A stretch of DNA of 64,000 nt from an uncultured Tropicimonas sp. (GTDB taxonomy: Bacteria; Pseudomonadota; Alphaproteobacteria; Rhodobacterales; Rhodobacteraceae), in assembly GCA_947495685.1 (NCBI GenBank), contig CANLZY010000016.1, forward strand, positions 1 to 64,000, written 5' to 3'. The translations under genes were made by a program, and so were the position numbers. Of the stretch, positions 1 to 64,000 are shown piece by piece; positions within the stretch are counted from its first letter, which is position 1; each line of letters starts with the position of its first letter. The notes under the pieces are model-generated. The model was given only the letters and a program-made list of their open reading frames with translations, was not told the origin of the DNA and made no database searches.

Positions 1-266
1 TTCAGCGCGGCGATCACGAGAGTGGCGCGATCCAGACCATCCATGACGAGTTGGCCGAGGCCTTCAACATCAGCCTGCATCTCGACCGGCCGGACGGGAT
101 TGGTGCCATTGGTGCCAATCTCGGCCAGGTCCTCGCGATGGGCGGGCATATGGACGAGGCGCGGGGCGTGTTGGAGAAAGCTGCGGAGGGGTTTGCCAGA
201 ATCGGCAACACGCAGGGCGTTGCGCACGTTGGGAGCGTTCTCTCGGCGATTTCGACGGACTCTTGA
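1..266 (+). CDS. TPR-like protein, C-terminal fragment cut by window edge
   Basis: The reading frame is open from the left edge and ends at TGA 264-266, giving about 87 residues of the C-terminus. The residues fit helical hairpins of the tetratricopeptide type: a G-x-x-L-x-x-V-L-A-M-G-G unit, then DEARGVLEKAAEGFARIGN, the alternating small/large pattern of a TPR helix pair. TPR proteins are scaffolds for protein contacts; the N-terminal part that would reveal the specific role lies outside the window. It is probably cargo of, or a chromosomal neighbour within, the mobile segment to its right. The TPR assignment rests on pattern only and the family is not certain. Confidence 0.5.
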   Translation, partial: QRGDHESGAIQTIHDELAEAFNISLHLDRPDGIGAIGANLGQVLAMGGHMDEARGVLEKAAEGFARIGNTQGVAHVGSVLSAISTDS

Positions 267-460
267 GCGAACCGCTGACCGGGACACAAGTCATTCTGTC
301 AGGGGGCGAGATCGGAAGGGAGACTGCGCAGGTCCTTTGTCGTGCAGGGCGCGGTCTCTGAGGCTGGCGGGCTGTCGACATCCGGCTATAGGTAGAAGGG
401 TGCGGTGACAGCTCGCCGCCGGTTTTTCGGCCGCCCGCCGAAGTGGGCGGCGGAGAGGGA

Positions 461-892
461 TCAGCCCTGGGAGAGCGGGTCAGGGTTCGCCGGTTCGCTC
501 CGCTCGGCCTGTGCCTGAAGACGAACCTTCGCGGCCTCGATCTCGGCGAGGCGTTCCTCGACCATGTCCTGAACCCCGTCGGGGCGCAGGGCGTGGCCGG
601 CAATACGTGTCCGGTTGGTTTTGCTCGCCGCCACCTCGAGGCCGGCGAAGATCTCGACGGCCAGATCGGGGTCGACGCCTTCGATCCAGGCGGCGAAGGT
701 GTCGCCGATGGCCTTGCGGCGGGCGGCTTCCAGGCGCTGCTCGCGCTTGGAGTCTGTATCGATGGCCCGCTCAAGCGTGCGGAGGGCGCGTTCCTTTGCC
801 GTCAGGCGGATGCCGTCGCCACCGCCGCGCCCATCCGCCGGAGCGAAGGTGATGCCGGTGGAGGCGGTGATGGTGAAAGGATGGTCATTCAT
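461..892 (-). CDS. Small unknown protein downstream of the MobV relaxase
   Basis: This gene encodes 143 residues. I chose ATG 892 because GAGGA lies 7 bases before it; the frame also extends upstream without a better start. The protein is mostly charged helix with a central stretch (AAWIEGVDPDLAVEIFAGLE) that looks folded and a basic/acidic C-terminal helix rich in E, A and R. No family is recognised. It lies about 160 bp after the relaxase on the same strand, so it may be an accessory protein of mobilization or an element maintenance protein, but that is inferred from position only. Confidence 0.55.
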   Translation of the reverse strand: MNDHPFTITASTGITFAPADGRGGGDGIRLTAKERALRTLERAIDTDSKREQRLEAARRKAIGDTFAAWIEGVDPDLAVEIFAGLEVAASKTNRTRIAGHALRPDGVQDMVEERLAEIEAAKVRLQAQAERSEPANPDPLSQG

Positions 893-1050
893 AGAATAGT
901 CCTCGTGAGTGGTTAGGGTTCGTCCGTCGCGGCGTGGTTGCGCTCCGGACAGCTGGATAATCTGACCGGTCTCCTTGACCGAGAAACCGATCTGGAAAAA
1001 AAATCGCCATCCAGGTCGTAATGATCTGATATCGCGCAAAACATTTTCTC

Positions 1051-2394
1051 TTACGCATCGTCGCCCTTCGTATCCTCAACGCCGTTCTGCCCCCCACCAG
1101 GTCCGGCGGTCAGGGCGGCGATGCGCGCGGTCAGCGACTTGCGGATGCGCGCCAGGCTGAAGCGTTCGGCCTTGGGCAAGCGCGCCGCGATCTGGACGAT
1201 GGTATCGTCGGCGCGGCGGATCTCGTCGAAGTCGCGCTGAAGCTCCCCGCGGGCGTCTGCCCGCATCCGAGTGAACGAACCAGAGAAGATCCGAACTGCC
1301 TTAGCGGTCGCACCTGGTGCCTTTTCCAGGCGTTTGCGCAGCCTTGCCAACACGCCCGGTTCAGCGTCAGGCGCTTCCTCAAGGTCTGACAAGCGGTCAG
1401 GCGCTGTCTCATCTGCCTCCAGAGTGAAGTGCCCGCCCGACAGGGCTTCACCGACTGCCAGAACCGCGTCAGCCTCGTCCTCGCGTGTCGATGCGGCAGC
1501 TTCACGCGTAATAACGGCTTCTTCCCGGGCCTCGATGCCATCTTGTCGGGAGGTCAGGTCCTCCTCTCTGGCCGTCAACTTCTTCTCGCGAGCATCGAGT
1601 TCCTGCGCTTTCTCAACGATCCGCGTATCCTCTGCCTTGCGCCAATCGACCGTGCGAACATGCTGACGATAGAGATCCGGATCCGGATTTTCACCCGCCT
1701 GACGTGCCTTGCGGATGGCCTCCGCACGGCGTTCGCCGCGCGTGAGGCCAATCGTGGAGAACCACATTCCCACGCTGTCCTGCGCCACCTCGTAGTCCTT
1801 GACCGCCATGTGTTTCGAGGGCTGGAGCATCCACCGCTTGGTGCCGTTCAGATCAACCCGGGTCTTCGGCACGATGACGGCGTGGACATGATAGGTCTCT
1901 TCGTCGAGATCGGCGCGAGCATGCACGAGGTCATCGCCGAAGTTCAACTTCAGCCACGCGAGGGCGAGATCTTCGAAGTCCCGTTCTCGCTTGTCGAACA
2001 CCATAGTGTCGCCCGTTTCCTCGATCTCGTCGAACCACTTGCGGTTGGCGGTCAGGATCACCTCCCGCAACGGCCCATGCCGTGTCGCCCGCCACGGGTC
2101 GCGCGGCCCTTCGGCAATGCGCTCACGAAGCTGCGACTTGCGCCGCCGCCGGGTCAGTGTTTCAAGCTCGTCGGCGAAGTTCTCCGCCGCCATCTCCTCG
2201 ATCTCCGCCAGTGCACGCTCGGCCCAATCCTCGCCTCCATGAAGCCGACGGTTGCTACCGCTCTTAGACGGATCGATGTGACCGAGATCACCACCCTTGC
2301 GGGTGCGGTGCTTCTCGAAACCGCCCAAATCTGCAGGGAACATGCCCTCGAAACGGAGGACAATGGGAAATTCGGTGGTCTGCTCGTCTGGCAT
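1051..2394 (-). CDS. MobV-family (Pre/Mob) relaxase
   Basis: This is a plasmid/element mobilization relaxase of 447 residues that would nick DNA at an origin of transfer. Near residues 27-50 is the family's first motif (EKHR, then IDPSKSGSN), and around residues 162-171 is the third motif with its acidic run and paired histidines (DLDEETYHVH), the metal-binding and catalytic signature of MobV. Residues about 258-312 form a charged coiled coil, as in other MobV C-terminal regions. ATG 2394 is preferred over ATG 2400 because AGGAG directly abuts the latter and is 6 bases from the former. It transcribes away from a 700-bp noncoding block that could hold oriT. No type IV secretion or coupling gene is visible, so transfer would depend on a helper. 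Confidence 0.85.
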   Translation of the reverse strand: MPDEQTTEFPIVLRFEGMFPADLGGFEKHRTRKGGDLGHIDPSKSGSNRRLHGGEDWAERALAEIEEMAAENFADELETLTRRRRKSQLRERIAEGPRDPWRATRHGPLREVILTANRKWFDEIEETGDTMVFDKRERDFEDLALAWLKLNFGDDLVHARADLDEETYHVHAVIVPKTRVDLNGTKRWMLQPSKHMAVKDYEVAQDSVGMWFSTIGLTRGERRAEAIRKARQAGENPDPDLYRQHVRTVDWRKAEDTRIVEKAQELDAREKKLTAREEDLTSRQDGIEAREEAVITREAAASTREDEADAVLAVGEALSGGHFTLEADETAPDRLSDLEEAPDAEPGVLARLRKRLEKAPGATAKAVRIFSGSFTRMRADARGELQRDFDEIRRADDTIVQIAARLPKAERFSLARIRKSLTARIAALTAGPGGGQNGVEDTKGDDA

Positions 2395-3093
2395 CTGCAT
2401 CTCCTGAAGCTCGGGAGCGCAGGAAATGTGGCTGACATTCCGGATCGGGAAATCGCACCATTCGAAGGGCTGGGATGATGGGGTGCGCAGGGGCCTCTAC
2501 TCACTAAATAGCCTGCGCAGTCGGCGCTCCGCGCCTTGGTGCACAGGCTGACCGTTCGCCAGGGGACACCCCTGGACCCCAAGCGCCGCTTGCGCGCCGC
2601 GCGGGAGGTGCGCCGCCCTCCCACACCCGCCAGGGGACCTTCAGCCGGACCAAAGCGCGCGCCACCCCTCTGGACTCCCCGGGCAGAGACCGCTCGCCGC
2701 CTGTCTCTGCACACCTCCGGCCGCCTTCAGCGCGACCATGGGGGCAACTCTTCGCCAGGCTCGCCCCCTTGGATCCCCGTCCAGGCGTCTTCCGACGGAC
2801 TTGGGCGGCATTCTGCATTCCCCCAAGCCCCCCTGCGCCCGGAGACGGCGTTCGGCACCCGTCTCCGAACCACTTCCCGCTCTCGGGGAGGCCGTTGCGC
2901 ACGCCTTCCCGAACCCATCCACGCTGTCCCGATGACGCAGGACCGAGACGCAGGAAACGAGAGAGGGGATCCGGCGGGGCTCCGACATCTTCGTGCGCGC
3001 GCCTTGTGTCGCGCACGAAGATGCGGTCCCCGCTGAGAGACACAGGGGGAGCGAGATCGGGAGGCGCGGCGATTGTCCCAAGAGGAGCGCATC
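2395..3093. other. Noncoding block between relaxase and PemK-like gene
   Basis: These 700 bases lie between divergently oriented genes of the mobile segment. The reading frames here are compositional shadows with no domain, no good ribosome binding site and biased proline/arginine/glycine content. The block is unusually C-rich on the plus strand and contains a perfect 14-bp inverted repeat at 2986-3023, listed separately. By position it is the most likely place for the element's origin of transfer and for the promoters of both flanking genes. Confidence 0.6.
2986..3023. repeat. Perfect 14-bp inverted repeat, possible oriT hairpin or operator
   Basis: CATCTTCGTGCGCG at 2986-2999 is repeated exactly in reverse complement at 3010-3023, separated by 10 bases. 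No T run follows on either strand, so it is not an evident intrinsic terminator. It sits about 600 bp upstream of the MobV relaxase start and 70 bp upstream of the PemK-like gene. Relaxase origins usually carry such a repeat beside the nick site; an autoregulatory operator of the downstream pair is the alternative. Confidence 0.5.
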
Positions 3094-3639
3094 ATGCTCG
3101 ACACCACCCCTTCGCCCGAGACCGAAACCCTGACCTGGCAGACTGCACTCGCCGTCGGCGATGTCGTCTCCTATCGCTTCCCCGTGGCCGAAGAGGACGG
3201 CACGGCGAAGCCCAAGGTCCGGCGCTGCCTCGTGCTGGACCTCGTAACCGTCGCTGGTGCGTCTTACGCGCTGCTCGCCTACGGCACGACATCGTCGACC
3301 ACCGCCAATTACGGCTACGAGATCTCGGTTCGGTCGCCGAAGGCACTCCGCCCCGCGGGGCTTCATCGCCCGACCCGGTTCGTGGGCGCCCGCCGCCTCT
3401 TCGTTCCGCTCGACGCTACCGGGTTCGTTTCCAGCGGTCCGGCTGGAACGCCGGTGCTTGGCCGGCTCGACGGCAAGGCCTTCGAGCGGATGAACGAGGT
3501 TCGGGCCCGCATCCACGCCGAGCGCGACATCGCCGCCGACCGCCGCGCCTCCCGGAAAGGGCGGAACCGCGCACCACGACCCTTTGTCGTGGAGCACCGC
3601 CACCCCCGCCGGATTACCCGCAGTCAGGAGGCCTCGTGA
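3094..3639 (+). CDS. PemK/MazF-like protein of the mobile segment
   Basis: This gene encodes 181 residues. ATG 3094 is chosen because AGGAG is 6 bases upstream; an in-frame TTG at 3073 lacks a site. The N-terminal half reads GDVVSYRFP, then a K-x-R-R-C-L-V-L-D-L strand and Y-A-L-L-A-Y-G-T, resembling the opening strands of the PemK/MazF fold (G-D-v-v-x-x-x-f-P ... R-p-x-l-V-l). The C-terminal 50 residues are a basic, probably disordered tail, absent in ordinary MazF. Its stop overlaps the next gene's start (TGATG). If it is an endoribonuclease toxin, the neighbour would be the candidate partner, but toxin activity is inferred from weak fold resemblance only. Confidence 0.6.
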   Translation: MLDTTPSPETETLTWQTALAVGDVVSYRFPVAEEDGTAKPKVRRCLVLDLVTVAGASYALLAYGTTSSTTANYGYEISVRSPKALRPAGLHRPTRFVGARRLFVPLDATGFVSSGPAGTPVLGRLDGKAFERMNEVRARIHAERDIAADRRASRKGRNRAPRPFVVEHRHPRRITRSQEAS

Positions 3640-4064
3640 TGGTGATGGATACGGAAAACAAGCCGCTCGTGGAGCGGGTCGAACACGCGCTCGGAACCAG
3701 CCGGACGGCCAGGTCGGCTCTCACGGGCGCAGCGCTCATGAATATTCCGCCGGCGCGGCGCGGGATGATCACCCACTTCGTCCGCCTCCTCGACAAGGGG
3801 CAGTTGTTCGAAGAGGACACGCTTCGGGAAATGGACGCGTTGATCGCCTTCCTTGAACGGGAAGCAGAGACGGGAACCGAACGCGGCTGGCAACACGATG
3901 AGAACGACATCCATGGTGGTTACGAGACCGTCGAGCACGATGAGACGGCGACTTGCCTTCTGCGTGGCGCGCATGTCCTGCGACAATTGCAGGAGGCGAC
4001 CGCCAAGGTGCTCGACGGCGTTGCGGCCGTCTACCTCACGATGAACCTGCTCGAAGGAGCATGA
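3639..4064 (+). CDS. Unknown acidic helical protein, translationally coupled partner
   Basis: This 141-residue protein starts at ATG 3639, overlapping the previous stop codon, with AGGAGG 6 bases upstream, so the two proteins are probably made together. It has a basic N-terminal region ([18 protein letters not shown]), then R-R-G-M-I-T-H-F and a long acidic helical part. No signal peptide or membrane segment is seen and no family is recognised. Stable pairing with the PemK-like protein makes a partner or antitoxin role possible, but it is larger than usual antitoxins. Confidence 0.6.
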
Positions 4065-4337
4065 CATCTCGGCGGCGCCCCCGGGTGCCGCCCGCTTGAC
4101 GGGGCAGAACGCCTCGATGCGTCGGGACTGGATCACCCGACGTCGGCGCGCCGGCGACCATATCTCCGCTTCTGCTGCTCAGATGCCGGCGTGCCACCTT
4201 GCCGATCCTGAAAAAACATCTCATGGAGAACAGAATTGTGTAGCGAGATGTGTAGCATCCGCCGTGGCCTTGGTCGGCGAAAATTTCGGAAGGTATATGA
4301 TATTGTTCATGTTTTCTTGTGCGCCACACAAGAAAAA

Positions 4338-4427
4338 TGGCGGAGAGACAGGGATTCGAACCCTGGAGACGGTTCCCCGCCTACACACTTTCCAGGCGTG
4401 CGCCTTCGACCACTCGGCCACCTCTCC
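4338..4427 (-). tRNA. tRNA-Ser(GGA), with encoded CCA
   Basis: Read on the minus strand, the 7-bp acceptor stem GGAGAGG pairs with TCTCTCC. The D arm begins GCCGAGTGG, the anticodon loop reads CTGGAAA with anticodon GGA, a long class II variable arm (GGCGGGGAACCGTCTCC) follows, and the T arm is GGGTTCGAATCCC. CCA is encoded at 4340-4338. The 3' end faces the relaxase-bearing segment, the usual geometry for an element integrated into a tRNA gene. Confidence 0.97.
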
Positions 4428-4541
4428 GGTGGCGAGGGTTTAGCCGGAACTGTCGACCATATGCAAGCGCATAAGCGCAGGTTTTTTCTGGCCCCAGTTA
4501 GTTTTTCACCCCTGGCAGGTTGTGAGAAACACCCACTGGGT

Positions 4542-5261
4542 TCAGTCCGCCAGAAGCATGTTGACGCGACGATTGCGAGCGCCCTTCTTCTCGATCTTGC
4601 CGAGGGCGATCCGGCCGATCTCCCCCGTCGAGACGACATGAGTTCCACCGCAGGGTTGCAGGTCGACCTGGGTGTCGTGCTGACCGATCCGGATCAGCCG
4701 GACGTGCCCCTGCCCCGTCGGCGGTTTCACGGACATCGTCTTGACCAGGCCGGGGTTGGCCGCCAGCTCTTCATCGGTGATCCACTCTTCGGTCACTGGC
4801 AGGTCCCGATCGATCAATTCCTGAAGGGCGATTTGCACGGCCTCCTTGTCGGCCAGCGTCTCGGGCATGTCGAAATCAAGCCGCCCCTTGTCCGCCCCGA
4901 TCGATCCGCCCGATACCGGCATGGGTACGACAACCGACAACAGGTGCAGCCCCGTGTGCACGCGCATATGGCGATAGCGACGCTCCCAATCCAGCGACTG
5001 CCGCAGTTCGGTGCCCACTGGCGGCAGCGGCGCGGGTTCGGCCGGAACAAGGACGATCTGGTCCCCCTCGCCTTTCACGGTCGTGGCGATCTCAAGGATG
5101 GTGCCGGCCCAGTGAAGCGCCCCGCTGTCCCCCGGCTGCCCACCGCCCTGCGGGTAGAAAATGGTCGCGTCCAGAACGATCCCACCCTCCGGCGTATGCG
5201 CCAGCACAGTTCCCAAAGCGTCACGGGCATAGGTATCCTGGCGAAACAGCATGTCGGTCAT
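4542..5261 (-). CDS. Alanyl-tRNA editing protein (AlaX family)
   Basis: A free-standing editing domain related to that of alanyl-tRNA synthetase, which hydrolyses Ser- or Gly-mischarged tRNA-Ala in the cytosol. The 239 residues carry YPQGGGQPGDSG at 36-47, the zinc ligands H102/H106 (VHTGLH) and C204-G-G-T-H208, the complete catalytic signature. The length is that of the larger AlaX class with an N-terminal extension. Its start codon overlaps the stop of the mechanosensitive channel gene (ATGA at 5258-5261), so it is the last gene of the phr-cfa-trg operon. Placing an editing enzyme behind oxidative-stress genes fits protection of translation during stress, which is an inference. Confidence 0.9.
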   Translation of the reverse strand: MTDMLFRQDTYARDALGTVLAHTPEGGIVLDATIFYPQGGGQPGDSGALHWAGTILEIATTVKGEGDQIVLVPAEPAPLPPVGTELRQSLDWERRYRHMRVHTGLHLLSVVVPMPVSGGSIGADKGRLDFDMPETLADKEAVQIALQELIDRDLPVTEEWITDEELAANPGLVKTMSVKPPTGQGHVRLIRIGQHDTQVDLQPCGGTHVVSTGEIGRIALGKIEKKGARNRRVNMLLAD

Positions 5262-7744
5262 CGGTCGTCCTCCGTCGGAATTTCGGGGCTTGCATCAGGT
5301 TTGACTTCGGGCATCGAAACGAAACCCGGCGCCGGTGGCGTCGCCGGCATGGGCCGGCCGAGCGCTTCGGGGTTGCGCAACCAGATATCGCGCTGCGCAT
5401 AGGGAATCTCGATGCCTTCTTCGGCAAAGCGTTCTGCGATCCGGTGGTTCAACTCGGTCCGGGCCATCAGCCCGAAATTGATATCCCGCAGGATCACCCG
5501 CATCTCGAAGTCGAGCGAGTCCGCGCCGAAGCCCTGGAACACGACCCCCGGCGGTGGATTGACGATCACCAGTGGATGCGCCTCGGCGATCTCTTGCAGT
5601 ATCCCCGCCACCTTGCGTGTGTCCGTGCCATAGGCCACACCCACTTGCAGGATCAATCGACCGCTGAGGTTGCCACGGGTCCAGTTGGTGACCTGGCCAG
5701 TGACGAGATCGGAGTTGGGAACGACGACGTTTGTCCGGTCGAAGGTCTCGACCGTGGTTGCTCGCACAGAGATCTTGCGCACCGTGCCCATCACGCCGCC
5801 AACCTCGATCCAGTCGCCCTCGGTCACCGGGCGCTCGATCAGCAGGATCAACCCCGACACGAAGTTCGAAACAATGTTCTGCAATCCGAAACCGATACCC
5901 ACGGACAGGGCACCGGCGACGATGGCAAGGCTGCTCAGGTCCAGCCCGGCAACCGAAACGGCCACCATGACCGCCACGAACATCCCTAGGTAGCCCAACC
6001 CCGAAATGATGGCCTTCTGACCGCCAAGGTCCATCTTGGTTCGGGGCAGGATGGACGTTCGCATGGCCACCTGGATCAACCGGGTCAGAGCCATGCCGAT
6101 CGCGAACACGACAACGAACGCAAGGAAGATCCCTGGCGAAACCCGGGTTTCTCCCAGCATCACGCCTTCCTTGGCGTGGGCCCACAGCTCGCTCAGATCT
6201 TCGGAGCGCATCCCCCAGATAAGGGAAAAGAATGGCAACGATGCGATCATGATCGTGAAGTTCGCCAAAACCGGCAGCAACCCGTCGTCTCCGTCCTTGC
6301 CAGGCGGCGCGAACAACCGGAAGAATCCCATCGACAGACGTTGAAGGAAAGCGACCAGAGACATCAGGAGCAAAGACAACCCGGGAGCCAATGCAAAGAA
6401 CGCCGATGCGCGCCCATAGCCCAGCATCGCCAGGATCGGCCCGGCAATCGCAAAGATCATGCAAATTCGCCCCAGCAACAGGGTCATCCGGTCCAGGAAA
6501 CTGCGCTCGTCTATCGGAGAATGCGCGTCATTGGCATACAACGGGTCACTGGCGTCGCTGGGGACGTCTACACGCTTGGCGCCGTTGGCAATCAGCAACC
6601 GCGCAACGCCGGCAAGCGCAAGCGCGGACAGCACGATGATCGGCAAAGCCAACACGGTCGGTGTCATATCATCCAGCGTGAATTGGGTGATGACCGTTTT
6701 CAACAGGATGGCCGCGGCAATCAGCAATCCTGTGGCGGAAAAGTAGAACCGGCCGCGCACCCGTTCGCGCGCTGTCAGGTCCAGGATCGTCGCCCAATTG
6801 TCGCCCCTGGGAAAGGTCTGACCGCCCAACCATCGGCTGGCAAAGAACGCCAATCCCATGGTGGGGATGGCCCGTATCAAGCCTTCGCCGTTTGGCCCGA
6901 ACATCGAGGTTGCCAAAAGCGCGGCCACCAGAGCCAGCAGACCGATCATCGGCAGGATGACCTGGCCGACGGAGACGATCATCGCAACGACAAACAACCG
7001 TGCACTTCCGGCGTCACGCCGGATGGTCCAGTCGACAATTTTTTGGAACCACCGGCGCCCCCGTACCAGCAGAACACCAGCAAGGAGCAACAGGAAAACA
7101 ATCGCCGGCAAGTTGTCCTGAAATGTCTTGATGTCCGAGCGCAGCCCCATCGACGAGTTCACCTCGGCCAGGACAATCCTGGAAACCATATGAACGTCTT
7201 CCAGCGCCTGACGCAGGTGGCCCGGGTTCAACGGCGATGGCCCGCGGGTCAACAGCTTGGTCTGCTGGCGTTCCCGGATCAACCGATCGATCTCTGCGAT
7301 CATTCCGTTGGCCCGGGTATAGGCCTCCTCGGCCTTGCGCACCGGCGCGACCAGCTCCTGGTATTGCTCGGTCAGTTCGGCACGCCGCGCCGCGATCGTA
7401 TTGCTCTCGCTGGACCCTTCGCCCGGCGCCGCACCAAGGGTCTGGATCTGCGCCTCCAGGATCGAAATCCGCGATGCGTTTCGCTGTTCTGCAACTTGAA
7501 ACCGTGTCCGCCAATCCACCAGTTGCAGACGCAATTCTTCAAAGGCCTGGTCCGAGGCACGGGAGTCGGAAATCGCTTCCTCGCCCCGGGTTGCCGTCTT
7601 CTCCCAGGCTTCGAAGTCCGCCTCGGTCAGGGCGTCCGTGCCAGTTTGCTCCTGGGCATGGGCTGCTCCGGGCCCGATCGGGACTGCGCCCCACACAACC
7701 GCCGCAAGCAACAGGCACAGCAGCCCGGCGATCCATCGGCGCAT
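5258..7744 (-). CDS. Large MscS-family mechanosensitive channel (DUF3772-MscS)
   Basis: The protein has 828 residues; ATG 7744 follows the cysK stop by one base. The first 30 residues are a cleavable signal peptide ending in AHA. A long periplasmic helical region follows (residues 35-210, with arginine- and glutamine-rich coiled segments), matching the DUF3772 periplasmic domain of large MscS proteins. About ten membrane segments then lead to the MscS pore and beta domain, with GIGFGLQNIVSNFVSGLILL as the pore helix and VGDWI-type motif EGDWIEVGGVMGTV after it. It would release solutes on hypo-osmotic shock. The C-terminal tail is proline rich. The tight spacing on both sides places it inside the operon. 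Confidence 0.9.
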   Translation of the reverse strand: MRRWIAGLLCLLLAAVVWGAVPIGPGAAHAQEQTGTDALTEADFEAWEKTATRGEEAISDSRASDQAFEELRLQLVDWRTRFQVAEQRNASRISILEAQIQTLGAAPGEGSSESNTIAARRAELTEQYQELVAPVRKAEEAYTRANGMIAEIDRLIRERQQTKLLTRGPSPLNPGHLRQALEDVHMVSRIVLAEVNSSMGLRSDIKTFQDNLPAIVFLLLLAGVLLVRGRRWFQKIVDWTIRRDAGSARLFVVAMIVSVGQVILPMIGLLALVAALLATSMFGPNGEGLIRAIPTMGLAFFASRWLGGQTFPRGDNWATILDLTARERVRGRFYFSATGLLIAAAILLKTVITQFTLDDMTPTVLALPIIVLSALALAGVARLLIANGAKRVDVPSDASDPLYANDAHSPIDERSFLDRMTLLLGRICMIFAIAGPILAMLGYGRASAFFALAPGLSLLLMSLVAFLQRLSMGFFRLFAPPGKDGDDGLLPVLANFTIMIASLPFFSLIWGMRSEDLSELWAHAKEGVMLGETRVSPGIFLAFVVVFAIGMALTRLIQVAMRTSILPRTKMDLGGQKAIISGLGYLGMFVAVMVAVSVAGLDLSSLAIVAGALSVGIGFGLQNIVSNFVSGLILLIERPVTEGDWIEVGGVMGTVRKISVRATTVETFDRTNVVVPNSDLVTGQVTNWTRGNLSGRLILQVGVAYGTDTRKVAGILQEIAEAHPLVIVNPPPGVVFQGFGADSLDFEMRVILRDINFGLMARTELNHRIAERFAEEGIEIPYAQRDIWLRNPEALGRPMPATPPAPGFVSMPEVKPDASPEIPTEDDR

Positions 7745-7745
7745 G

Positions 7746-8780
7746 TCACGCGTCCTCGAAAACGTCAGGCAGATCCGGCGCCGCGTCTTCCATCCAATGC
7801 GGCACCGGCAGGCCCTTTTCGTGCAGGAATGCCGGGTTGAACAGCCGCGACTGGTAGCGGGTGCCATAGTCGCACAGGATCGTCACGATGGTGTGCCCGG
7901 GCCCCATGTCGCGCGCCATCCGGATGGCGCCGGCGACATTGACTCCGGAGGAGCCGCCAAGGCACAGCCCCTCGTGCTCCAAAAGGTCAAAGACAATCGG
8001 CAGGGCTTCGGAATCGGGGATGTTGTAGGACACATCCGGCGTGAACCCGGCCAGGTTGGCCGTGATCCGCCCCTGCCCGATCCCCTCGGAAATCGAGGAC
8101 CCTTCGGACTTGAGTTCGCCGGTGGTGTAATAACTGTGAAGCGCCGCGCCGTCCGGATCGGCGAGGCCGATCTTCACGCCCTTGGGCTGCAACGCAGCGG
8201 CGACCCCAGCGAGCGTGCCCCCGGAGCCGACGGCACAGATGAACCCGTCCACCTTGCGTTCGGTCTGGCTCCAGATCTCGGGGCCGGTCGTTTCGACATG
8301 AGCCTGCCGGTTGGCGACGTTGTCGAACTGGTTGGCCCAGATTGCGCCGTTCGGTTCGGTTCGGTTCAACGCTTCGGCCAGACGGCCTGAATAGCGCACG
8401 AAGTTGTTGGGCTTGCGGTAGGGCGCCGCCGGCACCTCGACCAACTGCGCCCCGGCGAGGCGCAGCATGTCCTTCTTTTCCTGGCTCTGGGTATCGGGGA
8501 TGACGATCACCGTTCGAAAGCCCATCGACCCGCCCACCAGCGCCAGGCCGATACCGGTATTGCCGGCCGTTCCTTCGACGATCGTGCCACCGGGACGCAG
8601 GTCGCCCCGCGCGATGGCATCCCGGATGATGAACAGAGCGGCACGGTCCTTGACCGACTGACCCGGATTGAGAAACTCGGCCTTGCCGAGAATCTGGCAG
8701 CCCGTGGCCTCGCTGGCGGCGCGCAAACGGATCAGCGGCGTGTTGCCCACGGCCGCGGCGAGGTCGGTCTTGATTTCCAT
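7746..8780 (-). CDS. cysK: Cysteine synthase A (O-acetylserine sulfhydrylase)
   Basis: This PLP enzyme makes cysteine from O-acetylserine and sulfide. Among 344 residues, the Schiff-base lysine is K44 in SVKDR; TAGNTGIGLA is the substrate loop and GSGGTLAG the phosphate cup; LGGSSGVNVAGA lies near the C-terminus. ATG 8780 is preceded by AAGGGAG. Position after trgA and trgB reproduces the tellurite-resistance locus described in Rhodobacter sphaeroides, where cysK contributes to resistance, presumably by supplying thiols. The C-terminus is longer than in the enterobacterial enzyme. Cystathionine beta-synthase-like activity is a less likely alternative. Confidence 0.9.
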   Translation of the reverse strand: MEIKTDLAAAVGNTPLIRLRAASEATGCQILGKAEFLNPGQSVKDRAALFIIRDAIARGDLRPGGTIVEGTAGNTGIGLALVGGSMGFRTVIVIPDTQSQEKKDMLRLAGAQLVEVPAAPYRKPNNFVRYSGRLAEALNRTEPNGAIWANQFDNVANRQAHVETTGPEIWSQTERKVDGFICAVGSGGTLAGVAAALQPKGVKIGLADPDGAALHSYYTTGELKSEGSSISEGIGQGRITANLAGFTPDVSYNIPDSEALPIVFDLLEHEGLCLGGSSGVNVAGAIRMARDMGPGHTIVTILCDYGTRYQSRLFNPAFLHEKGLPVPHWMEDAAPDLPDVFEDA

Positions 8781-8834
8781 TTCTGCGCTCCCTTCAGTCA
8801 GGCTGTTCCCTTGCTAGCCGAGGGCGCTGCGGTG

Positions 8835-9956
8835 TCAACCTGCGCCGCGCAACCGAGGGCGCAGACGGGCCAGTTGCAACACCAGAAGGATCAGCGGCCC
8901 GACATTGATTTCGCCACTGTCGATCAGGTCCATTGCTTGATCGAACGGGATGATGTGGCTGCGGATATCCTCGCCCTCGCTCTCCAACCCGCCAAGCCCG
9001 GCCGCGCTGTCGGGCAGGTCGGCCTCTGCGACAAAGCCATACAGGAACTCGGATTTTGCGCCCGGTGTCGGATAATATTTTCCCACCAGGTGCAACGCTC
9101 CCAGCGTCAGGCCTGCCTCTTCGACCGCCTCTCGGCGCGCAGCGGCTTCGGCGGTTTCCCCCCCATCCACGCGCCCGGCAATCGCCTCCAGCATCCAGGG
9201 CTGTGAATCCCCGCGCGCGAAGGGGCCGGTGCGGAACTGCTCGATCAACATCACGCGATCACGCACCGGGTCATAGGGCAGCACGGTTACCGCGTCCGCC
9301 GAAATGAACGCCTCGCGATTGACCTCCCGGCCATACCCACCGGCGAATCTCTTGTGAGAAAAATCGTATTCCTCGACCGAAAAGAACTTTGAATAGGCCA
9401 GACGGCGGCGACTCACCCGCACATCGCCCGGGACGGCCCGGCGGCGCAGGGTGGTTGGCGCTGTGTCGCGGGCGTTCATCCGGGCCTGCGCCCTCGCCCG
9501 CAGCGAGTTGAACCTGCGCCCGACCTCCACCGCGGGGCGCGCGTCCATGTCGGTCATGATCTCGTCCGCCGCCAGGCAGGACAGGTCACCCCAGGTTCTG
9601 GCCCAGACATCCAGATCCCACGGCGCCCCCACCACAACCCCGCTCGGCGGCGGCAGATAGACCTTGGCCGTCACCGGACCGCTTTCGGTATCGACGGTCA
9701 CCGTCTGAAGCCCGTAGCCAAAACCCGCCTCGTAGTAATCCATCCGCGCCACGGCGCGCGGCGACGGATCAACGATCAGCAGTCCACTGGCCGCACTGCC
9801 GGGTTCGGACACGATCAGCGGATAGCTTTCGCCCCTGGCCCAATAAACCGCGTGATCAGGCAAGCTGGCCGGCACCAGTTGCCCGTCCTCTTCGCCGCTG
9901 ACCAAAGCGCGCAGAGGGCCATGACACAACGTGCCATAGAGAAAAATGGAGTTCAT
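8835..9956 (-). CDS. trgB: TrgB-like fusion: gamma-glutamylcyclotransferase fold plus NUDIX hydrolase
   Basis: This two-domain protein has 373 residues. Residues 1-125 form an AIG2/GGCT-like domain opening with FLYGTLCHGPL; residues about 180-365 form an ADP-ribose-pyrophosphatase-type NUDIX domain with a perfect Nudix box at 261-283 (G-x5-E267-x7-R275-E276-x2-E279-E280-x-G). The NUDIX part would cleave ADP-ribose-like nucleotides; the substrate of the GGCT part is unknown. The same fusion sits next to trgA in Rhodobacter and was linked there to tellurite resistance. There are 38 bp between trgA and this gene and 54 bp to cysK, consistent with one transcript. Confidence 0.85.
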   Translation of the reverse strand: MNSIFLYGTLCHGPLRALVSGEEDGQLVPASLPDHAVYWARGESYPLIVSEPGSAASGLLIVDPSPRAVARMDYYEAGFGYGLQTVTVDTESGPVTAKVYLPPPSGVVVGAPWDLDVWARTWGDLSCLAADEIMTDMDARPAVEVGRRFNSLRARAQARMNARDTAPTTLRRRAVPGDVRVSRRRLAYSKFFSVEEYDFSHKRFAGGYGREVNREAFISADAVTVLPYDPVRDRVMLIEQFRTGPFARGDSQPWMLEAIAGRVDGGETAEAAARREAVEEAGLTLGALHLVGKYYPTPGAKSEFLYGFVAEADLPDSAAGLGGLESEGEDIRSHIIPFDQAMDLIDSGEINVGPLILLVLQLARLRPRLRGAG

Positions 9957-9994
9957 GTCAGTGTACGCTCCCGGAGTCGCGGAATGCTATGGCT

Positions 9995-10438
9995 TCAGGA
10001 CCAATGCTCCGTCGCCCATTCGGACAGGAACGCGGCAAGTACCCCGCCGCCCAACAGCACGATTGGAACCTGAGGGTCGCTTATCATCAGCATGAAATAC
10101 TCCGCAACCAGACCCATCATCGCAGTCAATGCTTCGGTCGGTCCGTCATAGTACATCTTGGTCGATCGGGAGACCATCTCGGTGCCCGCCCAGATCACCA
10201 GGGCATAGAACAGTATGACAGCGACAGTCCGTATACCCGTGCCCGCAGCGACATAGTATCCGCGCCCCGCATATCGTCCCATCACGGTCCACCCCCCCAA
10301 CAGCCCGACAAAAGTATTGACGGGGGTCATCATGCCAACCTGCGTGCCTTCGGGCAGCAAGGTCTTGTAGACCTCCGACGCAAAGAACGCGACCGCGGCA
10401 AAGCCGATGGCGGCAAACAGCTTGGCGGCGGTGGGCAT
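9995..10438 (-). CDS. trgA: TrgA family membrane protein
   Basis: This 147-residue inner-membrane protein has about four hydrophobic segments (roughly residues 5-25, 42-55, 67-87, and 122-140). The N-terminus MPTAAKLFAAIGFAAVAFF has the family's opening, and PVNTFVGLLGGWTVMG follows the first helix. TrgA was described with TrgB as a plasmid-independent tellurite resistance determinant in Rhodobacter sphaeroides; the biochemical role is unknown. It follows cfa by 27 bp. Assignment is by family appearance and by the conserved trgA-trgB-cysK order. Confidence 0.8.
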   Translation of the reverse strand: MPTAAKLFAAIGFAAVAFFASEVYKTLLPEGTQVGMMTPVNTFVGLLGGWTVMGRYAGRGYYVAAGTGIRTVAVILFYALVIWAGTEMVSRSTKMYYDGPTEALTAMMGLVAEYFMLMISDPQVPIVLLGGGVLAAFLSEWATEHWS

Positions 10439-10465
10439 GGATCCTCGTCTCTCGTCAGTTATGGC

Positions 10466-11677
10466 TCAGGCGGCTTTGTTTACCGTAATCTGTGTTACAT
10501 CACAATTTCCGGTCGAAAATGTGGCAGCGCAAGCGCAAAGATAGAATTCCCACATCCGACGGAATCGTTCGTCAAAGCCAAGGGCCGCCACCTCGTCCCA
10601 GCGGGCGGTGAATGCATCGTGCCAATGCCGAAGGGTCTGGCTGTAGCTTTGACCGAACTCGATCGAACCACGCACCGCAAGCCCGGCTTTCACGACCTCG
10701 GCCCGAAGCACCGAAGGGCTGGGCAACATCCCCCCCGGAAAAATGTATTTCTGTATGAAATCAACGCCCTTCCGATATATCTCAAAGCGCCGATCCTGCA
10801 CGGTGATGATCTGCAAGGTCGCGTTTTTTCCCGGCTTCAGGCGATCTCGCACCACGTTGAAATAGGTCGGCCAGTATTTCTCGCCCACGGCCTCGAACAT
10901 CTCGATACTGGCGATTCCATCATACTGACCACGGGTGTCACGGTAATCCTGCATCCGGATCTCGACCTGTTCCTGGAGCCCGGCCTCGGTGATCCGAGCC
11001 TGGGCAAAGTCGTGCTGCGCCTTGCTGATCGTCAGGCCGGTCACCTTCAACCCACGCTCGCGGGCGGCGAATTCGGCAAAGCCCCCCCAACCACAGCCGA
11101 TCTCCAGGACATGATCGCCCGGGCGCACCTGCATACCGTCCAGCAGGCTGGCGTATTTGCGCCGTTGGGCCGTTTCCAGCGGCTCGTCGGCATGGTCGAA
11201 CCGGGCCGACGAATACGTCATGCTCCGGTCGAGCCACAGGCTGTAGAATTCGTTGCCAAGGTCATAATGATGGGCAATGTTGCGACGCGCCTGTCGCCGA
11301 CCGTTGGACTGCATCAGGAAGCGAAGGTTTTCGTACAGCCGTACCAAGGCCATGCCGGGAAAGCCGTCGAACACCTCGTCGCTGGCAGCATGCACGTATT
11401 CCATGAACGCCAGCAGGTCCGGCGTGTGCCACCAGCCATCCACATAGGCCTCGCAGAAGCCAAGGTCGCCTTCTCGGATCAATCGGGCAAACAGGTCGGG
11501 ATGCACCACTTCCAGCCGCGCCACCGGGCCGGGGTTGCCACTGTCGGCCCGGAACACCCGGCCGTCCGGAAGCACGATATCGAGCCGCCCGACCGCCGCC
11601 TGACACGCCCGGTCAAAGACATGGCTGAAATAGCGCGGCAGATTTGCTGCCTGCGCCGTACTGGAAAGAATATCCAT
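10466..11677 (-). CDS. cfa: Cyclopropane-fatty-acyl-phospholipid synthase
   Basis: The enzyme transfers methylene from S-adenosylmethionine to double bonds of membrane phospholipid acyl chains. The 403 residues carry the SAM motif LEIGCGWGG at 191-199, the family's HYDLGNEFYSLWLD before it, and Y-F-x-x-H/IFPGGMLPS in the second half. ATG 11677 is chosen; a TTG at 11746 in the same frame would give 23 more residues but overlaps the photolyase stop. Phr and cfa adjacent on one strand is the arrangement of the sigma-E (singlet oxygen) regulon of Rhodobacter sphaeroides, where cfaA and phrA are co-regulated. Confidence 0.9.
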   Translation of the reverse strand: MDILSSTAQAANLPRYFSHVFDRACQAAVGRLDIVLPDGRVFRADSGNPGPVARLEVVHPDLFARLIREGDLGFCEAYVDGWWHTPDLLAFMEYVHAASDEVFDGFPGMALVRLYENLRFLMQSNGRRQARRNIAHHYDLGNEFYSLWLDRSMTYSSARFDHADEPLETAQRRKYASLLDGMQVRPGDHVLEIGCGWGGFAEFAARERGLKVTGLTISKAQHDFAQARITEAGLQEQVEIRMQDYRDTRGQYDGIASIEMFEAVGEKYWPTYFNVVRDRLKPGKNATLQIITVQDRRFEIYRKGVDFIQKYIFPGGMLPSPSVLRAEVVKAGLAVRGSIEFGQSYSQTLRHWHDAFTARWDEVAALGFDERFRRMWEFYLCACAATFSTGNCDVTQITVNKAA

Positions 11678-11742
11678 TTGTCCCCCGTTCGGTGTCGAAG
11701 CGGTCCTCCGAGCCCCATCATCTGGATCTTCGTCGGGCCGGG

Positions 11743-13200
11743 TCAAGGGGACACCGACGTGGAACTGTCATCAGAGCCGACGGCCCGATGATCCTGGTAG
11801 GCGGTCAGGGCCCGCCCTCGGCCCTCGGAAAGCGTTGCGGCGGGTCGGGCTGGCGGTGCGTCGGACGTCATCCCCCAGCTGCGCGGAATCGCGGCAAAGT
11901 AGGACAATGCCGTTGCTGGCGGGTCTCCCTGCCCCTCGGCGATCCAAGCCCGACGATAGCTGCTGTCAGGGTCGAACTTTATCGCCTGCGTCTCGGGGTT
12001 GAAGATCCGGAAGTACGGCGACGCATCCGGCCCGCTGCCCGCCACCCATTGCCAGCCCATGGCGTTGCTGGCCGGATCCCAGTCGATCAGATGCTGTTCG
12101 AACCAGTGTTGGCCAATGCGCCAATCGGTCAACAGGTGCTTGGTCAGATAGCTTCCCACGATCATCCGGCCACGATTGTGCATTGTACCGGTCACGTACA
12201 TCTCGCGCATCGCGGCATCGACCAGCGGCACACCGGTGCGGCCCTGTTTCCACGCCACGACGTCCGGTCGCTGGGCGTCCGCGTTCCATGGAAACCCGTC
12301 CCAGGTAGATCGCCAGTTCCGGTACAGGATCTCGGGGTTGTGAAACATCAGGTGATAGGCGAACTCGCGCCAGACCAGTTCCTTCAGAAAGATCTCTGCA
12401 CCCGAATTGCCGTCCTGAAGCGCCCGGTGAGCCGCGTGCCAACACTGCCGGACCCCGATCTCGCCCACCGCAAGGAAGGGGCTGAGGCCGGACGTCGGGC
12501 GACCGGAAAAATTGTCCCGCGCAGCGCCGTAGGCGGCCAACCTGTCGGCAATGAAGGTTGCCAGGGCTTCCTGTGCCGCCACTTCGCCGATGGCGGCATG
12601 GGCCCCAACAACGGCCCCGCCGCGCTGCATCGCGCGCTCCAGACCCCAGTCGTCCAGTGCCTCGCTGTGGGGCCAGTCGTCGGGTGCCAGAAGCTGTCTT
12701 GGCGGTGCGTCGGGAAGCGCCACCGACCGCGACCGCACGGATCGCCACATCGGAGAGAATACCCGGAACGGGCCGCCGGCCTTGGTGGCCACGGTCCAGG
12801 GTTCGAAGGCAAGGTTGCCGGTATGGCTCTGCACCTCGACCCCCTGCCCTGTCAGCGCCGTCTTGATGGCGGCATCGCGGGTGCGGGTCTCGGGCTGGTA
12901 GAGCCGGTTCCAGTGTACGGCAACGGCACCTGTCTCGGCCACGAGCTGGCTCAGCACCTCCTGTGCCGGACCGCTGCGCAGGATCAGCCGCGAACCGAGC
13001 TGCGCCAGGGACCCGGCGAACACCCGCAGCCCCTGTCCCAGACGCCACGCCGGAGCCGCCCCAAGCGCATCGATCGCCGTGTCGCGGATGAACACCGGCA
13101 GCACCGGGCGACCGGTCCGGGCCGCCGCTGCCAATGCCGGGTTGTCGGCCAGCCGCAGATCGCTCCGCAGCCAGACGATGATCGGTCCTGAATCTTTCAA
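11743..13200 (-). CDS. phr: Deoxyribodipyrimidine photolyase (class I CPD type)
   Basis: This light-dependent flavoenzyme splits cyclobutane pyrimidine dimers. It has 485 residues: an N-terminal Rossmann antenna domain (IIVWLRSDLRLADNPAL) and a C-terminal FAD domain with LSPFLAVGEI, ELVWREFAYHLMF, the MHNRGRMIVGSYLTKHLL core and DWDPASNAMGWQWVAGSG, which is diagnostic for class I photolyases. The start is TTG 13200, supported by AGGAG 7 bases upstream; no in-frame ATG competes before the conserved N-terminus. It heads the stress operon, and a possible sigma-E-like promoter lies 27-53 bases upstream. The WDPASN...W signature favours photolyase over cryptochrome. Confidence 0.93.
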   Translation of the reverse strand: MKDSGPIIVWLRSDLRLADNPALAAAARTGRPVLPVFIRDTAIDALGAAPAWRLGQGLRVFAGSLAQLGSRLILRSGPAQEVLSQLVAETGAVAVHWNRLYQPETRTRDAAIKTALTGQGVEVQSHTGNLAFEPWTVATKAGGPFRVFSPMWRSVRSRSVALPDAPPRQLLAPDDWPHSEALDDWGLERAMQRGGAVVGAHAAIGEVAAQEALATFIADRLAAYGAARDNFSGRPTSGLSPFLAVGEIGVRQCWHAAHRALQDGNSGAEIFLKELVWREFAYHLMFHNPEILYRNWRSTWDGFPWNADAQRPDVVAWKQGRTGVPLVDAAMREMYVTGTMHNRGRMIVGSYLTKHLLTDWRIGQHWFEQHLIDWDPASNAMGWQWVAGSGPDASPYFRIFNPETQAIKFDPDSSYRRAWIAEGQGDPPATALSYFAAIPRSWGMTSDAPPARPAATLSEGRGRALTAYQDHRAVGSDDSSTSVSP

Positions 13201-13226
13201 AAGTAACTCCTGCCAATTCGGCTCGC

Positions 13227-13253
13227 ACTTAGCGCACTCAGGGGCAAGATCCA
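13227..13253 (-). promoter_or_regulatory. Possible sigma-E-like promoter of the phr operon
   Basis: On the minus strand TGGATC (13253-13248) is followed after 16 bases by TAAGT (13231-13227). Rhodobacter sigma-E promoters have TGATCC-like and TAAGA-like elements, and phr/cfa genes belong to that regulon there. The -35 match is imperfect and the spacer short, so this is a weak call resting partly on gene content. Confidence 0.3.
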
Positions 13254-13268
13254 GTGCCTTGCCCGCCG

Positions 13269-14492
13269 TCAGAGAACCTTTTGCAGCGCATCCAGAAGCT
13301 GGTCGATTTCTGCGCGGCTGGTGTAGTGGACAAAGCTCAGCCGCAACACGCCCCGCTTGAGGTCAACGCCCATCGCCTGCAGTGGTCGCACCGCATAGAA
13401 ATCGCCACCGCCCGCCATGATGCCATGGGCAGCCAGGTCGCGCGCCACATCCTCGCCCGGACGATCCAGCGCCACCGCGATGGTCGGCGCCCGGCGTTCG
13501 GCATCACGCGGGCCGATCAGGCGCAGATCGTTGCGCGCCGCCAGATAGTCCAGCAGCGGCTGCATGAGGGCAATTTCGTGGTCTCGCATCAGGTCATGCA
13601 CCGCGGCGCCACGTTCGGCGGGCGAACCGGACCCGAAGCCATGATGCGCGGCAAGGGAATCGATGTAATCCGCCATTCCGGCGCTTGCGGCCACCTGCGC
13701 GTGGTCCGGGCCTGCCGGGGTGAAGCGCTTGTACAGGTCTTCCCCATTGAAATAGTGGCCCTGGTTGGGCAGTTCGAACCCGATCTGGCGGCGCACGACC
13801 ATCACGCCCTGGTGCGGACCATAGGTCTTGTAGCTGGAGAACATATAGATATCGGCGCCAAGCTCTCCCACGTTCGGCAAGCCGTGCGGCGCATAGGAGA
13901 CGCCGTCGACGCAGGTGAAAGCCCCGGCGGCATGAGCCGCCGCCGTGATCGACGCCACATCGTTGATTTCGGCCACGACGTTGGAGCAATGCGGGAAGCA
14001 GACCAGCCGCACCGCGCCATCCTCCAGCAGCGGCGCCAGCGCTTCCGGATCCAGATGGCCCGTCCTCGGGTCAATCTTCCATTCGCGCACCTCGATCCCC
14101 TCGTCGGCCAGCCGCCGCCAAGGGCCGGAATTGGCCTCGTGATCCTGGTTTGTCACCACGATCGCCTCGCCCGGTGTCAGCCAGCAACGTACCGCATTGG
14201 CCAGCACAAAGGTGTTCTGGGTGGTCGAGGGACCAAAGCTGACCTCGTCGGTGTCGACGCCGAGGATGCCCGCCAGCCGCGCACGCGCCTCGTCCATCTC
14301 CGCTCCACCAGCCTCGGAAGCCGGATACGGTGCATAGGGCTGCACCTTACGCTGGCGATAGAACCGGGTGAGCCGGTCGATCACCGGCTGACACGCATAG
14401 GAGCCGCCCGCGTTCTCGAAAAAGGCCTGCCCCTGCAAGGAAGGCTCTGAAAAGGCGGGAAACTGGTGCCTTACGAAATCGACGTCGAGCAT
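13269..14492 (-). CDS. Class V aminotransferase, cysteine desulfurase-like
   Basis: This fold-type I PLP enzyme has 407 residues. PLP contacts are visible: H118 in NQDHEANSGPW, D196 in CVDGVSY, and the Schiff-base lysine K222 in SSYKTYGPHQG. It resembles the cysteine desulfurase-like family rather than true SufS/IscS: the region where SufS carries its catalytic cysteine reads MAGGGDFYAVRPL and has none. The reaction is therefore uncertain; kynureninase- or lyase-like chemistry on an amino acid is possible. The start ATG 14492 has GGAG nearby. It follows the BCCT transporter on the same strand, so it could act on an imported quaternary amine or derived compound. Confidence 0.75.
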   Translation of the reverse strand: MLDVDFVRHQFPAFSEPSLQGQAFFENAGGSYACQPVIDRLTRFYRQRKVQPYAPYPASEAGGAEMDEARARLAGILGVDTDEVSFGPSTTQNTFVLANAVRCWLTPGEAIVVTNQDHEANSGPWRRLADEGIEVREWKIDPRTGHLDPEALAPLLEDGAVRLVCFPHCSNVVAEINDVASITAAAHAAGAFTCVDGVSYAPHGLPNVGELGADIYMFSSYKTYGPHQGVMVVRRQIGFELPNQGHYFNGEDLYKRFTPAGPDHAQVAASAGMADYIDSLAAHHGFGSGSPAERGAAVHDLMRDHEIALMQPLLDYLAARNDLRLIGPRDAERRAPTIAVALDRPGEDVARDLAAHGIMAGGGDFYAVRPLQAMGVDLKRGVLRLSFVHYTSRAEIDQLLDALQKVL

Positions 14493-14511
14493 GGGAATCT
14501 CCAGAAATGGT

Positions 14512-14541
14512 TCGGGCCGCGGAGGTGAATCCGCGGCCCGA
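14512..14541 (-). terminator. 12-bp inverted repeat after the BCCT gene, candidate terminator
   Basis: TCGGGCCGCGGA and its exact reverse complement flank a 6-base loop. It lies between the BCCT stop and the start of the next minus-strand gene. No T run follows, so termination would be weak or factor-assisted; attenuation between the two genes is an alternative role. Confidence 0.45.
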
Positions 14542-14573
14542 CATTGTGCCTTTGATGCGCCGACTTCAAGCCG

Positions 14574-16214
14574 TCAGCGTGGTTCGCTCAACAACCCCTT
14601 GAAGATCGCGATGCACATCAACAACAGGACCAGCGCGAACGGCAGCCCGGTGGAAATCACCATCGCCTGCAGGGCACCGAGCCCGCCGCCCAGCAACAAC
14701 ACGATGGCAACCACACCTTCGAAGACGCACCAGAACACGCGCTGCGGCACCGGCGCGTCGACCTTGCCGCCAGCGGTGATCGTGTCGATCACCAGCGAGC
14801 CGGAATCCGACGAGGTCACGAAGAAGACGATAACCAGAACGATGCCAAGCGTCGACGTGATCGATGCCAACGGCAGCCCCTCCAGCATCGCAAACAGCGA
14901 AATCGGTGGGTTGTAACTGTCGATCACCTGCGCCTTCACGGCCGAGTTCAACGGGTCGCTCAGCACCTGATCGATGGCAACGCCACCGAACACCGCCATC
15001 CACAGCACGCAGACCAGCGACGGGATGATCAGCACGCAGATGATGAATTCGCGCACCGTGCGGCCCCGGCTGACACGGGCAATGAACATTCCGACAAAGG
15101 GTGACCAGCTGATCCACCAGGCCCAGTAGAACGTCGTCCAGCCATGAACATAGCTGTCATCGGCTCGTCCGATCGGGTTGGACAGCGACAACATGTTCGA
15201 CGCATAGGTCGACAATCCGGCAAAGAAATCGGCCAGGATCACCATCGTCGGTCCGACCAGCAGCACGAAGACCAGCAACAAGGCCGCCAGCCCCATGTTG
15301 ATCTCCGACAGGACCTTCACGCCGCCATCCAGCCCGCGCAGGACCGAAATCAGCGCAATAATCGTGATCACCGTGATCAGGAGCACCTGCACATTGATCG
15401 AATTCGGGATGCCAAAGACATGTTCCAGACCCGCGTTGGCCTGTTGCGCGCCAAACCCCAGCGACGTGGCAAGCCCGAACAGGGTGGCAAACACCGCCAG
15501 CGTGTCGATGATGTGACCGGTCAAGCCCCAGATACGCTCGCCAAAGATCGGATAGAAGGCCGAGCGGATCGTCAGCGGCAGGCCCTTGTTGTAGGAAAAC
15601 AACGCCAGCGCCAGCGCGACCACGGCGTAGATCGCCCAGGGGTGCAGCCCCCAGTGATAGATCGTGGCCGCCAACCCCATGCGCTTTGCCGCATCCACAT
15701 TGGCGGCGATGATCGTGCCGTCCTCGGCAAACGGTGACGGCACGCCCAAAGGTTGGGATACCGCCATGTGATAGACCGGCTCCAACACCCCAAAGAACAT
15801 CAGGCCGATGCCCATACCGGCTGCGAACAGCATCGCGAACCACCCGACATAGGTATAGTCAGGGGTCGCCTCGCGCCCACCCAGCCGCACCTTGCCCCAG
15901 GGGCTGACGATCAGAAACAGGCAGAACAGGACAAAGAGATTGCCTGCGATCAGGAAGAACCAGTCGAACGTGCTGGTCAGCCAGGGCCGCAACGCGCCGA
16001 AGGCCGCCGCCGCCTGTTCCTGAAACACCAGCGCGTAAAACACGAACGCTGCGATCGATATGCCCGACACCAGGAAGACCGGGTTGTGAATGTCAAAATC
16101 AAAGGGCCCAACCGAGCCCTCGACGTTGTGCTGACCGATTTCGTACTCCGTATCGATGAGCTCGGTCGCCCCTTCGGGACTTGGAATGCCGGTCTGTGCG
16201 GCTTCGTCTGTCAT
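14574..16214 (-). CDS. BCCT family transporter (betaine/choline/carnitine)
   Basis: A 546-residue secondary transporter of the inner membrane with twelve predicted membrane helices. Family hallmarks are the GMGIGLMFFGVLEPVYH glycine stretch of the substrate/sodium site, the HWGLHPWAIYA segment, and the tryptophan-rich WTTFYWAWWISWSPF motif of helix 8. The glycine motif GMGIG is the sodium-coupled (BetP-like) form. Substrates would be glycine betaine, choline or DMSP-like osmolytes; the exact one cannot be read. It is separated from acuI by a terminator, so it has its own promoter in the 230-bp region upstream. Nearby acuI would fit DMSP import and catabolism, which is an inference. Confidence 0.9.
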   Translation of the reverse strand: MTDEAAQTGIPSPEGATELIDTEYEIGQHNVEGSVGPFDFDIHNPVFLVSGISIAAFVFYALVFQEQAAAAFGALRPWLTSTFDWFFLIAGNLFVLFCLFLIVSPWGKVRLGGREATPDYTYVGWFAMLFAAGMGIGLMFFGVLEPVYHMAVSQPLGVPSPFAEDGTIIAANVDAAKRMGLAATIYHWGLHPWAIYAVVALALALFSYNKGLPLTIRSAFYPIFGERIWGLTGHIIDTLAVFATLFGLATSLGFGAQQANAGLEHVFGIPNSINVQVLLITVITIIALISVLRGLDGGVKVLSEINMGLAALLLVFVLLVGPTMVILADFFAGLSTYASNMLSLSNPIGRADDSYVHGWTTFYWAWWISWSPFVGMFIARVSRGRTVREFIICVLIIPSLVCVLWMAVFGGVAIDQVLSDPLNSAVKAQVIDSYNPPISLFAMLEGLPLASITSTLGIVLVIVFFVTSSDSGSLVIDTITAGGKVDAPVPQRVFWCVFEGVVAIVLLLGGGLGALQAMVISTGLPFALVLLLMCIAIFKGLLSEPR

Positions 16215-16366
16215 GCTTGACCCCTAAGCTATGCTGCGCCTCCCAATACGCCCCGGCGGGCGAGATCAGAGGCTTGCGACCACGCGCTGTGCTGCGCCTG
16301 GTCACGGCGATCACCCTGTTCAGGTTCGCGGCAAATGCGCCGACATTCCGTTCCCGCGAGCTGCAG

Positions 16367-16401
16367 AAAAAAGGGCCTCCGGCCAAAGTAGCCGGAAACC
16401 C
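16367..16401 (-). terminator. Rho-independent terminator after acuI
   Basis: On the minus strand an 11-bp stem (GGGTTTCCGGC with GCCGGAGGCCC, two G-T pairs) with a 7-base loop is followed by TTTTTT. It lies 43 bases after the acuI stop and separates that gene from the BCCT gene. Confidence 0.85.
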
Positions 16402-16444
16402 TATGGAAATCCATGACTTGTCCTTGAGCCTCTGGTCGGCGGGA

Positions 16445-17431
16445 TCAGGCGTTCACATCAACAACGACACGCCCGCGCACCTGTCCCTTGAGGATGTCGG
16501 CGCCAAGTTTCGGCAGATCGGCCAACGTCGCCTCGACGATCATGCCTTCGAGCTTGTCCATCGGCAGATCCGACGCGACCCGTTTCCAGGCCGTCAGGCG
16601 GTTGCCATAGGGCTGCATCACGCTGTCGATTCCCAACAGGTTCACGCCGCGCAAAAGGAACGGAATTACCGTTGCCGGCAATTGCGCCCCGCCCGCAAGG
16701 CCGACGGCCGCAACCGATCCGCCGTATTTCATCTGACCCAGAATCCGCGCCAGCATCGGACCACCGACTGCATCGACACATCCAGCCCAGGTCTCGCGTT
16801 CCAGCGGCCGTTTGACGGTTTCGGACAGTTCGTCCCGTGTCACGATCTTGGACACGCCAAGCGAGCCGAGATAGCCCACCTGTTCCGGCCGCCCGGTGAC
16901 CCCGGCCACATCGTAACCGAGGTTCGCCAGGATCGCGCTGGCAACCGACCCAACACCTCCAGCCGCGCCCGTCACAAGAACCTCGCCCTTGTCCGGGGTC
17001 AGCCCATGCGCCTCCAGCGCCATGACCGCGAGCATTGCCGTGAAGCCGGCCGTCCCCACCGCCATGGCCTGCCGGGTGCTGAGCCCGTCGGGCAGCGGAA
17101 CGAGCCAGTCTGCCTTGACACGTGCCTTTTCGGCATAGCCGCCCCAATAGGCCTCGCCGACGCGCCAACCGGTCAGGACAACCTTGTCGCCGGGCGCATA
17201 GCGCGGATCGTCACTGGCCTCCACCGTTCCGGCAAAGTCGATTCCGGGCACATGCGGATACGCCCGCACCAATCCGCCACCGGGGCCGATGCACAGCCCG
17301 TCCTTGTAGTTCACGGTCGAGTATTCCACGGCAACCGTAACGTCGCCTTCGGGCAGGCGCCCCTCGTCAATCTCCTGGACGGCCGCGGTTGTGTTGCCGT
17401 CTTCGGCCTTCTCAACGATCAGTGCACGCAT
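16445..17431 (-). CDS. acuI: Acrylyl-CoA reductase AcuI (MDR superfamily)
   Basis: This NADPH-dependent enzyme reduces acrylyl-CoA to propionyl-CoA, detoxifying acrylate formed in DMSP or 3-hydroxypropionate metabolism. The 328 residues begin MRALIVEKAEDG, the AcuI N-terminus, and carry STVNYKDGL, VPGIDFAGTV and the cofactor loop TGAAGGVGSVA; no zinc-binding cysteine set is present, as expected for the quinone-oxidoreductase-like branch. ATG 17431 is preferred to the longer frame start at 17461 since AGGAG lies upstream of it and the conserved N-terminus begins there. It is followed by a clear terminator. Confidence 0.88.
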   Translation of the reverse strand: MRALIVEKAEDGNTTAAVQEIDEGRLPEGDVTVAVEYSTVNYKDGLCIGPGGGLVRAYPHVPGIDFAGTVEASDDPRYAPGDKVVLTGWRVGEAYWGGYAEKARVKADWLVPLPDGLSTRQAMAVGTAGFTAMLAVMALEAHGLTPDKGEVLVTGAAGGVGSVASAILANLGYDVAGVTGRPEQVGYLGSLGVSKIVTRDELSETVKRPLERETWAGCVDAVGGPMLARILGQMKYGGSVAAVGLAGGAQLPATVIPFLLRGVNLLGIDSVMQPYGNRLTAWKRVASDLPMDKLEGMIVEATLADLPKLGADILKGQVRGRVVVDVNA

Positions 17432-17476
17432 GGCGGCGATCTCCTGTGTGGTGGCCCGCAACCTGCGGTGCCGATG

Positions 17477-17983
17477 TCAGATGTCGGGGGGCATGAACAC
17501 CAGGTCGGTGTCCTCTGTGCGTACCCCTGCTGCGGTCAACATCGCATGGACCTGCCCGCGATGGTGAGTCTGGTGATTGAACATGTGCGCGACGCAGGTT
17601 GCAATGGGCTGCGAGACCTCGCATTGCCGACTGCCTGAAAACCACGTGGCCTGTCCGCGAAGGGCTGCCGGCCGCAACCGGTCGGCCCAGAGCCGAATGC
17701 GGCCATCGGCACGCACCCGGTCGGCCTTCCAGGCGGCCAGCGTTGGATAGAGCGACGCGCTGTCGCCGATCCCGCCGTCAGGCTTCACCCAGTCGTCGAA
17801 CCGGGCCATCCAGAGCCGATCCGCCCAGAGAAGGTGATTGAGCGTCCCCAGGATCGACCCAAAGAACGCACCCCGGTCGCGCCGCACGCCTGCATCGTCC
17901 AGCGTTTCGGTTGCCCTTGCAAGGCAGGTATTCTGCCACGCGTTGTAGCGGGCCATCTGGCGAACGTAGTCCACGGTGATCAT
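17477..17983 (-). CDS. DinB-family four-helix metalloprotein
   Basis: The protein has 168 residues. DinB/YfiT-like proteins are four-helix bundles with a three-histidine metal site and often act as thiol-dependent transferases. Here NHLLWAD and FNHQTHHRGQV supply the expected histidines, with YNAWQNTCL as the first helix. ATG 17983 is chosen; longer starts upstream add an unconserved tail. It lies 45 bp upstream of acuI on the same strand and may be co-transcribed. The substrate thiol is unknown. Confidence 0.8.
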   Translation of the reverse strand: MITVDYVRQMARYNAWQNTCLARATETLDDAGVRRDRGAFFGSILGTLNHLLWADRLWMARFDDWVKPDGGIGDSASLYPTLAAWKADRVRADGRIRLWADRLRPAALRGQATWFSGSRQCEVSQPIATCVAHMFNHQTHHRGQVHAMLTAAGVRTEDTDLVFMPPDI

Positions 17984-18147
17984 GGTGGGCACCCCGAATT
18001 GCTCTCTACTGTGGGCAAATTCTGCCAGCCGCGTCGGTCGTGTCAACGCGTTTTCCGCACCGCAGCGCGCCCGGAAGGACGTCGTTCAGCGGGTCACTGG
18101 CGACCGCGTCGCTTGCGATTCAAACGGACACACCGGCAGGTGCCGGA

Positions 18148-19125
18148 TCAACCGCTGCCGATCAGGATACCCGCAGCCAACACCAGCCCCCCGCCCAGCA
18201 CCACCTGCATGGCCGCCCGCCAGAATGGCGTCTGCATGAACCGGTTCTGGATCCATGCAATGGCCCAGAGTTCGATAAAGACAACGATCACCGCGATGGT
18301 CGTTGCGGTCCAGAAGTCCGTGATCAGGTAGGGCAAGGCATGCCCCAGCCCCCCCAGCGTGGTCATGACGCCCGAGGCAATGCCGCGCTTGACCGGGCTG
18401 CCACGCCCTGACAACTCACCATCATCCGAGGCCGCTTCGGTGAAGCCCATCGAGATGCCCGCCCCAACCGACGCCGCGAGCCCCACCAGGAAGGTGTTCC
18501 AGGTATCCCCGGTCGCAAAAGCTGCCGCAAAGATCGGCGCCAGCGTCGAGACCGATCCGTCCATCAATCCCGCCAGGCCGGGTTGCACCCAGGTCAGCAC
18601 GAATTGACGATGGGCGTGGCGATCCTCTGCATCCACCGCGTCTTCGGTCAGATGGGTTTCGACGAGTTCGCCGGCACGTTTTTCATGCCCGGCCTCTGCC
18701 GCCGCAAGGTCGCCGAGCAGTTTGCGGGTGTCCGCATCGGTCACCCGCTTCGCCGCCGTCTCGTAATAGCGTTGCGCCTCGTATTCCATGTCGCCGGCGA
18801 TTTCACGGATCTTTTCGAGCGACAGGGTCTCGGACAGCCAGACCGGCTTGCGGGCATAGAATCCGGCGACATGTTCGCGCCGTATCAATGGGATCGTGTC
18901 GCCAAACCGCGACCGGAACAGGTCTATCAGGCTCTGCCGGTGACCGTCCTCCTCCAGGGCCATGCCCTCGAAAACCTTGGCCGTCGCGGGGAAGTCCTCC
19001 CGAAGGCGCGCCGCAAAACCGCGATAGATCTGCGCATCGTCCTCCTCGGACGAGATCGCAAGTGCCAGAACCTCAGGCTCTGTCAGGTCGTGGAACTGTT
19101 TTCGGCTGGTCAGGAGGGATCGCAT
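18148..19125 (-). CDS. mbfA: Membrane-bound ferritin / iron exporter MbfA
   Basis: This 325-residue protein fuses an N-terminal erythrin/ferritin-like diiron domain (residues 10-165, with LALAISSEEDD, ALEEDGHRQSL and AAEAGHEKRAGEL supplying E-x-x-H ligands) to a C-terminal VIT1/CCC1-type membrane domain of about five helices (LAGLMDGSVSTLAPIFAAAF onward). In Bradyrhizobium and Agrobacterium MbfA exports iron and protects against iron and peroxide stress. A perfect Irr-type palindrome lies 19 bases upstream of the start, matching the known Irr repression of this gene. ATG 19125 is used; a TTG at 19140 is the alternative. Confidence 0.92.
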   Translation of the reverse strand: MRSLLTSRKQFHDLTEPEVLALAISSEEDDAQIYRGFAARLREDFPATAKVFEGMALEEDGHRQSLIDLFRSRFGDTIPLIRREHVAGFYARKPVWLSETLSLEKIREIAGDMEYEAQRYYETAAKRVTDADTRKLLGDLAAAEAGHEKRAGELVETHLTEDAVDAEDRHAHRQFVLTWVQPGLAGLMDGSVSTLAPIFAAAFATGDTWNTFLVGLAASVGAGISMGFTEAASDDGELSGRGSPVKRGIASGVMTTLGGLGHALPYLITDFWTATTIAVIVVFIELWAIAWIQNRFMQTPFWRAAMQVVLGGGLVLAAGILIGSG

Positions 19126-19143
19126 GGCACAGGGACTCAATTT

Positions 19144-19160
19144 GTTAGAACGGTTCTAAC
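19144..19160 (-). promoter_or_regulatory. Irr box (iron control element) of mbfA
   Basis: GTTAGAACGGTTCTAAC is a perfect 8-bp inverted repeat around one base and matches the TTAGAAC-GTTCTAA core of the alphaproteobacterial Irr site. It lies immediately upstream of mbfA, whose repression by Irr under iron limitation is known in rhizobia. It is about 40 bases before the -35 of the divergent ssrA promoter. Confidence 0.8.
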
Positions 19161-19200
19161 CTACACTCAGATGGCCGGCGAACAAGTCGCGCGATGCCGC

Positions 19201-19229
19201 TTGAACCGGCGACATATTGGCCCTATCTA
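19201..19229 (+). promoter_or_regulatory. Sigma-70 promoter of ssrA
   Basis: TTGAAC at 19201-19206 and TATCTA at 19224-19229 are separated by 17 bases, a near-consensus housekeeping promoter. Transcription would begin near 19236, just before the acceptor piece of the tmRNA precursor. Confidence 0.8.
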
Positions 19230-19235
19230 TAGGAT

Positions 19236-19550
19236 GTTCCTTCGGGAAATATGGCGATAAACGCGCTCGTAATACACGGCTCGGACCCGGGGGCGGTACC
19301 CGGCGGCTCCACCAAACATCCCTTATTGGGGGATCATGGGGCCGAAATAGGATCGACGGACGTCTAAAGGGGTTAGCTTTTGCTCGGTGAGGTACCACCG
19401 TTATCGGTCCGTAAAGCATAATTGCCAATAACAATCGTGCTCCGATGGCCGTCGCCGCGTAAGCGGTGATTTCTATCGAAATCTAAGCCCAGCCCTCTAG
19501 CAAGGTCTGGCGGGGTTCGCAGGCACCTGGCAACAGAAGCCTGCACTTTT
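19236..19550 (+). ncRNA. ssrA: tmRNA, circularly permuted two-piece form
   Basis: This RNA rescues stalled ribosomes by trans-translation with SmpB. The order is permuted, as in alphaproteobacteria. The acceptor piece ends CGGCTCC-ACCA at 19314, after a T-arm hairpin CCGGG-GGCGGTA-CCCGG. A 23-base spacer with its own small hairpin follows, and the coding piece starts at 19338 with GGGGCCG, which pairs over 7 bp with CGGCTCC to remake the acceptor stem. The tag frame is 19424-19462: ANNNRAPMAVAA then TAA, close to the ANDNRAPVALAA-type tag of Rhodobacter and ending in the AA signal for ClpXP. A final GCAGGC/GCCTGC hairpin followed by CTTTT lies at 19519-19550. The 3' end is approximate. The sspB gene for the tag adaptor lies 2 kb downstream. 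Confidence 0.93.
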
Positions 19551-19647
19551 CCCAAGTTCCCGACCTGACGAAAAACACGAACTGCCCAAGCATTAGGCAA
19601 TCGTTCAGGGATTGATGTTAGCGAACATCAGGAACGAGAGGAAACCG

Positions 19648-20076
19648 ATGTCCAAGAATCTGGAACTGCTGCAAACATTCTACAACAGGGTCTGGGTCGA
19701 CGGGGCCCTTGAAGAGGCGGGGCAGTTCTTCGACCCTGCGGCCGAGGCCAGTGGCCTGATGCCCGACCTTGCCGTCGGCGCCCTCGAATTTCACGAGTTC
19801 GTCGCCGCCTTGCTGGAAATGCTGGACGTGAAATCGGTGGATTTTCAGAAGGCCGTCGAACAGGACGACTGGCTGTCGGTCATGGCGACCTTCGAGGCGA
19901 ACGTGTTGGCCAACGGGCAACCGATCACCGGCAGCGGCATGCTGATGGTTCGGTTCGAAAACGGCAAGATCGCGGAGGCCTTCAACTGTATCGACTTCCT
20001 CGGCTTCTTTGAGAAATTGGGACTGGTGCCGGAAAATGCACTCGCCTTGTGCATGACGGGCCAACGACTGACCTGA
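19648..20076 (+). CDS. SnoaL/NTF2-like small protein
   Basis: A 142-residue protein of the cone-shaped alpha+beta NTF2 fold: an N-terminal helix LQTFYNRVWVDG, an acidic segment, then strands ending MVRFENGKIAEAFNCIDFLGFF, the typical SnoaL ending. These proteins bind small hydrophobic ligands; the activity is unknown. ATG 19648 has AGGA at a proper distance; a longer start at 19612 is less likely. It follows ssrA and probably has a separate promoter. Confidence 0.75.
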   Translation: MSKNLELLQTFYNRVWVDGALEEAGQFFDPAAEASGLMPDLAVGALEFHEFVAALLEMLDVKSVDFQKAVEQDDWLSVMATFEANVLANGQPITGSGMLMVRFENGKIAEAFNCIDFLGFFEKLGLVPENALALCMTGQRLT

Positions 20077-20545
20077 CCTTTCCTCACCGTATGCGGGTCT
20101 AACCGGCTGCCTCTTGTCCCGGCTGGCGACAACGTCGACCCTGTGCCAATTGAAGGGCGGTGTGGCCAGAGCGTTGGCGCCGGAACAGGCGTCCCGGATG
20201 TCGGTGCCACGTATCAAACACGTCCGCGGGTGCGGGCGCATTTGTGTGCCATCCCTTGGCGGGTCTGCTGGGAAAATCGCCCTCTTGTGCAAGGAATTGG
20301 TCGAGGACCACCGCCTGTTTGAAGGAAAAACCAGTTCCTGTTGGCATTGTCGTTCGATCTGGCCCCATCGGGTCTGAAAGCAATGCAGTTCGCCACACAT
20401 GTGGGATGGCGCCTGCGGGGCGGCATCGGTGGAATGTTCCGGGCCGAATGCCCTTCCCCTGATATCGCACGGTGTTGCCCTTGGGTGGCCAATGTGGAAT
20501 CACCGGAAGGCACGGTCTGTGCCCCGTCCGACCCGGAGACTTTCG
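20077..20545. other. Gap without recognised gene
   Basis: Several reading frames cross these 470 bases on both strands, but none has a domain, a good ribosome binding site or codon use like the neighbours. No RNA gene, terminator or repeat was recognised. The sulfotransferase promoter should lie in its right part. Confidence 0.5.
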
Positions 20546-21214
20546 ATGATCAGCCTGGCACACCGCACGGTTTTTGTTCACATCCCGAAATGCGGCGGGC
20601 AGAGCATCGAAGACGCCTTCTGCCGCGATCTCGGCCTGTCGTGGCACGATCACCGCGCATTGCTGTTGATGCACGAACGCCCGACTGCGCCGCGCTGGAA
20701 AGGCTCGGTTCCCCGCCTCGCCCACCTGCCCGCAAGCGAATACGTCACCGAGGGATACCTGCCAAAGGCCCTCTGGAAATCGTTCTTCACCTTTGCAACG
20801 GTGCGCAACCCCTTCGCCCGCCTCGAATCGCAATTTTTCTATCGCGGCAAGCGCGACACGTCGGATTTCGAAGAGTTCATCACCTCGGTCGTGCCATCGC
20901 GCATTGATAACATGATGTACCGTCGGCAGATGCGTTTCCTGACCGCCCCGCCCAACGGCGTCATCGTCGAAAAAGTCTTTCGGTTGGAAGACCTCGACAC
21001 AGCCTGGGACGAGATTCAGGAACGATCGGGCGTGACGCAGGACTTGCCCCATCGCAACAAATCCACCCGCGAACCGCTGGAATGGACCGATGCGATGCGC
21101 GACCTTGTTCGCAAGACCTATGCGTCAGACTTTGCACGGCTTGGCTACGATGCGGAAACCGGGGCGCCACTGAGCCGCAAGGTCCGTTTTGAACAGACGA
21201 AAACCGCCACCTGA
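20546..21214 (+). CDS. Sulfotransferase family 2 protein
   Basis: The protein has 222 residues. The PAPS-binding 5'-phosphosulfate loop is visible at 8-22 (VFVHIPKCGGQSIE) and the 3'-phosphate-binding motif further on (TVRNPFARLESQF), both diagnostic for carbohydrate-type sulfotransferases that act on cell-surface glycans. No signal peptide or membrane anchor is present. ATG 20546 follows GGAG by 8 bases and directly precedes the conserved loop. Flanking genes give no glycan context, so the acceptor is unknown. Confidence 0.85.
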   Translation: MISLAHRTVFVHIPKCGGQSIEDAFCRDLGLSWHDHRALLLMHERPTAPRWKGSVPRLAHLPASEYVTEGYLPKALWKSFFTFATVRNPFARLESQFFYRGKRDTSDFEEFITSVVPSRIDNMMYRRQMRFLTAPPNGVIVEKVFRLEDLDTAWDEIQERSGVTQDLPHRNKSTREPLEWTDAMRDLVRKTYASDFARLGYDAETGAPLSRKVRFEQTKTAT

Positions 21215-21326
21215 CCGCTTGCCGGGTCCGCCCTGTTCCGTGACATTTCCAGCGGCGACGGGACTATCATTCGACGTCAAAAGCCTTATGCTGAAAATGA
21301 AACGAACAAGAAGGATCTGACGGCCC

Positions 21327-21809
21327 ATGTCCCAAAGCATCGACTATGGCAAGCTGATGCACAGAGCCATGCGTAGCCTGATTCAGGACGTGTTGAGCGA
21401 AGTGTCGCGGACCGGCCTGCCCGGTCAGCATCATTTCTTCATCACCTTCGACACCGGGCATCCGAATGTCGATATCGCCAAGTGGTTGCATGACCGCTAT
21501 CCCGAGGAAATGACGGTCGTAATCCAGCATTGGTTCGACAACCTCGAGGTCACGGACCAGGGGTTTTCGATCACGCTCAACTTTGGTGACACGCCTGAGC
21601 CGCTGTATATTCCCTATGACGCGATCTATACGTTCGTCGATCCATCGGTTGAATTCGGTCTCCGGTTCGAGACCAACGACCCCGATGAGGATGAAGAGGA
21701 TGATGAGGACGAGGTTGTCGCCGAAGCCCGGATGGCTGAGGATGTCGAACCCGAAAGCCGGTCGCCCCAAGACGCCGAAATCGTCAGCCTCGACAGTTTC
21801 CGAAAGTAG
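21327..21809 (+). CDS. sspB: SspB, ClpXP specificity-enhancing factor (alphaproteobacterial type)
   Basis: This adaptor delivers ssrA-tagged proteins to ClpXP. The 160 residues comprise a folded N-terminal substrate-binding domain (YGKLMHRAMRSLIQDVL, then HHFFITFDTGHPNVDI and VVIQHWFDNL), a very acidic linker (DPDEDEEDDEDE), and a short C-terminal tail ending IVSLDSFRK, the ClpX-binding motif expected of SspB. It lies 1.8 kb from the tmRNA gene whose tag it would recognise. ATG 21327 is the only good start. Confidence 0.93.
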   Translation: MSQSIDYGKLMHRAMRSLIQDVLSEVSRTGLPGQHHFFITFDTGHPNVDIAKWLHDRYPEEMTVVIQHWFDNLEVTDQGFSITLNFGDTPEPLYIPYDAIYTFVDPSVEFGLRFETNDPDEDEEDDEDEVVAEARMAEDVEPESRSPQDAEIVSLDSFRK

Positions 21810-22065
21810 CGCACCCGGGCATTTGGATCGATGCGGATTGGTTCCGGCTCGCCCCCCCAAGACAGAGCTACCGGGTAGATCGGCAGGGTCGTAGACCGGC
21901 CGGCGCCGTTGTTGTGATCTTATCACGGAACCCGATTTGTCGAGTTGAACTCAACTCGGCGTAGAATCGGCTGTTGCACCTTGGAACATCGCCGTGCCTG
22001 GGCGCCGCCTCAAATGAGCTTCGCGTGGAACACACCTGCCCGGGAAGCCAAGGACCCTAGATACC

Positions 22066-22467
22066 TTGGATCAACGCCTTGCCTCGTGTTCCGAGACACT
22101 GTTTCCCGCCGAAATGGGAAAGGCCGTTGTCAGCATCGAACGCCGGGACGTTGACGGTGACACCCCGCTCCACCTGATGGTGTGGCGAGGCTATCCCCAT
22201 GCGGCACTGATTCTTGTCGAGGCAGGCGCCAATGCAAATGCGATCGGGGACATGTCTGCCCCCCCCCCGCTTCACGTTGCGGTGAGACAGGGCAACATCC
22301 AAATCGTGAAAGCATTGTTGAAAGGCGGGGCAAGCCCAAACGCCACGTCCGAGTTCGGACAATCGGCAAGGGAAATGGCAGTTGAACAAGAGGGAGAACT
22401 GAAAGGTGCTGCTCCAAAAGCTGGCATCTCGCTCCGGGCTGATGCCAACGGGACCTTCGTTCGTTGA
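22066..22467 (+). CDS. Small ankyrin-repeat protein
   Basis: The frame encodes 133 residues. Two ankyrin repeats are evident: [30 protein letters not shown] and the next with [27 protein letters not shown], followed by a partial third ([14 protein letters not shown]). Such proteins mediate protein contacts; no enzymatic part is seen. The start is uncertain: TTG 22066 gives the full frame with AAGGA some distance upstream, while ATG 22114 would remove 16 residues. It lies 150 bp upstream of fumC on the same strand. Confidence 0.75.
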
Positions 22468-22625
22468 GCCTACCATGCGGGTGGCCGCATGCGGGCCCGC
22501 TGCATCCGACGTCATGCATTTTCCCCACGATTGGGACCCGATTTGCCCCCTGCGGCGCCCCGTTCCGTTGCCCCCGCGTCGCGCGGAGGCTAAACGGCTG
22601 GCAACCATCACCCGGAGGATCAGAC

Positions 22626-24023
22626 ATGTCCCAGACCCGCACCGAAACCGACAGCTTCGGCCCGCTTGAAGTTCCCGCCGACAAGTACTGGGGCGCGCAG
22701 ACGCAGCGCTCGATCATGAACTTCCCCATCGGTTGGGAAAAGCAGCCGATTCCGATCGTTCGGGCGCTCGGCGTGATCAAGAAGGCCTGTGCGCAGGCCA
22801 ACACCGAGAGCGGCAAGCTGACCGAGAAACTCGGCGAGGCCATCCAAGTTGCGGCCCAGGAAGTCATCGATGGCAAGTTCGACGACAACTTCCCGCTTGT
22901 CGTCTGGCAAACCGGTTCCGGCACCCAGTCGAACATGAACTCGAACGAAGTGATCGCCAACCGCGCCATCGAAATGCTGGGCGGCGTGATCGGCTCCAAG
23001 GATCCGGTGCATCCGAACGATCACTGCAACATGGGCCAGTCGTCCAATGACGTGTTTCCGACCGCGATGCACATTGCCACCGCCATGCAGGCGCGTGACG
23101 TGACGCTGCCGGGCCTGAGAAAGCTTCATGCAGCGCTGCAGGCAAAGGTCGAGGAGTTCGATGGCATTATCAAGATCGGCCGCACCCACACCCAGGACGC
23201 CACACCGATCACGCTCAGCCAGGAATTCTCCGGCTACGTCCACCAGCTCAAGAAATCCATCGAGCGGATCGAGACAGCGCTCGGCGACATCTACGAGTTG
23301 GCCCTCGGCGGCACCGCCGTCGGCACGGGGCTGAACACCACCGAAGGTTGGGACGTTGAAGTCGCCGCCAACATGGCCGAAATCACCGGCCTGCCCTTCG
23401 TCACCGCCCCCAACAAGATGGAAGCCCTCGCCGCGCATGATGCCATGGTCGAGATGTCCGGCACACTGAAAACCGTCGCCGCGTCGCTTTTCAAGGTTGC
23501 CTCCGACATCCGGTTGCTTGGCTCCGGCCCGCGCTGCGGTCTCGGCGAACTGATCCTGCCGGAAAACGAGCCCGGCTCCTCGATCATGCCCGGCAAGGTC
23601 AACCCGACCCAATGCGAAGCCATGACCCAGGTCTGCTGCCACGTGATGGGCAACGACATGGCCGTCGGCATGGCCGGCAGTCAGGGCCACTTCGAGCTGA
23701 ACGTCTACAAGCCGATGATGGCCTACAATGTCCTGCAATCCATGCAGCTGATCGGCGATGTCTGCTCGGCCTTTACCGACAACCTCGTTGTTGGTCTCAA
23801 GGCCGATCGCGAGCGGATCGAAAAGCTGATGCATGAATCGCTTATGCTCGTGACCGCCCTGGCGCCGACAATCGGCTATGACAACGCCACCAAGGTCGCC
23901 AAGACCGCGCACAAGAACAAGACCACGCTGAAGGAAGAGGCCATCGCGCTCGGCTTCGTCGACGAAGCGACCTTTGACTCCGTCGTGCGCCCCGAAAACA
24001 TGGTTGGTCCCAAGGCGAAATAG
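22626..24023 (+). CDS. fumC: Class II fumarate hydratase
   Basis: This iron-independent TCA cycle enzyme hydrates fumarate to malate. The 465 residues match the family in length. Motifs are [29 protein letters not shown], the substrate-site [10 protein letters not shown], and the signature [16 protein letters not shown] 22626 has GGAGG 8 bases upstream. It is followed by an inverted repeat that also serves the convergent membrane-protein gene. The oxygen-stable class II form is suited to iron or oxidative stress. Confidence 0.96.
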
Positions 24024-24099
24024 GCCTGGATCTATCCAGCAGATCCCGAGACTTCCGTACTTTTCGGATGCTTGAGGCGGGGTTGATGAAACAAAGAAG

Positions 24100-24124
24100 A
24101 TGGCCGGCGGTTTTCGCCGGCCAT
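24100..24124. terminator. Bidirectional terminator between fumC and the convergent membrane-protein gene
   Basis: ATGGCCGGCG and its exact reverse complement flank a 5-base loop (10-bp perfect stem). On the minus strand it is followed by a pyrimidine-rich CTTCTTTGTTTC, on the plus strand by TGTCGTTC, so it ends minus-strand transcripts better than plus. Confidence 0.7.
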
Positions 24125-24165
24125 TGTCGTTCGGGCATGCTGCGACACGTCTGTGACCAAACCGG

Positions 24166-25374
24166 TCAAACGTCTGGGGTCGGGGTCGCTTGCGAGCGCT
24201 CTTTCAGGAATCTGTCGAACCGCCACATACCCCATGCAACGGGGATCGCAGCAAGTCCGCCGATGACATAGGCGAACGGCTCGTGTCCAAAACTCTCAAA
24301 AAGCTGCGTGTAGGCGTGTATGCATCCAAAGACCAACGCGGTATTGAACACCCCGCGATTGTTGCGGTGTGCCGCCCATAGCGCTGTCGCCACAAGTGCC
24401 ACGGCCCACAGGATGACAAATGCCGTGTCCGGTATGACGACTGCAGACGCTGTGAAGGTATCCATGGCGTCTTGGTATTGCTCCCAGGTCGCGAAATCCC
24501 CACGGAAGCCCGGCCCCCAGATTGTCTCGCCAACCACGTCGCCCCACAAGGATCCCACCAGGGCGCAGAGATTTGCCACTACAAAGGCCAACACCGCCAG
24601 CACTCGGGCGTGACGCGCAGTTCGCTCCCCGAGCGAGTTGGCCGCCAGCAGACAGACGACGACCAATGCCGACATCTGAAGGATCGAGAGCGTGGGTTCG
24701 GGCGAATAGAACGCGTAGAGGGCATGGAAATAGAGAGCGCCCGTATCAAGGAGCTGTGCAAACGGAACGATCGCAAGCGCCGACACCAACCGCACATCCA
24801 GAAACCATCCGGTGCTCGCAACAAGCGTAGCGGCATAGAGGTAGAACAGGCTGATAACCGGCCCGGAGACGTCTTCCCTTGCCAGCAGGTATCCCAGTCC
24901 CCCCAGATGCATCGCCAGTCCGATCAGACAGATCGACCCGATGGCAAACCGGGCGGCCAAAAGGTTCTTCCACAAGACAAGTCCCGCGATCAGCAGGATC
25001 ATCGCGCCGGCCACGGCCAATGTCTGGCCTGCGATGTCCGGAGACCGTATCAGCAGTTCAAGCGTTGCCCCTCCCGAGAGCATGCCAGCGCCGATCAAGG
25101 TCGCAGAATTTCCGAAAATCCCGAACGTCGCAGATCCGAACCGCAGTATTGCGATGCCGGACAGCAGGGCAATACTGCCGACGACGGCCACGGCGACTGG
25201 ATCCCGCAGCCAGAAAACCAGCCCGCCGGTTGCCGACAGGATGCCAAAGCACAGGACGGAATTGACCCCCAGCACGACCATGGCCTGACGGGAACGGATC
25301 TCTATTTCCCGGGCTTGCCCGACGGTGATGACCTCCGCCGCAACCAAGGCGTCCGTATCAGCGATTGCGCGCAT
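24166..25374 (-). CDS. DUF2157-like polytopic membrane protein of unknown function
   Basis: This inner-membrane protein has 402 residues. A soluble N-terminal segment of about 30 residues (ALVAAEVITVGQAREIEIRS) is followed by roughly ten to twelve hydrophobic helices. The soluble-helix-then-membrane plan resembles the DUF2157 family, but no diagnostic motif is visible and the assignment is tentative. A conserved-looking acidic/aromatic loop WGDVVGETIWGPGFRGDF lies between late helices. ATG 25374 is chosen over the longer start at 25398. It converges on fumC. Confidence 0.65.
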   Translation of the reverse strand: MRAIADTDALVAAEVITVGQAREIEIRSRQAMVVLGVNSVLCFGILSATGGLVFWLRDPVAVAVVGSIALLSGIAILRFGSATFGIFGNSATLIGAGMLSGGATLELLIRSPDIAGQTLAVAGAMILLIAGLVLWKNLLAARFAIGSICLIGLAMHLGGLGYLLAREDVSGPVISLFYLYAATLVASTGWFLDVRLVSALAIVPFAQLLDTGALYFHALYAFYSPEPTLSILQMSALVVVCLLAANSLGERTARHARVLAVLAFVVANLCALVGSLWGDVVGETIWGPGFRGDFATWEQYQDAMDTFTASAVVIPDTAFVILWAVALVATALWAAHRNNRGVFNTALVFGCIHAYTQLFESFGHEPFAYVIGGLAAIPVAWGMWRFDRFLKERSQATPTPDV

Positions 25375-25579
25375 TTCGCCACCTCCTGCCGAAAGCATAG
25401 ATCGTTTCAGGGGGCAGGGTTTTGACGTGAGTCAAGCCCTCTGCCATCGCATGGCTGCAACCTCAGCATGCTGGACCGCCCCGGGGCCACACACCCGGAG
25501 CCGGTCGCGCGAACGCTGTACGATCGCATCAATTGCGGTCATGATAGCCTTGGCTCCGAACTTCAAGGCTCGCACGACC

Positions 25580-25768
25580 ATGGCAGACCCCGTCAATCTC
25601 AACCGGTTTCGCAAGAACAAGGCCCGCAGGGCGGCAAAGGACATCGCCGACAAGAATGCGGTGCTTCATGGGCTGCCCAAGGCCCAAAAGACCCAGGCGC
25701 GTGCAGAGGCCAGCCGGAGGGACAAGCAGCTAGACGCGGGTCGACTGGATCACCCTGACTCGGATTAG
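25580..25768 (+). CDS. DUF4169 family small basic protein
   Basis: A 62-residue protein starting MADPVNLNRFRKNKARRAAK and rich in K, R, A and Q throughout, the typical appearance of DUF4169. These occur in Rhodobacterales near fumC and a ribbon-helix-helix gene, as here. Its basic helices could contact nucleic acid, but no function is known. The longer frame upstream is not supported by a ribosome binding site. Confidence 0.8.
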   Translation: MADPVNLNRFRKNKARRAAKDIADKNAVLHGLPKAQKTQARAEASRRDKQLDAGRLDHPDSD

Positions 25769-25917
25769 GGCATTTGCGCCACACACCGGGTCAGCGCGTG
25801 CGCGGCGCCTGCCCCGCCCCATTTTCGCCACATTTCCGGCTCTGATTTGACCCGACCGGCGCGTGAGACGCCGGGCCGTCAACGCACGGCATCGGGCAGG
25901 ATCGGACAGGCACGGGC

Positions 25918-26610
25918 ATGGAAAGCGCCCCACGCAACGCATTTTCGCGGGCTCGTCCCGTTCACGCGCCCCGTCTGGCGCCGCGTCCGCTTGTGTTGGA
26001 CACCGAAGTGCTGGCGGCTCCGGTCACCTGCCCACACCGGATCGGCGCCTGGCTGAACGCTGCCGTGGCCGCCGAGACCCGGATCATGACGCCTGCCGGC
26101 CCGCGCGCAGCCGGCTGCCTCCAGCCCGGCGATACCGTCCTGACCGTCGATTCCGGCGCGATGCGCATCCGCTGGATGGGCCGCCGCCCTTTGAGCGCCC
26201 TGCAGATCGGTGAATTGCCGTCCGTCGGCGCGATCAAGGTGCCCCGCAACGCGCTTGGCGGTGGCTGTCCACGTCGCGACATTCGGGTCTCGCCTCGGGC
26301 TGGACTGCTTGTACATCCGGCCGGCGCTCCGGAAAGCGGCCTGTTGATGACAGCAGAAGATCTTGTTGGAAGCGTTGGCCTCGGGCGCGCGCCCGCCGCC
26401 CCCGTGACATATGTTCAGATCCTGCTCGACCACCACGCGATGCTGGCCGCCGAAGGGCTCGGGATCGAATCCTTTCAACCGGCCACGCTCGGCAGTGGTC
26501 TTGAGGACTTGCGCGCTCGCGCCGAAATCCTGGCGATCTTCCCCGAACTCGAACACGGGCTGGATCTCTACGGCGGTGACATCCGCCCACGCGGTCAGCG
26601 ACAGACATGA
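25918..26610 (+). CDS. Hint-domain protein lacking the catalytic residues
   Basis: The protein has 230 residues. Residues about 50-185 have the Hint (hedgehog/intein) fold pattern common in Rhodobacteraceae: TRIMTPAGPRAAGCLQPGDT, VLTVDSG, RIRWMGRRPL, IRVSPRAGLLV. In active members the domain opens with C-F-x-x-G-T and contains S-P-x-H-R; here those positions read A-V-A-A-E-T and S-P-R-A-G, so the nucleophilic cysteine and the block histidine are both missing. Self-cleavage is therefore unlikely. Its stop overlaps the start of the ribbon-helix-helix gene (ATGA at 26607), so the two are translationally coupled. Confidence 0.8.
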   Translation: MESAPRNAFSRARPVHAPRLAPRPLVLDTEVLAAPVTCPHRIGAWLNAAVAAETRIMTPAGPRAAGCLQPGDTVLTVDSGAMRIRWMGRRPLSALQIGELPSVGAIKVPRNALGGGCPRRDIRVSPRAGLLVHPAGAPESGLLMTAEDLVGSVGLGRAPAAPVTYVQILLDHHAMLAAEGLGIESFQPATLGSGLEDLRARAEILAIFPELEHGLDLYGGDIRPRGQRQT

Positions 26611-26834
26611 GCCGCCCCAGAAAACGCTCCCTGACCCTGTCCGGGCACCGCACCAGCGTTTCGCTGGAAGACGAGTTCTGGCAGGCCTTCCGCGACATTG
26701 CCCGCGACAGGGGCCGCCCGATCAACGCGTTGGCCGCCGAGATCGACCGCGAGCGCGGTCTTGAGATGGGCCTCGCCTCGGCCATCCGGTTGTTTGTGCT
26801 GAAAGATTACCAGAGCCGGCTCTCAAACGACTGA
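26607..26834 (+). CDS. Ribbon-helix-helix DNA-binding protein
   Basis: A 75-residue protein. RTSVSLEDEFWQAFRDIAR is the beta strand and first helix of a ribbon-helix-helix domain (RHH_4 type), followed by a turn (GRPINALAAEID) and a second helix. The N-terminal basic arm (SRPRKRSLTLSGH) would touch the phosphate backbone. It is probably a repressor of unknown targets, translated with the Hint-like protein. The region between it and the antiporter contains no inverted repeat recognised as its operator. Confidence 0.85.
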   Translation: MSRPRKRSLTLSGHRTSVSLEDEFWQAFRDIARDRGRPINALAAEIDRERGLEMGLASAIRLFVLKDYQSRLSND

Positions 26835-26981
26835 CAGCAGTCCGGGTTGGCAAGACCAGCTCCGCAAGCGAAGTGTGACCTTGTCGGGGTTCAACCCTGC
26901 CCACCGGGGTTGCCCGTTGGCAGGATCATCAGGTGGTGTCCCCTACCGCGACACTGCTTCACGTGGCCCTCGCGGCATGCC

Positions 26982-28346
26982 TCAGAAGTACCGCAGCCAG
27001 ATGTAGACGTTGGCAATGGCCAGCGTCAGGATCATGATCGGAAAGCCGACCTTCACGAAGCTGATGAACCGGATCGGCTGTTTCGCCCGTTCGGCAAAGG
27101 CCGCGACCGTCAGGTTGGCGCTGGCCCCCAGCAGGGTTCCGTTGCCCCCCAGGCAGGCACCCAGAGCCAGCGACCACCAAAGCGGCTCGATCGCGGTGGG
27201 TCCACCAAAGGTATCGGCCGTGGACTCGATCAGCGGGATCATCGTGGCCACGAAGGGGATGTTGTCGAGAATGGCCGACAGGATTCCGGAGGCCCAGAAG
27301 ATCAGGAAAGAGGTCTTCATCAGGTCGCCGTCGGTCAGTTCCAGCACCTTTTGCCCGAAGAAATCCAGCAGGCCGACGTGTTCGACCCCGGAAACGATCA
27401 CGAACAGACCGCCGAAGAAGAAGATCGTGACCCACTCGACCTCGCCAAAGATGTCATGCACGGACTCGGTCTGTTTGTCACCGGGTTGGTGCCCGAAGGC
27501 CAACAGCATCAGCAGCGCCGCCCCCGCCAGAGCCGAGGTCCCCGGCTGAATCCCGTGGCCGTGGCCAAGCGTGAACCCCAGCATGACCAGCCCCAGGACG
27601 AACAGCGACTTGACCATCAGGACCTTGTCCGTGATCGCCTCGCTTTCCTTGAACCGCATGATCTTGTCGCTGGCGGATTGCGGAATCTGCGACAATTCCC
27701 GGCGGTTCATCAGGTAGATGACGACCATGACGACGCTCAGGCAAACCGCAGCCACCGGCGCGAGATTGTTGACAAAGTCGTTGAAGCTCAGGCCCGCGGC
27801 CGAGCCGATGATGATGTTGGGTGGATCACCGATCAATGTCGCCGTGCCGCCGATATTGGAGGCGAGGATTTCGGCCATGAAGAACGGAAACACCCTGGTA
27901 TTCAGCTCTTCGGTGATCAGCAGGGTAATCGGCGCGATCAGCAGCACCGTCGTCACGTTGTCCAGCAGCGCCGAGAACACCGCCGTGATCAGGGTCAGCA
28001 TGATCAGGATGCCGATCGGCTTGGCCTTGACGCTTTTGGCGGCCTTGATCGCGGCATACTGGAACAGGCCGCTCTTGCTGGTGATGCCGACGATCACCAT
28101 CATTCCGATCAGCAACGCAAGCGTGTTGGCGTCAACGCCTGAGACGGCCTGTTCCTGGTTGATGATGCCGAACAGGACCATCAAGGCCGCCCCCAGCATC
28201 GCCAGGATAGCGCGGTTCAGTTTTTCGGTGATCATCACCGCATACACGGCAATCAGGATGCCTGTCGCGATCCAGACCGGATCGACACCCAGCATCTGCG
28301 GGATGGACAGAGCGGCTTCTCCGTGAGGCAGGGTCTGGTCGGTCAC
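26982..28346 (-). CDS. NhaD/ArsB-type sodium-proton antiporter (ion transporter superfamily)
   Basis: The protein has 454 residues and about twelve membrane helices. GTATLIGDPPNIIIGSAAGLSF is the family's central re-entrant signature, mirrored near the C-terminus by GGNGTLLGASANLTVAAFAE, as in NhaD and ArsB. The related eukaryotic P protein shares these. Sodium/proton exchange is the most likely activity; arsenite export is less likely since no ars genes are near. It is translationally coupled (ATGA overlap) to the upstream CBS-domain protein. Confidence 0.85.
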   Translation of the reverse strand: MTDQTLPHGEAALSIPQMLGVDPVWIATGILIAVYAVMITEKLNRAILAMLGAALMVLFGIINQEQAVSGVDANTLALLIGMMVIVGITSKSGLFQYAAIKAAKSVKAKPIGILIMLTLITAVFSALLDNVTTVLLIAPITLLITEELNTRVFPFFMAEILASNIGGTATLIGDPPNIIIGSAAGLSFNDFVNNLAPVAAVCLSVVMVVIYLMNRRELSQIPQSASDKIMRFKESEAITDKVLMVKSLFVLGLVMLGFTLGHGHGIQPGTSALAGAALLMLLAFGHQPGDKQTESVHDIFGEVEWVTIFFFGGLFVIVSGVEHVGLLDFFGQKVLELTDGDLMKTSFLIFWASGILSAILDNIPFVATMIPLIESTADTFGGPTAIEPLWWSLALGACLGGNGTLLGASANLTVAAFAERAKQPIRFISFVKVGFPIMILTLAIANVYIWLRYF

Positions 28347-28876
28347 TGTTCTGGTCCGGCGTCTTGGGCTTCGGTAAGAACGTGTTCCAACAGGGAGTTG
28401 GCACTGAGCGTTCCAACGAAGCGGTCGGTCTTTGGATCAACAAGAATGACATGCCGCTTGTACTGGTAGATCAGGAAGATGCCCTCCATCACCGGTGTCT
28501 CCGGTGCGGTCACGGGGATGTTGGAGGGGTCGGACATGTTGTCGGACACCTTTTCAACCTTGAGGCGTTCCAGCTGTTCGGCAAAGTCGGCCTCGTTCAG
28601 GCTCATGAAGCTGAGGTTGCCAAGATGCCCGCGCTTGGCCTTGGATTTCTTGCCGATGGACCCGAGCGGGCTGAGCGTCGCGGCCTTGGGCAGAATCAGC
28701 TTCAGCAGCGTCGGCGCGGTGAACACGCCAAGATACTTTCCGTCCTTGTCGACCACCGGCAGAAACCTTGCACGGCTTCGCTTGATCACGTTGAACGCGG
28801 TCGCGACGCTTTCATCCGGAAGTATTGTGTTCTGGTTCTCCGGCGAAACCATCACATCGTAGCATGTCAAACCCAT
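28343..28876 (-). CDS. CBS-domain protein coupled to the antiporter
   Basis: The protein has 177 residues with two CBS motifs (residues about 5-60: TILPDESVATAFNVIKRSRARFLPVVDKDGKYLGVFTA; and 115-170: VTAPETPVMEGIFLIYQYKRHVILVDPKTDRFVGTL) forming one Bateman module, which usually binds adenine nucleotides. The linker is basic (GKKSKAKRGHLG). Because its stop overlaps the antiporter start, a regulatory role on that transporter in response to cell energy is likely, but not shown. Confidence 0.85.
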   Translation of the reverse strand: MGLTCYDVMVSPENQNTILPDESVATAFNVIKRSRARFLPVVDKDGKYLGVFTAPTLLKLILPKAATLSPLGSIGKKSKAKRGHLGNLSFMSLNEADFAEQLERLKVEKVSDNMSDPSNIPVTAPETPVMEGIFLIYQYKRHVILVDPKTDRFVGTLSANSLLEHVLTEAQDAGPEQ

Positions 28877-29188
28877 ACCTGACCTCGATCATTCCATGGC
28901 AGGGGATCCTGTCATGCGACTGTTCCGACGGTCGTAAAAGTCACCTTTGGGTGCAGCACACCCGGGGGCGCTTCCCGGCTGCGTCGGGCACCCGCGTCAT
29001 TCCATTTTTCCCGCGATTTGACCAGTCGGCATGGTGCCCAAATCGGTTGCAAGGGACTGAATGGCCCGCGTTACAGTGCCGCGCTGCGTTTGCCTGCGCC
29101 GGTCAGGCTTGCCTCTGCGTCAACTCCAACCAAATCTGATCCGAATTCGCCCCTCGACCGTAAAAATGACATATTGTGGGAGATCCGG
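28877..29188. other. Intergenic region between CBS gene and glutathione peroxidase
   Basis: This 312-bp divergent region holds the promoters of both genes. The right end carries the sigma-E-like promoter described separately. No additional gene or RNA is recognised in the rest. Confidence 0.6.
29137..29165 (+). promoter_or_regulatory. Sigma-E (RpoE-ChrR) type promoter of the glutathione peroxidase gene
   Basis: TGATCC at 29137-29142 and TAAAA at 29161-29165 are separated by 18 bases. TGATCC is the full -35 hexamer of the Rhodobacter singlet-oxygen sigma factor, whose -10 is TAAGA-like, and a glutathione peroxidase belongs to that regulon. The distance to the start codon is about 24 bases. 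Confidence 0.6.
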
Positions 29189-29710
29189 ATGCGACGATTT
29201 CTTCTTGCGCTCACGTTCAGCCTGCTCGGTCAGGCTGTTGCCGCCGGACCGGTCGGCGGCACCTTCGCGTCCATCGAGGGTGGCCAGATCGATCTGGAGA
29301 CATGGCGCGGACGTCCGGTGCTGGTCGTGAATACCGCGTCGCGCTGCGGGTTCACCGGCCAGTACGACGGCCTGCAAGCGCTCTATGATCGGTATCGCGA
29401 CCGTGGATTGGTCGTGCTCGCGGTTCCCTCGAACGATTTCCGACAGGAGCTTGCGACCGAAGCCGCGGTCAAGGACTTCTGCGAGGTGAATTTTGATCTG
29501 GACCTGCCCATGACCGAGATAACGCCCGTCCGCGGGACCAACGCACATCCATTTTACCGCGCGGTCAGGGCCGAAACGGGTTTCAGGCCGAAATGGAACT
29601 TCAACAAGATCCTTGTCGGGGCCGATGGTCAGGTCGTGCAGACCTGGGGGTCCAGTACGCGACCACGTTCGCCCGCGATTACAAGACAGATAGAAGCACA
29701 GCTCCGGTGA
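29189..29710 (+). CDS. Exported glutathione peroxidase
   Basis: The protein has 173 residues. The first 20 are a signal peptide (MRRFLLALTFSLLGQAVAAG), so it probably works in the periplasm. The catalytic cysteine is in NTASRCGFTGQY; tryptophan and asparagine of the active site are in KWNFNK. The usual FPCNQFGGQE reads VPSNDFRQE, so the resolving-type cysteine is absent and the glutamine position differs, as in a Rhodobacteraceae subgroup. It would reduce lipid or hydrogen peroxides. ATG 29189 has GGGAG upstream and a sigma-E-like promoter, tying it to photooxidative stress. Confidence 0.88.
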   Translation: MRRFLLALTFSLLGQAVAAGPVGGTFASIEGGQIDLETWRGRPVLVVNTASRCGFTGQYDGLQALYDRYRDRGLVVLAVPSNDFRQELATEAAVKDFCEVNFDLDLPMTEITPVRGTNAHPFYRAVRAETGFRPKWNFNKILVGADGQVVQTWGSSTRPRSPAITRQIEAQLR

Positions 29711-29744
29711 CCAGCCCCGGCAGCGCTCGGATCGTGCGCCCACA

Positions 29745-30980
29745 ATGAGTGCCCACCCGCGTGTCAGCCTCTACGCGATGATGCTGGCGGCGGCCGGCCT
29801 GCCGCTCTACATCCACCTGCCGCGATTTGCCTCCGTCAATCTGGGCGTCGGGTTGGGCACGATCGGCACGATCCTGATGGCAATCCGTCTGGTGGACTTG
29901 GTGCAAGACCCGTTGATCGGCTGGGCCATCGACCGCTGGCCAAGGGCGCAGATGCTGTTTGCCGCCCTGGCTGGCATGGGATTGGCTGTCGGATTTCCGC
30001 TCCTGTTTTCGCTGGCCCCAGGTCCCGATCTCGTGACGCAACTGGTCATGGTGCTGGTCCTGCTGTTCTCCGCCTACAGCCTCGGGATGATCCTGCTTTA
30101 CGGTCGCAGCGAAACGTTGGCCAAAAGCCCTGCCCCGGACCGGTTGATGGCGCTGTCGACGTGGCGGGAATCCGGCATGTTGGCGGGCGTCGTGTTGGCC
30201 GCCATGGGTCCGACCCTGCTTGCCGGGCGGGATGGCTCAAACGATGGCTACGCGGCCTTTGGATACCTGCTGGGGGGGCTCGCGGTTTGCGTGGTGTTGG
30301 CAAGCCTGCCGATGTGGCGGCGCGCGCCTGTCGTTGGCACCCGGCTGTCGTTGCATGGGTTGGCGAACGCCGGGGCGCTGCGATTGCTGGCGCTGGCGCT
30401 GATCAACAGCTTGCCGGTTGCAATCACCTCCACCTTGTTCCTGTTCTTTGTCGAGGACCGGCTCCAACTGCCCGGCGCCGCCGGACCGCTGTTGATCCTG
30501 TTTTTCCTGTGTGCGGGCGCGAGCGTGCCGTTGTGGGCGCGTCTCAGCCAACGTATCGGCAGCCGATCGGTCCTGATGATTGCGATGCCGCTGGCGATCC
30601 TCAGCTTTGTCGGCGCCGCCTTCCTTGGACCGGGCGACATCCTCGGCTTTGCCGTCATCTGCCTGGCCTCGGGCGCGGCGCTTGGGGCCGATATGGTAAT
30701 CTTGCCCGCGATGTTCTCGGTGTCCCTTGCCCGTGCAGGGCTGAACGCCGCAACCGCCTTCGGAATCTGGTCCTTCGCTGGCAAGCTGGGCCTGGCGCTT
30801 GCAGCCTTTGCCGTGCTGCCACTGTTGGGGGCAAGCGGCTTTGTGCCCGGCCAGCCGAACACGCCACGGGCCCTGACCGCACTGACGCTCGGTTACGCGG
30901 TTTTGCCCTGCATCCTGAAGCTGATCGCCTTGGCCTGGGTGATGACCCTCCCGAACGAGCGCCATCCCGGGAGCCCATGA
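29745..30980 (+). CDS. MFS transporter (GPH sugar/melibiose-permease type)
   Basis: The protein has 411 residues and twelve membrane helices. RLVDLVQDPLIGWAIDRWP between helices 2 and 3 is the hallmark of the glycoside-pentoside-hexuronide branch, and LTSGVFLF-type helices follow. Relatives occur in the sigma-E regulated cluster of Rhodobacter with cfa-type genes; their substrate is unknown and may be a lipid or sugar. It follows the glutathione peroxidase by 34 bp and may share its promoter. Confidence 0.8.
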   Translation: MSAHPRVSLYAMMLAAAGLPLYIHLPRFASVNLGVGLGTIGTILMAIRLVDLVQDPLIGWAIDRWPRAQMLFAALAGMGLAVGFPLLFSLAPGPDLVTQLVMVLVLLFSAYSLGMILLYGRSETLAKSPAPDRLMALSTWRESGMLAGVVLAAMGPTLLAGRDGSNDGYAAFGYLLGGLAVCVVLASLPMWRRAPVVGTRLSLHGLANAGALRLLALALINSLPVAITSTLFLFFVEDRLQLPGAAGPLLILFFLCAGASVPLWARLSQRIGSRSVLMIAMPLAILSFVGAAFLGPGDILGFAVICLASGAALGADMVILPAMFSVSLARAGLNAATAFGIWSFAGKLGLALAAFAVLPLLGASGFVPGQPNTPRALTALTLGYAVLPCILKLIALAWVMTLPNERHPGSP

Positions 30981-31107
30981 ATGCCCCATGGCCTCCTGAC
31001 AATTCGTTGGCCGCGATCATTGCCGCCGATGCCTTGCAGCCCCATTTGCATCATATCGACGCCCCGCATGACAACCTGTGTCGGCACATTGACGAAAGAG
31101 ACCCAGA

Positions 31108-31830
31108 ATGCTCCGATCCTTCCCGCCGCTTGCGACCGCCATTCTCCTGTTTGCCGTGGCCTTTGCCCTGTCACCGCTGTTCAGCTCCGGGTTCGCCGGG
31201 TTCGAGCAGGGCCAGTTCCCGGTTGAAACCGATTTCTGGCCGATTCAACCGGCCGGGTGGGCCTTCAGCATCTGGGGCGTGATCTATGCCTGGTTGATCG
31301 CCGGGGCGGCCTTTGGAGTGTTCAAGGCTCCGGATGATCCGGATTGGAGCGCAATGCGACCGCCGCTTCTGATCAGCCTGATGATCGGTACGTTCTGGAT
31401 CGCCGCAGCCAATGCATCGCCAATCCTCGCGACGGTAATGATCGTCGTCATGGCAGCCACTGCGATCCTGGCAATGCTGCGCGCCGGTTCCAACAGCCCG
31501 TATTGGCAGGTCCGACCTGTCGCGCTCTATGCCGGTTGGCTGACAGCGGCCAGCGGTGTCGGCATCGGGGTCGTGCTGGGCGGCTACGGGGTGTTGTCTG
31601 CGCAATCCGCCGCCCTGCTTATGTTGCTCGCGGTGCTGGCCGTTGCGCTGGTGGCGCAATCGCGTCGACCACAGGAGTGGGGGTATCCGCTGGCGATTGT
31701 CTGGGCGCTGGTCGGGATCATCGCAGCCAATGCGGCATCCGGCACCTGGCCCGTCATTGCCTTGGCGATCATCGGTGTTTTGTGTCTCGTGGCTCAGTTC
31801 GTCCTGCGGGGCCGCACGCCTGCGCACTGA
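31108..31830 (+). CDS. TspO/MBR-like membrane protein
   Basis: The protein has 240 residues with seven or eight predicted membrane helices. PAGWAFSIWGVIYAWLIAGA near residues 50-70 resembles the tryptophan-rich TspO/MBR signature (P-x-G-x-x-F-x-x-x-W-x-x-x-Y), but the protein is longer than the canonical 160-residue, five-helix TspO. It belongs to the larger tryptophan-rich sensory-protein-like family found near GPH transporters. Ligand binding (porphyrins in true TspO) is possible but unproven. Confidence 0.65.
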   Translation: MLRSFPPLATAILLFAVAFALSPLFSSGFAGFEQGQFPVETDFWPIQPAGWAFSIWGVIYAWLIAGAAFGVFKAPDDPDWSAMRPPLLISLMIGTFWIAAANASPILATVMIVVMAATAILAMLRAGSNSPYWQVRPVALYAGWLTAASGVGIGVVLGGYGVLSAQSAALLMLLAVLAVALVAQSRRPQEWGYPLAIVWALVGIIAANAASGTWPVIALAIIGVLCLVAQFVLRGRTPAH

Positions 31831-31861
31831 CCCCGCCCGTCCGGGCAGTGGCGGGTCGGTG

Positions 31862-32512
31862 TCACCAGGGCACCTCTGCCCCCGCCCAATCAAAAAAGCC
31901 GCCCGACTGCGCCGGGGCAAACCCATCCAGCACTGACAGCAGTGACTGGGCAGCCGCCTGCGCCGGTACCTTGCGGTGACCGGGGTAGGCTTCGGGGAAC
32001 GGAGTCGCCACCGTGCCGGGATGCAGCGCAACGACCACGACCTCGCGCCGTTTGAGGTCGATCTCGATCGCGGCGGTGTGGACGATCTGGTTCGCCGCCG
32101 CCTGGGAGGAACGATAGGCGTACCAACCGACCAACCTGTTGTCGCCGATTGACCCGACCCGAGCCGTCAGGACAGCCACAACGCAACGCCCCCTCGCGGG
32201 CAACAGCCGGTTGGCGTGGCGCAAGATCAACGCCGGGCCGATCGCGCACACCGCCATCACCCGTGCCATGGCGGCGGCATCGATCTGCTCCAGCGATTTT
32301 TCCGGCCCGGCCCCCGGTGGTGCCAGGATGCCTGACGCGACAAGGATCAGATCGAACACCCCCTCCAGGCCGCCAAGGCCGCTGTCGACCGAAACCGGAT
32401 CGGTTACATCAAACCCATTCTTCTTGCGGGACAGTTCGGTCACGCTTTGCCCGCGCGCCGACATCGTCGTTGCGACGGCACGTCCGATGCCGACGGATGA
32501 CCCGATAATCAA
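31862..32512 (-). CDS. Short-chain dehydrogenase/reductase with unclear start codon
   Basis: The protein has about 216 residues. LIIGSSVGIGRAVA is the nucleotide loop (G-x-x-x-G-I-G), ILVASG replaces the usual NNAG, and YRSSQAAANQ holds the Y-x-x-x-(K) position with Q in place of lysine, although the YAYRSSQAAAN context is that of SDRs called CsgA/YciK-like. The only ordinary start is TTG 32512, which falls inside the first beta strand. A strong AGGAGG lies 18 bases upstream of that TTG, with in-frame ATC and GCG codons between, so the true start may be non-canonical. It converges on the TspO-like gene. Confidence 0.7.
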   Translation of the reverse strand: MIIGSSVGIGRAVATTMSARGQSVTELSRKKNGFDVTDPVSVDSGLGGLEGVFDLILVASGILAPPGAGPEKSLEQIDAAAMARVMAVCAIGPALILRHANRLLPARGRCVVAVLTARVGSIGDNRLVGWYAYRSSQAAANQIVHTAAIEIDLKRREVVVVALHPGTVATPFPEAYPGHRKVPAQAAAQSLLSVLDGFAPAQSGGFFDWAGAEVPW

Positions 32513-32802
32513 TGCAGGTCCCGCGATTGCCTCCTGCTGTTGATCGTTCGAAGGTAGCGCAGTTGGGGCAGTTGGTCAGCCCACGCACCGCGGCGCGGCA
32601 TGTCAGCCAGTCTCTCGGGGAAAACGGGGCGCCCGCGGTCCTCCCTGCACCGCCGCGGAGACACCACCGCGTGGCGACAGTCTACAGGCCAACCACTGGA
32701 CCTCTGACTCAAGGCGACAGACGGCAGAACGGTTCTTGTGGCATGTCAGGTCAACCTGAAATCGAACAAAGAGTCCCGCGTCCTTGGGCCGACGTTGCCG
32801 GC

Positions 32803-33645
32803 TCAGGCGCTGGCAGGGCGGTAGAGCGCGGTCCACAACGACAATACGGCGTCGACCTGGCCGGGTGGAATCGCGACGGCCGCAACCGTTCCGTGTTCGG
32901 CAAAGAAGCCCAAGGTACCAACGGTGACCTCGGCTGACGTCAACAGAAGGGCGTTGGCCGGCTCGTCCGGATCCGCGCCGCCAGCCTCGACATAGGCCGA
33001 TACGACATCTGCAAGACGTGCAGCAAATTCCCGATCGCCGTGAACGGAAACTGGACCGCCGTCGCCATCCAGAACCCAGGCTGTGACCATCGGGGCGCAG
33101 TCGGAACAGAACCGTTGGACCTGTCCCCCCGCCGCCGCCGTGACCGCCCGGGTCGGATCATCCGCATGACTCAATGCTTGCCGCAGAAGGCCGACGGAAA
33201 CACCGGTTTCCTCCAACCCGGTGTTGCGGCTCGGTGGGGTTGTGGACACGCGCAGTTCGCCCTCCGCGCAAAACCTCTCAAGGGCGGCCTTCAACGCGGC
33301 AAGATCATCCGCGCCCGCATAGGTCAGCAACGCCGTTTCGCACTGACCGGTCCCGTCCAATTGTCCCAATTGACCAAGGTCTGCCCGCAGCAGGCGACGA
33401 TTGCGGACATCCATCGTCAGCGTCTCGTCCCGGTCGTTCTGAAACAAGAGACGGCGGGCCATGACGGTCTGGTCGATCTCGTCAAGGATCCCCGCCACCG
33501 CAGTGGCACCAGGTCCGCCGACCCGACGCGCCCCCCCGGACCCGGCGGCCACAGGCAAGCCAAGCATCCCGATCATCCGGCGGAGATCTTCGACACGCGC
33601 GGCCGTGTCGGGCGGCGGGCGGAGGCTGCGCGGGACCTCAGTCAT
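32803..33645 (-). CDS. Unknown protein at the end of the kinase/dynamin operon
   Basis: The protein has 280 residues. ATG 33645 overlaps the end of the previous gene by 8 bases, so it is co-translated with it. It appears to have a leading helical part, a strand-rich middle (TVMARRLLFQNDRDETLTMDV), two cysteines close together (CSDCAP) and a C-terminal alpha/beta segment (VTAWVLDGDGGPVSV ... LWTALYRPASA) with the rhythm of a small profilin-like or roadblock-like module. That fold suggestion is weak. There is no signal peptide or membrane helix. It belongs to the phospho-signalling/GTPase operon by position. Confidence 0.65.
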   Translation of the reverse strand: MTEVPRSLRPPPDTAARVEDLRRMIGMLGLPVAAGSGGARRVGGPGATAVAGILDEIDQTVMARRLLFQNDRDETLTMDVRNRRLLRADLGQLGQLDGTGQCETALLTYAGADDLAALKAALERFCAEGELRVSTTPPSRNTGLEETGVSVGLLRQALSHADDPTRAVTAAAGGQVQRFCSDCAPMVTAWVLDGDGGPVSVHGDREFAARLADVVSAYVEAGGADPDEPANALLLTSAEVTVGTLGFFAEHGTVAAVAIPPGQVDAVLSLWTALYRPASA

Positions 33646-34018
33646 CGACAAGGGAAGTCTGTTGAAGGATTGCGCCGACATCCGCGACAGATGTGGTCGG
33701 CGCCACAGTGACACAGATCACATCTCCGGACGCCCCCTCAGGCCGCAGGAAAACGCTCGTCGAACCGGACTCTGCCAGCGTCGCGCTGGACAGGGTTTCC
33801 GGGGAAGCATCGACACCAAACACATGCCCGAACAGGCGTGTGGGCAACGGACCGAGACACGCCACGGCTTCGGACAGGCGCGCGTCGTGATCCTCCTGGC
33901 GCAGGTCGCTGTCGCCCACCGCCCTCAGGACCGTCCCGGAGTCGAGATCGCCGTAGACCACCTCCCGGCAGCTGGGGATCTCCCGGTGCAATCGGCTCAG
34001 ATGCTCCATCAGCGTCAC
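33638..34018 (-). CDS. Small unknown protein following the dynamin-like genes
   Basis: The protein has 126 residues. The start is probably GTG 34018, which has AGGAGG 9 bases upstream; TTG 34027 abuts the site and ATG 34009 is a further option. The sequence EVVYGDLDSGTVLRAVGD near the N-terminus and VICVTVAPTTSVADVGAIL at the end suggest a single alpha/beta domain of Roadblock/LC7 size, a family that often partners small GTPases, but no diagnostic residue confirms it. It sits 91 bp after the first dynamin-like GTPase gene and overlaps the following gene. Confidence 0.6.
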   Translation of the reverse strand: MTLMEHLSRLHREIPSCREVVYGDLDSGTVLRAVGDSDLRQEDHDARLSEAVACLGPLPTRLFGHVFGVDASPETLSSATLAESGSTSVFLRPEGASGDVICVTVAPTTSVADVGAILQQTSLVDD

Positions 34019-34109
34019 TGCGCGCAACCTCCTCGGACAGGATCGTCAAGACGTCCTTGCCGGTATGGCGCAAAAACCTTTCGCGAACCCTACTTCTCGC
34101 GGTGCCGGC

Positions 34110-35168
34110 TCAGGACAATCGGAAAATGTCGGCCAGATCCCGTGGGCCGGCCGTCGGTCGTGGCTGGCGCCGCGGCGTACCGTTCAGGCTGACCCGCCGC
34201 GGCAGGATGCGGACCTGCGCGGAGTGTGTCGTTTCCGGCGTCTCCAGCAGGTCTGCGGGGGGCACCCGGGACGGCCTGGCGGGGGCCATGGCAACCGGCG
34301 GCTCCCCCTCTCCAACGACCGCAATGGCCGGTTCGGGCGCAGGTTCGGAAATCTCCTCTGGCTCCTCGTCCCACGTCTCCGGGATCATGGCCGGAACGGT
34401 CGGAATTTCGTGCCCGAGATGCACGGACAAGTGCGTGATCAGGTCGAGAAGGGCCGTCATGAAGGCTTCGGCACCACTTGCCTCCCAGGCGGTGCTGTCG
34501 TCGCCAGCCGCCAGCGCGCGGGTAAGCGATACCGGGAACACATCGGAAAAGAGGCCTTGGGTTTCGCGGCGAACCCGGGCAACAACCCGGCGTCTGTCGC
34601 GCTCTTCGACCAGCTTGTCCATGCGCGTCAGCAACAGAAAGCTCTTGTCATGCAGGCCCACCGGCATTTCGTCCCAGACAGCGGCCTCGCTCTGACGCCA
34701 GGCCTGCACCGCGTGGCTGCACCAGATGACGGCATCCGCCTGTGATATCACCCGTCGCCAGACTTCGGCCGGCATGTTCGGGTCGGATATCCCGGGGAAA
34801 TCGATGATGTCGCACAATTCCAGCACACTGGCCGGGCGTTGCACCCGCAGGTACTGGGTCCGTTCCAGTGGAATGTCAGCAATCCGGTCGAAGTCCACAT
34901 CGAAAGATTGGTCGGACAAGTCCACGCCGTACGGCTTGTCGACCCCGTGGCTCAGCCACACCGGCGGCAGATGTGTTGCCGTCACCTTGACCGGCAATGC
35001 GTCGGACCCGATCAACAGGTTTGTCAGGGTGCTCTTGCCAGCACTGAATTCGCCCATGATGGCGATCCGTGGCCGACGTCCGACAACGGCTTCAGCACAG
35101 TCGGGCTTCGGAATTGGCATGTTGGGCAGCGACGGGATTTCGACCTTCAGGTTCGAATTGTGAAACAT
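34110..35168 (-). CDS. Dynamin-type GTPase (352 residues)
   Basis: The GTPase domain is at the N-terminus: P-loop GEFSAGKS at 39-46, G3 DFPG at 123-126 and G4-like TRMD at 181-184. The GEFSAGKST form is that of bacterial dynamin-like proteins rather than Era/Obg GTPases. A helical segment follows, then a proline/glutamate-rich disordered region (about residues 255-330) with a basic end. No membrane helix is predicted, so any membrane contact would be peripheral or through the larger partner. It starts 17 bp after the larger dynamin gene, and such proteins often work as asymmetric pairs. Confidence 0.85.
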   Translation of the reverse strand: MFHNSNLKVEIPSLPNMPIPKPDCAEAVVGRRPRIAIMGEFSAGKSTLTNLLIGSDALPVKVTATHLPPVWLSHGVDKPYGVDLSDQSFDVDFDRIADIPLERTQYLRVQRPASVLELCDIIDFPGISDPNMPAEVWRRVISQADAVIWCSHAVQAWRQSEAAVWDEMPVGLHDKSFLLLTRMDKLVEERDRRRVVARVRRETQGLFSDVFPVSLTRALAAGDDSTAWEASGAEAFMTALLDLITHLSVHLGHEIPTVPAMIPETWDEEPEEISEPAPEPAIAVVGEGEPPVAMAPARPSRVPPADLLETPETTHSAQVRILPRRVSLNGTPRRQPRPTAGPRDLADIFRLS

Positions 35169-35185
35169 TGTTTGATCCTTCTGTC

Positions 35186-37279
35186 TCAGGCAGCAAAGCG
35201 GCTGAGCCGCGAGACGGCCTCGGCAAGCATTTCTGGCGATGGTCCGGCCCCGGTGCCTTGCTCCGTGTCACCCGTGGTGCGCGCTTTAAGGCTTTCGAAG
35301 ATCGCACGCTGGTCATCGAAAAACTGTGTCACGGTCTTCCGAATCTGGTCAGTGGACGGGACACAATGCGTGTCCTTCAGCGCCGTCACGATTGGCTGGG
35401 TTTCCGCTTCGATCATCGCGTGAAACTCGGCGGCAAACGCCTTGTAGCCACGCCGGCGACTCCACCAGCGACGCCACCAGTTTCCCTTCAGGTCCAACGC
35501 GATCGTCTGACCGATGAGAACGGGCGGCGCGAGGCGCGGAAAGACGGGAGGCTGGATGGTGAAATCGTCAGCCGCCCGGCCCAGCGCGGTAGCGTAAATG
35601 CCCGCCATCTGCGTTGCGGCGGTCTCGCCTGCGGTTTTCCCCGCACCCAGGACCTGCCGCAGGAACACCTGGTATCCGGATCGCAGCAGCAGACGCAGCC
35701 CGGTCGGGTCATAGCTCCAGGGCGCAAGTTCGCCGTAGGTGTCCAGATGCTGGACCAGCGCGCCGGTGGCCCGGTCAAGGAAGCTCTGGTGGGACCGTTC
35801 CAGTCGCTGGCCCGCCTCGTGCAGGACGCCGCCCAGGGTATGGTCAAGCTCGGTCATCACCCGCTGTTCCAGCCGGTCGAGCGACTGCTCCATGGTTGCA
35901 ATCTCGATGTCGCCGACGTGGGCGGCCGCAGCCTGTGTCGGATCGACGGCGGCCGCAGCGGACAGGCCTACAGCCAGGTTCGTCGCCTTGCGTGCGACCG
36001 CCTGAATCCGTTCGCGCGCAGCCCCTTCCGTGACCCTGTTCCAGATCGCACCATACAGCGCCGGCAAGCCCGACACCCACCAGATCAGTTCGAGGGGGCC
36101 AAGCTCCCGGTCCATCTGGCCGAGCGTGTGTTCGGCAAAATCGAGCAGAACAGCGCCGGCCTCCGCGTCCAGCACCGACAGGTCGCCGTTCAACGCCAGC
36201 GTCGCCCAACGCGCGCTCCCGAACACGATCTGGGCATCGTGCGGGCCGTGGAGGGCGCGCAGCGTTTCCCGGATGCTGTCCCGGATCTCGGCGATCTGGT
36301 TCACCGGATCGGCAAGTTCATCGATCCGGTTGACGAAGATGATGACCTCGCGGGACTGGACGTTGGCGATCAGGCGGATCAGCGCCATGTCGACCGTGCT
36401 CAACGCCTGGTGGGCCGACAGGACAACAACACACAGGCGGCTGTCCCGGATCGCATTGATGGTGATCTGTTCGCGCACCATGAACGTGTCGTTGACGCCC
36501 GGCGTGTCGCGCAGGCACAGGCTCATCGGCCAGTCGGGCTTGTGAATGCGCAAGTCCGCGGCCTTGGTGATGTCGGCAAACCGCCCCTGCCCGTCCCGCG
36601 ATGGGCCATCGACATCATCATCGAAATCATCGCCCAGGCAAACATATCGTTCGACCAGTTCCCGGGTCAGCGCGCCATAGTCATGGCTGGTGCCCAACAG
36701 CAATTCGAACTTTCGGCCAAGGCGGCTACGGGTCTTTTCGCGCATCGCGTCGATCTGCTGTCGGATCTTTTCGGCTTCGTCCTCGGCACCGGATCGTCCG
36801 GCCAATTCGCCAACACGTCCCCCCTTGCGAGTGAGCCGATCCCAGTCCGCTGGTTCGAAAAAGGAGAAACGCGCCGCGTAAGGCACCTTGTCGGCGTCCG
36901 GCCCCACATGCAGCGAGGTGACGACCGAAGTCCAGGGGTTGACGTCGGCTGGCAGCAACCCGGGTTCGCCAATCATCGCGTTGACCAGGGACGTCTTGCC
37001 GGCCTTGACCTGTCCGATCATCGTGACCGCAGGCTCCAACGTCCGGAGTTGCTGGCGGTGCCGGCGCGCTGCGTCGGCCGTGGCGACGTCTCCGCAATCG
37101 ATCAGCTCATCGAGGACATCGTAGACCTCGGCCCGCTGTGCCAGGACCGGCGACAGCCCCTCGAGGCACATCCTGAGAAGCCGGTCAGACCCGGAGGTTT
37201 CGCCCGGAAGCGGCGTCGCGCCAGCGAGCGGCGCTGTGACCGGTTCGTTGTAGACATATGCACCCTCACCCAGACCCAT
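35186..37279 (-). CDS. Large dynamin-like GTPase (697 residues)
   Basis: P-loop GQVKAGKTS at 89-97, G3 DTPGVND from 258 and G4 NRID at 317-320 define an intact GTPase with the dynamin-type insertions between. The following ~350 residues are largely helical, with alanine-rich segments (LSAAAAVDP) that could insert in a membrane. A striking tryptophan/arginine cluster (NWWRRWWSRRR, about 600-610) may be a membrane-contacting paddle tip. ATG 37279 has GGAGG 5 bases upstream; the frame extends upstream but without support. Bacterial dynamins remodel or fuse membranes; the partner here is the 352-residue GTPase made from the next gene. Confidence 0.85.
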   Translation of the reverse strand: MGLGEGAYVYNEPVTAPLAGATPLPGETSGSDRLLRMCLEGLSPVLAQRAEVYDVLDELIDCGDVATADAARRHRQQLRTLEPAVTMIGQVKAGKTSLVNAMIGEPGLLPADVNPWTSVVTSLHVGPDADKVPYAARFSFFEPADWDRLTRKGGRVGELAGRSGAEDEAEKIRQQIDAMREKTRSRLGRKFELLLGTSHDYGALTRELVERYVCLGDDFDDDVDGPSRDGQGRFADITKAADLRIHKPDWPMSLCLRDTPGVNDTFMVREQITINAIRDSRLCVVVLSAHQALSTVDMALIRLIANVQSREVIIFVNRIDELADPVNQIAEIRDSIRETLRALHGPHDAQIVFGSARWATLALNGDLSVLDAEAGAVLLDFAEHTLGQMDRELGPLELIWWVSGLPALYGAIWNRVTEGAARERIQAVARKATNLAVGLSAAAAVDPTQAAAAHVGDIEIATMEQSLDRLEQRVMTELDHTLGGVLHEAGQRLERSHQSFLDRATGALVQHLDTYGELAPWSYDPTGLRLLLRSGYQVFLRQVLGAGKTAGETAATQMAGIYATALGRAADDFTIQPPVFPRLAPPVLIGQTIALDLKGNWWRRWWSRRRGYKAFAAEFHAMIEAETQPIVTALKDTHCVPSTDQIRKTVTQFFDDQRAIFESLKARTTGDTEQGTGAGPSPEMLAEAVSRLSRFAA

Positions 37280-37391
37280 TGTCCCTCCAATCGAGATAGT
37301 TCTCTTGCAGGGTGGACTCTGTCGCCGGTCGGAACCGGGCGGAAACATGGCAAGAACATGGCGAATATGGGCAATGCGTCTAAACTGGCGC

Positions 37392-38585
37392 TCAGGCGCA
37401 GAGCAGAGCCTCGCATTCATGGCGCACCTGCAGAACCAGCGCCACCGCGTCCGACATCGCATCCGGCGTCGCCTCGAGTTGCATCAGCAGCATGAGATCG
37501 GAGGCTTCCGCCAGTATCGCCTCGACCGGCCCGCCCCCCCTGACCGCCATCTCGTTGCAGGCATCGATGGACTCGGCGCACAGACCAAGCACCGCATGAG
37601 AGTTCGTCTGGACGGTCTCTGACTCGGATGCATCGCACAGGCAGGACAATTCGCAGGCCTGTGCCGACAGAAAGCTGATGATCTCGGCGGTGATGTCAAC
37701 GCCGCCAGCGGAGGAGCGGCCCGCACCGGAGGGCCGATCGGCAGTGTCCAGCAGATCCGAGAAATCGGGTGGATCATCCGCCCGAACCGGCTCTTCCTTT
37801 GTCAAAGGAGGCTCTGGTACGGCAATGCCGTCGGGTTGATACCGATCCAGGAATACCAATGCACCCTCGAGATCTTCGCGACGGGCAGTCGCAACGTGTT
37901 CCAACAGATCCGACCGGAACCCGGTCAGCCGGGCTGCGTGATCCATGCCGCGCCCCAGGAAATGCACGCCGCGAAACCGGACACCCAACGCGGGTTGCCC
38001 GACGGGCGCGGACTTCTGGCGCGGTTCCCGGGTAACCGCCAAATAGGCATGGTCCATCAACGTCTCTGGCAGACGACGCCAGAAGGCACGCTCGGGCTCG
38101 ACCAGTTCCGACACGCACCAGACAACCATGTCGGCCCGGCGCGCAGTCCAGCCAATCGCGGCTTCGACACTCTGCGCGTCCCCCTCCAACGGCACGACCA
38201 GAAACGATACGCTGTCGAGCAAGGGCAAAGGTGTCGAAAGCCGCACCATGGCAAGCGTGAAGAGGTCCAACTGGTCGAACCTGTCACGATCAATCCGTTC
38301 CTCGCGTCCGTCACTGGTGACAATGGTGATCTGTGGCTCGGCACCAAAAGTGACCTCGACAGGTGGCAGGCCCGGACGGTCGGGCAGAACATCCCCGCCG
38401 AACAACGCGTTCACGGTTGCGGCCAGACCAGCATCCGGACGCCCAAGAACCGCAACGCAGACCGGCGACGACAACCGCTCCAGCACTCGTTCGCCCATCG
38501 CGCGCGCACCCTTGGGCAAGCTCCGTGACGCCAACGCGGCGGCAAGTTGGTCCATGGATCGTTGGGCTCTTGGACTGGCTGTCAT
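37392..38585 (-). CDS. GTPase-like protein with a degenerate P-loop
   Basis: The 397 residues have the layout of the neighbouring dynamin-type GTPases: a helix, then VCVAVLGRPDAGLAATVNALFGG, where the P-loop G-x4-G-K-(S/T) reads G-RPDA-G-L-A at 48-55. The lysine and the Ser/Thr are both lost. The later V-V-P-L-E-G-D and M-V-V-W-C segments keep the alternating strand pattern, and LAVTREPRQ may stand in for G4. Nucleotide hydrolysis is unlikely, so a structural or regulatory subunit is inferred. Several cysteines (CELSCLCDASESE) lie in the C-terminal helical part. Its start overlaps the PP2C stop (ATGA). Confidence 0.75.
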   Translation of the reverse strand: MTASPRAQRSMDQLAAALASRSLPKGARAMGERVLERLSSPVCVAVLGRPDAGLAATVNALFGGDVLPDRPGLPPVEVTFGAEPQITIVTSDGREERIDRDRFDQLDLFTLAMVRLSTPLPLLDSVSFLVVPLEGDAQSVEAAIGWTARRADMVVWCVSELVEPERAFWRRLPETLMDHAYLAVTREPRQKSAPVGQPALGVRFRGVHFLGRGMDHAARLTGFRSDLLEHVATARREDLEGALVFLDRYQPDGIAVPEPPLTKEEPVRADDPPDFSDLLDTADRPSGAGRSSAGGVDITAEIISFLSAQACELSCLCDASESETVQTNSHAVLGLCAESIDACNEMAVRGGGPVEAILAEASDLMLLMQLEATPDAMSDAVALVLQVRHECEALLCA

Positions 38586-39523
38586 TTTGATCGTCCGGCC
38601 CGTACGACAAAGGTGTTTCGCGAGCAGAATTGCATCAGGTTCCGCAGGGCCTGGGGAAACAGGACGCTCACCCCGGACACCCAGGACAAAACGCCTGACT
38701 GCACCGACGCACCGGTCTTTGCCATCGAGGCCGCAGCCGGTTGAACCCGAAGAACCGCAACTGACAAGTTGTCCTGCGCAACATCACCAGCGGCCGCGAC
38801 ACTCTGCATGAGCGTATCGACAAGCTCGGGCGGGCGGGCATCGGGTGTCGCCTCGATCCCGGTCTGGATCTGGTCTTGCGACAATGTCAGGATTCCGTCG
38901 CTCGCCGCCAGAAACACGTCCCCTGCCCGAACGGTATATCCCTGTTCCGGGCAATCGATCTGGCGCAGAGGATCGCAGCCCAACGCCGAGGTCAGGCAAC
39001 TGCGGTCCGGATGATTGGCGGCCTCGCCAGGATCCATTTCACCCATCCGGGCCAGAAAATCGAACTGGGGGGCAAGCGAGTGGTTCTCGTTGAGCTGCTC
39101 GATGCTGCCCTCCCGCGCCAGAAACAACGGGCTGTCGCCAATCGACAACCAATAGAGGCGTCGCCCCTGGACCACGACAGTCAGCAGTGTTGCACCGAGG
39201 CCCTTTGTATCCGGGTTGGAGTCGGCATGCGCCAGGATCGCGTGGTTGGCCGCCTGTGCCGCGTTCATCAGCAACTCCGGAATGTCCGCCCCCAACGCCC
39301 CTTGCGCATCGCGCTGGCTTGCCAGTTCCTCCAGCACGGTGGTCACGGCAATCCGGCTGGCCACGGCGCCAGAGGCATGCCCGCCCAGGCCATCGGCGAG
39401 AACGACAATGCCTGCAGCCCCGCCATATGGCGCATCGCAGAGCACTGCATCTTCCTGGCCGTCTCGCGCGCCAAGGCTGAGGCCGGTGGCCACGTCGAGT
39501 CGAAGGTCACTCTGAAGCGGCAT
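38582..39523 (-). CDS. PP2C-type Ser/Thr phosphatase
   Basis: The protein has 313 residues. The metal and phosphate ligands of the PPM family are present: GARDGQEDA at 18-26, LADGLGGHASG from 42 (D44), LSIGDSPLFL, SDGILTLSQD and the final AQDNLSVAVL. The last 45 residues are an extra basic, partly hydrophobic tail (LFPQALRNLMQFCSRN) that may bind a membrane or partner. ATG 39523 lies within the end of the FHA gene (17-base overlap). It should reverse the phosphorylation made by the kinase two genes upstream. Confidence 0.92.
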   Translation of the reverse strand: MPLQSDLRLDVATGLSLGARDGQEDAVLCDAPYGGAAGIVVLADGLGGHASGAVASRIAVTTVLEELASQRDAQGALGADIPELLMNAAQAANHAILAHADSNPDTKGLGATLLTVVVQGRRLYWLSIGDSPLFLAREGSIEQLNENHSLAPQFDFLARMGEMDPGEAANHPDRSCLTSALGCDPLRQIDCPEQGYTVRAGDVFLAASDGILTLSQDQIQTGIEATPDARPPELVDTLMQSVAAAGDVAQDNLSVAVLRVQPAAASMAKTGASVQSGVLSWVSGVSVLFPQALRNLMQFCSRNTFVVRAGRSK

Positions 39524-40502
39524 CGATGCCCTCCTGCGAGGTGTCGTTGTCTGTCCATTCGAAGCCCTCGCCACAAAAGGCGACAAGGCGCAGCGTGGTC
39601 TCGCCGATACGGATCGTGTCTCCGCCGTTCAGGTCTTCGGTGGAGAGCACCGGGCGATTGTTGAGACGGACGATGTTGGACTTTCCGCCCTGCCCCAGGA
39701 AGAACCGGTTCACCTCTTCGTCGAAGGCAATCGATGCATGGTTCTGCCGTGAAATCGACGTGTCGCCATAGTCGAGACAGATCGTCTGATCCTCGCCGCG
39801 CCCGATGCTGGATACGCCGCTGGTCAGGGTGAACGAGGCGCCGCGTCCGGGGCCCTCGATGACCACGATCCAGCCCACCGGAAACGCCGGGAGCGTACGC
39901 CCACCGCGAGGCGCATCACCGGCAAAGGGATCGCTTTCGCCAAAGGCTGCGGCCTGAAAGCCGAGCACCCGGGTCTTGGCCCGCCCGGCGCTGGCGCCAG
40001 CGCCGGTTAGTCCCGCCTCGGAGAAACGGGCGATCTGGGCCCGGGCAAGCGCGACGTCATCTTCCGGGTCTGGCGCCTCAATGGACATCCCGTCCGCCAT
40101 TGTTTCAGGATCTGGCGCAACGGGTCGGGAGGGAACCGGGGGACGTTCGGCCTCGATGTCCCAGATACGACGTGGCACCGGGGTGCTGGGGACATGCGCC
40201 GCCAGCCGCGACCGCGCCACGAACGGTCCCCTGTCGGAGGGCGCGGTTTCCGCAACGGGCGGCGCGTCCTGCTGTTGCCGCGACCATTGCCGCTGGCGCG
40301 CTGGCGCAGCCTGTTCGACCTCGATCGGTCCGGTCGCGTGCGGGTCCGGCGGGGTTGGTATGGCCATGTCTCGGGGGATGCCAAGTTCTTCGTAGGGATC
40401 GTCCGGCCATAACGCCCCGTCGTCGGCCTCGTCGAACAGCGGTGGCTCGGATGCCACCAGGCCCTTGTCTTCAACGGTGGCCTTCTTGCGAAAGAAATTC
40501 AT
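39507..40502 (-). CDS. FHA-domain phosphothreonine-binding protein
   Basis: The 331 residues start MNFFRKK; ATG 40502 overlaps the kinase stop. About 200 residues of low-complexity, proline- and acidic-rich sequence precede a C-terminal FHA domain (213-308) with the conserved G234-R235, S251-x-x-x-H255 and the N281/N282 position of the phosphopeptide site. The long tail contains several threonine-proline sites that could be substrates of the operon's kinase. It probably recruits phosphorylated partners. Confidence 0.9.
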   Translation of the reverse strand: MNFFRKKATVEDKGLVASEPPLFDEADDGALWPDDPYEELGIPRDMAIPTPPDPHATGPIEVEQAAPARQRQWSRQQQDAPPVAETAPSDRGPFVARSRLAAHVPSTPVPRRIWDIEAERPPVPSRPVAPDPETMADGMSIEAPDPEDDVALARAQIARFSEAGLTGAGASAGRAKTRVLGFQAAAFGESDPFAGDAPRGGRTLPAFPVGWIVVIEGPGRGASFTLTSGVSSIGRGEDQTICLDYGDTSISRQNHASIAFDEEVNRFFLGQGGKSNIVRLNNRPVLSTEDLNGGDTIRIGETTLRLVAFCGEGFEWTDNDTSQEGIDAASE

Positions 40503-41947
40503 GCCCCTGAACCCTCCAACTGACGTCTCTGCTTGGTGGTGTCGCGACGCAACAGCCTGCGCCACACGCGCGTGATCCACCCAGGACGTTCGTGCATTTC
40601 GATCTTCTGTTTGGCGGTATGGGCCTTGCTGCGCTCCAGTTCTTCGCCCCGTGTCTCAACGCGTGACTGTGCCCTGCGCGCGGGTGGGTCCGCGGCCTCT
40701 TGCAACGCCATCTCGTCGGCGGCCTGTTGCGCGGCGATCTCGGCTTCCAACTGCGCCCGCTCGGCGGCCTCCGCCGCAAGACGTTCTTGTTTGGCCTCTT
40801 CCGCTTCCCGCTGGATCTCTTCCGCCTCCCGCAGGGCTTGCGCCCGCATTTCTCGACGCGCCTCCTCCCGGGCCTGGCGTTCGATCTCGTCGCGGCGGCG
40901 TTGCTCCGCCACTTCGCGCGCGGCCCGTTCCTGTTCGACCTTCACGGCCACGTTCGTGTCGTTGACCAGCTTGCGAATACGCGCGGTCACTTCGGGATCA
41001 TTCGAGACCTTGGCCGACAGCGCGCGTTGGCGTGCCTTTGTGTCGATGCACTCGATCCATTCCTCGGCGCTTTGCAGACGGTTCTTGGCAAAGACGCTCA
41101 GTGCCGTGTCTATCGCCGAGAGGAAATGCAGGTCATACCCCGCCACACGCCCCGCCAAAGGCACGTAGGGGTCCGGCTTCTGTTCGGCCAGCGCGGCAAG
41201 CCGCACGTGGCTGTAGAGCGGCGGCTCGCCGGTCAGGACGTGATGGAGCGTCGCGGCCAGCGAATAGAGATCGCCCGCCGGGTTCTGGGCGCTGCCGGCC
41301 AGGTAGAATTCCTGTGGCGAATACCCGTCCTTGACCACCTGAAGCGCCGACAATACCCGGCTGGCGCGCCGTGCCGTGTCACGCGCGGCACCAAAATCGA
41401 TCAGGATAGGCTCGTTGTTTCGGTCCAGGAGCACGTTGTCGGGCGAGATATCCCGATGCAGCATGTTCAGGCCGTGGACATGTGCAATCGCCTCCAGCAG
41501 CTTGCGGGTCATCGTCCGGATCTCGGGCGGGCCGAGCCGCCCCGGCTGAGTTTCGATCACGTCCAGCAGATCCAGCCCCTCGACGTAGTCGAGCGCCATA
41601 TAGGCCGTGCCGTTGTCCTCGAAGACATCATGCACGCCGACGATATTGGGGTGGTCCAGCTTTGCCAACCGCCGTGCCTCCTCGCCGAACAGGCGCACGA
41701 CAACATCGAATTCTGTTTGCTGGCTACAGGACCGCGCCCGCACCAGGCTCTGGCTGCGGTAGCACATGGTGGTCGGATAGCATTCCTTGAGCACAACCCT
41801 GCGTTCAAGACTGTTTCGGGCAAGATAGGTAATACCGAAGCCGCCGGCATTCAGAAACGACTCGACAAGGAACTGCCCCTGCAGCAACGGCGTGCCGGGC
41901 GGCAGACTATCGGGCGGAGCGCCCTGAACATGCATGAACTTCGTCAC
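40499..41947 (-). CDS. Hanks-type Ser/Thr protein kinase with C-terminal coiled coil
   Basis: The 482 residues start at GTG 41947 (GAGGA 9 bases upstream); ATG 41935 is an alternative. All catalytic elements are present: glycine loop NAGGFG at 33-38, ATP lysine K54 (VVLKE), alphaC E90, HRD at 164-166, N171, DFG at 184-186 and an activation segment with RDTARRASRV and GYSPQEF. Residues about 330-445 form a long charged coiled coil (EEARREMRAQALREAEE). The basic end (RVWRRLLRR) may bind a membrane, but no transmembrane helix is seen, unlike PknB/PpkA kinases. It is the first gene of the operon. Confidence 0.9.
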   Translation of the reverse strand: MTKFMHVQGAPPDSLPPGTPLLQGQFLVESFLNAGGFGITYLARNSLERRVVLKECYPTTMCYRSQSLVRARSCSQQTEFDVVVRLFGEEARRLAKLDHPNIVGVHDVFEDNGTAYMALDYVEGLDLLDVIETQPGRLGPPEIRTMTRKLLEAIAHVHGLNMLHRDISPDNVLLDRNNEPILIDFGAARDTARRASRVLSALQVVKDGYSPQEFYLAGSAQNPAGDLYSLAATLHHVLTGEPPLYSHVRLAALAEQKPDPYVPLAGRVAGYDLHFLSAIDTALSVFAKNRLQSAEEWIECIDTKARQRALSAKVSNDPEVTARIRKLVNDTNVAVKVEQERAAREVAEQRRRDEIERQAREEARREMRAQALREAEEIQREAEEAKQERLAAEAAERAQLEAEIAAQQAADEMALQEAADPPARRAQSRVETRGEELERSKAHTAKQKIEMHERPGWITRVWRRLLRRDTTKQRRQLEGSGA

Positions 41948-42223
41948 GGGATTGTTTCCTCGGCCGTCCTTCGGGATTCGCGGCGCAAACGAGCCACACA
42001 CCGCAGCGACCACAGTTTCGCCTCAAATGTGGCATGATTGGGGCAGGAAGACCGTTTCGATCCGGGAATAAATCTTGCTATTTAGAAGAGTTTACCGGGA
42101 AAACACGCATTAACAGGATGTAGATCATGATGCCCCACCATGCGGCGCGCCGGAGCCCAAAGCGCCCCGTGCAGATCAACGTCTTGCCGATAGCGCGGCG
42201 TCACTGATGGTATGAAGAGAAGC

Positions 42224-42300
42224 TGGCGACCCCGACAGGACTCGAACCTGTAACCTATCCCTTAGGAGGGGATTGCTCTATCCAGTTGAGCCACGGGGCC
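42224..42300 (-). tRNA. tRNA-Arg(CCT), with encoded CCA
   Basis: On the minus strand the acceptor stem GGCCCCG pairs with CGGGGTC, the anticodon arm ATCCC-CTCCTAA-GGGAT carries anticodon CCT, the T arm is ACAGG-TTCGAGT-CCTGT, and CCA is encoded at 42226-42224. Its 3' end faces the kinase/dynamin operon, which begins about 280 bp away. Confidence 0.96.
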
Positions 42301-42725
42301 ACGCATGATCTGACGGTCTTGCGAACCATCTGAGCGGTTTCTACCGTCTTCGCGTACCGGGATCAAAGCGGAAATGGGCCTGTTTCCACCGGCGCCGGAA
42401 CGTTGCCGCTATGCCATCGCAAAGGCTCCATCGCAAGAAACGAATGTACCCTTCTGCCGCCGGCTACCGCCATTCGGCCGTGGGATCTGTCGGCGCAGAG
42501 CAAGAAAATTACCAAAAAGGCGGGTACACGGTGTCGCGCCGCACAAAATTGCACGCATGTTCAATTGATATCGTACGATGTCTGCCCTAAACCGTGGCAA
42601 ATTCGCTCATTCGTCGCATTCCCCGGGCCACCGGCGGTACGCATGATCCGTGACGCAATCACGATCGCCGCACCGAGCCCACCAAGAGACACCCAAGCTT
42701 CCAGGAAGGCTGAAAGGTTAGAACC
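42301..42725. other. Intergenic region upstream of icd
   Basis: These 425 bases between the tRNA-Arg 5' end and icd are AT-richer around 42500-42620. Short frames here have no recognisable product. They should contain the tRNA promoter on the minus strand and the icd promoter; no clear -35/-10 pair or riboswitch fold was recognised. AAAGG 9 bases before ATG 42726 is the icd ribosome site. Confidence 0.5.
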
Positions 42726-44948
42726 ATGGCAGACACCAACACTCCCGACATTCTGTATACCAAGGTAGACGAAGCCCCCGAATTGGCCAGCGCCTCGCTG
42801 CTGCCGATCATCCGGGCCTTTGCCGGGGCCGCCGACATCAATGTCGGGACCAAGGACATCTCGGTCGCCGGACGTATCCTGTCGGCCTTTCCGGAATACC
42901 TGAAGGAAGACCAGCGGATTGCCGATGATCTGGCCGAACTGGGCCAGCTGGTGAACACGCCCGACGCCAACGTGATCAAGTTGCCCAACATCTCGGCCTC
43001 TGTGCCGCAGCTGACCGCCGCGATCGCGGAGCTTCAGGCACAGGGCTATGCCGTGCCCGACTACCCCGAAGAGCCGTCGACCGACGCCGAAAAGGCCGCT
43101 CGCGCCAAATACGACGCGCTCAAGGGCTCGGCCGTGAACCCGGTCCTGCGCGAAGGCAACTCCGACCGCCGCTCTGCCAAAGCGGTCAAGAACTACGCCC
43201 AGAAGAACCCCCACTCGATGGGCAAGTGGTCAGCCGACAGCAAGACCAAGGTCTCGTCGATGCCCGGCAACGACTTTTATGCCAACGAGAAATCGGCCAC
43301 CATCACCGCAGCACAGGCAGGCGACGCCCGGATCGAGTTCGTCGGCAAGGACGGTGCTATCAGCGTCCTGAAGGACAGCTGGCCGTTGAACGAAGGCACG
43401 GTTGCCGACGCGACCTTCATGTCGGTCAAGGCGCTGTCGGCCTTCCTGGCCGAGGCGATCGAAGACACGAAGGCCGATGGCACGATGTTCTCGCTGCACT
43501 TGAAAGCGACGATGATGAAGGTCTCCGACCCGATCATCTTTGGCTACGCGGTCAAGGCCTGGCTTGCCCCGATCTTTGCGAAATACGCTGATGACCTCGA
43601 CGCGGCCGGCGTCAACGCCAATTCCGGCATGGGTGACGTGCTGGCCCGCATCGCCGGATTGCCGAATGCCGCCGCGATCCAGGCCGATATCGACGCGCTG
43701 ACCGCCACCCGTCCGGCAATGTACATGGTCGACAGCGACAAGGGCATCACCAACCTGCACGTGCCGTCCGATGTCATCGTCGACGCCTCGATGCCGGCCG
43801 TGATCCGCGCCGGCGGCAAGGGCTGGGACGCCGCAGGCGCCAAGGGTGACACCAACTGTGTCATCCCCGACAATTGCTACGCGACCGTGTATGACGAGAC
43901 GATCAGGTTCTTCAAGGAAAACGGCGCCCTCGACGTGGCAACCGTTGGATCCGTGGCGAACGTCGGCTTGATGGCGCAAAAGGCCGAGGAATACGGCTCG
44001 CACCCGACCACCTTCGAAGCGCCCGCCGACGGCACGATACGCGTCGTGCTGGCCAATGGCGAGACGCTGCATTCTCACGAGGTCGAAGCTGGCGACATCT
44101 GGCGCTCCTGCACTGTGAAGAAGGCCCCGATCGAGAACTGGATCGAACTGGCGCTGGACCGTCAGCGGCTGACCGGCTCCGAGGCGATCTTCTGGCTCGA
44201 CGCAAATCGGGCCCACGACGCACAGCTGATCGCTTACGTCAAGCCCGCACTGGAAGCTGCTGGTGTTGCAGGCAAATTCCAGATCATGGCGCCGCGCGAA
44301 GCGACCCGTCAATCGCTGGCGACCATCACCGCCGGCAAGGACAGCATCGCCATCACCGGCAACGTGCTGCGCGACTACCTGACCGACCTGTTCCCGATCC
44401 TGGAACTGGGCACCTCGGCCAAGATGCTGTCGATCGTCAAGCTGATGAACGGTGGCGGGTTGTTCGAGACCGGTGCCGGTGGCTCTGCCCCCAAGCACGT
44501 CCAGCAGCTGGTCGCCGAAGGTCACCTGCGGTGGGACTCGATGGGCGAGTTCTGCGCCCTCGGCGAGAGCTTCAACTTCCTCGCCGATACCAAGGGCAAC
44601 GCCAAGGCCGGCGTGCTGGGCGCCGCGGCAGAGGCGGCCACCCAAGGCATCCTCGACTTCAACCGCTCGCCCTCGCGCAAGGTCGGAGAGCCGGACAACC
44701 GTGACAGCCACTACTGGTTCGCCCGCTACTGGGCCGAAGCGCTGGCCGCACAGTCGGACGATGCCGAGCTTGCCGCGCATTTTGCGCCGATCGCCAAGGC
44801 GCTGGCCGAGAGCGAAACGGCCATTCTGGCCGAACTGGCCGCGGCACAGGGCGGCGCGGCCGATCTGGGCGGCTACTACAACACCGACCCGGCCAAGGCC
44901 GCCAAGGTGATGCGCCCGAGCCCAACGCTGAACGCCATCATCGGCTGA
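42726..44948 (+). CDS. icd: Monomeric NADP-dependent isocitrate dehydrogenase
   Basis: This TCA cycle enzyme oxidatively decarboxylates isocitrate to 2-oxoglutarate with NADP. The 740 residues are the length of the monomeric (IDH-II) class, distinct from the 400-residue dimeric form. The family's [42 protein letters not shown]-like [17 protein letters not shown] and [13 protein letters not shown] segments are present. It is preceded by AAAGG and followed by a textbook terminator, so it is monocistronic. Codon use is that of a highly expressed gene. Confidence 0.96.
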
Positions 44949-44996
44949 CCCGGAGCCTGGGCCGGGACCATCCCGGCCCGACGCAGACCAACACGA

Positions 44997-45036
44997 AAAC
45001 GCCGGGCAGAGGAGTCTCTGCCCGGCGTTTCTTTTT
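44997..45036 (+). terminator. Intrinsic terminator of icd
   Basis: A perfect 15-bp stem (AAACGCCGGGCAGAG and its complement) with a 4-base loop is followed by CTTTTTC. It lies 48 bases after the icd stop; the A run on the other side also makes it usable for the convergent feo operon. Confidence 0.92.
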
Positions 45037-45074
45037 CAATGCCCCAGAAGACAGCACCACCCTGTCCACGGGTT

Positions 45075-45311
45075 TCAGCCGACCCAGTCGTAGATCTCGA
45101 AGCTCACCGCGCTGGCGCAACCGCCACAGCCACCACTATGGCCGCAACCGCCGCAATCGCCCGAGAAGTCCTTGCGCACCACCTTGCCCTTGCGGATCCA
45201 GTGTTCCAGCATTCCCCGGAGCGCGTCGGGCGACACACGAAAGCGGTTCGACAGGTCGAAGATGCTCGCACTGCCCTGCCGCTCCAGATAGGTCTTCAAT
45301 TCCATCAGCAT
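45075..45311 (-). CDS. feoC: FeoC-like iron-sulfur regulator
   Basis: A 78-residue winged-helix protein (LKTYLERQGSASIFDLSNRF is the helix-turn-helix part) with a cysteine cluster CGGCGHSGGCGGC able to bind an iron-sulfur centre. FeoC proteins modulate FeoB stability or transport in response to iron or oxygen. It lies 9 bp after feoB and ends the operon. Confidence 0.85.
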   Translation of the reverse strand: MLMELKTYLERQGSASIFDLSNRFRVSPDALRGMLEHWIRKGKVVRKDFSGDCGGCGHSGGCGGCASAVSFEIYDWVG

Positions 45312-45320
45312 CGCCGGCCC

Positions 45321-47642
45321 CTATTCCGCAATCACGACCGATGCGGTGGGCGGCTGCTCGCGCCGCCCGATAGCCCGCAACACCAGGGCGAAGACCAGGA
45401 ACGCCAGGAGCAACCCGCCAATCCAGCAGGCCGACGCCACCGGATGCCGGGCAAACGTGGCCGCCTGGTAGAACAGGACCGCCGAGCCCCAACCGAGCGC
45501 GAGGGTCCAGCCGCTGACAAACAGCGTCCAGCCGAGGTTTGTTTCGCGCCAGACCGCCCCAATGGTCGCGGCACAGGGCATGTAGAGCAGCACCATCAGC
45601 AGATAGGCAAAGGCACCGATCTTGCCGTCGAACAGCGCCACCATTGTGCCAAAGGTGCCAACGTGAACGGCCTGCGCCTCGGCAGCGGCGGCTTGATCGC
45701 CGATCTCGCCAATATCGATCCCCAGCGGGTCGGGCGCCATGTTCAGCGCCGCCCGCAGGTTCGGCCCGATGGTCGCGACCGCCTCGCTGACCCCCGACCA
45801 CAACGAAAACGGTGCGTCGTCCGTGCCGTCGTCCGGCGCCAACCCGGCGTAGAGCGTGTTGAGCGTGCCGACCACAGCCTCCTTGGCCATGATCCCGGTA
45901 AACACACCCACCGCTGCAGGCCAGTTGTCCTGCTCGATCCCCATCGGCGAAAACACCGGGGTGATCGTGCGGCCGATCTCCGACAGGACCGAGGCGTCGG
46001 TGTCCTCGTTGCCAAAGCTGCCGTCAGTGCCCCAGGAATTGAGGAAGGCCAACACCACGACCATCGCCACGATGACCCGGCCGGCGTCCAGCACAAAGGT
46101 CTTCAGCCGCCCCCAGGTCCGCAGCAGCAACCCGCGCAGGGTTGGCAGGTGATAGGGCGGCAGCTCCATCACGAAGGGCGACACGTCCCCCTCCAGCAAC
46201 GTCACCTTGAGCAGCAGGCCGGTGCCCACCGCCGCCGCCAACCCGATCAGGTACAGCCCGAACACAAGGTTCTGGCCGCCAACCGGAAAGAACGCCGCCG
46301 CGAACAACGCATAGATCGGCAGTCGCGCGCCGCAGGACATGAACGGCGCCATCATGATCGTCATCGTTCGGTCGCGCTGGTTTTCCAACGTCCGGGTGGC
46401 CATGATCGCCGGCACGTTGCAGCCAAACCCGACGATCAGCGGCACGAAGCTCTTGCCCGGCAGGCCGATCAGCCGCATGAACCGGTCCATCACGAAGGCC
46501 GCGCGCGCCATGTAGCCGGAATCCTCCAGGATCGACAGGAACAGGAACAGCACCCCGACGATGGGAATGAAGGTCGCGACCGTCTGGATACCCCCCCCGA
46601 CCCCGGTCGCCAGAAGCGTCGTCAGCCACCCCGGCGCGTTCAGCGCGTCCAGCGCCGCGCCCACCCCGTCGACCAGCACCGTGCCAGCGAGAATGTCGAA
46701 GAAGTCGATGAAAGCGCCACCCAGATTGATGGTGGCCATGAACATCAGGTACATGATCAGCAGAAAGATCGGGATGCCCAGCGCCCGGCTCAGCACCACG
46801 CGGTCCAGCCGGTCCGACATGGTCTGCGTCAGTTCCGTCGTCCGCCGCATGCTGTCACCGGCGACCCGGGTCACAAAATCGTAGCGGCCACAGGCGATGG
46901 CGGTGTCGGCCTCCATCTCGACCGCTTCCTCCAGCGTTGCCCGGGCCGCTGCGACCGGGCCGTTGAGGCGTGCATCGGTCATCCCGGGGCACAGGTCGTC
47001 CCCCTCCAGGTGTTTCAACGCCAGCCAGCGCGGCGCGGCATTCTCGATCGAGGCAGCCACGGCAGGTTCAAGCTGCAACAACGCGGCCTCGATCTCGGGC
47101 GAGAATTCGATCTCCATCGCCGGAGGGTTTGCGGCCCGGGCCGCGTCGATCATCGCGTCTTTCAACGCGTCGATGCCAATGTCGTTGCAGGCGACGATGG
47201 CGATGACCGGACACCCGAGATGGGCCGACAGACGCTCCAGGTCGATCTCGATACTGCGCGACCGCGCGATGTCCATCATGTTCAGAACGACGATCATCGG
47301 TCCTGACATTTCAAGCAGTTGCACGGTGAGGTACAAGTTCCGCTCGAGGTTCGAGGCATCCAGAACGTTCACAACGAGGTCAGGTTTTTCCGACAGGATG
47401 TAATCGCGCGCCAACCGTTCATCGAGCGAGGTCGCCCCGCCCGCGACGCTCAGCGAATACACTCCCGGCAGGTCGACCAACTCGATCTCTGAACCGTGGT
47501 GGCGAAAGGAGCCAACCTTCTTTTCCACCGTGACGCCGGGCCAGTTTCCCACCTGTTGGTGGGTGCCGGTCAGGGTGTTGAACACGGTGGTTTTGCCGCA
47601 ATTTGGATTGCCGGCAATGGCAATTGTCAGACGCCCGGCCAT
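45321..47642 (-). CDS. feoB: Ferrous iron transporter FeoB
   Basis: This inner-membrane Fe(II) permease has a cytoplasmic G-protein domain. The 773 residues comprise P-loop GNPNCGKT at 11-18, a DLPGVYSL G3 element, NMMD G4, a GDI-like helical domain, then the membrane part with two Gate motifs (GFGCNVPA and the later [12 protein letters not shown]), eight or more helices and a hydrophobic end. ATG 47642 shares a base with the feoA stop (TGATG), so translation is coupled. Confidence 0.95.
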
Positions 47643-47875
47643 CACAGTTTCCGCACGTCCAGCACATCGGCTTCGGTCCGGCGCAAGCTCAGGGACGACC
47701 CGCGCACCCTGATTTCAACCGGATCACCCAGCGGCGCAACGCGTGTCACCTGGAGTTCGGCCCCCGGGGTCAGCCCCATGGACAACAGTTTGCGGCGATA
47801 GTCGGCCGCACCGTCACCGAAACCAGCCACGACGGCCCGATCGCCGACCGCAAGGTCCTTCAGCTTTACATTCAC
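47642..47875 (-). CDS. feoA: FeoA, second copy
   Basis: This small SH3-like cytoplasmic protein of 77 residues assists FeoB. The start is GTG 47875 with AAGGAAG upstream; the frame's earlier codons lie inside the preceding feoA. The sequence [16 protein letters not shown], then [14 protein letters not shown] and [17 protein letters not shown], follows the FeoA pattern. It overlaps the upstream feoA by about 60 bases and feoB by one. Confidence 0.88.
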
Positions 47876-48131
47876 CGCGCGCTTCCTTCCTGTCCTTGAG
47901 CGGCGAGACAAGAATCTTCGCCGCCATACCCTGTCCGAGGGCAAATCGTGTCTCGCCAACCGCCACCACCATGGAACCGCCGGTTTCCTTCTGGATCACC
48001 TGAAGCGATTTTCCGACAATCACACCCAGGTCGCCCAGTCGTTTGCGCATATCCTGGCTGCCGGCAATGGCCGTCACTTCCACCCGCTCTCCGGCGGTGG
48101 TCAAGGCGAGGGGCAATCCGTTCAGGCTCAT
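47814..48131 (-). CDS. feoA: FeoA, first copy with a basic tail
   Basis: The protein has 105 residues. ATG 48131 has GGGAG 8 bases upstream. [43 protein letters not shown] and [13 protein letters not shown] are the FeoA core. The last 22 residues ([22 protein letters not shown]) are an unusual basic, cysteine-containing tail that is encoded across the start of the second feoA. Two feoA genes ahead of feoB are frequent in Rhodobacterales. It is the first gene after the FNR box. Confidence 0.88.
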
Positions 48132-48570
48132 GGCGTGGGCTCCCGAGAGCGTCATGGTGCCGGGATCTGCTCCGGGATGGAGCTTTTCCGACAAAAACAC
48201 TGCGCTTACCTATAAGGCTCTCAAATCCATTTCCTTGATCCTGGTCAAGTGTGGACGCACGGGTGTCAGCCTTGCACTGTGCGCAAGCCAAGCCCTGCTT
48301 GCCTCGTTTGCCCGGCTCATGCGCCAATCGGCCCATGTCCGATCCTTGGGAAAATCTTGCCGCCGAAATCGTGTCGTGGTACCGCCGCGACGTGACGGAC
48401 ATGCGATTTCGACGTCGAAAGGTCGACACCTGGCGAGGCACCTTCCCGGGCGTTCGGTCCAAGGTTCGGATGCCCCGCAGGCGCGATGGATTGGCCGGGC
48501 CCGTCACGACACTCGCGCGCCACCGACCCGTGGCACTGGCCGATTGCGCGCAACAAAAGGGATGAGCACC
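48132..48570. other. Divergent region between feo and galT
   Basis: It holds the feo promoter (FNR box, separate entry) and presumably the galT promoter. A 76-codon plus-strand frame at 48335-48565 has no supporting ribosome site or family resemblance and is not called. No RNA element was recognised. Confidence 0.5.
48235..48248 (-). promoter_or_regulatory. FNR (FnrL) box of the feo operon
   Basis: TTGAC-CAGG-ATCAA on the minus strand differs from the FNR consensus TTGAT-N4-ATCAA at one base. A -10-like TTATAG lies near 48215-48210, about 20 bases downstream, which places the box near -41, the class II activation position. FeoAB genes are known FnrL targets in Rhodobacter, when Fe(II) is available at low oxygen. 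Confidence 0.7.
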
Positions 48571-49635
48571 ATGGAGTCGGACACCGTTACCACCAACGCG
48601 CCACATCGGCGTTTCAATCCGCTCAAGGGCGAATGGGTCCTCGTATCGCCGCACCGGACACAGCGTCCATGGTCGGGACAGCAGGAAAAGACGGCTGCCG
48701 ACGAAAAGCCGCAGCACGATCCGGGCTGCTACCTGTGTGCCCGCAACACCCGCAACAGCGGCGCGGTGAACCCCGACTACAAGGGTCCCTACGTCTTCGC
48801 CAACGACTTTCCGGCCCTGCTGGAAGACAGCCCCGAAGGTGGCACAACCGGCGATCCTTTGTTTCGCGCCGCCAACGTGCGCGGCACAGCGCGGGTGATG
48901 TGCTTTTCCGAGCGTCACGACCTGACCCTGCCTGAATTGCCGGTCTCGTCCATCCGCAAGGTCGTCGATACCTGGGCCGGCCAGATCGAGGATCTGGGCG
49001 CCACGTATGATTGGGTCGCCGTCTTCGAGAACAAGGGGGCCGTGATGGGGTGCTCGCAACCACATCCGCACGGCCAGATCTGGGCCTCGGACTTCCTGCC
49101 CAACGAGGTTGCCACCGAAGATTCTCACCAGGCCCGCCACCTGGAAGAAACCGGCAACGTGCTGCTGGTCGAATATGCCGCCGCCGAGGCCGACAAGGCC
49201 GAGCGCGTGGTGGTGGAAAACGAGCACTGGATCGCCGTGGTGCCCTGGTGGGCTGTCTGGCCCTTCGAGACAATGGTTCTACCCCGGCGCCACGTCCTGC
49301 GCCTGCCTGATCTGAGCGAGGCAGAGCGGGACTCGCTGGCCGACCTGCTCAAGCGGCTCTGCACCCGGTACGACAACCTGTTCGAGACCGAGTTTCCCTA
49401 TACCATGGGATGGCACGGTGCGCCGACCCGCCCGGGCAACCACGACCACTGGCAATTGCATGCGCATTTTTATCCACCGCTTCTGCGGTCGGCCACAGTG
49501 CGCAAGTTCATGGTCGGATACGAGATGCTGTCGGAGGCACAGCGAGACCTGACGCCCGAGACCGCCGCGCAACGCCTGCGGGACCTGCCCGAGGTGCACT
49601 ACAAGGACAATGCCCAGCAAGGAGCTGAAGCGTGA
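48571..49635 (+). CDS. galT: Galactose-1-phosphate uridylyltransferase
   Basis: This Leloir pathway enzyme exchanges UMP between UDP-glucose and galactose-1-phosphate. The 354 residues have zinc ligands in CYLCARN (53-59) and the catalytic HPHGQIW (H165, H167). The C-terminal [24 protein letters not shown] repeats the histidine-rich metal region. ATG 48571 follows AGGG by about 8 bases; ATG 48562 is too near the site. It overlaps galK. Confidence 0.95.
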
Positions 49636-50732
49636 ACGAACAGGACATGGCCACAACGGTCGCGGAGGCCTACCGGACCCATTTCGGCGAGGCGCCCGAG
49701 GTGGTGACATCGGCCCCTGGCCGCGTGAACCTCATGGGGGAACACACTGATTACAATGGAGGTTTCGTGCTTCCGATGGCCCTCAGCGGCCTCGGTGTGG
49801 CAATCGCGATCGGGCGTGGCCCGACCCCCGGAACCATCGAAGCCTATTCCGACACGTTCCATGATTCCGAGACCCGCCGGATCGAGGAGAGCGCCGCCGG
49901 CAAATGGTCCGACTACGTTCTGGGTGCGCTGAAGGCCCGCACCGCGGCCGAGGTCGCCGAGACCGGCGTGCGCATCGCCCTGATCACCACGTTGCCTATG
50001 GGGGCCGGACTGTCCAGCTCGGCTGCCCTCGAAGTCGCGACCCTGCGGGCGGTGAGCGAACTCTACGGCAAGCCGATGTCCCCGGTCGATATCGCGATCG
50101 AGGCGCGGGCTGTCGAGAACAAGTTCGTCGGCATGCCCTGCGGGATCATGGATCAATTCGCCTCTTCCGTCGGCGAACCTGCGCAGGCGTTGTTCCTGAA
50201 CACCCGCACCCTGGAATTCGAACCCGCGCCGTCGCTGGCCGGCCACAGCTTCGTGATTATCCACTCCGGTGTCAGCCATCAACTGACGGAGGATGGGTAT
50301 GCCACCCGCGTGGCGGAATGCAACGCAGCCTGCAAGGCGCTCGGAGTTGAAATGCTGAGCGACCTCGGAGTCGACGACATGCCGCGCATCGAGGCAATCG
50401 ATCCACCGATGAGCCTGCGCGCCCGCCACATCGTTTCCGACAACCAGCGCGCGGTAGACGGGCTGGCAGCGTTGAAATCCGGCGACGTACAGACCTTCGG
50501 GCAGTTGATGCTCGGCAGTCACGCCTCGCAACGCGATGATTTCGAGATCACCGTGCCCGAGACGGATGCGATCGTCGAAGGGGCGATGGCCGCCGGTGCC
50601 GTTGGTGCGCGCCAGACCGGTGGCGGATTCGGCGGCTCGATCGTTGCCCTCGTCCCAGACGACGCGGTTGAGGCCTTTGGCGAGGCCATCACGAAAACCT
50701 TACCCGCAACTCGCATCCTTGCAGTGACCTGA
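49632..50732 (+). CDS. galK: Galactokinase
   Basis: This enzyme phosphorylates galactose at C1 with ATP, and its product feeds GalT. The 366 residues have the GHMP signature [14 protein letters not shown], the substrate motif [15 protein letters not shown] (31-45), and [12 protein letters not shown] at the end. GTG 49632 overlaps the galT stop (GTGA), so the two proteins are coupled. No galE or transporter is nearby. Confidence 0.95.
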
Positions 50733-51318
50733 GCCGATGATGTCTGCACGGACGGCAACGAATTCTTAAGGGGTCACCGTCCAAATTGCCCTGTGCCGGA
50801 CGCGGCTCCTTCAAGCGCTCGGCATACGGCATGGAAGTGACCGTGGCCAAGGCCCGTCAATCCCTCTTTCATCGCCCTGATCCTTTCGGCCATGGCCTGC
50901 AACTGCTGGTTTTGACCGGAAGGTTCAGCGCTCTTTCCATTTCTTGGAGATTGCATCGGCGATGAAATGCTTGGACGGGCTTCCATCCACCCCTCCGGGC
51001 AATGCCGCACGTATTGATCCATCGGGAACGTGTCTTGGCACACGTCCGTTGCGCCCACACGTGGCGGCGGACTGGAACGGTCGGCTGCCAAATGCCTCCG
51101 TCAATGTGCCAGACATTCCGAGACCGCCACCTCGCACCAACATGCGTCATTGCCACCTCCGTCACGTCGCTGGAACGGATGGTAGACCCAATCCGGACGG
51201 CGTTATCCGACCCCAGCAGCCACTGTCAGGCAACAGCGCTTGCCACCGGACGCCCGTGCACGCGTACCGCAGCAACAGGCGCCTATCGTAACCCTCGAAA
51301 ATGCGGTTTGATGGCCAC
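50733..51318. other. 586-bp gap after galK
   Basis: Frames on both strands cross it (for example minus 50774-51091, plus 50944-51291), but none has a domain, a ribosome binding site or balanced composition. It may hold a decayed gene. No repeat or terminator with a T run was found. Confidence 0.4.
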
Positions 51319-52254
51319 ATGACACCCATACTCACATCCCCCGACGCAACCCCGGTCTCGAAATTCTGTTTTGGCGCCATGCAATTCGGTGGCACCGCCG
51401 ACCGTGCCGCGTCAGACGCGCTCTATGCCGCCTGCCGCGCGGCAGGTCTGAGCTTCTTCGACACGGCATTCGGCTATACCGGCGGCACCTCCGAAACCTG
51501 GTTGGGCGACTTGGTCCGGCCAGAACGCGAGGCCGTCTTTGTTGCCACCAAGTGCGCGTCGCGCGGCGGTGCCGGTCGGCGGAACATCCTGACCCAGTTC
51601 GACGAAAGCCGCCGCCGTCTGGGCATGGACATGGTTGACGCGCTCTACCTGCACCGCTGGGATGGGGAAACGCCGCTGGAGGAGACCTTCGAAACCCTCG
51701 CGGAGTTGCGCCGAGCCGGCAAGATCCGCCACGTGGGCGTGTCCAACTACGCGGCCTGGCAAGTGATGAAGGCCGTCGCCGTGGCGGCGCGCTTCGACCT
51801 GCGGATCGACCTGGTGCAACCCATGTACAACCTGGTGAAGCGCCAGGCCGAAGTCGAGATCCTGCCGATGGCCGCCGACCAGGGAATTGCCGTCGCGCCG
51901 TATTCGCCCTTGGGCGGCGGGCTGTTGACGGGCAAGTACGTTGGCGGCGGCACGGGGCGGATCCACACAGACCCGAGCTATGCCGCCCGCTACGCGCCAG
52001 ATTGGATGCACGCGGCAGCAAGCGGGTTGGCAGATATTGCAACCGAACTGGACGTGTCACCCGCGACGTTGGCGGTGGCCTGGGTCGCGCACAATCCGCT
52101 CGTCGCCGCGCCGATCATCAGCGCCCGGTCTGTCGAGCAGTTGGCGCCTTCGTTGGCTGGCATGTCCTTTGACATGGATGCGGCGCTCTACGCGCGGATA
52201 TCGGCCTTGTCGCCCGCCCCACCCCCGGCCACGGACCGCCTCGAAGAGGCCTGA
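51319..52254 (+). CDS. Aldo/keto reductase
   Basis: This NADPH-dependent carbonyl reductase has 311 residues in a TIM barrel. FFDTAFGYTGG carries the catalytic aspartate and tyrosine, VATKCASRGG the lysine strand, VDALYLHRWD the histidine strand, and IISARSVEQL the cofactor end. The substrate is unknown; the closest form is the general/voltage-channel-beta-like branch. ATG 51319 is used; an in-frame start at 51301 would add six residues. Confidence 0.88.
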   Translation: MTPILTSPDATPVSKFCFGAMQFGGTADRAASDALYAACRAAGLSFFDTAFGYTGGTSETWLGDLVRPEREAVFVATKCASRGGAGRRNILTQFDESRRRLGMDMVDALYLHRWDGETPLEETFETLAELRRAGKIRHVGVSNYAAWQVMKAVAVAARFDLRIDLVQPMYNLVKRQAEVEILPMAADQGIAVAPYSPLGGGLLTGKYVGGGTGRIHTDPSYAARYAPDWMHAAASGLADIATELDVSPATLAVAWVAHNPLVAAPIISARSVEQLAPSLAGMSFDMDAALYARISALSPAPPPATDRLEEA

Positions 52255-52338
52255 GCCCACCGGGTAATCGGTCTCATCGCGGGGCGGCTGCCGGCGCAGT
52301 AGACTGATGGCGAAACCATCAGTCACGAGGAACACGCC

Positions 52339-53181
52339 ATGGTCGAATCGATTTTCTCACCGGACTCCGTTGCCGTCGTCACCGGGGCCGCCGCGGGCAT
52401 CGGCTTGGCAGTGGCCAGGGAATTCGCAGCGCGGGGCGTGCGGGTCGTCGTGGTCGACAATCGCGCCGACCGGTTGCCCGAGGCCGAGGCCGACCTGCGC
52501 GCCGCCGGAGCAACTGACGTCATGACCTCGGTCACCGATGTGTCTGACGCGGAGGCCATGCTGCTGCTGGAGCGGGCGGTGTTTGACCGGTTCGGCGGCA
52601 CCGACATCCTGGTGAACAATGCCGGCATCCAACCCGGCAGCGCCGTGTTCGGGCCGGTCGAAAACTGGCGGGCGATCCTGGAAACCAACCTCTGGGGTGT
52701 GATCAACGGCACGCGCGCCTTTGTGCCCCGGATGATCGAGCGCGGACGAGCCGGAATGATCATCAACACCGGCTCCAAGCAGGGTATCACCACCCCGCCC
52801 GGCGATCCGGCCTACAACGTCGCCAAGGCCGGCGTGAAGGCCTATACCGAGGCGTTGGCTCATGAGTTGCGCAGCGGTGAGGGCAAGAACATCAGCGCAC
52901 ACCTGCTGATCCCCGGATTCGTCTTTACCGAGCTGAACTGTCGTGGTCGCACCGACAAACCCGAGGGCGCCTGGACGCCGGAACAGATGTCCGGATTCAT
53001 GATGGAACGCCTTCGCGCGGGCGATTTCTACATCCTGTGCCCCGACAACGACGTCCCGCGCGCGCTGGATGAAAAGCGCATGGCCTGGGCGATGGGTGAC
53101 ATCATCGAGAACCGCCCGCCGCTGTCACGCTGGCACCCCGAGTATGCGGACGCCTTTGCCGCCTATGTCGAGAAGGACTGA
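52339..53181 (+). CDS. SDR family NAD(P)-dependent oxidoreductase
   Basis: The protein has 280 residues with TGAAAGIG nucleotide loop, NNAG at the fourth strand, a serine-containing NTGSKQG and the Y-x-x-x-K dyad in YNVAK. The C-terminal extension (WHPEYADAFAAYVEKD) is longer than minimal SDRs. The substrate is unknown. It lies 84 bp after the aldo/keto reductase on the same strand; both could act on related carbonyls. Confidence 0.88.
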   Translation: MVESIFSPDSVAVVTGAAAGIGLAVAREFAARGVRVVVVDNRADRLPEAEADLRAAGATDVMTSVTDVSDAEAMLLLERAVFDRFGGTDILVNNAGIQPGSAVFGPVENWRAILETNLWGVINGTRAFVPRMIERGRAGMIINTGSKQGITTPPGDPAYNVAKAGVKAYTEALAHELRSGEGKNISAHLLIPGFVFTELNCRGRTDKPEGAWTPEQMSGFMMERLRAGDFYILCPDNDVPRALDEKRMAWAMGDIIENRPPLSRWHPEYADAFAAYVEKD

Positions 53182-53194
53182 GCGCACAGCGCGC

Positions 53195-53234
53195 AAAAAA
53201 AACCGCCGCACATCCTGTCGAGGGATGGCGGCGG
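53195..53234 (-). terminator. Strong terminator of the 40-codon gene
   Basis: On the minus strand a 12-bp stem (CCGCCGCCATCC with GGATG-T-GCGGCGG, one bulged base) and a short loop are followed by eight T residues. It lies about 140 bases after the small ORF's stop and also ends close to the convergent SDR gene. Confidence 0.9.
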
Positions 53235-53373
53235 CAAGGTCGCGAATCTGGTGGTCCGGCTGGCATGGGGCAGAGGCGTGCCCCGGGCCGTTGGGGACAG
53301 GCAGAGGGCCAGGTATCACATCAGTTTGGGGACGAGGATGTGCACCACCGGGTAACAGATCGCAGGCAGAAAC

Positions 53374-53496
53374 TCAGAACAGGGATGGCAGGTGCAACCC
53401 GACCATCAGGGTCACCATAAGGGACGCGGCGCCAACGGCATCCAACAGCAGGGTCGCTTCGGAACGGGCAATCAGGGCTTTGATCTCGGTGAACAT
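53374..53496 (-). CDS. 40-residue single-span membrane protein, LexA-box controlled
   Basis: This gene is too short for ordinary ORF cut-offs. ATG 53496 has AGGAAG 6 bases upstream and the frame ends at TGA 53374. The product starts MFTEIKALIARSEATLLLD, an amphipathic charged part, and continues with one hydrophobic segment (VGAASLMVTLMVGLHLP) to the end. It has its own terminator and sits downstream of a GAAC direct repeat of the alphaproteobacterial LexA type. It resembles in plan SOS-induced inner-membrane peptides such as Caulobacter SidA, though no sequence likeness is claimed. Confidence 0.75.
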   Translation of the reverse strand: MFTEIKALIARSEATLLLDAVGAASLMVTLMVGLHLPSLF

Positions 53497-53568
53497 CGGG
53501 CTCTTCCTGTTGGCGTGGCGTTAAGCGTTTGTTGCACCTTTGTTCTCATTCGCGCCCTCAAAAGTAAA

Positions 53569-53603
53569 GAACTTTTTAAGAACATTTGAGAACAAACTGG
53601 AAC
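53569..53603 (-). promoter_or_regulatory. LexA-type box with extra GAAC repeats
   Basis: GAACTTTTTAAGAAC (53569-53583), i.e. GTTC-N7-GTTC on the minus strand, is exactly the alphaproteobacterial SOS box. Two further GAAC copies follow at 53590 and 53600, with 10-base spacing. It is 73 bases upstream of the small ORF and beyond the recG stop. Confidence 0.65.
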
Positions 53604-53610
53604 AAATCGG

Positions 53611-58228
<4,618 letters not shown>

Positions 58229-58942
58229 TCAGGCTCCCATTGCGACACGGCGGTCGCGGGTAACCGGATCCGGGTCACGCAACACATAGCCGCGGCCCCA
58301 GACTGTCTCGATATAGTTGTCGCCGCCAGTCGCCGTGCTCAGCTTCTTGCGCAACTTGCAGATGAAAACGTCAATGATTTTCAGTTCAGGCTCATCCATG
58401 CCGCCGTACAGATGATTGAGGAACATCTCCTTGGTCAGCGTGGTCCCCTTGCGCAGGCTCAGAAGCTCCAGCATCTGGTATTCCTTGCCGGTAAGGTGAA
58501 CCCCCTGCCCGTCGACGTCGACCGTCTTTGCATCCAGGTTGACCGTGAACTTGCCGGTCCGGATCACCGATTGTGCATGGCCCTTGGAACGGCGAATGAT
58601 CGCATGGATCCGCGCCACCAGTTCCTCACGATGGAACGGCTTGGTCAGATAATCATCGGCCCCGAAGCCAAATCCCTTGATCTTGTTGTCCGTGTCGTCG
58701 GCCCCGGACAGGATCAGTGTCGGAGTCTCGACCCGCGCAAGGCGCAATTGGCGGAGAACTTCATGCCCCGTCATGTCGGGAAGTCCCAGATCCAGCAGGA
58801 TCAGGTCGTAGTCGTACAGCTTGGCAAGATCGATGGCTTCTTCACCAAGATCAGTACAGTAGACATTCAGGTTGGCGTGCGTGAGCATCATTTCGATGCT
58901 CTTGGCGGTTGCCGGATCGTCTTCGACGAGCAGAACGCGCAT
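58229..58942 (-). CDS. ctrA: CtrA, cell-cycle response regulator
   Basis: The 237 residues comprise a receiver domain with phosphoacceptor D51 ([10 protein letters not shown]), acidic residues EDD at 7-9 and lysine 104 region (DDYLTKPF), then an OmpR-type winged helix ending [13 protein letters not shown]. In Caulobacter CtrA controls replication and division; in Rhodobacterales it controls motility, gene transfer agents and quorum signalling. ATG 58942 is the conserved N-terminus (MRVLLVEDD). A CtrA-like site lies upstream, as in the autoregulated gene. Confidence 0.97.
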
Positions 58943-58995
58943 GTTAATCTCTCTCCGCTTCAGTCCCTCTTTGAGGTGACCATGGCCCGAATTGG

Positions 58996-59010
58996 TTAAT
59001 CCCCGATTAC
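58996..59010 (-). promoter_or_regulatory. CtrA-like binding site upstream of ctrA
   Basis: GTAA-TCGGGGA-TTAA on the minus strand matches the full CtrA motif TTAA-N7-TTAA at seven of eight positions with exact spacing. It lies 54 bases upstream of the ctrA start, suggesting autoregulation as in Caulobacter. Confidence 0.5.
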
Positions 59011-59071
59011 CCGTTTCGGACATGTTCAATTTCAATCAACAGTCGCACGATTGAGGAAAAGGTTAACCTCG

Positions 59072-59356
59072 CTATTTTGGGGGAGTGCGGAATTTCTGAA
59101 GGCAGGTTGTCTTTAGCGCAGGCTCTCCGTGGTGGACAACAGCGTTGACCCAACTTTCAAGTTCCTCGTCCGACAAGCTGTACCGTTTCTTGGCTTCATC
59201 ACCGGTTATAAGCCCACCGGTGACGGCCTTTACCACGGCGGCCTTGCGGCTGGCGACCCACCGCCGGGTCTGGGAATCGGGCAAATCGGCACGGGTCATG
59301 ATGCTTCCGTCCGAGAGTGTCACGGCGCGCGGGCCGTCGATTTTCTTTATAAACAT
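59072..59356 (-). CDS. sciP: SciP, CtrA inhibitory protein (DUF1153)
   Basis: This small protein binds CtrA and blocks its transcription activation, closing the CtrA phase in Caulobacter. The 94 residues begin MFIKKIDGPRAVTLSDGS and contain TRRWVASRKAAVVKAV, LITGDEAKKRYSLSDEELESW and the KTTCLQKFR end, all typical of DUF1153. ATG 59356 is the conserved start. It is 129 bp upstream of ctrA on the same strand, putting inhibitor and target in one locus. Confidence 0.92.
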   Translation of the reverse strand: MFIKKIDGPRAVTLSDGSIMTRADLPDSQTRRWVASRKAAVVKAVTGGLITGDEAKKRYSLSDEELESWVNAVVHHGEPALKTTCLQKFRTPPK

Positions 59357-59725
59357 GTGCGGCACCAACTGGATCGACTGCTGGAAAGGGTTTACGGAAG
59401 CTCAGGGGAGGGATGTTTTCTGCATTCTCCCGAGCAAGTGCTGCTTGCCGCCGTTCTTGCCTCATCGTTGGACGACAGGGGTGCAGAACCGGTTAATCAG
59501 ACCGCGACGCGATACGGAGAAATAGTTCCAATATTCGACTATTGCAGATCGTTCGCGTCTTGTTCCCGCCTGCGCACAACCGCGCGTCGCAGATCACGCC
59601 AGGCCAGCGACATCTTGACACTTACCGGAGCCGGGGCCATCTGAGAGCAAATTCGTCGGCGCGCCCGCCAGCCCAGTCCCGCCACGCGCCGATACCTAGC
59701 CCGAAATCTGCAAAGGGAGCCGACC
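59357..59725. other. Divergent intergenic region sciP-mnmA
   Basis: This 369-bp region should hold both promoters. A TTAA half site (59494-59497) is present but no full CtrA box. No RNA gene was recognised. Confidence 0.4.
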
Positions 59726-60868
59726 ATGGCCCTCGACACACATCCGCCCCTCAACTCGCTCGGCTTTGCCAAACCGCCCGGCGAGACCCGTGTCGTGGTT
59801 GCGATGTCTGGCGGAGTCGATTCGTCCGTTGTTGCCGCTGAACTTGCCAGCGAGGGCTACGACGTCATCGGGGTAACGCTGCAACTGTATGACCACGGAG
59901 CCGCGCTGGCCAAGAAGGGGGCCTGTTGTGCAGGTCTGGACATTCACGACGCCCGCCGGGTGGCGGAGGAAATGGGCTTTCCGCACTACGTTCTGGACTA
60001 CGAGAACATCTTCAAGGAAACGGTGATCGACGAATTCGCCGACAGCTATCTGGCGGGGGCCACGCCGGTTCCCTGTATCCGGTGCAACGAACGGGTGAAG
60101 TTCAAGGACCTGCTGGAGACCGCGCGCGACCTCGATGCCGACTGCATGGCAACGGGTCATTACATCCAGCGCAAGATGGGCACGCAGGGGCCGGAGCTGC
60201 ATCAGGCAGGCGACCCGCGCCGCGACCAGTCCTATTTCCTGTTCTCGACCACGCCGGATCAGCTCGATTTTCTGCGTTTCCCGCTTGGCCACCTGATCAG
60301 CAAGGCACAAACCCGCGCCTTGGCGGTCAAGCACGGGTTGCCGGTGGCCGACAAGCCCGACAGCCAGGACATCTGCTTCGTTCCCGATGGCAACTATGCC
60401 GCGGTGATCGAAAAGCTGCGCCCCGGCGCCGGCGAACCCGGCGATATCGTCGACATGCAGGGAAACGTGCTGGCCCAGCATACGGGCGTCATACATTACA
60501 CGATCGGCCAGCGCCGGGGGCTTGGCATCGGTGGGCTCAGCGATCCGCTCTACGTGGTCAAACTCGATCCGGACGCGCGGCGGGTCATCGTCGGCCCCAA
60601 GGAGGCGCTGTCGACCCGGATCGTGCCGGTGCGCGAGATCAACTGGCTGGGTGACGTGCCGATGGACAGCCGGCCTGAATGGACGCTCTCGGTCAAGGTG
60701 CGTTCGACCCGCCCCCCGCGCGAGGCGATCCTGCGCCCGACCGGCCCCACAACCGCCGAGGTCGAATTGTTGACGGCCGAAGAAGGCGTTTCGCCCGGGC
60801 AGGCCTGCGTGTTCTACGAGACCGAAGGCACGCGGATCTTTGGCGGCGGCTGGATCTGGCGCGGCTGA
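59726..60868 (+). CDS. mnmA: tRNA-specific 2-thiouridylase MnmA
   Basis: The enzyme installs s2 at U34 of Glu, Gln and Lys tRNAs, using sulfur relayed from IscS. The 380 residues have the PP-loop MSGGVDSSV at 27-35, the catalytic [10 protein letters not shown] cysteine and the second catalytic cysteine in DSQDICFVP, and the conserved [10 protein letters not shown]. It is a little longer at the N-terminus than the enterobacterial form. ATG 59726 is preceded by GGGAG. Confidence 0.95.
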
Positions 60869-60967
60869 GGCCCCGGCCGCATTGAAAACCGGCCCAACCG
60901 GCCTCGACAAGCCCGTCCCCCCGCGTCACAACCATTGAAACAGCTTGGCGGCGATACGAGGGCACAG

Positions 60968-62053
60968 ATGGCAGGACGGGTGATCATTGTTGGCGGGGGC
61001 TATGTCGGCACCGAACTGGCGCAAGCGCTGGATACAGAGGCCGACGTCACGCTGATCGAACCGCGCGAAGCCTTCGTGCACTCGGCCGCCATGATCCGCG
61101 CCGTCGTGAAGCCCGACCTCGTCGAGCAGGCATTGTTTCCCTATGACAGGTTGCTGGCGCGCGGGACCGTGCTGCGGGCGCGGGCCGCGTCGGTGTCCGC
61201 ACAGTCGGTGACACTGGAGACCGGGCGCGTGATCGAGGGCGACGTCATCGTGGTGGCAACCGGGTCCAGCTATGCGGCCCCGTTCAAGCCCACCGGCGAT
61301 ACGGTCGACAGCCTGCGCACCTCCAATGCGGCCGCGCATGCGGCGGTGCGCGATGCCCGCCACGTTGCCATCGTCGGAGCGGGTGCCGTGGGCAGCGAAC
61401 TCGCCGGAGAGATCAAGGCGGTTTCGCCCGCAACCGCTGTCACGCTCATCTCCGACCTTGCCTCGCTGTTCCCCACCTACCCTGCCCGGCTTGGAACCGA
61501 CCTGTTGAAAAAGCTCGACCTGTTGGGGGTCGAGGTGATCCTTGGGCAGAGCGCTGTCGGGCTCGAACGGACCGATGCGCCCTTCTCCGGCCCGCTGACC
61601 CTGACCGATGGACGCCAGATCGACTCCGACCTCGTGTTTCCGGCGACAGGGGCGATCCCGCAGACACACCTGCTCGACCCGCTGCCGGGCGTGACGCATG
61701 GCGCAGATGGCCGGGTCTTGACCGACAAGTGGATGCGCCCATCGGACCACCCCAACCTGTTCGTTGCGGGCGATGCTGCCGACAATGGGGATGGAATGAC
61801 CATCGTCGGCGCCTCGCGGCAAACCCCATGGCTGGCCCGGATCATTCGGGGCGTGCTGTCGGGCAAACCAGCCGAACGGATGGTCGGGTACATGCCCTGG
61901 GGACGTGCGCCGATCCTGCTCCCACTGGGCGAGCATCTGGGCAGCAGCTTTATGCCGTTGGTGGGTCTTGTCGGCAACGGCCCGACCCGGTTGATCAAGG
62001 GCCGTTTCCTGTTCCTGCCCAAATACGGCAAGCTGTTCAAAACGACCCGCTGA
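60968..62053 (+). CDS. FAD-dependent oxidoreductase of the AIFM2/FSP1-like class
   Basis: The protein has 361 residues. RVIIVGGGYVGTELA is the FAD loop, HVAIVGAGAVGSELAGE the NAD(P)H loop and LFVAGDAADN the second FAD motif. It is of the single-subunit type II NADH dehydrogenase/AIFM2 kind. The C-terminal stretch (PILLPLGEHLGSSFMPLVGLVGNGP) is hydrophobic and may bind membrane. A quinone reductase role is likely, but the substrate is unverified. ATG 60968 is the conserved start. Confidence 0.82.
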   Translation: MAGRVIIVGGGYVGTELAQALDTEADVTLIEPREAFVHSAAMIRAVVKPDLVEQALFPYDRLLARGTVLRARAASVSAQSVTLETGRVIEGDVIVVATGSSYAAPFKPTGDTVDSLRTSNAAAHAAVRDARHVAIVGAGAVGSELAGEIKAVSPATAVTLISDLASLFPTYPARLGTDLLKKLDLLGVEVILGQSAVGLERTDAPFSGPLTLTDGRQIDSDLVFPATGAIPQTHLLDPLPGVTHGADGRVLTDKWMRPSDHPNLFVAGDAADNGDGMTIVGASRQTPWLARIIRGVLSGKPAERMVGYMPWGRAPILLPLGEHLGSSFMPLVGLVGNGPTRLIKGRFLFLPKYGKLFKTTR

Positions 62054-62215
62054 CGCTTTTCTCGCCTTTTGCCAGGTCGGCCCTGTCGCCGGCAGGGCCG
62101 ATCCGGCGCTCGTGTTGGGTGACGGCGGCACAGTCGCCCGCCCCGTCATCTACCCATTTACAGAACGCTGTCGCAGATTGGCCTGCGCACGGCCTACCCC
62201 GCCGGTTCCAAGGGT

Positions 62216-63403
62216 TCAGTCTGGCTTGACACCTGCGGACGTGCCCGCCATCCCTTCCAGAACCGCACGTGCGGCCCTCAGCCCTGGAGCCTCTGCCCCA
62301 CGCCCCAGCCGTTCCATCGTCAACGCCATGGCCTCCCGCTGGGCTTCCGGGTGCTGCAGCACCTCTCGCAGCGCCGGGGCAAGGGTGTCGGCGGTGCAGT
62401 CCTTGCCCACACATTCCGGCACGACGCGGGTTTCCGACACCAGGTTCACCAGCGTCACGGTGTCGATCAGGATCATCCGTTCGACCATCTTTCGCGTCAG
62501 CCAGTTGACGTCGTAGCCGATCACCATGGGCGTGTCGGCGGCGGCCAGTTCCAGCGATACGGTGCCCGACGCCGCCAAGGCCACATCGGCCGCCCTGAAT
62601 GCCGCGCGCTTGGTGGCCTCTGCCGCCTCGGGCGGTTGCCCGCGCGGATCCAGCAGGATCGGCACACCTGGCCAACCCGCCAGCGCCTCTGCCATCAGAT
62701 CGGCGCGGGACGCCACCGTCGGCACCACGATCCGGGCTTCGGGGTGATCCGACACAACGCGCGCAAGCGTTTCGCCAAAGATCGGCGCCAACCGCCGGAT
62801 CTCGCTGCCGCGCGAGCCCGGCAACGCCAGGATCAGCGGCACATCGGCACCGATGTCGTGCTGATCGCGAAATGCACGGGCCGCAGCCTCATCCGCCTGG
62901 GGCTCCGCAACAACCGGATGACCGACAAAATCGCAGCGCATCCCGGCCGCTTCCATGTAGGGAGGCTCGAATGGCAGCAGCGCCAGCACCTGGTCGATAT
63001 CCGGGGCCATCCTGGTCGCCCGCTTGGGACGCCAGGCCCAGACCGTCGGCGCGACGTAGTGGACGGTGTGCTGGTGCGGGCGCCGCTTGCGAACCTGATG
63101 TGCCAGCCGCAACGAGAAATCAGGCGCGTCGATGGTGATCAGAACCTCCGGCGCCAACCGCACGGCCTCGTCCACCGACTGGAACAACCGTCGGCGCAGA
63201 TGCCGGTATTTCGGCAGGATCTCGACGATCCCCATCAGTGACAGCTCCGACATGGGGAACAGGCTCGTCATGCCTTGCGCCTCCATCAGCGGCCCGCCAA
63301 TGCCATGAAACGAGACGTCGGGTACAAGCTGCTTCAGCCCAGCCATCAATGCCGCGCCAAGCCGGTCCCCCGAAGGCTCGCCCGCAACCAGGAACACCTG
63401 CAT
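62216..63403 (-). CDS. lpxB: Lipid A disaccharide synthase
   Basis: This glycosyltransferase joins UDP-2,3-diacylglucosamine and lipid X. The 395 residues have VFLVAGEPSGDRLGAAL at the N-terminus, HYVAPTVWAWRPKRATRMA, ALPGSRGSEIRRLAPIF and the late SGTVSLELAAADTPMVIGY, all LpxB hallmarks. ATG 63403 overlaps the lpxI stop, so the two lipid A genes are coupled. The region between it and the oxidoreductase contains no recognised feature. Confidence 0.95.
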   Translation of the reverse strand: MQVFLVAGEPSGDRLGAALMAGLKQLVPDVSFHGIGGPLMEAQGMTSLFPMSELSLMGIVEILPKYRHLRRRLFQSVDEAVRLAPEVLITIDAPDFSLRLAHQVRKRRPHQHTVHYVAPTVWAWRPKRATRMAPDIDQVLALLPFEPPYMEAAGMRCDFVGHPVVAEPQADEAAARAFRDQHDIGADVPLILALPGSRGSEIRRLAPIFGETLARVVSDHPEARIVVPTVASRADLMAEALAGWPGVPILLDPRGQPPEAAEATKRAAFRAADVALAASGTVSLELAAADTPMVIGYDVNWLTRKMVERMILIDTVTLVNLVSETRVVPECVGKDCTADTLAPALREVLQHPEAQREAMALTMERLGRGAEAPGLRAARAVLEGMAGTSAGVKPD

Positions 63404-64000
63404 CAACTGGCCTCCGGATCGCGGACCCACAGGAACAGCCGGGCGGCGTCTGCCGCGGCCACGGTATCGTCGCGGTCCAGGATCATCACCCCGCCGGCCT
63501 CGATCACCACGCCGCGCAGCCCGGCCGCCGCCGCGCCGCGGATCGTCGCCGGACCGATCGCCGGAAGGTCCACCCGCCGATCCTGACCGGGCTTGGGCGC
63601 CTTGTAGAGCAACCCGCCCTCCGGCAGCCCCTCGGCACGGTCCCGCAGCGAGGCCAGCATCCAGTCGGTGCCCGGCATCGCCTCGATCGCCAGCGCCTGC
63701 CGTCGCGCCACCACGCAGGCCTGCCCGACGTCGGCCTGCCCCATGGCGGCAACGATCTCGGCCCCCCGGGCGGCATCCGCCCGGTCCGCCTTGCCCGGTT
63801 GGACGCGGCTCAGAACCCCGGCCCCCGGCACCAGCGATGGAAGGATTTCGTGTGCGCCTCGAACTGTCATGCCATTCTCCTCGAACAGACCCAGCACCGC
63901 CCGCAGCGCGCCGTCATCGCCCTTGCCAAGCGCGGACAGGAACCGTGGCACCAGCCGAAGCGATGCAAGGTCCAGCTTGAACGGGTCGAATTTGGGCCGG
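63403..64000 (-). CDS. lpxI: LpxI-type UDP-2,3-diacylglucosamine hydrolase, N-terminus beyond the window
   Basis: This enzyme cleaves UDP-2,3-diacylglucosamine to lipid X and UMP; LpxI replaces LpxH in many alphaproteobacteria. The visible C-terminal ~198 residues include the DUF1009 pattern: QACVVARRQALAIEAMPGTD, LYKAPKPGQDRRVDLPAIGP and VIEAGGVMILDRD. The frame remains open at the right edge, so the true start is outside the window. It is coupled to lpxB by ATGA. Confidence 0.92.
   Translation of the reverse strand, partial: RPKFDPFKLDLASLRLVPRFLSALGKGDDGALRAVLGLFEENGMTVRGAHEILPSLVPGAGVLSRVQPGKADRADAARGAEIVAAMGQADVGQACVVARRQALAIEAMPGTDWMLASLRDRAEGLPEGGLLYKAPKPGQDRRVDLPAIGPATIRGAAAAGLRGVVIEAGGVMILDRDDTVAAADAARLFLWVRDPEAS

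Follow-up and report, generated by a model that had tools for sequence, protein, structure and literature searches.

An eight-gene operon of Rhodobacterales joining a Ser/Thr kinase, an FHA protein and a phosphatase to a dynamin pair, a predicted pseudo-GTPase and predicted Roadblock-fold proteins

Layout of the operon and its kinase set

The window, by which we mean the whole stretch of 64,000 nucleotides analysed here, carries an operon of eight open reading frames on one strand. Gene boundaries represent our selection among possible start codons, and the abbreviations in brackets are used throughout.

32803..41947, minus strand: whole operon, eight ORFs (from the ORF list)
40499..41947, minus strand: gene 1 (K), Ser/Thr protein kinase, 482 aa (Pfam Pkinase, 5.5e-29)
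39507..40502, minus strand: gene 2 (F), FHA protein, 331 aa (Pfam FHA, 3.3e-8)
38582..39523, minus strand: gene 3 (P), PP2C-type phosphatase, 313 aa (Pfam PP2C_2, 1.3e-15)
37392..38585, minus strand: gene 4 (B2), degenerate paralogue of gene 6, predicted pseudo-GTPase, 397 aa
35186..37279, minus strand: gene 5 (A1), large dynamin-like GTPase, about 697 aa (Pfam Dynamin_N, 6e-12)
34110..35168, minus strand: gene 6 (B1), short dynamin relative, 352 aa (Pfam Dynamin_N, 8e-11)
33638..34027, minus strand: gene 7 (r7), predicted Roadblock/LC7-fold protein, 129 aa
32803..33681, minus strand: gene 8 (r8), protein with a probable Roadblock-like C-terminal domain, 292 aa
42224..42300, minus strand: tRNA-Arg(CCT), immediately upstream of the operon (ARAGORN; context only)

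The kinase and FHA genes overlap by 4 bp, the FHA and PP2C genes by 17 bp, and the PP2C gene and gene 4 by 4 bp; gaps of 112 bp (genes 4 to 5), 17 bp (genes 5 to 6) and 82 bp (genes 6 to 7) follow. The start of gene 8 is 33681 or 33714, and on either one it overlaps gene 7. A terminator-like hairpin lies within the 82-bp gap, at chance level (9 found, against a mean of 6.8 in shuffles). The coordinates thus agree with the first-pass annotation, which had the first four genes mutually overlapping and gaps of 112 and 17 bp before the two dynamin-type genes. Its coupling of two small terminal genes holds for the overlap between genes 7 and 8, although the 82-bp gap before gene 7 went unmentioned. 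In a Pfam scan of the window proteins, genes 4, 7 and 8 had no credible match. By hydropathy, TM-like segments are absent from all eight proteins save for one in gene 7, which scores 1.75 and falls within the predicted fold of that protein. The near flanks in the window hold housekeeping-type genes (monomeric IDH, FeoB, MFS, glutathione peroxidase).

The translation of gene 1 contains HRDISPDN and DFGAA, which we take to be kinase motifs, and its C-terminal part is charged (Glu/Arg-rich). The window kinase is without a TM-like segment by hydropathy; a C-terminal one is present in the kinase of 26 of the 67 loci, and in Ruegeria the kinase gene lies near proteins with a weak SBP_bac_3 match and a LysM match. 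These two observations suggest that the kinase may take part in envelope sensing. Alignment of homologues divides the FHA protein into a variable N-terminal tail and a C-terminal FHA domain, and the tail contains a candidate phosphorylation site.

39957..39983, minus strand: near-invariant motif RAKTRVLGF in the tail of the FHA protein, candidate phospho-threonine site

The strict pattern occurs in 60 of 86 aligned FHA homologues (one of them a duplicate contig row), with the Thr column at 0.99. Gene 3 matches NCBIfam Stp1_PP2C at 8.7e-41, under the cut-off of that model.

Kinase, FHA protein and PP2C also gate a membrane machine in the PpkA-Fha threonine-phosphorylation pathway of type VI secretion, where, as described in PMC3953482, binding of FHA to a phospho-threonine of TssL activates secretion. 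Given this shared composition, one might ask whether the trio is a T6SS part placed here by accident. We consider this extremely unlikely. The T6SS of the same genome (TssB, IcmF/TssM) is located on contig C5, where a separate kinase-FHA-PP2C set accompanies it, and the genome has just two Pkinase genes at E <= 0.001, the second of them in that T6SS region. Neither the operon nor its near flanks showed a T6SS gene, as the first-pass annotation had said; the TagH model scores 14.7, far under its cut-off of 120.25; and 67 of 81 loci have the trio linked to A1-B1.

Dynamin homologues and predicted Roadblock-fold proteins

Dynamin-like proteins elsewhere reshape membranes. Read from its sequence, A1 is a full-size dynamin, and the window copy of B1 hardly extends beyond a GTPase domain. 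The A1 profile matches 5owv_A at 3.5e-11 (best stretch of the sequence profile, residues 289-533) and BDLP 2j68 at 4.4e-10, and both GxxxxGK[ST] and DxPG are present in 96 of 96 A1 rows, which gives A1 the G1 and G3 motifs of a dynamin-type GTPase domain. B1 consists of a GTPase domain with intact G1/G3/G4 and a short variable tail; its profile matches 5owv_C at 5.6e-17 (profile positions 27-244), and the G1 pattern is found in 97 of 98 B1 rows. No neck or trunk was found by sequence after the GTPase domain of the window copy (352 aa). The median B1 length is 302 aa (82 B1 rows from 81 loci), and longer relatives of 473-806 aa occur in L034, L035, L038, L042 and L043. The sets used for motif counts in A1, B1 and B2 each include one duplicate contig (L031=L097).

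35432..35503, minus strand: conserved Trp/Arg-rich segment of A1, IALDLKGNWWRRWWSRRRGYKAFA, candidate membrane-binding tip

This pattern recurs in 79 of 81 A1 sequences, and the segment may serve in membrane contact.

The best solved-structure matches assign A1 to one partner of 5owv (chain A) and both B1 and B2 to the other (chain C; 3.4e-12 for the B2 profile). These partners are Cj-DLP1 and Cj-DLP2 of Campylobacter jejuni, whose genes are paired like A1/B1, and whose hydrolysis is reported to require heterotypic G-dimers and to be negligible once either P-loop is mutated (PMC6104087). The main text of that paper does not contain the words “kinase” or “phosphorylat-.” In contrast to the Campylobacter pair, the operon adds a pseudo-GTPase paralogue, Roadblock-fold proteins and the kinase trio, and Cj-DLP geometry cannot be transferred in full to A1-B1, because the short B1 is without the neck and trunk of Cj-DLP2.

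Profile comparison relates B2 to B1 at 99.9% (E 6e-33), and the nucleotide motifs of the window copy are lost, the aligned P-loop, DxxG and [NT]KxD places reading GRPDAGLA, VVPLE and TREPR.

38421..38444, minus strand: degenerate P-loop of gene 4, GRPDAGLA against the expected GxxxxGK[S/T] (aligned motif reading)

The window copy is therefore best described as a predicted pseudo-GTPase and B1 paralogue. Among B2 rows, the G1 pattern is kept in 69 of 91 and the aligned G3 DxPG in three of 91 (L034, L035, L042); the P-loop state has changed at least five times on the A1 tree (76 rows). Since the P-loop is retained in those 69 rows, B2 may have retained nucleotide binding and work in some other way. 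The three dynamin-type GTPase homologues announced by the first-pass annotation are thus homologues but not three working dynamins: one is full-size, one is mostly GTPase domain and one is a predicted pseudo-GTPase. The pairing it expected is present in A1 and B1, which match the two Cj-DLP partners, and its label “GTPase-like” for gene 4 was right as to descent and wrong as to the nucleotide motifs.

It had also listed the two small terminal genes, and missed what their models point to. The AF2 model of r7 (pLDDT 91.4, pTM 0.85) shows the alpha-beta-beta-alpha-beta-beta-beta-alpha arrangement of Roadblock/LC7, and Foldseek returns 3kye_B (1.1e-6) together with MglB and Ragulator structures. 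A VIA comparison with 3kye_C gives Z 15.8 over 115 aligned residues (rmsd 2.1), and we predict a Roadblock/LC7 fold. Because the Pfam Robl_LC7 family matches 0 of 80 r7 members, r7 is, judged by its model, a divergent family of this fold outside the Pfam family; 0 of 74 r8 members match either, and the genome has no canonical Robl_LC7 gene above cut-off. The r8 model is of moderate confidence (pLDDT 83.4, pTM 0.60). Its Foldseek match is 5y3a_G (7.6e-4), and its C-terminal half aligns to 3leq in VIA with Z 7.7, a range that the tool calls common (88 aligned, rmsd 3.4). The top structure matches are mostly Roadblock, with phytochromes, a beta-lactamase and a designed protein close below, and r8 probably ends in a Roadblock-like domain.

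Many Roadblock proteins are scaffolds; they are known from Ras-like and Rag GTPases, and such regulators otherwise control small GTPases. GAP activity of r7 or r8 could be proposed only by analogy. In Myxococcus, a Roadblock protein works with a GTPase as MglB with MglA, and r7 matches MglB structures; the actinobacterial conservons CvnA-D are described as encoding one with a GTPase and a histidine kinase-like sensor (for the two systems, PMC9481161 and PMC13343842). Both systems have a small Ras-like GTPase, whereas here there are dynamins, and the kinase here is of the Ser/Thr type with FHA and PP2C, unlike the sensor of the conservons.

Conservation, spread and competing explanations

The eight-gene operon is real and conserved. 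Co-occurrence of its families in other genomes, set beforehand as a refutation test, is borne out: the complete order K-F-P-B2-A1-B1-r7-r8 is found on one strand in 67 of 81 Rhodobacterales loci, and of the 14 without the complete set, 12 reach a contig end. Divergence of the eight genes is correlated (r 0.78-0.92, n=67 loci), with 0.15 as the highest r among 200 permutations for the A1-kinase pair. Because of this kept order and correlated divergence, the arrangement is far beyond chance. The carriers are many marine bacteria related to Roseobacter. A1 is patchy in the family, where 100 of 394 genomes have it (8 of 9 within the genus), and nearly absent beyond it in class and phylum samples; of 365 family genomes, 77 were found to have r8, and every one of these is A1-positive. 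We found no description of such an operon in the open-access PMC literature.

The operon is also modular. In L030 it is split convergently into [K-F-P-B2][A1-B1-r7-r8], and L045 has the same convergent split plus two binding-protein genes. B2 immediately precedes K-F-P in L042, L181 and L187. In L035, L173, L184 and L185, r7 or r8 is close to A/B pairs and B2-like genes are present, with no trio within the stretch searched; therefore, B2 is not tied to the trio. The trio may itself be dispensable, since L115 has no kinase within 5.4 kb and L125 no PP2C within 1.2 kb upstream. Separable modules, A/B pairs without a trio, and a joint divergence that partly reflects shared host descent might be read as two unrelated operons kept together through chance or shared transfer, their genes acting separately. 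This is very unlikely in our view: the split modules of L030 and L045 are still side by side, the full order prevails in the counts above, and 4-bp overlaps tie K-F and P-B2 in the window.

Patchy spread, A1 relatives on 18 plasmid records and two divergent copies each in G003 and G004 would suit an anti-phage or abortive-infection system, in which the kinase detects infection and the dynamins seal or harm the membrane. PADLOC defence-kinase models match the kinase (PD-T4-6, 8e-41; mad6, 1.3e-40) and its Leo dynamin models match A1, with LeoA in 21 of 22 A1 rows. However, we judge that the kinase matches probably reflect generic kinase domains; of the remaining six proteins, five have no PADLOC match and gene 6 a weak Leo match. 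No complete PADLOC system was found: K is matched by kinase models, B1 by Leo models, and A1 by Leo models and, marginally, by PbeC (0.032). The near flanks are of housekeeping type, no defence gene was recognised by eye among the 25 largest flank clusters listed, and searches of viral contigs and phage records gave no relative. Fixed order and joint divergence are, in our judgement, unlike fast-shuffling defence islands, and we rate the defence explanation as rather improbable.

At 1e-5, the PADLOC matches of A1 are to Leo models only. Taken with the TssL precedent (PMC3953482), this invites comparison with a LeoABC-like vesicle or secretion machine, its dynamins driving vesicle release and the trio gating it as in T6SS. 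LeoABC of enterotoxigenic E. coli is a three-gene dynamin set, and A1 matches both the LeoA and LeoBC models; the abstract of PMC4159319 does not name a kinase, FHA, PP2C or Roadblock protein, and its authors report LeoA as periplasmic. We rejected identity with LeoABC, as gene content differs. The operon is without a secretion gene, and hydropathy offers only the gene 7 segment already mentioned. Kinase, FHA and Roadblock-type proteins are usually cytoplasmic, which is at odds with a periplasmic partner, and a LeoABC-like role seems unlikely.

A proposed phosphorylation-controlled dynamin machine

From the observed gene content, conservation, modularity and B2 motif loss, and from the predicted Roadblock fold of r7, we infer a phosphorylation-controlled bacterial dynamin machine, including its interactions, direction of control, membrane and output; we see the chances that it is correct as evenly balanced. 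A1 and B1 would form a heterotypic pair, in which GTP hydrolysis requires contact between their G domains by analogy with Cj-DLP1/2, and A1 would contact the inner membrane via its Trp/Arg-rich tip. The kinase, FHA protein and PP2C would be a dedicated threonine-phosphorylation switch, in line with which the only other Pkinase gene of the genome at E <= 0.001 lies in the T6SS region. B2, the dead B1 paralogue accompanying the trio, would be the adaptor, docking on A1 instead of B1 or on the FHA protein, and its phosphorylation state would restrain or free A1-B1 assembly. By analogy with MglB and MglA, r7 and r8 may tune or scaffold the GTPase cycle. The likely output would be regulated tethering, fusion or repair of the inner membrane.

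To our knowledge, the function and switching-on of bacterial dynamins are largely open questions. The operon offers a ready-made set of regulators (kinase, phosphatase, phospho-binding protein, predicted pseudo-GTPase and Roadblock-fold proteins) and places Roadblock proteins beside a dynamin. Somewhat more tentatively, it might represent a new kind of membrane machine, in which Ser/Thr phosphorylation, acting by way of a catalytically dead dynamin paralogue, switches the assembly of a dynamin pair whose GTPase cycle is set by Roadblock proteins. If this is true, then as far as our literature search reaches, no other dynamin is known to be controlled by Roadblock proteins, and no other bacterial dynamin is known to have a kinase, a phosphatase and an FHA protein dedicated to it. 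The hosts are cultivable marine bacteria, and so dynamin control is directly testable in them.

Layout and conservation of the operon

The eight genes form a compact operon that runs down the minus strand in the order K (kinase), F (FHA protein), P (PP2C phosphatase; K, F, and P are the trio below), B2 (a degenerate paralogue of B1), A1 (large dynamin), B1 (short dynamin relative), and r7 and r8 (Roadblock-type candidates). With the start codons that we judged best, K-F, F-P, and P-B2 overlap by 4, 17, and 4 bp; gaps of 112 bp (B2-A1), 17 bp (A1-B1), and 82 bp (B1-r7) follow, and r7 overlaps r8. The overlaps and the first two gaps agree with the first-pass annotation, which had four overlapping genes and then gaps of 112 and 17 bp before two dynamin genes. 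Pfam recognizes Pkinase in K, FHA in F, PP2C in P, and Dynamin_N in A1 and B1, with no credible match in genes 4, 7, or 8; for r7 and r8, nothing credible came from Pfam, NCBIfam, or PADLOC, nor from hmmscan of every aligned member. A promoter and terminator scan did no better than chance level. Nothing about the flanks is unusual: upstream lie tRNA-Arg and the gene for monomeric isocitrate dehydrogenase, and downstream come genes for a short-chain dehydrogenase, a 240-aa protein, and an MFS transporter.

Features of the window
41947 down to 32803, minus strand: the eight-gene operon
31108-31830: the 240-aa protein, hydrophobic-looking, no Pfam match at 1e-5, two genes beyond the operon end
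19219-19553: tmRNA gene found by ARAGORN, tag ANNNRAPMAVAA, flagged tmRNA*, which we take to mean the permuted type

A scan with the A1 alignment of a collection holding one genome per species (84,980 species) gave 498 related stretches. The best 80 of these 498 were retained as loci; by title they come from named genera of Rhodobacterales or from unclassified Rhodobacteraceae, Paracoccaceae, Rhodobacterales, or Alphaproteobacteria. Together with the window, these 81 loci were annotated with profiles of all eight genes, and the neighborhood check bore out the expected co-occurrence of the eight families across Rhodobacterales: the full set stands complete and in order at 67 of 81. Twelve of the 14 others stop at a contig edge no more than 317 bases from the outermost operon gene, which leaves two true deviations: L115 lacks K over the 5.4 kb upstream, and L125 lacks P over 1.2 kb. 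For the 67 complete loci, correlations between the distance matrices of the eight genes lie at r 0.78-0.92, and the best of 200 permutations of A1 against K reached only 0.15; since such correlations include the ordinary shared descent of the hosts, they indicate joint inheritance rather than interaction. Fixed order and joint divergence rule out chance adjacency. That the neighbors nevertheless serve separate functions is, in our judgement, improbable.

Each sample counted here includes the window's own genome. A1 occurs in 100 of 394 family genomes (100 of 393 genera) and in 2 of 385 genomes of the class sample, both of the same family (E 1e-20 in each case); at E 1e-8 it occurs in 9 of 398 genomes of the phylum sample, eight in the same family and one a remote match in another. 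Of nine genomes in the genus, eight carry it. Two genomes (G003, loci L025 and L030; G004, L024 and L032) each have the whole system twice, in diverged copies whose A1 is 66-70% and 48-49% identical to that of the window; one of the G003 copies is split. r8 turned up in 77 of 365 family genomes, each of them A1-positive; the remaining 23 A1-positive family genomes either gave no r8 match or lay outside this smaller draw. Plasmids of Leisingera, Ruegeria, and Rhodobacter bear complete or partial versions, already named gene by gene in NCBI annotation ("dynamin family protein," "FHA domain-containing protein") with no system name. Profiles find r8 homologues on plasmids where tblastn at E 1e-3 finds none, so r8 is too divergent for tblastn.

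The dynamin pair and its degenerate paralogue

The first-pass annotation counted three dynamin-type homologues. This holds for B2 by descent, as profile comparison places it close to B1 (99.9%, E 6e-33), but probably not for its function as a GTPase, because the window's B2 reads GRPDAGLA / VVPLE / TREPR at G1, G3, and G4 and has no intact GTPase motifs. Over row sets that each include one duplicate (L031 = L097), the G1 and DxPG patterns occur in 96/96 A1 rows, and in 97/98 and 96/98 B1 rows, respectively; for B2, GxxxxGK[ST] is present in 69/91 rows, and DxPG in three of 91 at the aligned site (L034, L035, and L042) and in nine of 91 anywhere. When mapped on the A1 tree (76 rows), the B2 P-loop is gone in 14 rows and its state requires five changes, all forced by well-supported branches; the tree was built quickly and contains long branches, of which some join near the window's group. 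In the window's genome, long Dynamin_N matches are confined to A1 and B1; five others are short, spanning 34-41 profile positions. A B2 homologue on Leisingera sp. S132 plasmid unnamed4 (L044, 10514-11749) is annotated "zeta toxin family protein," and 2 of 19 B2 rows weakly match Zeta_toxin; as the protein is by homology a B1-type dynamin relative, this name is apparently an artefact of the P-loop.

Compared with solved structures, the profile of A1 finds 5owv_A (3.5e-11) and BDLP (4.4e-10); with the window's A1 as the sole query, BDLP comes first (7e-7; 5owv_A 1.2e-5). The B1 profile prefers 5owv_C (5.6e-17, against 0.0086 for 5owv_A), as does that of B2 (5owv_C, 3.4e-12). 5owv is the tetramer of Campylobacter Cj-DLP1/2, and chain lengths together with published masses point to Cj-DLP1 as chain A and Cj-DLP2 as chain C. 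The Cj-DLP1/2 report (PMC6104087) gives masses of 84.5 and 71.2 kDa, describes hydrolysis that relies on heterotypic G-dimers, and records negligible turnover when the P-loop of either partner is mutated. Unlike that pair, the operon pair has a B1 without the trunk, with a median length of 302 aa (82 B1 rows, 81 loci); longer B1 relatives (473-806 aa) occur in five other loci. A Trp/Arg-rich segment of A1, present in 79 of 81 sequences, is a candidate membrane-binding tip. We file the operon with a known kind, the bacterial dynamin pair; a vesicle or secretion machine resembling LeoABC is a rival that we consider quite unlikely.

The kinase trio and the predicted Roadblock-type proteins

The kinase motifs of K are present when read by eye, and the G-R, S-R, and N positions of F are invariant in its alignment; we take these to be the residues generally needed to bind phospho-Thr. 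The tail of F that precedes the FHA domain is variable except for a single conserved island, R-x-K-T-R-x-L-G-F; its Thr is found at 0.99 of 86 homologues (strict pattern in 60/86). By analogy with GarA/OdhI, the island may serve as a phospho-switch within the molecule, but a structural role is just as possible. Hydropathy finds a C-terminal TM-like segment of K in 26 of 67 loci, and none in the window's K. In Ruegeria, two neighbors of K have a LysM match and a weak, below-cut-off SBP_bac_3 match, and together with the TM-like segments this means that some members probably sense the periplasm.

Could the trio be a stray part of a type VI secretion system? At E 1e-3, the window's genome has two Pkinase genes, K and one on contig C5. 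The latter lies ~23 kb from TssB, and the interval encodes FHA, IcmF/TssM, and PP2C proteins. With the genome's system thus having its own kinase, FHA, and PP2C, a displaced trio is disfavored and, to our minds, very improbable.

The AlphaFold2 model of r7 (80 aligned sequences) has pLDDT 91.4 and pTM 0.85. All 50 Foldseek matches listed are Roadblock-type structures (best E 1.1e-6), including Streptomyces Roadblock, MglB, MglC, MP1-p14/Ragulator, and Asgard Roadblocks, and VIA-align gives Z 15.8 over 115 residues at rmsd 2.1. Matches to non-Roadblock folds (OdinProfilin, Z 10.7) were weaker and were set aside. Because Pfam Robl_LC7 is matched by 0/80 members, the model suggests a divergent family of Roadblock fold. 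The r8 model (74 sequences; pLDDT 83.4, pTM 0.60) is probably Roadblock-like in its C-terminal part: the last ~105 residues match Roadblock structures best (Z 7.7), and the top Foldseek match is a Ragulator chain (7.6e-4). Against the PDB, the sequence profiles of r7 and r8 return only chance-like matches (for r7, phospholipase A2 at E of at least 0.027). Compared with each other they give no significant match (probability 0.3%), and hence no support for common descent. In all frames of the window's genome, nothing exceeds the Robl_LC7 cut-off; a 9,942-aa open frame near 110561 of contig C19 (L197) has a sub-threshold match (E 0.033).

Rearranged loci and the proposed control of the dynamin pair

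Two loci are split convergently, L030 with K-F-P-B2 facing r8-r7-B1-A1, and L045 with A1-B1-r7-r8 facing B2-P-F, two substrate-binding-type genes, and K. L042 (from Ruegeria) and L181 read A1-B1-r7-r8-A2-B2-K-F-P plus substrate-binding-type genes, and L187 reads A1-B1-r7-r8-B2-K-F-P. B2 thus tends to accompany the trio, and r7 and r8 the A1-B1 pair. B2 is not tied to the trio, as B2-like genes also occur in L035, L173, L184, and L185, where r7 or r8 lies near A/B pairs and the stretch searched has no trio. The window's lineage likely lost A2 and retained B2 as a regulator. Two dynamin A-B pairs stand in tandem in L043, L168, L178, L179, and L182, with a third added in L175 and L176, and with no trio in the stretches searched; this looks like a separate type within the same family.

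A pair of substrate-binding-type genes recurs beside the trio or PP2C (L042 28086-30502, where one has the LysM match and the other the weak SBP_bac_3 match; L045 19553-21897; L181; L079), which suggests envelope or peptidoglycan sensing. Ten of 80 relatives (L052, L053, L054, L057, L058, L059, L065, L068, L074, and L100) have mreB, recognized by a signature, on the same strand 3' of the operon, in some with apparent mreC and rodA further along. All of these that carry a genus name belong to Silicimonas or Boseongicola, so this is perhaps a single event, and a link to cell-shape genes is possible.

No relatives of A1 were found in viral contigs (four pattern matches, zero confirmed) or in phage records, which argues against a phage origin; at 1e-3, PHROGs matched only K and P of the eight proteins. 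Anti-phage defence, a rival for the operon's role, seems unlikely, if the least so of the rivals. The parts are of known kinds; searches of open-access PMC full text, several of them weak tests, listed no paper on the eight-gene composition.

The outline that we favor, and to which we give an even chance, is a dynamin pair on which phospho-control would be exerted by way of the dead paralogue, B2, while Roadblock proteins would act on the GTPase cycle of the pair. B2 is proposed as the control point because it adjoins the trio in five rearranged loci, the two split ones included, descends from the family of the A-binding partner, and has been retained while its motifs decayed several times. 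Some membrane role for the operon is, in our judgement, fairly probable.
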